This document shows positions 1-24,709 of a stretch of 24,709 nt of DNA, piece by piece. Each line of letters opens with the position of its first letter. The stretch's first letter is position 1. The DNA comes from a virus: positions 1 to 24,709 of the IMG/VR virus record IMGVR_UViG_3300025853_000616; one strand, written 5' to 3'. The notes beneath the pieces are model-generated. The model was given only the letters and a program-made list of their open reading frames with translations, did not search any database and was not told the DNA's origin. Position numbers and translations under genes: made by a program.

Positions 1-1
1 T

Positions 2-3000
2 GTTATTACCCGGGCCTTAGACTCATATGGGAATTTCCCCATAGAAACTGAAAAAAAGAGATTCTACCGGATTGCGGTTGACTTGATACTGGAGGTCATT
101 GAAAGGATAGAGAATGGCGACACTGTAACTCTTTCACCTATAAAAACCCTAATTGCGGCCGGTGTATTTTCTTTAGGGTTCGACAATAAAAAAGCTGAAG
201 GTGTTTTCAAAGCGATATTTCAATCTATTTACTCAGAGATAGATAGACTGAGTATTGTAGACCCAGACACCGTTAGAGTCTACGAGAAATACGAGTCACT
301 AATCCTCGAAGCTACTCGCGACTACGTAGTACTTTTAAAGGATAACATTAAGGAGTATCTGGGAAATTTACAGCAATACGGAGTTGCGAGAAATGTTAAT
401 TTACCTCCTACTAAGTCCAGGTTACTGAAGGTAAATAGGGTCAGTAATCCAGCTCCTATCCGGAGTAGGCTGTCTGAGAAGTTCTCACCTATTTTTGAAA
501 GGAATGTTAACAACTACGCCGATATTATATCCGGAGCGTCCAGAGACATTAATTCGATAACCTCGGACTCCAAAATACCCAGTAGCTTAGATCTTATAGG
601 GGTCGACCGTCTCGTAGCGACATTTTCCGGAGAAGGCAAAAAGATCTATACAGACATCTCTGTTTTGTATGATTTCTCCGTGGAGATAGGGGGATACGAG
701 GGGTCCTTTGTCGGGGCAGTCGAATACCAGTCCAGGTACTACGAGTATCTGATGTCGATGTGCTATGGGAAGTATACACCTCAGGGTGTTCTGTCTGGCG
801 AGTTTGGTAACTTCGAGTTATTGTACGGAGTCAGAACTACTAGTGAGTCAATAGGAGGTCTGAAATTCCTTGAAAACCTGTATACTACGTACTCTGCTAA
901 CCAGGGAGTCAGTGTCCCTGAGAAGTATGGGGAGGGAATCGAAGACAGATACGTGTACAAGACTATTGTAAAGCCAGATTTTGTCTCTCTGGCTTTGGAA
1001 TCCGTATACGTACTCTGTCTCAAAGTAGGAGACACTATTCAGTCACTCTTAAACAATCCCCCGGATGGGATTGGGAACACCGACATTCATTTAAAGGCAT
1101 TGGCCCGGGTATTCCCGTCATCTCTCGACCTGGAACTAAGGTCTACAGGTTTTACTGGGGCTATCGGGTCTCTCCTGTCTGCTCACAAAACCCTTTACCA
1201 GCTACTAGGATACGAACCTGACCTCCAGGACTTCAATGACAGACTTTATCGGGTATCCGAGATGCTGTCTACATTAATCCGGACTCTTCGTACTGCAGGG
1301 TTTAAACCTGGAGGTCACGTAGCTTCTCTTGAACTAACGTATTATGACCCTGACAGGGACAGAGTAAAGGAGAGACTGATTAGACTCGGATTTAGTGATA
1401 TAGAGGTACAGGATATAATGTCCTGCAATAGTTTCCTTGAGTTGCTTGAAAAATTTGCCCCTGTAACAGATTCTCAGGATGTTATATCTCTTTTCCGGGC
1501 ATACGATTTAACTAAACTCATCTACGAGTTTGGTGGTCAAGAGGCAATAGACTGGTATATAGATTTTCTGTATGGCAAAGAAGATGACAAGCAAGTTTTG
1601 AGGATACTAGAATACCTGGACCGTAACAGATCGAGTGCGTCTAAGATAACAGAAAACGAATACTCTAAGCTGATAGGCTACCTAGTTACTATAACCTACG
1701 CAGTAGATCCGGAAAGACTGACAGAATTCAATACGGCCTTGGAGGGTAACAACCTGGACCTGTTCGAATCGATCACCTATCTGCTCGAACAGGGAACCGA
1801 AACGATCCTGAAAACTCCGGAGTCTATTTCCCTTCTGAGCGGCATGGTAGCCCAGATGGTCGTCGCGGATAACTCTGGTTACGAGAGTCAGAAACCTCTC
1901 TGGAACGATCTGATCCAGAAGTCTTCGGGTAATGCGAAAAACTTAGAAGGAATTTATAGCAAAGTAGAAGGAATTACTCCTACAGAACTCTATTCTATTC
2001 TAGGGGGGCCAAGTGCTACGTCTCCTCTGGGCAAAATACTTGACGGTGTAAGAGGAGGCAGGTTAACCTCCCTTCTTCGGTATTGTAACCTCTTCGGTTT
2101 GCTTTATACCCTGTCTTCTGAGAAAAACTCCGGCCAATTAGCAAATATAGAAGCGGAGAGATACACAGTGCTGCTGGATCTTTCGGATACAATGGAGATT
2201 TTGTCTGAGAGGCTGCAACTGGCCAAGGTGATCCTGGATGAGAATTCGAAGGGAGATAGATCTAAGGATGTTTACACGGACCCGGTGGTTCAAGCCCAGA
2301 ACAAAGAGTTCTCAGCCCTTATAAGACTGGTGTCCAGTCCTGAAGAGTTTGATCCTGACCAATACAGGATTATTGAATCTCCGGGTACGGGCAACTCTAG
2401 AGTGAGCAATGGAATAAGAATTACTAATTCCCTCACCCCCGAGGAGTCTGCGGTCATATCGAGGATCGGTGACACGGTTGGGGTATTTACAGGAAGCAGG
2501 AATACCGTTGAAGACGGGAGCTATGTCAGAATAGCTATATCCAATCTGTTAGCTAACGGGGTTCAGTTAACCGGGACAGTAGAGACGGAAACGGGACCGG
2601 AGATATCCGAAGACAACCCCGTAGTGGATTACCGTGTAACATATAATCCGAATCCCAGCACAGGGTCCCAGGCAGGACAAACAGGTACGTATTTTGACCC
2701 TTTAACATCCTGCTTGAAGTTTGGAAGTACTAATTGTGTCGAACAGGGTTATTCAGAAGAGCGTTGCTCTGTCAAGTACAATAAATCCCTATTTCCCGAA
2801 GAAGGATACGGACTTAATCCGTCCTTCGTTTCAGGTTCTGTGCTAGTTGATCGACCTCTAGGTTCTAAGATGAACGGATTAACTGTATATCTGGAAACCC
2901 CTGCTTCCCACCCTCAAAGTTATTTCTCTTCCAACGGTCTCAGCAAAAAAATAGGACTAGGAAAAGAAGACCCGATGCTTTGTGCGAGCCTGAGAGACCC

Positions 3001-3121
3001 GTATGAATACGGAGCATGTATGTCCCTGATGAAGTGTAGAAAATTTGTTCCTCCCTATGCTGGCAGATACTCACTTCCCTTCTGCCCTTCCACATCTCAC
3101 GGAGGAAGGCTAGAAAGATGA
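2..3121 (+). CDS. Large virion-type protein of unknown function, 5'-truncated by window edge
   Basis: The reading frame is open from base 2, with no stop before 3119-3121, so the gene starts outside the window. The first possible start inside it (TTG at 83) has no ribosome binding site and is probably internal. At least 1039 residues are visible. Most of the protein looks helical, with many Leu, Tyr and Ser residues and charged stretches, and I see no signal peptide or membrane segment. The last ~150 residues differ: they are richer in Gly, Pro and Ser and hold about nine cysteines (for example CLKFGSTNC and the CASL/GACMSLMKC region), suggesting a disulfide- or metal-stabilised terminal domain. 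I do not recognise the family. Its 3' end overlaps the LRR gene by ATGA, so the two are probably co-translated. The setting among tail genes suggests a tail or baseplate structural protein; this is inference. Confidence 0.8.
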   Translation, partial: VITRALDSYGNFPIETEKKRFYRIAVDLILEVIERIENGDTVTLSPIKTLIAAGVFSLGFDNKKAEGVFKAIFQSIYSEIDRLSIVDPDTVRVYEKYESLILEATRDYVVLLKDNIKEYLGNLQQYGVARNVNLPPTKSRLLKVNRVSNPAPIRSRLSEKFSPIFERNVNNYADIISGASRDINSITSDSKIPSSLDLIGVDRLVATFSGEGKKIYTDISVLYDFSVEIGGYEGSFVGAVEYQSRYYEYLMSMCYGKYTPQGVLSGEFGNFELLYGVRTTSESIGGLKFLENLYTTYSANQGVSVPEKYGEGIEDRYVYKTIVKPDFVSLALESVYVLCLKVGDTIQSLLNNPPDGIGNTDIHLKALARVFPSSLDLELRSTGFTGAIGSLLSAHKTLYQLLGYEPDLQDFNDRLYRVSEMLSTLIRTLRTAGFKPGGHVASLELTYYDPDRDRVKERLIRLGFSDIEVQDIMSCNSFLELLEKFAPVTDSQDVISLFRAYDLTKLIYEFGGQEAIDWYIDFLYGKEDDKQVLRILEYLDRNRSSASKITENEYSKLIGYLVTITYAVDPERLTEFNTALEGNNLDLFESITYLLEQGTETILKTPESISLLSGMVAQMVVADNSGYESQKPLWNDLIQKSSGNAKNLEGIYSKVEGITPTELYSILGGPSATSPLGKILDGVRGGRLTSLLRYCNLFGLLYTLSSEKNSGQLANIEAERYTVLLDLSDTMEILSERLQLAKVILDENSKGDRSKDVYTDPVVQAQNKEFSALIRLVSSPEEFDPDQYRIIESPGTGNSRVSNGIRITNSLTPEESAVISRIGDTVGVFTGSRNTVEDGSYVRIAISNLLANGVQLTGTVETETGPEISEDNPVVDYRVTYNPNPSTGSQAGQTGTYFDPLTSCLKFGSTNCVEQGYSEERCSVKYNKSLFPEEGYGLNPSFVSGSVLVDRPLGSKMNGLTVYLETPASHPQSYFSSNGLSKKIGLGKEDPMLCASLRDPYEYGACMSLMKCRKFVPPYAGRYSLPFCPSTSHGGRLER

Positions 3122-3876
3122 GAACACTTTTATCATACTGTAAATACGTAGAAAATTCCAAAATCCTCGAGTTCGGCTCGAACAAAGAAGTGTTTAACTA
3201 CGCAACAAACAATCTACGAAGCACTTTGCGTAAACAGTTTACTGACTCTTTACAGATCGTTATCGAAGAAGCTGAGGATAAAATCGACACATTCAAGCTT
3301 ACCAACCAGTCACTGACAACATGGGACGACTACTGGGTAAACTCAGAAACTGGTCTGATTACAGACCCAATGATCATAGATATGAATCTGCAACGTAACA
3401 GTCTTATTTATGTGAATATGAATACCCCGAGGTTAGGTCTTAAAACTCTGAATCTGGAAGGTAACAACACTCTGGAACACCTTTATATCCACGAGTCTCC
3501 GGCCTTAGAAAGACTAGATATATCTTTCTGTACATCTCTTAAGTACGTATCTTTGGGTATTAATAGGTCGATTAAAGAACTTATCGCTAGAGATTGCAAT
3601 ATGTCCCCGTTAGCCATGGAACAACTCTTGAGAGACTTCGCACCGGTCTATACCTCTAGCGCCAATGTAAGGGGGGTAGGAATGTTCAGAAAACAACACA
3701 GCACTGTACTTGACCTGAGAGGAAACACGATAGACTGGAGCAACCGGAGGATAGCAAGCAAGATAAGATTGCTCCTTACCAACAATTGGGTTGTAAAGTG
3801 GGATAACAACCCGCCTTCCGATATCATACCTCCCTCTATGTATGGGGTTTTCGTTGAAAGCAGGGTAGAGATCTAG
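3118..3876 (+). CDS. Leucine-rich-repeat protein in the tail module
   Basis: A 252-residue protein whose ATG overlaps the upstream stop (ATGA). A good ribosome binding site (GGAGGAAGG at 3101-3109) supports this start. Residues about 97-200 show degenerate leucine-rich repeats spaced 20-24 residues apart, with LxxLxLxxN-like units such as LKTLNLEGN, LERLDISFC, LKYVSLGIN and VLDLRGNTI. The N-terminal ~90 residues are charged and probably helical. LRR domains usually bind other proteins, so this may be a virion attachment or assembly protein, but the ligand is unknown. It is read from the same mRNA as the large upstream protein. The last codons contain the GTTGAAAGC promoter-like motif of the next gene. 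The LRR reading is fairly sure; the role is inference. Confidence 0.82.
   Translation: MRTLLSYCKYVENSKILEFGSNKEVFNYATNNLRSTLRKQFTDSLQIVIEEAEDKIDTFKLTNQSLTTWDDYWVNSETGLITDPMIIDMNLQRNSLIYVNMNTPRLGLKTLNLEGNNTLEHLYIHESPALERLDISFCTSLKYVSLGINRSIKELIARDCNMSPLAMEQLLRDFAPVYTSSANVRGVGMFRKQHSTVLDLRGNTIDWSNRRIASKIRLLLTNNWVVKWDNNPPSDIIPPSMYGVFVESRVEI
3853..3867 (+). promoter_or_regulatory. GTTGAAAGC-N4-TA promoter-like motif upstream of 3884 gene
   Basis: GTTGAAAGC at 3853-3861, then AGGG and TA. The start of the motif is 31 bases before the GTG at 3884. It lies inside the last codons of the LRR gene. The same motif recurs ahead of other gene groups in this window. A promoter role is inferred from position and recurrence. 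Confidence 0.6.
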
Positions 3877-3883
3877 AGCTAAA

Positions 3884-4792
3884 GTGGCTGATTTACGTAG
3901 AAGATTTATTGAAGATTATGCAGGCGGTTTGCTGAATGTCGCCAGACAAGAATTGTCCAGCACAGGCGAAGTACTCGCACAAGACGGGTTCGTAGATGAT
4001 ATTACATTGTTTGTTGAAGACGGAAGAGGTGTTAAGAGTGGTTTACGTTTAGGGTCGTCTTTAGTCGAATGTATCGACCCAGTTACGGATACCGGGGTGT
4101 TGAATGTCAGAACTGCGGACCGGACTTATGCGAAAATCAGTGATTTAAAGGCTTTTGCAACCGCAGTTGCTTCTGCACAAGGGGCTTTGACGGATTCAGT
4201 TACCGAGTCCTTTGCCAATCTGGAAGGTGCTTTTGAAACTCTGGAGGCTGATGTCCAGAGTTACAGGTCGAGACTGGAAGATCTTATAGACAATACAACT
4301 CTCGGAGTAGACACTTTGTCTGAGACTGTCTCAGAATTAAACCAAAGGCTTTTAGAGTCAAACGATGTTTCCGGGGTTCTAAGTAACCGCATTGGTGCAA
4401 TAGAAACCACTTTAAGAGAAGTTCAGGTGGTTACAGCAGAACTGACAGCTTTGGGTTCTACGAGTACTCTTGAAAACGTCCAGGCTGGTACTCTTAACCT
4501 GACCTCTCCGAGGTATTATGCTATAACGTCAGTTCGGACAAATGTCCCAGCCTGGGTCACATTGTACAAAACTGCTACGGCCAGGGGTGAAGATGAAAGG
4601 GGGGAGGGAGTTGACCCCGGACTCAACAGCGGTGTGATTTTAGACGTTGTAACTACGGCCAACAATCTGTACCACGAAATCATGCCTTTCGCTTTAGGAA
4701 AGAGTGATGACGATATCTTTTTCGTACGAGCAGTCAATAAGTCAGGGTCTACCGTATCTGTAAGAGTAGAATTGACTTACATTCCTTTATAG
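3884..4792 (+). CDS. Coiled-coil phage tail structural protein
   Basis: A 302-residue protein with a GTG start and only a weak ribosome binding site. The N-terminus (residues 1-85) is a compact region with the RRRFIEDYAGGLLN and VEDGRGVKSGLRLG signatures that I associate with structural proteins of cyanobacterial myoviruses (from memory, not checked). Residues about 88-190 are heptad-like and hydrophobic-periodic (LEGAFETLEADV, LSETVSELNQRLL), a likely trimeric coiled coil. Residues 200-302 form a beta-rich C-terminal domain of a type common at the ends of phage tail proteins (AWVTLYKTATAR, then VRAVNKSGSTVSVRVELTY). There is no membrane segment. It has its own promoter-like motif at 3853. 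Its stop overlaps the convergent minus-strand gene by 16 bases. Probably a trimeric tail or fibre-attachment protein. Confidence 0.82.
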   Translation: MADLRRRFIEDYAGGLLNVARQELSSTGEVLAQDGFVDDITLFVEDGRGVKSGLRLGSSLVECIDPVTDTGVLNVRTADRTYAKISDLKAFATAVASAQGALTDSVTESFANLEGAFETLEADVQSYRSRLEDLIDNTTLGVDTLSETVSELNQRLLESNDVSGVLSNRIGAIETTLREVQVVTAELTALGSTSTLENVQAGTLNLTSPRYYAITSVRTNVPAWVTLYKTATARGEDERGEGVDPGLNSGVILDVVTTANNLYHEIMPFALGKSDDDIFFVRAVNKSGSTVSVRVELTYIPL

Positions 4793-5142
4793 GATTCTAG
4801 TTCGACTAGGACGTCTAAGACGGTCTCATGGGATAATCTGATTACGATTGCAGGGCCGACCTTCCGCAATACATAGAATAAGATGCCTTCGCGTCGCTCG
4901 ATGTCGTCGGTGAAAACGGTACGGAAAGTCTTATCATGGATATCTTCGCCACCTAACATCTCGTACACGGTATCCGGATCAAAGACCCACATACAATTGC
5001 TACGGTCCGCTGTAGCGATATAGAGAGCAAACGGGGTGTGGTGTTCGAGTATATATGCCAGGCACTGGATGACTCCCGCACGGTCGCGGGACTCCATGAG
5101 TGACTGGGCAAGAATCTCTTTTTCCGACTCCGTATTGAACAC
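4777..5142 (-). CDS. Hypothetical protein, last gene of the minus-strand cassette
   Basis: A 121-residue protein with a GTG start. It is coupled to the gene upstream through a one-base TAGTG stop/start overlap, and no ribosome binding site is visible. The sequence is alpha/beta in character, moderately acidic and soluble, with hydrophobic stretches such as IQCLAYILEH, FALYIAT and PAIVIRL. I do not recognise the family. It closes the fourth minus-strand unit and runs 16 bases into the convergent gene at 3884-4792, with no terminator-like hairpin between them. The clean reading frame and translational coupling support a real gene; function unknown. Confidence 0.7.
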   Translation of the reverse strand: MFNTESEKEILAQSLMESRDRAGVIQCLAYILEHHTPFALYIATADRSNCMWVFDPDTVYEMLGGEDIHDKTFRTVFTDDIERREGILFYVLRKVGPAIVIRLSHETVLDVLVELESYKGM

Positions 5143-5432
5143 TAGATTATTACAGAACGAGATTTCCCACTCAGACCGAGAGACCGAGCGATGGCTCGGT
5201 TCATTTTTGTGGCCAATTTGAGGTCTGTTGCTGAGTACGGGGAGGGTTTACCGGAGTCTTCGGCAACTGGAGCATCCTCCACTGGCTCGGGGCTGGGATT
5301 CGTTGGTTCGGGGATACTTTCGCTCTCTAAGGACGGTGTTAGTCCGCTGCTGTTGAGAATTTCTTCTTCTAACTGCATTTCTTCTGGCCCATTCGTGCCA
5401 CGCGGCGATTTGCTCTTTGTTGAGATTGGCAT
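5142..5432 (-). CDS. Small acidic Pro/Ser/Glu-rich protein (start uncertain)
   Basis: A 96-residue frame starting ATG at 5432. The middle is low-complexity and rich in Glu, Pro and Ser (EPTNPSPEPVEDAP), and the C-terminus is a short basic helix (KMNRAIARSLGL). Its TAG stop overlaps the GTG of the next gene, which supports this frame at the 3' end. The 5' end is in doubt. Another frame starting at 5439 gives a more protein-like N-terminus, so the true product may start internally (ATG codon 19), or may be reached by a +1 shift from the other frame. Function unknown; possibly a linker or disordered assembly factor. Confidence 0.55.
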   Translation of the reverse strand: MPISTKSKSPRGTNGPEEMQLEEEILNSSGLTPSLESESIPEPTNPSPEPVEDAPVAEDSGKPSPYSATDLKLATKMNRAIARSLGLSGKSRSVII

Positions 5433-5439
5433 GAGACAT
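5248..5439 (-). CDS. Competing short frame: basic N-terminal peptide or shifted 5' part
   Basis: A 63-residue frame beginning 7 bases upstream of the 5432 start and 28 bases after the start of the promoter-like motif. Its first ~20 residues (MSHANLNKEQIAAWHEWARR) form a plausible amphipathic helix with two tryptophans. The later part is Arg/Gln/Ser-rich and looks like an out-of-frame shadow of the acidic frame. The simplest readings are a small overlapping gene, a +1 frameshift into the 5142-5432 frame near 5375, or a sequence indel. I cannot choose between them. Confidence 0.35.
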   Translation of the reverse strand: MSHANLNKEQIAAWHEWARRNAVRRRNSQQQRTNTVLRERKYPRTNESQPRASGGCSSCRRLR

Positions 5440-5452
5440 GGTAAAGTTCTCT

Positions 5453-5467
5453 TAAATGGCTTTCAAC
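5453..5467 (-). promoter_or_regulatory. GTTGAAAGC-N4-TA promoter-like motif (unit 4)
   Basis: On the minus strand the motif reads GTTGAAAGC, CATT, TA. It directly abuts the TAA stop of the LamG-like gene (5468-5470) and starts 28 bases before the ATG at 5439. It probably drives the two last minus-strand genes. Promoter role inferred. Confidence 0.6.
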
Positions 5468-6181
5468 TTAATATTGATCAAGTGGAAAAGGAAAGTCGGT
5501 AACGGTAAAAGAGTCATTGTACCTGGATACCCCATTGGTTATTCTGACACTATCAAATTTACCAGGGAAGAAATTTACTGTTGGCGGAACGTGGTAGTAA
5601 AAAGAACCGACTAGTAGGTTGTTTTGATTGAATTCAATCGGGTCAGAGTAAGTACTACTGGCTTCTAAATTTCCATTTATAAAAATTCTGATTGTCGAAG
5701 AAGACCTCGTTGCTGCTACATGGGACCATGTCTCTAGGGGAACAGTTCCGTTAGACTCTAGACTTACCCCCCAACCGGAGGAAGAGTCAGAAGTAGCAGA
5801 AAAATATAACTGTTGAGTAGTTGTTATTTGAAAGGACCAGGATCCTGCACCGAAGAATTGCTCGTTAGCTCTGTTTTTAGCAACCAGGGACCTATTTCCA
5901 CCCCCTTGATTGTAGACCCAGCATTCTACTGTAAAGTCATTCTGGTCGAAATCAAAGAACCTGTTATTGGGTACAGAGAGATAGCTACTCCCATCCAGGC
6001 TAATAGACCCTGATCCAAATTTTGTGATATTTGTGTCTACGACAGGGTTTCCCGAGGTCAGTATTTGTCTGTCAGCTCGACTTTTATCCACAAATGAGCC
6101 ATTCTCTACTTGTAAGAGCAGAGAAACGTTACTCAGGTAAGGGTCTCCTGACTCGTAGTTAGAAGTTAATTGAAATCCCAT
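5468..6181 (-). CDS. LamG/concanavalin-like lectin adhesin, tandem paralogue 2
   Basis: A 237-residue protein resembling the LamG/Laminin_G_3 (concanavalin A-like) jelly-roll family. Typical features are GSGSISLDGSSYLSVP (residues ~55-70), NDFTVECWVY (~81-90), WSHVAATRSSSTIRIFINGN (~152-171) and the ending VRITNGVSRYNDSF. Such domains bind sugars or proteins, and in phages they sit on tail fibres or receptor-binding proteins. There is no signal peptide and no obvious ribosome binding site; the start was chosen by alignment with its neighbour, which begins MGFQ in the same way. It follows its paralogue by 20 bases and was evidently made by tandem duplication. Probably a small adhesin attached to the fibre or tail tip. 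Confidence 0.88.
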   Translation of the reverse strand: MGFQLTSNYESGDPYLSNVSLLLQVENGSFVDKSRADRQILTSGNPVVDTNITKFGSGSISLDGSSYLSVPNNRFFDFDQNDFTVECWVYNQGGGNRSLVAKNRANEQFFGAGSWSFQITTTQQLYFSATSDSSSGWGVSLESNGTVPLETWSHVAATRSSSTIRIFINGNLEASSTYSDPIEFNQNNLLVGSFYYHVPPTVNFFPGKFDSVRITNGVSRYNDSFTVTDFPFPLDQY

Positions 6182-6201
6182 TTATTTTGCCAGGTTTAAG
6201 A

Positions 6202-6918
6202 TTAATATTGTCCCTGTGGATAAGCGGAATCAGGAGTTGAAAAAGAGTCTGTGTATCTGCATACCCCGTTAGTTATCCGGAGATCTTCTATATTTCCTGT
6301 AAATAAGTTAACAATTGGAGGGACGTGGTAGTATAATGCCGCCACGAGTAGAGGATTGTTATTAAATTCAACTGATCCTGAAAAGGTTCCAGTAGTTTCT
6401 AAGTTGCCATTAATAAATGTTCTGACTGTAGAACCCGATCTCGTAGCAGCTACATGAGACCAGGTATTAAGAGGGATACTGTTGGTCGAAAGAGACTCTG
6501 TTTCCCACCCGTTGTTAGTAGAATCACTTGTCAAACCAAAATATAATCTCTGTTCGAACGAAATCCTCATGGTAAACGACCCTGCACCGTAAAAGGGTTC
6601 ATTTGCCCTGTTTTTTGCAACAAATTCTCTGTTATCGCCTCCCCCATTATATACCCACATTTCTATGGTAAAATCATTGTCTTTGAAGTCAAAGATTCCT
6701 CTGCTTGGGATAGACAAATAGTTGCTGCCATTAAAGTATATGGACCCTGGACTGTATTTTTTAATGCTCGTATCTACAATAGGGTTGTTGTTGAGGATAA
6801 TCTGGTTATCCGCTCTGCTATCATCAACAATGTTTACTCCGTCTGTTCTAAGCAAAAGGGATACATTGCTCAGATATGGGTCTCCTTTGACGTAGGATGA
6901 GGTGATTTGAAATCCCAT
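6202..6918 (-). CDS. LamG/concanavalin-like lectin adhesin, tandem paralogue 1
   Basis: A 238-residue protein closely similar along its whole length to the next gene (more than half of residues identical by eye). It has the same start (MGFQ), the shared GDPYLSNVSLLL segment, FVAKNRANE, WSHVAATRSGSTVR and YYHVPP motifs, and a matching C-terminus. The fold is the LamG/concanavalin jelly roll, a likely carbohydrate- or surface-binding module. Differences cluster in loop-like stretches, as expected if the copies bind different receptors. It starts 4 bases after the stop of the 98-residue gene (TAAcaccATG), so translation is probably coupled. Adhesin role inferred from family and context. Confidence 0.88.
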   Translation of the reverse strand: MGFQITSSYVKGDPYLSNVSLLLRTDGVNIVDDSRADNQIILNNNPIVDTSIKKYSPGSIYFNGSNYLSIPSRGIFDFKDNDFTIEMWVYNGGGDNREFVAKNRANEPFYGAGSFTMRISFEQRLYFGLTSDSTNNGWETESLSTNSIPLNTWSHVAATRSGSTVRTFINGNLETTGTFSGSVEFNNNPLLVAALYYHVPPIVNLFTGNIEDLRITNGVCRYTDSFSTPDSAYPQGQY

Positions 6919-6922
6919 GGTG

Positions 6923-7219
6923 TTAAGATTTGGCTACGGTAAGAAGATCGCCTTCGGCGTTGTAAGTAAGAGATACGGTGGCTACTGTCGAACCGGAACT
7001 CTTGTAGACGATAGTGGTTACTCGACCGGCCGTATAGGTCAGCTCGACTGAGTCGTGAGCAGGGATACCCAGGCCGGATATGATGATAGGAAGGGCAGAC
7101 AGGGAGGGTGATGTTACGTTTCCACTGGCATCGGCAATCTGAATGACTTGGAATGTTTTTCCTCCGGCTACATTGATAGCCTCGTCATTTACTTGGCCGG
7201 GGTTATCGTAATATGCCAT
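6923..7219 (-). CDS. Small beta-rich phage tail protein
   Basis: A 98-residue protein. It has a short N-terminal segment (MAYYDNPGQVNDE), then beta-strands, and a C-terminal part with the pattern HDSVELTYTAGRVTTIVYK and LTYNAEGDLLTV. I recognise this pattern from many short phage proteins found beside tail fibres, but it has no assigned function. There is no signal peptide and no clear ribosome binding site. It is the first gene of the third minus-strand unit, 32 bases after the start of a GTTGAAAGC motif, and is followed closely by the two LamG-like genes. It may be a small adaptor or decoration of the adhesins. Confidence 0.78.
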   Translation of the reverse strand: MAYYDNPGQVNDEAINVAGGKTFQVIQIADASGNVTSPSLSALPIIISGLGIPAHDSVELTYTAGRVTTIVYKSSGSTVATVSLTYNAEGDLLTVAKS

Positions 7220-7236
7220 GGGCGTGTTAACTTGTC

Positions 7237-7251
7237 TAAATAGCTTTCAAC
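7237..7251 (-). promoter_or_regulatory. GTTGAAAGC-N4-TA promoter-like motif (unit 3)
   Basis: On the minus strand the motif reads GTTGAAAGC, TATT, TA. It lies 2 bases beyond the TAG stop of the 7254-7895 gene and starts 32 bases before the ATG at 7219. Promoter role inferred from recurrence at unit boundaries. Confidence 0.6.
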
Positions 7252-7253
7252 AA

Positions 7254-7895
7254 CTATAGAGTAATGCGCCTAAAGGCACGAACTGATAAATAACCTGCAT
7301 TAGTTCCATTAAGATTATAACCTCCACTTTGAAAATATGCTGCCCATATGGGATAAGAATTACTCTCTTGGCTAGAAGTCCAGTACCCCTCAGCCTTAAA
7401 GGACTCTGAACCGCCCAGAATAAACTCTGGTACATAGGTTCTAGGTGGATCTAGACGAACATAATTGGAATACCTTCTTGGTACAGAGTATGGGTTAACA
7501 CCTTGACCAGAATCGAAGCCAAATGTGGGTTTTAAGTTAATATACACAGACAGCATCTCATAAAGAGAAGGCAAGTACCAGTCCGTAAAGCCACCAATGC
7601 TAAGGTTTACACAAAACTGGGCGGCTGGGTGACTAGAAATTCCTGCGTCCACCATTGCTAGTGTGTTAGACACACCGTCAATAAGGCTTTTTGTGTTGGG
7701 AGTTTGAGTATCTGAGGTTTTCCAGGATACAGGAGATGACAATTCCCCGGTTGCTTTAGGGGATACGATGAGGGCGTGGGTAGGTATACTATTCGCAGTC
7801 CAGCTAATGAATCCCCCTACAAACCCTCCTCCATAGGGGGTTCCAATTGGGACTCCGTCTAGACTTTTAATCCCTGGTGTGATAGTCCAACTCAT
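7254..7895 (-). CDS. DUF1566 / C-type-lectin-fold adhesin
   Basis: A 213-residue protein. The C-terminal half has the hallmarks of the DUF1566 (Lcl C-terminal) family with a formylglycine-enzyme/C-type-lectin fold: GGFTDWYLPSLYEM at ~101-114, GYWTSSQ at ~170-176, an Ala-rich strand with AAYFQSG at ~185-191, and VRAFRRI at ~205-211. This fold is used for receptor binding and, in some phages, is the target of diversity-generating retroelements, whose variable region lies at just this C-terminal place. No reverse transcriptase is present in the window. Its ATG overlaps the stop of the glycine-rich gene (ATGA). It ends the second minus-strand unit. Likely a receptor-binding tip protein. Confidence 0.85.
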   Translation of the reverse strand: MSWTITPGIKSLDGVPIGTPYGGGFVGGFISWTANSIPTHALIVSPKATGELSSPVSWKTSDTQTPNTKSLIDGVSNTLAMVDAGISSHPAAQFCVNLSIGGFTDWYLPSLYEMLSVYINLKPTFGFDSGQGVNPYSVPRRYSNYVRLDPPRTYVPEFILGGSESFKAEGYWTSSQESNSYPIWAAYFQSGGYNLNGTNAGYLSVRAFRRITL

Positions 7896-8707
7896 ATCGC
7901 ATACCTCACAATAACAATTCCAGAACCACCGGCTCCTCCACGGAGATTATTATTTCTGCCGCCTGAGCCGCCGCCTCCGGTATTGGGTGAGCCATCGTTT
8001 CCTATCGAAGGATTTGCAGTAGGACCTGAAGCTCCTCCCCCCAGTCCCCCTGCACTAAAAGCATTTCCTCCTCCACCTCCGTAGTAGGTGGGTGTGCCAG
8101 TTATTGAAAATTCTCTTCCATTGATATTGTGGACAGTCGAGGTTCCTCCTGCACCGCCTCCACGGCCTCCAGCATAAATTGCAATAGAGTTTTGGCCGGG
8201 GGAGCCATAACCAATTGCTCCTCCAGAATTTCCCTGTAACGCTGCTCCCCCGTTATATATGCCAGTACCTCCGGCACCTCCACCAGAACCTCCTGATGCC
8301 CCGGAATAGTATCCCCCGCCTCCACCACCTCTCGCAATAGAGTCAAATGCAGAGCTATTACCCCCATTCGTGCCACTGCTGGTGTCACGGCCAATGCCAC
8401 CCCCACCAATAACTACGGGATATGATCCTTTTAACAAAGGTTTTCCACTATGGTACAGTACACCTCCAGCACCACCTCCAGAACCACCTCCATAACCAGC
8501 CCCTCCGCCACCGCCGCCAGCGACTACAAGGTATTCAAAGGTTCCTTCACTCAGTACGTTAAAACTACTAGACCCTACAGTTGTAAACATGTGAATTCTA
8601 TAGACTATATCTTCCACTTTAATAATGTATGACGTATCTCCACCCTGAGCCCATGCACCTGACTGTTTACGGAGAATTAGACGTCCGGGGGTGTAAATAG
8701 GGCTCAT
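7892..8707 (-). CDS. Glycine-rich adhesin (polyglycine tip protein)
   Basis: A 271-residue protein. After an N-terminal ~60 residues, probably a mounting domain (LILRKQSGAWAQGG, then YRIHMFTTVG), the chain becomes a series of poly-Gly blocks from residue ~60 to the end. It closes with GGSGIVIVRY, a common terminus of glycine-rich phage and bacterial surface proteins. Phage tip adhesins such as T-even gp38 use stacked polyglycine-II helices with exposed loops that decide host range; this protein plausibly works the same way, though it is not obviously homologous. Both ends overlap neighbours by ATGA, so it is translationally coupled within the second minus-strand unit. Confidence 0.83.
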   Translation of the reverse strand: MSPIYTPGRLILRKQSGAWAQGGDTSYIIKVEDIVYRIHMFTTVGSSSFNVLSEGTFEYLVVAGGGGGGAGYGGGSGGGAGGVLYHSGKPLLKGSYPVVIGGGGIGRDTSSGTNGGNSSAFDSIARGGGGGGYYSGASGGSGGGAGGTGIYNGGAALQGNSGGAIGYGSPGQNSIAIYAGGRGGGAGGTSTVHNINGREFSITGTPTYYGGGGGNAFSAGGLGGGASGPTANPSIGNDGSPNTGGGGSGGRNNNLRGGAGGSGIVIVRYAI

Positions 8708-9498
8708 GGCAGAGGTATTAATATTTTATAGGGGTGGTTAGAAGGTAAATTTTCAGTTAACCCTAGTTTGTGGGCTAGATAGCCCTCTAGCTTTTGGCGA
8801 TCACCATCTAGTAAAACTCCTCTAGTGACAATAATTTCTGATGTGACAAATTTGCCAAAACCGATAGCTTCTGGTCTGCGCCAAGCACCGATCGTAAATT
8901 TGTCAATGTCTATGTCATTTGAGTTAAGAGACCCACTGGCGTAGAGAGAGCCGTTTACGGTCATCGTAAAAAACGTACCTGTAAAGACTAAAGAAATGAT
9001 TTGATTTCCCCCCCACACTGGTGTGTTTCCCTCTAAAGTATAGCTATTAGCATCACCTGGTGATCTCCTATACGTACGGAGGTAACCATTAGGGTTTACC
9101 TGAACGTAATGCCCCGTAAAAGTCAAGTTACTGCCAAAAGTAACTAGCATAGAGAGCTGATTGGTTGCACAATTAACAGCCATAACCGCTGACCAGGGAG
9201 AATCTTTTCCATCAGCAATAGCTCCGAGACTATCGCAGGTTAGAAAATTAGAAACCCCGTCAAAACTTATTCCAGGGTTCCCGTTAAACGAGGTGGTATT
9301 GTAAGTTGGACGTGCTGTAGTGCTGGCAATAGCTACTCTTGAGTTCTCACTTTTGTCTCTCCACTCGCTGACAAGTCCACTGCTTTCTGTGATAGTAGAA
9401 CTATCCGAAGCATCTAACCACAGAGATGTATTAAGAACCATGTTAGGGTTCCAAATATCTCCGCTCCAGGTATAACCAGGTCTCCAGATTAGTGTCAT
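8704..9498 (-). CDS. LamG-like lectin-domain adhesin
   Basis: A 264-residue protein. It has a LamG/concanavalin-like core marked by LWLDASDSSTI (~27-37), VSEWRDKS, PGISFDGVSNFL and a central strand set with FFTMTVNGSLYASG. The C-terminal tail DGDRQKLEGYLAHKLGL is typical of bacterial and phage proteins of this type. The N-terminus (LIWRPGYTWSGD) resembles the short N-terminal segments of the following two genes, which may dock to a common fibre. It is distinct from the two tandem LamG genes. It starts 24 bases after the 9523-9951 gene and overlaps the glycine-rich gene by ATGA. Probably carbohydrate-binding. Confidence 0.85.
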   Translation of the reverse strand: MTLIWRPGYTWSGDIWNPNMVLNTSLWLDASDSSTITESSGLVSEWRDKSENSRVAIASTTARPTYNTTSFNGNPGISFDGVSNFLTCDSLGAIADGKDSPWSAVMAVNCATNQLSMLVTFGSNLTFTGHYVQVNPNGYLRTYRRSPGDANSYTLEGNTPVWGGNQIISLVFTGTFFTMTVNGSLYASGSLNSNDIDIDKFTIGAWRRPEAIGFGKFVTSEIIVTRGVLLDGDRQKLEGYLAHKLGLTENLPSNHPYKILIPLP

Positions 9499-9522
9499 TT
9501 TCTGTAGCCCCAGTTTAGATTA

Positions 9523-9951
9523 CTACTTTACTTCAGGTAACGGTCTATCGTAAGCCAGAACCTCAGGCACTCGGGATTCGTCAAGAAGTCCGGCCTGGAC
9601 GAGAAGACCTAGGCCGCTGACAACTCTCGGATCATTCAGACTTACCCTTTCTTCTTCGGTTAGTTGTCCGAGAAGAGAGGAGAGAGTTTGTGCTTTCACC
9701 ATTTCTTCCTCAGTGGCATCCGGGGACGGTTGTGACGCAGCGAGGATGGTCGCATATTCCTGGGGAGTGAAACGGGCGAAGAGAGCTGCGCTAGTGACGC
9801 TAGCAATCTTAAAGAGATCAGAATACGACTTCCCCTGGTGTTCGAGGAATTCCAGGGCGAGGGCTTCGGGAGTCGTACCGTTACGGTTGGCGGCTTCTAC
9901 CCAGCCGTCAATTAGGACTGGATTGGTCAGGGTGATGGTCAGAGTGTCCAT
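9523..9951 (-). CDS. Small helical tail-cassette protein
   Basis: A 142-residue, mostly helical, acidic protein. It starts with a beta-like stretch (MDTLTITLTNPVLIDGW) and the pattern NGTTPEALALEFLEHQGKSY, followed by a helix-rich C-terminus. Similar small proteins occur beside fibre genes in cyanobacterial phages and prophages (from memory). There is no ribosome binding site on the coding strand: the bases before ATG are CTCCTCC, which is anti-Shine-Dalgarno in sense. It is the first gene of the second minus-strand unit, 37 bases after the start of a GTTGAAAGC motif. Function unknown; it could be an assembly helper for the adhesins that follow. Confidence 0.75.
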   Translation of the reverse strand: MDTLTITLTNPVLIDGWVEAANRNGTTPEALALEFLEHQGKSYSDLFKIASVTSAALFARFTPQEYATILAASQPSPDATEEEMVKAQTLSSLLGQLTEEERVSLNDPRVVSGLGLLVQAGLLDESRVPEVLAYDRPLPEVK

Positions 9952-9973
9952 GGAGGAGATAGTGGATCTTTGC

Positions 9974-9988
9974 TATAGAGCTTTCAAC
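9974..9988 (-). promoter_or_regulatory. GTTGAAAGC-N4-TA promoter-like motif (unit 2)
   Basis: On the minus strand the motif reads GTTGAAAGC, TCTA, TA. It is 30 bases beyond the stop of the 10019-10849 gene and starts 37 bases before the ATG at 9951. Promoter role inferred. Confidence 0.6.
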
Positions 9989-10018
9989 GGGGTAGACTGG
10001 GACACTTCTCTGCCTCGC

Positions 10019-10849
10019 TCAAGGTATCGCTGCCGCGAGATCGCTCATCAGCGTTGTGACGCGGGCGTCGAGAAGGGCGAGGTTGACGGATTCGCCGAGG
10101 GAATAGAAGGAAATACGGGCATCAGCATGTACGGCTACAGTTGGACTATTCCTTGCAAAAATCCAAATGGTTCGCGTTGACGGAGTGGCTGATGTTGAGG
10201 ATCCAGATACAGTCACTGAATTTGCACGGGCAAAAACTGTCGTAGAAGAATTTCTGGATCCACCATAGAAACCGGGCACGGGTGGAGCGGAAATTTCCAC
10301 AAATAAGTCTGAGTTTATCTTCATTCTTGAATTATTTGACGGATTCGACACGATCTGCGTGGAATCAAGAGAATTCGCGTCGTCTTTTGTGCCAGCCAAA
10401 GCAGCGAGAGCTGTGTTTAGCTGTGAAACGTAACACGCCAAATGCTTATTATTTTGCGGATCAGCATTATCGGCTCGATTTGTATCTAAATACTTTGTGC
10501 TTCCATTTCCCTTTAGTCCCGTCTCCCTGTCGTAGTCTGACGGCACAAAAGGTCCATTATTCGTGGGCGTTGGCATTGTGCTCACCAGCGGCGTCACCGC
10601 ACCGTTTAAGGTGCGTGCACCAGCAAGGATGCAACTTGCCTTCAGTGCGCTGAAATTGCCATCAGCTTTGCAGCCGACGAAGAAAGAGTTATACGCATCC
10701 TGCACGCCAACTTCCAAGCCGCTCGTGTTGCCTGCTGACACATCGGCGGCAATCACTCGATTGATGAAGTCCTGAGCGTCGGCGTCATATCCACCACCGC
10801 CAGTCGCCAGGCCACCCAAAAACGCCGGGTCAAACAGTCCGAGGGTCAT
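10019..10849 (-). CDS. Phage tail-associated protein, probable adhesin
   Basis: A 276-residue protein. The N-terminal third has DADAQDFINRVIAAD and DAYNSFFVGCKADG followed by LKASCILAGARTLNGA. The middle has GLKGNGSTKYLDTNRADNADPQNN, a block I recognise from many phage and prophage tail-region proteins of unknown exact role. The C-terminal two-thirds resembles a LamG-like beta sandwich ending in RISFYSLGESVNLALLDARV. A strong ribosome binding site (GAGGAGGAG, 10858-10866) precedes the ATG, which also overlaps the upstream stop by ATGA. Base composition is richer in GC than the lectin genes, especially at the 5' end. Probably a receptor-binding or tail-tip protein acquired as part of a cassette. 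Confidence 0.8.
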   Translation of the reverse strand: MTLGLFDPAFLGGLATGGGGYDADAQDFINRVIAADVSAGNTSGLEVGVQDAYNSFFVGCKADGNFSALKASCILAGARTLNGAVTPLVSTMPTPTNNGPFVPSDYDRETGLKGNGSTKYLDTNRADNADPQNNKHLACYVSQLNTALAALAGTKDDANSLDSTQIVSNPSNNSRMKINSDLFVEISAPPVPGFYGGSRNSSTTVFARANSVTVSGSSTSATPSTRTIWIFARNSPTVAVHADARISFYSLGESVNLALLDARVTTLMSDLAAAIP

Positions 10850-11412
10850 ACCACCAGCTCCTCCTCTGTGTCACCGAGCGCGGCAACAAACTGCTCTGGG
10901 AGGTCATGCGCCACGGCGAGAGCCTGGATCCCAGCGACCAATTCAGGGCTGATCAAGCCAGCGCCACTGGCGACACGCCAAGCATTCAAGAAGATCCTGC
11001 TGTCACCATCGGCAGCCTTGCCCAGGCCGATGCCCAGCGCCAGTGCCAGGCGGGGGCTTACGTGCTCGGCGGCCACCAGGAGCTGATCGACTTCCGGCGG
11101 CAGGGCATCGTTGAACTCAATCCAGCGCGGCGGGTGCGTCGCCCTGTAGTACGCCTGTTTCTCAGCCTCGGTCAGCTCAATGATCTCCCACTGCTGCAGC
11201 CACTGGCCGTCTTGCTCAACAGGCTGCACCTCAATCACCTTGTGCGCGGCCGGATCAAACTCAGGGCGTTCCTGCTTGATCACGCGGAACACGTCGTAGT
11301 GCGCCAGTTCGGCGTCACTCGGCGCCCAAGAGAACGAACGGCTCGGTTCATCCTGGCGAAGCTGGCTCAGCGAATAGGGCCAGCGGAGAGGGTTCAGTCG
11401 AATCAGGCTCAT
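10846..11412 (-). CDS. Fibre-associated small protein, possible tail fibre assembly protein
   Basis: I place the start at ATG 11412, giving 188 residues. It overlaps the TGA of the long fibre gene (ATGA), which fits translational coupling; an upstream ATG at 11439 would add nine basic residues inside the fibre gene and is less likely. The N-terminal half resembles the PLSLxQLRxDEP...SFP pattern of small genes placed directly after tail fibres in cyanobacterial phages and prophages. The C-terminal half is helical (LALALGIGLGKAADGDSRIFLNAW). It could be a fibre chaperone or a tip protein. This stretch is clearly GC-richer than most of the window, which suggests recent transfer. Confidence 0.75.
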   Translation of the reverse strand: MSLIRLNPLRWPYSLSQLRQDEPSRSFSWAPSDAELAHYDVFRVIKQERPEFDPAAHKVIEVQPVEQDGQWLQQWEIIELTEAEKQAYYRATHPPRWIEFNDALPPEVDQLLVAAEHVSPRLALALGIGLGKAADGDSRIFLNAWRVASGAGLISPELVAGIQALAVAHDLPEQFVAALGDTEEELVV

Positions 11413-14400
11413 GGTTGTACAGCGTAAGCGGCGATGCAATCGGAATTATTTGTCCCGAAGAAAGTCAAGGAAAGTATCGCCGATTTACCCGCTGCGATAC
11501 TGGCGGGTTTTTCACTTACAAATACCCAGTCTGCTGGGAATGTGAGATTGCGAGATGTTGAATCAGTAATCAACCTGATAACTACTTGACGCCCAGCAGC
11601 TTGACCTGAGGAGGTAAGTGTAAGGTCTCCGGTTAGATTTATAGTACGATATTGACCATGTAGTGAAGAAAGATCTAGATTTACTGTTGACGAATATGTA
11701 ATAGATGAGAAAGAGGTAGCTGGAGCCAGTCCACTCTGAGTAGTACTGGCGATATTACCTGTAATAGCTCCACTACTACTGACTCTAAACCTGCTAACTC
11801 CGTTGAATTGGAGGTCAAGTAAATTGCCGTTAAAACTACTCAGGGAGTTGACCCCCAGCCCAGTTCCATTCGTATTCCATGCACTAGAACTAGCACCACT
11901 GGGTTCGATCAGAACCTGGGGTTTAGTCGTCGTCGCAGTCCCCCCAGAAGACCAAGTTCCGGTTAAACGGAGTGGGGGATTTGAAAAATCCCCAGCAGTA
12001 CTGATACTGAGACGGGTGGAGATTGTAATGTTTCCGGTTGAGTCTACAACACTACCATTTACACCTGCATACGAGCCGGCAGAATTAAACACAAGGTTTC
12101 CACTTGACCCTGCTACGAGACCAACAGTACCCGTCGCATCGGGGAACGAGATTACCCGATCTTGAGTCGGTGTTACCATCTGCAACGTTGTTGCAAATGT
12201 TCCACCGTCGTCCAGGGTAATGTCACCGCCAACGTCCAGATTGTTGTTGACGTTGACCGGGGCGGAGCCTGAAGCGGTCAGGTTGAGGGGAACGTCGTCG
12301 GCACCCGTACCGGACGTTTCAGCGGCAAGCGTAACGGCAGTGCTGGTGCTGGATAACGCAGCGCGGACGTAGTTACTGGCGTCGGTGTAGGTGCCGTAGC
12401 AGCGGAAGGTTTGGGCGTTGGTGCCGTTGCGTTGGGCGACTCTACCCGTTGAATCCAAGAAAAACGCAGAACTAATGCCGGAGTTTGAATCTGACGCAGA
12501 TGCAGACCAACCAATCCCGTGATCACTTTGAACTCTAATAGTACTGGTGTTTATTGTAAGAATTCTTTGAGTGTTAATAGATACATTAAAACCACTAAAA
12601 GGAGCTTCTATTACAGAGCATGCTCCACCTGTGTTATTGTAAGACTCGCCTATTTGGTTTACATACAGCGTCGAGATTCTGCCAATGCCAGAGCTGTTTA
12701 CGCTGAACTTTGATGTACCATTCACCTGCAGATCCAGCAGGTTTCCGGAGAAGCCGGAGGGCGCATTAACACCAAGTCCCGTACCATTCGTACCCCAAGA
12801 CTCACTTGCCGTCCCCTCAGGTTCGATCAGAACATGCGGCTTAGTCGTCGTAGAACTACCACCACTGAACCAGCTTCCGCTAAACAACTGGGCCGGACTA
12901 GATCCAGTGGTGCTATTGTAGCTATTAGTTACTCTACCAGAGATACTGATAAGGTCTTCATCTAAAGAGATTAATCTGGTTCCAGAAAAAGCGCCATTAT
13001 TGTTATAAATAAGCTGACCGTTAATGCCTGAGACAAGAGCGATAGTTCCAGTAGCATTTGGGAAAGAGATGATATGGTTTTCGGTGGCAGGTACCATCTG
13101 CAACGAGGTACTGAACTCCTCGTTTCCGTCGAACCTGATTCCTCCGCTGACCCCTAACTCCTTGGTGGTGTCGTCCCAGGTCAGATCGGCAGAGCCGGAG
13201 AGATCACCATCTTTATTAAATTGAATCTGAGTATTATCTCCTCCAGGCTCGACATTGCCAGGGACCCACTGTCCACTGGCTTCGTTATAAGTAAGAGCTT
13301 GACGGTCTACAGGGGGATTTGATGAAATGTCGACGTCCGTATTATCACTTAGAGAGACAGACCCGCTCTCGGCAGACGTAATACGACCGCTCGAATCAAC
13401 GGTTACAGTGGCGAGGTTGTAAGTATTAGCCTCTACACCGGTTTCCGGGAAATCAAAGGAAAAAGAACCGGTCTCTGAGTCGTAGCTCAGGCCATTCGTA
13501 CCAGAAACAGATAAGGAATTGCGAGCACGGGACTCAGTAAAATATAGGTTAGTCAGACCCTCTGGTACTTCATCCGTACTAGGCGGCCTGGAGCTGATTT
13601 CTACGTAAGCTGAACCACCCCAACGATAAGTTTTGCCATTATCCAGAGAAACATAGATCTTTCCTGTTTCACCAGTCTCCGGTAACGAGTCAAAGTCCGC
13701 GTATTCCAGAACATCATCGACATAGCTAGGTAAAAGCGAAGAGGGTACAAGTCCGCTTCCGTCTAGCCTGGCAAGACCGTCAGGCTCGTTGATACTGAGT
13801 TCGATATTCCTTGACCGGATCCAGTATCCCTGGTTGTCCTGCTCGCTAGTATCGGTAATCGTGAGAGGAAGATCTCCGGTAACCGAAATATCAGTCAGAA
13901 ATTTATTGTCCGTATACGTTTTTACAGCAAACTGTGAAGGTACCGTATTACTATCCGGACCGCCAATCGATGCGATAAGAGATGTGTTATTGCTGACTTC
14001 TCTAAGCTGTTCGCCGACAGTAGAAATACCACCATTTCGGCTAAACGGACCGATGAAGTTCAGACCGGAAAGATTAAACTGATCAGTGTTAATTGTAACG
14101 CTACCGCTCGTACCATCTACACTGAACTGGCTACCGACCTTGAAGTCACCCCTTTCATTTGTGTTACTGCTGTAGACACGACCGTTGTTGGTCTCGACAA
14201 TGGCGTTTCCTTCAATCGGTACGCCCCCGTTCCAGGGAAGCGCATCGTAGTTCATACCACTGCCGACAAACTCGAAGGTATGTGACGGAGCGCTGATCTG
14301 AGACCGGTTTCTGAAGTCTAGAGTCTGTCCGAGATGGATCGGTTCCTTTAGGCCACCGTTCAAGCCGGAGAAGAATACGACACGATATCCCGCACGACTC

Positions 14401-16292
14401 GGGTCGGTATTATCGACCTCGTTACCGTTTACATCGATAGGAATACTGCTAGTAATGACATAGGCGATGGCCGAGGAGATAAAACGAATACCATCGATCG
14501 TGACATCTCCGTCTCCCAAGGGGAGCTGAGAGGAGGTCTTGATTGTTACGAGGCCGGTAGTTTTATTATAATCCGCGCCAATAATCTTGTAGTCCGTACC
14601 GTCGATAGTGGCCGTACCACTCCCCACATACTCGTAGTCCGGACCATCCGGATCGAAGGAATCTTCGATGTAAGTGAAAGTAAACCCGTCTATTCTAGTG
14701 TAGCTAAAGGTTTTCTCTTCTGGTAATCCGGTAGACGAGTTCCTGGGAAATACGATTTCTGGGAACATCAACTGCCCAGCATTCGGCCTCGAAGCTGAGT
14801 TACAAATGAAGCTTAGGCCGGAGAGGGAAACAGAATCACCAACTTGGGGCACATAGCCACTCGCTGTAAGTATGGCTACACCGCTAGTTCCATCGTAGGT
14901 CGCACTAGTAATTGGGTACTCATTTTCCCCGAGAATTACCTTGCCTCCTCCGACATACTCATGAAGTATATCAGTGGTCCCGAGAGTCACATAGAACTTG
15001 CCCTCGTCGACATTGAAGACAGAGATGGGATTGCCAGAACTACCAAGACTGCCCTGGACGGGGTACTTGATTTGTCTCCCTAGTCTGTTAGGACCAAGGT
15101 CAATGACATCAATTTCTGTTACGCCTTGGCGCAGGAACTGATAGGTTCCATCAGAAACACCCGTTAGATCAAGAGCTAAACCGTTTTTCGAAATACTGAG
15201 TTTAAACGTATCGGCTGTCAGCCCCTCCTCTACTACGTAGTAGATCGTATTATCCTCTAGACCAGTAGGTAAAACCCCTTGGGTCGCTTTGACAGTAACC
15301 TGGTCGTTAACGACCAGCTCGTGATTTACACAGGAAAAAGTATCTGTGTCCAGATCAACTGTAAAGGTCTTCTCTAGCCTAATTGCCCCGAATACAGAGG
15401 TCCGCGCTGACCCGGTAAACAGAGGGGAACGGCTGTAACCGTCAGCCATCAGGCCGTAAAGTCCGAAGTCGGTTGTTCCTCCACCGCTCAGGTTTACCTG
15501 GCCTCCCGTCTCCGTACGGACATGGTATGTGCAGAAAGTCCCGAAGAAGCTGACAAGCTGGGCGTAACCGTCATTCAGAACCAGACAACCCGGACCGCCA
15601 AGGTTAACTTGGGTATACGAGTCGACAACCATCGACCGAATCGGGCTGTTAATCGAGCACTTGCTACCATCAACTCGAATACCTCCACCCGTATTACCTG
15701 TACTGTTCGATCCGGCCAGACCTCTATCGTCCTCGGCCGTAATACTCGTACAGTTTTGAATATACGGAGACTTAAAGATATGGGCACCGAGACTGATAGC
15801 TCCGCGATGTCTGTTATCTGCTAGCTCGTCGAAATCAATCGCCCACGCTTGCCTGGTTTCATCGGCTTGGTGTCCGGCGAATGAAAGACCCCAGCACCAG
15901 AAACCGGAGTCAACCTTAAAGATGTCGTTGAATTCCTGACCGGGGGCAGGCTGAACGATCGTACTGCGGAGGCCACTGCCAAAGATGGTTACGTCGTATT
16001 TCCACCGAATTGGTAGGATATCCTCGATGTAGGTTCCGGGAGAAACAAATACAACATCCCCAGGCTCAGCCTGAAGCGAAGCGGCCCTCAGCGTACGTAG
16101 AGGTTCAGCAATACTGGTTCCATCATTCTCATCGTCACCGTCCAGGGACACATAGATCTTTCTGGAATCCCTAAATTGCTCCAGCAAAGAAGCAGTCGTC
16201 TCACCTATGCCGTCCGATGTGACAAACTGGTCGACATTATACAACTTCGTAGACGTTTCAATCTGGTCTACTTGTAATTTTCCAAAAGTCAT
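11409..16292 (-). CDS. Long tail fibre protein with beta-helix and repeated C-terminal modules
   Basis: A 1627-residue fibre. The ATG at 16292 is chosen because of a GGAGG site about 8 bases upstream, a TGATG overlap with the previous gene, and the MTFGKLQVDQIETST start typical of such fibres. Residues ~39-300 form a pectate-lyase-like beta-helix (KIYVSLDGDDENDGTS, GDVVFVSPGTYIED, GSGLRSTIVQP, then GGGIRVDGS and MVVDSYTQVNLGG). Residues 444-500 and 553-608 are two copies of a small beta-domain. A ~306-residue unit repeats at ~1059-1204 and ~1365-1508. The C-terminal cap (LTFPADWVFVSEKPASIAAGKSAIL) is a common fibre tip. It is likely trimeric. The beta-helix may bind or cut polysaccharide, but I see no certain catalytic residues. 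Confidence 0.93.
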   Translation of the reverse strand: MTFGKLQVDQIETSTKLYNVDQFVTSDGIGETTASLLEQFRDSRKIYVSLDGDDENDGTSIAEPLRTLRAASLQAEPGDVVFVSPGTYIEDILPIRWKYDVTIFGSGLRSTIVQPAPGQEFNDIFKVDSGFWCWGLSFAGHQADETRQAWAIDFDELADNRHRGAISLGAHIFKSPYIQNCTSITAEDDRGLAGSNSTGNTGGGIRVDGSKCSINSPIRSMVVDSYTQVNLGGPGCLVLNDGYAQLVSFFGTFCTYHVRTETGGQVNLSGGGTTDFGLYGLMADGYSRSPLFTGSARTSVFGAIRLEKTFTVDLDTDTFSCVNHELVVNDQVTVKATQGVLPTGLEDNTIYYVVEEGLTADTFKLSISKNGLALDLTGVSDGTYQFLRQGVTEIDVIDLGPNRLGRQIKYPVQGSLGSSGNPISVFNVDEGKFYVTLGTTDILHEYVGGGKVILGENEYPITSATYDGTSGVAILTASGYVPQVGDSVSLSGLSFICNSASRPNAGQLMFPEIVFPRNSSTGLPEEKTFSYTRIDGFTFTYIEDSFDPDGPDYEYVGSGTATIDGTDYKIIGADYNKTTGLVTIKTSSQLPLGDGDVTIDGIRFISSAIAYVITSSIPIDVNGNEVDNTDPSRAGYRVVFFSGLNGGLKEPIHLGQTLDFRNRSQISAPSHTFEFVGSGMNYDALPWNGGVPIEGNAIVETNNGRVYSSNTNERGDFKVGSQFSVDGTSGSVTINTDQFNLSGLNFIGPFSRNGGISTVGEQLREVSNNTSLIASIGGPDSNTVPSQFAVKTYTDNKFLTDISVTGDLPLTITDTSEQDNQGYWIRSRNIELSINEPDGLARLDGSGLVPSSLLPSYVDDVLEYADFDSLPETGETGKIYVSLDNGKTYRWGGSAYVEISSRPPSTDEVPEGLTNLYFTESRARNSLSVSGTNGLSYDSETGSFSFDFPETGVEANTYNLATVTVDSSGRITSAESGSVSLSDNTDVDISSNPPVDRQALTYNEASGQWVPGNVEPGGDNTQIQFNKDGDLSGSADLTWDDTTKELGVSGGIRFDGNEEFSTSLQMVPATENHIISFPNATGTIALVSGINGQLIYNNNGAFSGTRLISLDEDLISISGRVTNSYNSTTGSSPAQLFSGSWFSGGSSTTTKPHVLIEPEGTASESWGTNGTGLGVNAPSGFSGNLLDLQVNGTSKFSVNSSGIGRISTLYVNQIGESYNNTGGACSVIEAPFSGFNVSINTQRILTINTSTIRVQSDHGIGWSASASDSNSGISSAFFLDSTGRVAQRNGTNAQTFRCYGTYTDASNYVRAALSSTSTAVTLAAETSGTGADDVPLNLTASGSAPVNVNNNLDVGGDITLDDGGTFATTLQMVTPTQDRVISFPDATGTVGLVAGSSGNLVFNSAGSYAGVNGSVVDSTGNITISTRLSISTAGDFSNPPLRLTGTWSSGGTATTTKPQVLIEPSGASSSAWNTNGTGLGVNSLSSFNGNLLDLQFNGVSRFRVSSSGAITGNIASTTQSGLAPATSFSSITYSSTVNLDLSSLHGQYRTINLTGDLTLTSSGQAAGRQVVIRLITDSTSRNLTFPADWVFVSEKPASIAAGKSAILSLTFFGTNNSDCIAAYAVQP
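11769..12200 (-). repeat. C-terminal fibre repeat, copy 2
   Basis: Codes for fibre residues ~1365-1508, with TTLQMVTPTQDRVISFPDAT and GTATTTKPQVLIEPSG...LGVN...GNLLDLQFNG. It matches copy 1 after a shift of 306 residues and ends just before the C-terminal cap. Confidence 0.8.
12681..13118 (-). repeat. C-terminal fibre repeat, copy 1
   Basis: Codes for fibre residues ~1059-1204. Two blocks recur in copy 2 with the same spacing: TSLQMVPATENHIISFPNAT and GSSTTTKPHVLIEPEG...LGVN...GNLLDLQVNG. The period between copies is 306 residues. Confidence 0.8.
14469..14636 (-). repeat. Internal fibre beta-domain, copy B
   Basis: Codes for fibre residues ~553-608 (EYVGSGTATIDGTDYKIIGA, KTTGLVTIKT, GIRFISSAI). 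It is a diverged copy of the 14793-14963 domain, 109 residues further along the chain. Confidence 0.72.
14793..14963 (-). repeat. Internal fibre beta-domain, copy A
   Basis: Codes for fibre residues ~444-500, with EYVGGGKVILGENEYPITSA, the TYDGTSGVAILT strand and GLSFICNSA. It matches copy B position by position in the main hydrophobic and Gly residues. Confidence 0.72.
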
Positions 16293-16555
16293 CACCAAAT
16301 CCTCCAAGTAGAGCCAGACGGTATTGTCACAGTCGCTCCTTCAGAAATACTAACCGACACAAGAGATAGGCCGTTTTTTCCTTCAGCTATAGAGTAATCT
16401 TCAGAGATCACTTGGCTAGACTGGATAATCGGTGCCCCCGTATATTCCTTCAACTGAGAAAGGATTACAGGTTCCGAGTCATCTACGGCGGGAGGGAGAT
16501 TAATTACCCTACTGACTCCACCGTAGTCGTAGTCTGTTAAAATTTGTCTAGACAT
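16292..16555 (-). CDS. Small tail-fibre-adjacent beta protein
   Basis: An 87-residue protein starting one base after the TAA of the 16557-17147 gene (TAAcATG), and ending in a TGATG overlap with the long fibre. The N-terminal part (VINLPPAVDDSEPVILSQLKEY) resembles the short segment often found at fibre attachment points. The C-terminal part (DYSIAEGKNGLSLVSVSISE, GATVTIPSGSTWRIW) is a single beta-hairpin unit that I recall as common in cyanophage structural proteins. It has no signal peptide. Position between a tail protein and the fibre suggests an adaptor that attaches the fibre; this is inference. Confidence 0.82.
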   Translation of the reverse strand: MSRQILTDYDYGGVSRVINLPPAVDDSEPVILSQLKEYTGAPIIQSSQVISEDYSIAEGKNGLSLVSVSISEGATVTIPSGSTWRIW

Positions 16556-16556
16556 G

Positions 16557-17147
16557 TTAGTTCAGTCTGGCGTGTCCGGAAGTAGGGGTGCTAAAGAGCA
16601 CTTTCAGGGTGTTAACGGTGAGGTGGACGACATTGGCGTCTATTTCTGCCCTAGAGGTATTGAACAATTCGACAGATGGGTAGAAACCCAGATTGTGGGC
16701 AATAAACCACTCAGAAGAGGGCGATATCTGGGTGTATTCGAAGGATTTGGGGTTAAACAATGGAATAACGGTCGACGTTTCACGTTCAGACTCAAGGTAG
16801 TCTGGGAGGATGATTCCTCTGTCTCCTTGTCTCGTACCAGGATCTGTTTCTTCTAGTAAATTGCTGGCAACTTCAGACTCTGCCAAGTAATAATCCCTGT
16901 CAGTCCACCGTTGCCACCCCCACATCTCCTCATTACGGGTATCATGGGGGATTTGAGAGACCGAGTCAGCCGCACGGGCACGGAGATTTCTCAGTGGTCC
17001 GGGATTTACCCGATTGCGGGTCAGCAAATACTCGGGTTGACTGAGCATTTGCCTAGTCAAAGAGCTGGCTTGAGTTTCGCGAGAACGAAAATCAGCCTTC
17101 TTTCCCTCAGAGTCCCAGTATTCATACGGGTTTTTCTGTACAGCCAC
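16557..17147 (-). CDS. Tail protein with C-terminal phage beta-domain
   Basis: A 196-residue protein with a GTG start; a GAGAG stretch about 10 bases upstream could act as ribosome binding site. The N-terminal ~130 residues are charged, Arg/Glu-rich and probably partly unstructured or helical. The C-terminal ~60 residues have the pattern SSEWFIAHNLGFYPSVELFN, VVHLTVNTLKVLFSTPTSGHARLN. I recognise this module at the C-terminus of many short phage tail and fibre proteins (a beta-sandwich often used for trimer assembly or binding). It heads the first minus-strand unit, directly ahead of the fibre genes, and may be a fibre-attachment or short-fibre protein. Confidence 0.84.
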   Translation of the reverse strand: MAVQKNPYEYWDSEGKKADFRSRETQASSLTRQMLSQPEYLLTRNRVNPGPLRNLRARAADSVSQIPHDTRNEEMWGWQRWTDRDYYLAESEVASNLLEETDPGTRQGDRGIILPDYLESERETSTVIPLFNPKSFEYTQISPSSEWFIAHNLGFYPSVELFNTSRAEIDANVVHLTVNTLKVLFSTPTSGHARLN

Positions 17148-17163
17148 TGGCTATCTCTCTCTA

Positions 17164-17178
17164 TATCTTGCTTTCAAC
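17164..17178 (-). promoter_or_regulatory. GTTGAAAGC-N4-TA promoter-like motif (unit 1, long fibre unit)
   Basis: On the minus strand the motif reads GTTGAAAGC, AAGA, TA. It starts 31 bases before the GTG at 17147 and would drive the unit that includes the long fibre. The divergent plus-strand genes begin only 61 bases away. Promoter role inferred. Confidence 0.6.
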
Positions 17179-17195
17179 TAAACTGGGTAAAATCC

Positions 17196-17210
17196 GGTGA
17201 AGGACGAGTA
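17196..17210 (+). promoter_or_regulatory. Degenerate copy of the promoter-like motif upstream of 17239
   Basis: GGTGAAGGA, then CGAG and TA. This matches the GTTGAAAGC-N4-TA motif at six of nine bases and keeps the TA at the same distance. It starts 43 bases before ATG 17239, much as the sheath copy starts 44 bases before its gene. Weak on its own; supported by position. Confidence 0.35.
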
Positions 17211-17238
17211 TAGGGCAAATTTTCCCACTAACATACCC

Positions 17239-17610
17239 ATGGCACTTTCTAGTAAATCTCTCCGAGACCTGGAGACAACAGCTAAAGAAACTGGATCTGA
17301 ATTTGATTTCGGTGACCCGGAAGTCATCGCAGTAGAAATTTCTCCGGGCAAATTTTTACCTCTACAAGAACCTAGCGCTGAAGACCTGATCGAAATCTCC
17401 AAGATCTCTGAGGACAAATCACTCGATGAGATCCAGGCCACACTTAAGACGATCTGTATTCTCCATTCCCCCGAACCAGGTGGTCGTAAACTCACCCTAA
17501 AAGATGCGAAGCGTCTAAGGGCAAAGCAGATCAAGAAGCTTGGTGAGGCTATTAATCAATTACTGGGTGATAGCGACATGAAAAGCGAAAACGATAACGA
17601 CCAGGATTAA
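17239..17610 (+). CDS. Small protein, possible tail assembly chaperone
   Basis: I choose ATG 17239 (123 residues) rather than the GTG at 17197, because the GTG would lie inside the promoter-like motif and its extra residues look random. The core pattern PLQEPSAEDLIEISKISE, then KTICILHSP and LTLKDAKRLRAKQIKKLGEAINQLLG, resembles tail-assembly-chaperone proteins of contractile and siphophages in general shape: a short beta part followed by helices. The C-terminus is acidic and Asn/Asp-rich. It lies just before a frame that starts oddly (see 17624-18037), and both are upstream of the sheath. The chaperone role is a guess from pattern and position. Confidence 0.7.
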   Translation: MALSSKSLRDLETTAKETGSEFDFGDPEVIAVEISPGKFLPLQEPSAEDLIEISKISEDKSLDEIQATLKTICILHSPEPGGRKLTLKDAKRLRAKQIKKLGEAINQLLGDSDMKSENDNDQD

Positions 17611-17623
17611 CCACAATTACACA

Positions 17624-18037
17624 GTGACGTGTGTGGACGGTAAAGGCAGAGAATTGTCATTCCGAGACATCACTGGTGACGACTTGGAGTATCTGGACAT
17701 GCTCTTTGATGAGGATGAACAACCGGTTCGAAACGACAAAGTGATTGAGTTGCTTACGTATCTATGTACGGGTGAAAACGTGTCTATGGCTCGTCTAACC
17801 CACTATACGATACACCAGTTATTTATCGAGCTAAAAACACACATCCTGTGCAATTATATGACTAAAGAAACATGGCTTGGCCAATGTTACTCTATTCAAA
17901 ACGGTTCGTTTCAGAACCTCGCTTTCATGGAAAGTGTTCCCATGTCTAAATTTGTTGCCATGTGTAAAATTCACAAAGAGGCTATGGATCAAATTAATAA
18001 CAATGACAAAACAACAGAGTTCATCGACAAAGTTTAG
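17624..18037 (+). CDS. Small protein, possible tail or baseplate assembly factor (start uncertain)
   Basis: A 137-residue reading from a GTG at 17624 that lacks a ribosome binding site at normal distance. The frame is open back to 17582, and the extra residues (TRINHNYTV) would complete a beta-strand with TCVDGKGRELSFRDITGDDL, so the true protein may begin earlier. It could start at a non-standard codon or be reached by a +1 shift from the preceding gene. The fold looks like a short beta-hairpin followed by helices, the shape of many tail-assembly and baseplate-hub helper proteins. It overlaps the next gene by 35 bases. No family identified with confidence. Confidence 0.68.
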   Translation: MTCVDGKGRELSFRDITGDDLEYLDMLFDEDEQPVRNDKVIELLTYLCTGENVSMARLTHYTIHQLFIELKTHILCNYMTKETWLGQCYSIQNGSFQNLAFMESVPMSKFVAMCKIHKEAMDQINNNDKTTEFIDKV

Positions 18038-18284
18038 TGAAGAACTAGACCCAAAAGAAATAATGGACATGATGTTTGTCCTGTACCAAGTCTCTAAGAG
18101 TCGTAGTTTTATCGAGCTTAGCAGGTTTGTGAATCTCTCAGCGGAGGTTATAGGGCCAAACGACTTTAATCTCCTCTTACGAGGAGTAATACGAATGATG
18201 GGTAACTCAAAATGTGGACAAGAACTATGTTCAGACTGGTTAATGACTAATCTGTACGAACTGTACAAGGCCTTGGGAGTGTAA
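18003..18284 (+). CDS. Small helical protein of unknown function
   Basis: ATG 18003 gives 93 residues (MTKQQSSSTKFSEELDPKEI...). The same frame is open further upstream, but those residues lie inside the previous gene and look like shadow sequence. The protein is nearly all helical, with a patch of methionines (IMDMMFVLYQV) and two cysteines (NSKCGQELC). It overlaps the previous gene by 35 bases and ends 61 bases before the sheath. I do not recognise it. Its place between possible assembly factors and the sheath suggests a tail-assembly role, by inference only. Confidence 0.7.
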   Translation: MTKQQSSSTKFSEELDPKEIMDMMFVLYQVSKSRSFIELSRFVNLSAEVIGPNDFNLLLRGVIRMMGNSKCGQELCSDWLMTNLYELYKALGV

Positions 18285-18301
18285 ATAGTCACCCACTTCC
18301 C

Positions 18302-18316
18302 GTTGAAAGCTATTTG
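18302..18316 (+). promoter_or_regulatory. GTTGAAAGC promoter-like motif upstream of tail sheath
   Basis: GTTGAAAGC, TATT, TG: one base away from the usual TA. It starts 44 bases before the TTG start of the sheath. The leader also has a short inverted repeat, GTTGA (18302-18306) with TCAAC (18326-18330). Promoter role inferred. Confidence 0.55.
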
Positions 18317-18345
18317 ATAGGACTGTCAACAACGGAGATTAAGCC

Positions 18346-21210
18346 TTGGCAACTTCGATTACAGTGAATGCCGCTTCGCTAAATAGACCGGGTGTATTTG
18401 TCGCCCAGTCTGTCACAGGCGGACTTCCACAGCCCATCGCTAGCCATGCTGTAGGTTATTTGTTCGGTACTACTCCTGCCGATGAATACTATGGTGAAGG
18501 AAGCGAGGGCATTTACTCAGAATTTATTCCTTATGTCCCCACCCAAGTTGCATCGGTAGAAGACTACCTGCAAAAAGTCGGTGGAACTATTCCTAATACC
18601 AGTGTCGGAGCACTAACTACCTACGACGCCATTAAGGGATATTTCGACAACGTCGGCGTAAACGGTATTCTTTACTTTACCCGGGTTACCCCTACCCCGG
18701 AAACCTACATCGACCTGAGTGCGAGTGTAGCAGGAACCGGTTACAACGCATTTGCGTTAAAGGTTAACGGTAGATACTTCGGTACCCCGATTAATGTCCC
18801 TGACGGAGACGGTGATGAAATCAGAGTTATCACCACTACCGGGATCGATGCTATTGATAACGCAAGAGATCTTTTCTCCTACCTCAGCAGTGTCGACTCT
18901 GACGGATTCTCAGATTTTTACAAAGTCGAGCAGACTGCGACTGAAGCTATTCAAGGTAAATTCCGTATCTTCTCCAAGGATAGCGCAGAACTCCCCCAAG
19001 TAGATCGATTCGTAGCGTTTAACTTTAGCGACACGGGATACGCATCGCCTGAAAATCTTAACACCAGCAGTGTCGTAAAACTCTACACCTCGGTGAAAGA
19101 GATTAACTTCCGTTGTGATAGCAGATACGTGAGCAACAGAGAACGTGTTCTGTATGTGGATGGTTCGGCTGTTAGCCTATTTATTGCTGATAAGAATGCT
19201 GATACTCCTGGCACTTACGACCCGTCCGCTGACCAGTCTGCCATCTTAAAGGCATATTTAACTACTTCGACTGATCAAAAGGGAGCCGGAGCATATGCTT
19301 CTGTGGCCGATATCCCGAATGATAAGGTAATCGCTATCTCCAAAGACTTTAGCTCGGGAGTGGGAGCTGGTGATAAATGGCCCGATGCTGATGCGGCTTA
19401 CTGGCAGTATGACGCCGAGGCAACTCCGGGAACTATCTTTGAAAAACTGGTCGATGGCGTATCTGGTGATCCGATCGTTCCTACCGGAGATGTAAGCAAC
19501 AATGGCCTGAGCCGCTCGGGATACCTGCCTAACTCGGTACAGGTATTCTATGTATCGATTGCCGGAGAGAACCGTGCAATTATCGTTAACGGTGCGACTC
19601 CTGACGAACTTGCTGAGAACCTTCGCAACGAGCTGATTTCCATCCTAGAGGAAAAAGAGCTTGCTCAGTATTACGATATCGAATTCGTACCCTCAGGTTC
19701 TAATTACGCTGGCACCGCTTACGCCCCCAATAACGGTCATGCCGTAACTGACAACCTTCTTTCTACCCACGGCTCACCGTTTACCCGCCCTGACCTAGAA
19801 GACATTACTCTGGCCGGCACGGTTACTGTTAGCGCCGGAGTTCTTTCCGGTACGAATACGCTATTCCAGCAAGAGCTTGGAGTTGGCGACAAAATCGTGA
19901 TCAACGGTACCAGATTCGAGGTTCTCACAATCACTAGTAACACCAGCGCTACTGTAGATGTTACTGATGTGACCATCTCTACCCAGTCTGTTGCCAGACT
20001 GGATAAATCTCTAGCCAACGGTTTCGAGTCATTCGACTACGTCCTGAAGATCCGTATTACGTCCAAAAACGGTGTTGTTAGCCCGGTAATCCCTGGAACT
20101 AACCGTCAAGGTCTGATCGATAGCAACGTAGTCAAGCTTACTTCCGAAGAGGAAGACCTCGGTTACACTGGGTACAAACTGACTTCTTCTGCTAAAGCTC
20201 AGGATTTTACCTATGCTATTGAAAAAGGCATGGGTGATGGCTACCAGTCTCCCGGATTCCTGATGGCCCCTGAGGCTTATCGGGTTCTTTCTTACTCCGT
20301 AGATTCTGATATTGCCTCTAAGAGCGAAGCAATTAACGAGAGACTGAAAGTTACTCAGACCCTAGTCGCTGCCGCTGAGGGTCAATTTGGTGTGACGGAG
20401 GGTATTACCAGCACACAGCATGTCGCAATGATCGATTGCGGCGGAGACATTGAAAATCTTTCTCAGGCACAAGAGGAACTAAATGCTGTTAAAAGAGTAG
20501 TCGGATCTTTCTACGGTCACGCTGCTTTCTACGCACCTTACGTAAAGAATCTGGATGACAGATTTGTCCCTGCCAGCTCGTTTGTGGCTGGTATTGCCTG
20601 TAGCCGGTTTATTAACGAGGGTTTCCAACAGCCCCCTGCCGGTTCCCGTTATCCCCTGCGCGGTGTAACTGGTCTGAAATTCCAAATCTCTGCTCAACAG
20701 CAAGAGGTCACTTACGCTCTGGGCTTAAACCCAATCAGATCTCTGCCTAATCGGGGCATTGTTGTCTGGGGAGCCCGGACCCTGTCCAGTAGCCCCCTGT
20801 TCCGATTTGTAAGCACACGGGTGATTCTAAACGTCCTTACGGATGTCATGAACCGTAGCTTTGACGATATTCTATTCGAATCTATCGATTCGGCAAGCAC
20901 AGTTTACAGCCGAGTGACTTCAATCGCTACTCAGGTTCTGAACCAATTCTTCCGTCAAGGAGCCCTATTTGGTAACCGTCCAGAACAGGCTTATCTGGTT
21001 ATCTGCGGAGATAGTAACAACAGCCCGGCTCTTCTTGAGCAGGGTACTGTGAGAATGGATGCGTATGTAGCTACCTCTCCTACTCTAGAGCGTCTAGCAA
21101 TTACGATTGTTCGAACTCCTGCCGGACAGGTTTCGCTCCTTAGCGATAGCTTTAGCCGTAACGAAGAACGCTTTACCGCATTCCTCGAAGCTACCAACCT
21201 TAACGTTTGA
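18346..21210 (+). CDS. Contractile tail sheath protein, unusually large
   Basis: A 954-residue protein starting at TTG 18346, with GGAG at 18334-18337 as ribosome binding site. The N-terminus (ITVNAASLNRPGVFVAQSVTG) and the C-terminal third (SPGFLMAPEAYR at ~635-646, FYAPYVKNLDDRFVPASSFVAG, NRGIVVWGARTLSSSP at ~802-817, FRQGALFGNRPEQAYLVICG) are clear tail-sheath signatures. It polymerises around the tail tube and contracts to drive infection. T4 gp18 has 659 residues, so this one carries about 300 extra residues, mostly between ~120 and ~620. One insert (488-545) is a beta-domain also found in the decoration protein. No tail-tube gene follows it directly, which is unusual. Confidence 0.95.
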   Translation: MATSITVNAASLNRPGVFVAQSVTGGLPQPIASHAVGYLFGTTPADEYYGEGSEGIYSEFIPYVPTQVASVEDYLQKVGGTIPNTSVGALTTYDAIKGYFDNVGVNGILYFTRVTPTPETYIDLSASVAGTGYNAFALKVNGRYFGTPINVPDGDGDEIRVITTTGIDAIDNARDLFSYLSSVDSDGFSDFYKVEQTATEAIQGKFRIFSKDSAELPQVDRFVAFNFSDTGYASPENLNTSSVVKLYTSVKEINFRCDSRYVSNRERVLYVDGSAVSLFIADKNADTPGTYDPSADQSAILKAYLTTSTDQKGAGAYASVADIPNDKVIAISKDFSSGVGAGDKWPDADAAYWQYDAEATPGTIFEKLVDGVSGDPIVPTGDVSNNGLSRSGYLPNSVQVFYVSIAGENRAIIVNGATPDELAENLRNELISILEEKELAQYYDIEFVPSGSNYAGTAYAPNNGHAVTDNLLSTHGSPFTRPDLEDITLAGTVTVSAGVLSGTNTLFQQELGVGDKIVINGTRFEVLTITSNTSATVDVTDVTISTQSVARLDKSLANGFESFDYVLKIRITSKNGVVSPVIPGTNRQGLIDSNVVKLTSEEEDLGYTGYKLTSSAKAQDFTYAIEKGMGDGYQSPGFLMAPEAYRVLSYSVDSDIASKSEAINERLKVTQTLVAAAEGQFGVTEGITSTQHVAMIDCGGDIENLSQAQEELNAVKRVVGSFYGHAAFYAPYVKNLDDRFVPASSFVAGIACSRFINEGFQQPPAGSRYPLRGVTGLKFQISAQQQEVTYALGLNPIRSLPNRGIVVWGARTLSSSPLFRFVSTRVILNVLTDVMNRSFDDILFESIDSASTVYSRVTSIATQVLNQFFRQGALFGNRPEQAYLVICGDSNNSPALLEQGTVRMDAYVATSPTLERLAITIVRTPAGQVSLLSDSFSRNEERFTAFLEATNLNV
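19807..19980 (+). repeat. Shared beta-domain inserted in the sheath
   Basis: Codes for sheath residues 488-545 (GTVTVSAGVLSGTNTLF, ELGVGDKIVINGTRFEVLTI, SNTSATV). It matches the domain at 23216-23395 in the decoration protein in strand pattern and in the ELxVGDxIxI core. Confidence 0.75.
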
Positions 21211-21225
21211 CGTTGAAAGATTGAT

Positions 21226-22815
21226 ATGGCACGGAGACTTCGCAAAAACCTGGAAGAAGTTCTAAACGCTGATTCCCCTCTGACCGAGCAACAACCCAAG
21301 AGAACCGTATACATCGAATTATTTCGTTCCGGTCCTCAAATTAGTTCGAGCGGCCAGAAGATGGTTTTTGCGGACGAAGATCTTGATCAGGTGGTGACTA
21401 GCTATAACCCAAATAAGCATGAGGCACCCCTGATCATCGGTCATGACCAGGACGACGGAACCCCAGCCCTGGGTTGGGTACGTGAAGTGTGGCGAAAAGG
21501 CAAATCTCTTTGGGGGAAAGTTGAACTAACTCCCAAGGCAGAACGCCTAATTCGCGACGGAGTATTCAAGAAGGTCAGTAGCTCGTTCTACTTGCCCGAT
21601 GCGGATACTAACCCGACACCCGGCCAACTGGCATTGCGCCATCTCGGCCTTGTGTCTATACCTGCGGTAAAAGGCCTTACGGCTTTTTCCGAGACACCCC
21701 CCGAAGGCTCGATAACTATTACTCCAGCGGAGTCTTCTATTTCATTTCAGGAAACTTTACCAACTATGGCTAAGAGAAAAACCGAAGCCCCCGTTCAAGA
21801 GACTAAAGTTGTCGACCATGCCGATGGGCGGGGCATGACTATTAATGTAAACATCAATGGCATGAAAGCCACTGATGAAGAGGGACAAGATGTCCAGGAA
21901 ACTGGTGCTGCTGCTCCGTATGACATGGAATACGGAGATGACATGGCTCCCGATCCCATGATGAGCCCTGACCCTATGGCCCAGGAGGGAATGCAATCCC
22001 TTCAATCCGCCTCGATGGTCGAAGGACCTGATGGTGAAGAGATGGGCGATGAAGACGGTGGAGAAGCTCCTCCGGTTGATGAAGAAGGTGCAGGTCCGGA
22101 CGGGATGGAAGGCGAAGATATGCCACCTGAAGAGGTAGGGATGGAGCCCGAAGCCGAGGATATGTCCGGTGATGACGATGAGCAAGTCGCTGCCGATCTC
22201 GCTTCTCAGTACACCGAAGATCAACTCATCATGGCCCTTTATCAACTTGCTCAGGGGTCTCAGGAGATGGGTGAAGGCATGATGCCTGGCTATTCCGAGG
22301 CTGACGCCTCGGAAGAAGAGGTAGTTGAAGCCGAAGCGACTGATTTCTCGGAGACGCAGTCCCCGGATCCTCTGGCCGCCAAGGTTGCCGAACTCGAAGA
22401 AGAGCTTGCCTCCCAAAGACGCCTCATGCGTCAAAAGGAGATCACAGATTTCTGTGAAAAGCTGTACGAGGGAGGTAAACTTACAGAACAAATTGTCCCC
22501 ATTTCCGATCTCACCCGGTTCATGGAGACTCTTAATCCAAAGAATAACGTGAACTTCAGCGAAGCGGGTAAGGCTACCCAATTCGAATTTATGAAGGGCA
22601 TGTTGGAGAAGCTGCCCGCGATGGTTAGCTTCAATGAGGTGGCTACCCCTTCTACCGCACCCAAGAAGCCAAAGGCCCCTAAGCCTAACGCAGACGGATA
22701 CGTCTACGATCAACGTAGCGCAGAAGTACATGCTAAAGCCGTGGAATACTCCGAGGCCAATGGTACGGACTATATGTCTGCTTTGAAGCTTGTTCTCGAA
22801 GAAGACGAAGACTGA
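21226..22815 (+). CDS. Mu gpI-like prohead protease fused to scaffold
   Basis: A 529-residue protein. Residues ~25-155 resemble the Mu-like prohead protease family (gpI): RTVYIELFRSGPQIS, then APLIIGHD with a possible catalytic His73, ALGWVREVWRKGKSLWGKVELTP, FKKVSSSFY with possible catalytic Ser118-120, and LRHLGLVSIPAVKGL. Residues ~214-385 are very rich in Asp, Glu, Met, Gly and Pro, and ~381-420 form a coiled coil (AAKVAELEEELASQRRLM), as expected of a scaffold. The C-terminus is Lys/Pro-rich. It should process and shape the prohead, then be cut away. An internal ATG at 21766 could make the scaffold alone. It starts 15 bases after the sheath stop and precedes decoration and capsid genes. 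Confidence 0.88.
   Translation: MARRLRKNLEEVLNADSPLTEQQPKRTVYIELFRSGPQISSSGQKMVFADEDLDQVVTSYNPNKHEAPLIIGHDQDDGTPALGWVREVWRKGKSLWGKVELTPKAERLIRDGVFKKVSSSFYLPDADTNPTPGQLALRHLGLVSIPAVKGLTAFSETPPEGSITITPAESSISFQETLPTMAKRKTEAPVQETKVVDHADGRGMTINVNINGMKATDEEGQDVQETGAAAPYDMEYGDDMAPDPMMSPDPMAQEGMQSLQSASMVEGPDGEEMGDEDGGEAPPVDEEGAGPDGMEGEDMPPEEVGMEPEAEDMSGDDDEQVAADLASQYTEDQLIMALYQLAQGSQEMGEGMMPGYSEADASEEEVVEAEATDFSETQSPDPLAAKVAELEEELASQRRLMRQKEITDFCEKLYEGGKLTEQIVPISDLTRFMETLNPKNNVNFSEAGKATQFEFMKGMLEKLPAMVSFNEVATPSTAPKKPKAPKPNADGYVYDQRSAEVHAKAVEYSEANGTDYMSALKLVLEEDED
21766..22815 (+). CDS. Possible internally started scaffold protein
   Basis: In-frame ATG at codon 181 of the protease-scaffold gene, preceded by AGGAAA at 21749-21754, about 11 bases upstream. 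It would give a 349-residue scaffold (MAKRKTEAPVQETK...) without the protease. Mu (gpZ inside I) and lambda (Nu3 inside C) make scaffold from nested starts in the same way. Inferred from position and site quality only. Confidence 0.45.
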   Translation: MAKRKTEAPVQETKVVDHADGRGMTINVNINGMKATDEEGQDVQETGAAAPYDMEYGDDMAPDPMMSPDPMAQEGMQSLQSASMVEGPDGEEMGDEDGGEAPPVDEEGAGPDGMEGEDMPPEEVGMEPEAEDMSGDDDEQVAADLASQYTEDQLIMALYQLAQGSQEMGEGMMPGYSEADASEEEVVEAEATDFSETQSPDPLAAKVAELEEELASQRRLMRQKEITDFCEKLYEGGKLTEQIVPISDLTRFMETLNPKNNVNFSEAGKATQFEFMKGMLEKLPAMVSFNEVATPSTAPKKPKAPKPNADGYVYDQRSAEVHAKAVEYSEANGTDYMSALKLVLEEDED

Positions 22816-22833
22816 GTCAAATCCTTGTAACAA

Positions 22834-22853
22834 CGGGGTAGCTTGCTACCCCG
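22834..22853 (+). other. Hairpin with CUUG tetraloop after protease-scaffold gene
   Basis: CGGGGTAG, CTTG, CTACCCCG: a perfect 8-bp stem with a CUUG tetraloop, 18 bases after the stop of the protease-scaffold gene. No T-run follows, so it is not a typical intrinsic terminator. It may act as an mRNA stabiliser, processing site or attenuator between scaffold and capsid expression. Confidence 0.6.
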
Positions 22854-22864
22854 GCAGAAGGAGA

Positions 22865-22879
22865 GATAACAAGGTTATC
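22865..22879 (+). other. Second small hairpin in the decoration-gene leader
   Basis: GATAAC, AAG, GTTATC: a 6-bp stem with a three-base loop, 11 bases after the CUUG hairpin. Together they give a structured leader in the 172-base gap 22816-22987. No copy of the GTTGAAAGC motif, and no strong ribosome binding site next to the start at 22988, is seen in that gap. Confidence 0.4.
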
Positions 22880-22987
22880 AATTTACCTGTCTGTTCCCGG
22901 TTACATTTAAAGGAAAGACTACACCCCCGAGTTTACAGATGATGCGTCTCTGTACGCTCACCAAACACACTAACGAACATAAACAAA

Positions 22988-23701
22988 ATGGCAACGGATC
23001 CCCGTTACATGTCGTTCGACCACAAGTACGTAGAGACGGTTACCGTAACCGACGCTACCGCACTTGCTAATGGTATCGAACGCTGCCGTTTCGTTAAGCG
23101 AGACGGTTCTTACCCTGTTGCTGGTGGCTATGCCGCCGGCCTCAATGTCTACAAACTCTACGGTCAAGGCGAACTGACCGACAAGGGTTACCAAGTCGAA
23201 GATGCGGCTATGACCGCTCTCTCCGGTACTCTGGCCATCAACACCTCCGGTGTTGTGACCGGTACGACCACCAACTTTGACCCTGAACTCAACGTTGGCG
23301 ACACCATCAAAATCGGTGCGCAACTGTTCCGGGTTATGGCCCGTACCAGCGACACTGCCGCCACCGTTCTGCCCGCCCCCGAGACCGCCATCTCCGGTGC
23401 TACTGCGTATATCTGGCCTGGAACCTATGAGGGTCAGTCGAACCCGAGCACCACTCCGCGTAAGCCTGGTGTGTTCCCGTATCAGTCTCTCTTGAGCATC
23501 GTGACCACTGGTATCGCTATCGCCGAAGTAGACGCAACCTCTACTTTTGCTGTGGACGATGCGGTGTACTCCGATGCGACTGGTAAGGCCTCTAGCACCG
23601 CAGGTGCCGGTCTAATCCTCGGTCGCGCTCTAGACGTCATCGGCACTGCGGGTGCTGGTCAATATATCCGAGTGAAACTCGGTAACGAAGCTGGTTCCTG
23701 A
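22988..23701 (+). CDS. Capsid decoration / cement-type protein
   Basis: A 237-residue protein between the protease-scaffold and the major capsid gene, the usual place for a head decoration protein. The N-terminal (CRFVKRDGSYPVAGGYAAGLNV) and C-terminal parts (GIAIAEVDATSTFAVDDAVY, ATGKASSTAGAGLILGRALD) resemble DUF2190-type cement proteins of Mu-like heads. Residues ~77-136 are an inserted beta-domain that also occurs in the tail sheath. ATG 22988 has no Shine-Dalgarno sequence; the preceding bases are A-rich. It has a 172-base structured leader, and its codons are more GC-biased and regular than in the tail cassette, which fits high expression. Confidence 0.82.
   Translation: MATDPRYMSFDHKYVETVTVTDATALANGIERCRFVKRDGSYPVAGGYAAGLNVYKLYGQGELTDKGYQVEDAAMTALSGTLAINTSGVVTGTTTNFDPELNVGDTIKIGAQLFRVMARTSDTAATVLPAPETAISGATAYIWPGTYEGQSNPSTTPRKPGVFPYQSLLSIVTTGIAIAEVDATSTFAVDDAVYSDATGKASSTAGAGLILGRALDVIGTAGAGQYIRVKLGNEAGS
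23216..23395 (+). repeat. Shared beta-domain inserted in the decoration protein
   Basis: Codes for residues ~77-136 (SGTLAINTSGVVTGTTTNF, ELNVGDTIKIGAQLFRVMA, SDTAATV). It is a diverged copy of the sheath domain at 19807-19980. Confidence 0.75.
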
Positions 23702-23716
23702 GGAGAGTAATTAACT

Positions 23717-24703
23717 ATGATGAATCTAGATCAAGTACGGGTAATTGACCCGATCCTTACGCAAATTGCGCAAGGTTACAAGAATACCGATGGTGTTGCT
23801 ACCTTCTTCGCCCCGGCTGTTTCCATGAACGTCCGGGCAGGTCGTACGCTTACCTTCGGTAAAGAGGCCTTCGCTGCGCAGACCTTCCTGCGTGCGCCTG
23901 GTACTAACATTCAGAAAATTCAGAATGAGTTCGGTACCCGGAGCTTCTCGCTTCGTCAAGAAGCCATTAGCTGGTCTATCGCTGAAGAAGTAGCTGCGGA
24001 AGCTAAGAACGGTGCTGCCGCTATCGACCTTCGCGCATACGCCGCCAAGGATGCCGCTAACAGACTGCAACAGAGTTGGGAAGTCGAAGTCGCCAAGCGT
24101 GTACTCGACGTGACCCAGTACGAGACCGGTAACGTTCTCGATCTGGCCACTTACAACTCCGGTGCCGACCAATTCAATAGCCCGACTTCCGATGTGGAAA
24201 TCCTAATGGACGACCTCAAAGAGCAAGTTCGTAGCCAGATTGGTTGCTATCCGAACAAACTCGTGCTTAGCCCCGATGCGTTTAACGCCCTGAAGCGTAA
24301 CAAGCGTATTCGTGACTTCATGCAGCGTGGTGTGCTGGTGAACGAGAAGACCCTCGCCGAGATCTTCGGTCTCGACGAAATCCGTGTCGCTCGTCGTCTC
24401 AAGCTCGGCGAAGACGGTGTTAGCCTGGAGAACATCTACAACAACGTGGGTCTTCTCTTCTATCACCCCTCCGGTGCTACCGATGGTTTCACCCCCGCCA
24501 TGGATGCTAACTACGGTACTCCGGCATTTGCGTATACCTATACGCTGTCCGGCTATCCTATCTCGACCCCTGAGCGTTTCAACATGGATCGCCGTGTGTT
24601 CGAGGGTGACATCCTTGTCGAGCGTAGCTTCGAGCTGGTCGGCATGGGCGAATCCGGTCGCTGCGGCGCTGGTGCTGTGATTCTGAATCCCGTTGGTGCC
24701 TGA
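23717..24703 (+). CDS. Major capsid protein (Mu/E-type HK97 fold)
   Basis: A 328-residue protein with AGGAG at 23701-23705 as ribosome binding site; two ATGs (23717, 23720) are possible starts. The sequence resembles major capsid proteins of the Mu/E-like type: ISWSIAEEVAAEA (~85-97), the later segment CYPNKLVLSPDAFNALKRNKRIRDFM (in two parts), LAEIFGLDEIRVARRLK, VGLLFYHPS and the beta-rich C-terminus SFELVGMGESGRCGAGAVI. It forms the icosahedral shell after scaffold removal. Codon use is regular and C-ending, consistent with very high expression. It lies 15 bases after the decoration gene, so the two are co-transcribed. The gene ends 6 bases before the window edge. Confidence 0.92.
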   Translation: MMNLDQVRVIDPILTQIAQGYKNTDGVATFFAPAVSMNVRAGRTLTFGKEAFAAQTFLRAPGTNIQKIQNEFGTRSFSLRQEAISWSIAEEVAAEAKNGAAAIDLRAYAAKDAANRLQQSWEVEVAKRVLDVTQYETGNVLDLATYNSGADQFNSPTSDVEILMDDLKEQVRSQIGCYPNKLVLSPDAFNALKRNKRIRDFMQRGVLVNEKTLAEIFGLDEIRVARRLKLGEDGVSLENIYNNVGLLFYHPSGATDGFTPAMDANYGTPAFAYTYTLSGYPISTPERFNMDRRVFEGDILVERSFELVGMGESGRCGAGAVILNPVGA

Positions 24704-24709
24704 AGGTAA

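Follow-up and report, generated by a model that had tools for sequence, protein, structure and literature searches.

The window and its two carrier genes

The window is a virus fragment of 24,709 bases from IMG/VR (G000). Within the phage collection, the isolates nearest to it are cyanophages, namely S-TIM5, S-TIM54, S-TIM61 and S-TIM66, with 46-48% identity between the sheath proteins. The genes of the tail sheath, head protease, decoration protein and major capsid protein follow each other in this order, which is common to the window and S-TIM5; both the sheath and the decoration protein carry a beta-barrel cassette, and the borders of the two cassettes were taken from relatives that are empty at the corresponding site. 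The features relevant here are as follows; several short stand-alone adhesin-like proteins are also encoded in the window.

3884..4792, + strand: fibre-like virion protein, 302 aa; in the window, a module other than the barrel forms its C-terminal tip
18346..21210, + strand: tail sheath protein, 954 aa (phrog_17610, E 1.5e-249; PF04984, E 6.6e-6)
19801..20004, + strand: beta-barrel cassette in the sheath, aa 486-553
21226..22815, + strand: head maturation protease, between the two carrier genes (phrog_976, E 1.3e-68; PF10123, E 4.6e-11)
22988..23701, + strand: head decoration protein, 237 aa, of the DUF2190/Phage_cement_2 type, between the head protease and the major capsid protein
23207..23425, + strand: beta-barrel cassette in the decoration protein, aa 74-146
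23717..24703, + strand: major capsid protein (phrog_1005, E 3.3e-64)

As for the first carrier, its matches to PF04984, phrog_17610 and the A-1(L) sheath identify it as a contractile tail sheath protein, with the conserved C-terminal domain and part of the N-terminal core; along its length it shares 47.6% identity with the S-TIM5 sheath, and its profile matched the sheath of cyanophage A-1(L) (8kee, E 5e-53), the aligned stretches being model positions 78-142, 607-641 and 681-919. The sheath core occupies positions ~78-142 and ~607-919 with an extra region of ~460 residues in between, which is absent from the A-1(L) sheath, and the cassette is located near the end of this region. The AlphaFold2 model of the sheath has a mean pLDDT of 58 and is of poor quality beyond the insert, so that it gives no reading on the direction in which the domain points. 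In a survey of sheath proteins, the extra domains were located away from the tube, most of them had Ig-like folds, and adhesion or stabilisation was suggested as their role (PMC9230969); by analogy with these, the sheath copy, being in the extra region beyond the conserved core, would face away from the tube.

Regarding the second carrier, profile, fold and position among the head genes all place it in the DUF2190/Phage_cement_2 family, with the profile part being marginal (PF09956, E 2e-4, 22.1 bits, just under the cut-off of 24). Foldseek searches with its model retrieved the phi29 gp8.5 base, the TW1 capsid stabiliser, phiCD508 and XM1, the comparison with DUF2190 models gave a TMt of ~0.7, and the S-TIM5 homologue is annotated as virion structural.

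The sheath and the decoration protein are otherwise unrelated outside the shared domain, which has a length of ~65 residues in both. The initial annotation had proposed that the same domain occurs in the two proteins, and reciprocal profiles, hhalign and tblastn all agree with it; both segments are where they had been placed, with true borders that are slightly wider. In detail, a tblastn search of the window with the sheath segment found the decoration segment at 45% identity along 53 residues (E 9.9e-10) and no other match, while plain BLASTP of the sheath protein against the decoration protein gave an E of 4e-5. The profile of the sheath copies scored 56.5 bits against the decoration copy of the window (best of 2,000 shuffles, 13.4), the profile of the decoration copies scored 41.9 bits against the sheath copy (best of 2,000 shuffles, 14.2), and hhalign of the two families returned a probability of 99.2 with an E of 3.6e-19; the shuffles rule out a chance likeness of low-complexity T/V/G/A sequence.

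The expectation of a common fold was supported as well, as the AlphaFold2 models display the same seven-strand order, with strands at 492-496, 499-503, 516-519, 522-531, 534-537, 544-548 and 550-552 in the sheath copy, and at 81-84, 89-93, 106-109, 112-121, 124-128, 135-138 and 140-143 in the decoration copy; in both models the insert has a pLDDT of about 70-89 and the flanking stretches are below 50. Across the copies of the domain, identity is ~35% and the only invariant residues are G8, G19 and F24. Finally, the search of the window for further copies, suggested together with the annotation, found no third one even with a second, more divergent profile, and whole-record scans of the longest contigs of the window clade gave exactly two copies, one in the sheath and one in the decoration protein.

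An optional cassette, empty, single or nested

Collection of the relatives yielded 79 decoration and 43 sheath loci. In both families some members are cleanly without the domain, with intact flanks and clean loops; the domain is therefore an insert in both proteins, as had been claimed, and the alternative named at the outset, a conserved core element of each family, is ruled out for the sheath and for the decoration protein alike. In the decoration protein, the cassette of ~70 residues (35 distinct copies) stands in place of a six-residue turn, KGYQVDDGSTLVYEGQLN in the empty relatives, and it is absent from L061-L081, L113, L115, S-TIM5 and S-TIM54, that is, from the two isolates and about 20 contigs. 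In the sheath, it is missing as a clean gap in L061, L066, L067, L075 and L115, and the empty relatives have RPELSELDEGATQDDKAAANGF at the cassette site. Among 43 distinct pairs of sheath and decoration protein, 24 have both copies, 12 the sheath copy only, two a nested sheath copy only, and five neither, while the decoration copy never occurs by itself. The empty states are not an assembly artefact, because they are seen in several independent contigs and in the isolates S-TIM5 and S-TIM54. Since relatives of both families do without the domain, it is dispensable for particle assembly, and the earlier statement that its role is not in assembly holds to the extent that assembly does not need it.

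The sheaths of S-TIM5 and S-TIM54 present a further state, with a complete second copy located within the first, between its second strand (..QGT) and the T-x-F motif. When the flanks of the inner copy are joined, the outer copy scores 57.4 bits instead of 37.6 in S-TIM5 and 53.0 bits instead of 43.9 in S-TIM54; a tandem instead of a nested arrangement was considered for S-TIM5 and is the poorer description, as the second tandem copy would be without its first strands.

The domain is not confined to these two carriers. Whole-record scans of sister lineages found it in the sheath and in a fibre-like protein of 291-304 aa, the homologue of that at 3884-4792 in the window; the N-terminal ~180 aa of this protein are 50-76% identical across relatives, and L166-L171 have the barrel as its C-terminal tip, whereas the window clade, L172/L173, S-TIM5 and S-TIM54 have other modules there. 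The same type of scan on S-TIM5 gave the nested sheath pair and one copy in a virion protein of 1,413 aa. Four or more kinds of virion protein in this phage group have the homologous, optional barrel module. A structural protein of HTVC104P is a further carrier, and beyond the group the domain was found in a structural protein of S-CAM3, in VrlC-type proteins, in a structural protein of a Pelagibacter phage and in fibres of Leptospira phages.

History of the two copies

In the tree of the decoration proteins built without the insert, the filled proteins all group in a single 39-row clade (100/96), and no more than two changes are needed to explain the distribution, one gain and one loss (L062); likewise, the 35 distinct decoration copies of the domain form one clade (100/100). 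A single gain of the decoration copy, on the stem leading to the clade of the window, was followed by inheritance, and the best explanation for the sheath copy is that it is the older one, widespread in the S-TIM5-like cyanophage lineage. The initial annotation had envisaged a recent spread of the domain within one genome: copying within the genome is compatible with the data, as a tree constraining the sheath copies of the window clade and the decoration copies together was not rejected (p-AU 0.71), but "recent" is overstated because the decoration gain predates the divergence of the sheaths of the clade to about 71-80% identity. Ongoing gene conversion between the two sites was discarded, the identity of the copies being 0.420 within their own genome and 0.416 between genomes (permutation p 0.20).

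As for the sheath tree, the domain is widespread, and one clade of seven rows has it in L070 and L071 and lacks it in the other five, a pattern that needs either three losses or one loss and one re-gain. The sheath copy of L070/L071 joins the fibre-tip copies in the domain tree (98/89), but a single sheath clade was not rejected (p-AU 0.43); L070/L071 may have re-acquired the copy from the fibre tip. Introns were considered for the sheaths of L011/L109 and dismissed, because their split matches arise from the query also matching the decoration copy; L108 is a frameshifted ORF.

Regarding selection, mean distances gave a dN/dS of about 0.12 for both copies, a rough value with synonymous sites near saturation that points, if weakly, to purifying selection with no sign of diversification. 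This value also bears on whether the cassette does anything at all: recombination might simply place a tolerated, well-folding module in permissive loops, a neutral or selfish spread with little function that would agree with the self-nesting in S-TIM5/S-TIM54 and with the loss of the cassette in L062 and in several sheath lineages, and that is very improbable given the long retention of the cassette throughout the window clade under such a dN/dS.

Relatives of the domain and its possible role

A broader profile of the domain matched the side fibre of the F2-pyocin (PDB 25ve, residues 7-71, E 1.2e-6) and the distal tail protein gp20 (PDB 23gd, residues 4-70, E 1.6e-6), with a likeness that consists of a G-T strand and of the motifs TG.GT.F, L..GD.I and T..T; in both proteins the domain is N-terminal in a tail-tip protein, whereas in the window it is an internal loop cassette of sheath and decoration protein. 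In PHROG, the best match was phrog_1980 (E 4.3e-9), hit by 22 of the 23 copies, and tail fibres of phrog_1980 and phrog_1591 have the domain at residues ~7-72. When the whole decoration model was used as query against BFVD, tail fibres aligned over 76-85 columns with an rmsd of ~2-4 Å and a prob of 1.00, and the fold search matched also a 1,392-aa protein and the sheath of S-TIM5. Profile and fold concur in assigning the domain to the side-fibre/tail-fibre barrels: it is alike in sequence and fold to that of phrog_1980, phrog_1591, phrog_2712 and the Rtp/phiKP26/Sd1-type tail fibres, with the difference that in these proteins the carrier is a fibre and the domain is mostly N-terminal. S-TIM5 (genus Aurunvirus) has orthologous carriers in a like gene order, and differs from the window in the nested double copy of its sheath and in its empty decoration loop. 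No model naming the domain was found in Pfam or NCBIfam, and tblastn with its consensus sequence gave no match; it is a widespread phage module that belongs to an existing family of fibre domains, apparently unnamed in the libraries searched.

In its behaviour the domain parallels the phage Ig-like domains, such as T4 Hoc and the extra domains of sheaths, which are likewise optional and inserted or appended across head and tail proteins; they are horizontally spread and have been proposed to mediate weak adhesion (PMC9230969, PMC10385173), and T4 Hoc is regarded as the head counterpart of the extra sheath domains (PMC10385173). The barrel shares with them the property of being optional and promiscuous across unrelated virion proteins, and it does not share their fold, because only a chance-level TIG match was obtained (E 0.095, one of 23 copies) for an Ig/BIG/TIG beta-sandwich, and Foldseek returned small barrels.

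In the best explanation, phages put an independently folding beta-barrel cassette of ~65 residues into surface loops of unrelated virion proteins, and in the ancestor of the clade of the window a second copy entered the decoration-protein loop once. With copies in the sheath and in the decoration protein, the virion would bear the barrel many times over, on head and tail, probably on flexible linkers that display it at the outer surface; many weakly sticky copies might then provide a non-essential, low-affinity contact with the cyanobacterial envelope or with other surfaces, in analogy to the phage Ig-like domains. Among the possible roles, surface adhesion comes first in likelihood, though unproven, ahead of docking and stabilisation, and a promiscuous accessory barrel on the virion exterior with weak, multivalent adhesion is given roughly even chances of being the correct description. 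It agrees with all the carriers being virion proteins and with the fibre-tip position in sister lineages. As for composition, the domain is acidic and has few aromatic residues, with no Trp in the sheath copies and 0.3 Tyr per copy; typical sugar-binding modules are, unlike it, not aromatic-poor, and this composition counts against a classical module of that type. Purifying selection without diversification was counted against adhesion.

The position of the domain in its closest solved relatives raises a different option, that the barrel is an attachment module on head and tail for fibres, whiskers or soluble tip proteins. Indeed, the N-terminal place in the F2-pyocin side fibre and in several tail fibres, usually the particle-attached end, fits docking better than adhesion; the distal tail protein and the two PHROG fibre families have it there as well, and the short stand-alone adhesin-like proteins of the window might require a dock. 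However, the data examined show no partner whose occurrence goes along with that of the cassettes, and no common binding surface is apparent among copies so divergent, with three invariant residues, so that this option appears unlikely.

Conservation, in turn, bears on a third reading, in which the barrel cements the particle through lateral contacts with the sheath or capsid subunits next to it, its optional presence being a tuning of stability. In the decoration protein, the copy and the remainder are equally conserved (82.7% vs 80.3% mean identity), decoration proteins of the DUF2190 type are capsid stabilisers, as in the TW1 match, and the passage on phage 812 in the sheath survey has its extra sheath domain touching the neighbouring subunit (PMC9230969). 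However, the sheath copy is less conserved than the remaining sheath (66.8% vs 78.5%), and the carriers of the module, namely sheath, decoration protein, fibre tip and baseplate-type protein, have very different neighbours, which makes a common lateral interface unlikely; overall, stabilisation is possible and rather doubtful.

In its boldest form, the adhesion reading says that a non-Ig adhesive barrel coats both the capsid and the contractile tail, that it was copied from the sheath to the decoration protein within its own genome, and that it hops among virion proteins, even into itself; this combined proposal is tentative and probably goes too far. It should be noted that no description was found, in the open-access literature searched, of such a loop cassette shared by sheath and head decoration protein and occurring in empty, single and nested states.

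In conclusion, promiscuous surface cassettes of phages are not confined to Ig-like folds, as a single phage group has a small barrel, best known from tail fibres, in its sheath, in its head decoration protein, at a fibre tip and in a large virion protein. At fixed loop sites, nature provides empty, single and nested variants, which make the role of optional head and tail domains directly testable, and the cassette loops are proven insertion sites, of use for peptide display on capsid and sheath.

Variation among sheath and decoration copies

As for the tail sheaths, those of S-TIM5 (L117 12001-15414) and S-TIM54 (L118 6001-9438) have a barrel domain that holds a second full copy of itself, with the insertion point lying in both cases after the second strand and before the T-x-F motif. 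The sheaths of two related contigs, L070 and L071, carry the domain, whereas the rest of their clade is devoid of it; these two copies group with those at the C-terminal end of the fibre-like proteins, and it is possible that they were re-acquired from a different gene within this phage group. Regarding the decoration proteins, that of L062 (667-1269) has an empty loop and is placed inside the clade carrying the domain, likely reflecting a precise loss.

In the L090/L093/L101 group, the sheath copy has longer loops, as in the decoration copies, and shares with them the ARTxDTAATVxPxP motif; sheath and decoration copies look more alike here than in other groups, while no genome-wide signal of conversion between them was found.

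An additional kind of carrier

L145 3680-5491: HTVC104P gp74, structural protein, barrel domain at residues 107-169

This protein, which also matches phrog_578 (head closure Hc3), is an additional kind of barrel-domain carrier.

Fibre-like protein and adjacent short genes

Window 3884-4792 (relatives L152-L174): fibre-like protein, conserved N-terminal ~180 aa and variable C-terminal tip
Window 5468-9498, - strand: several short stand-alone genes in a row, adjoining the 1,632-aa fibre gene

Among the relatives of the fibre-like protein, the tip alternates between four or more unrelated modules, an exchange that recalls the C-terminal swapping of fibritin (PMC3797505). The row of short genes encodes a pair of paralogous LamG-type lectin domains (PF13385), along with a glycine-rich domain (PF21722), a domain resembling Lcl_C and a further domain of virion type; each matches a segment of far longer fibre or baseplate proteins of other phages. 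The row gives the impression of a reserve of individual adhesin tips.
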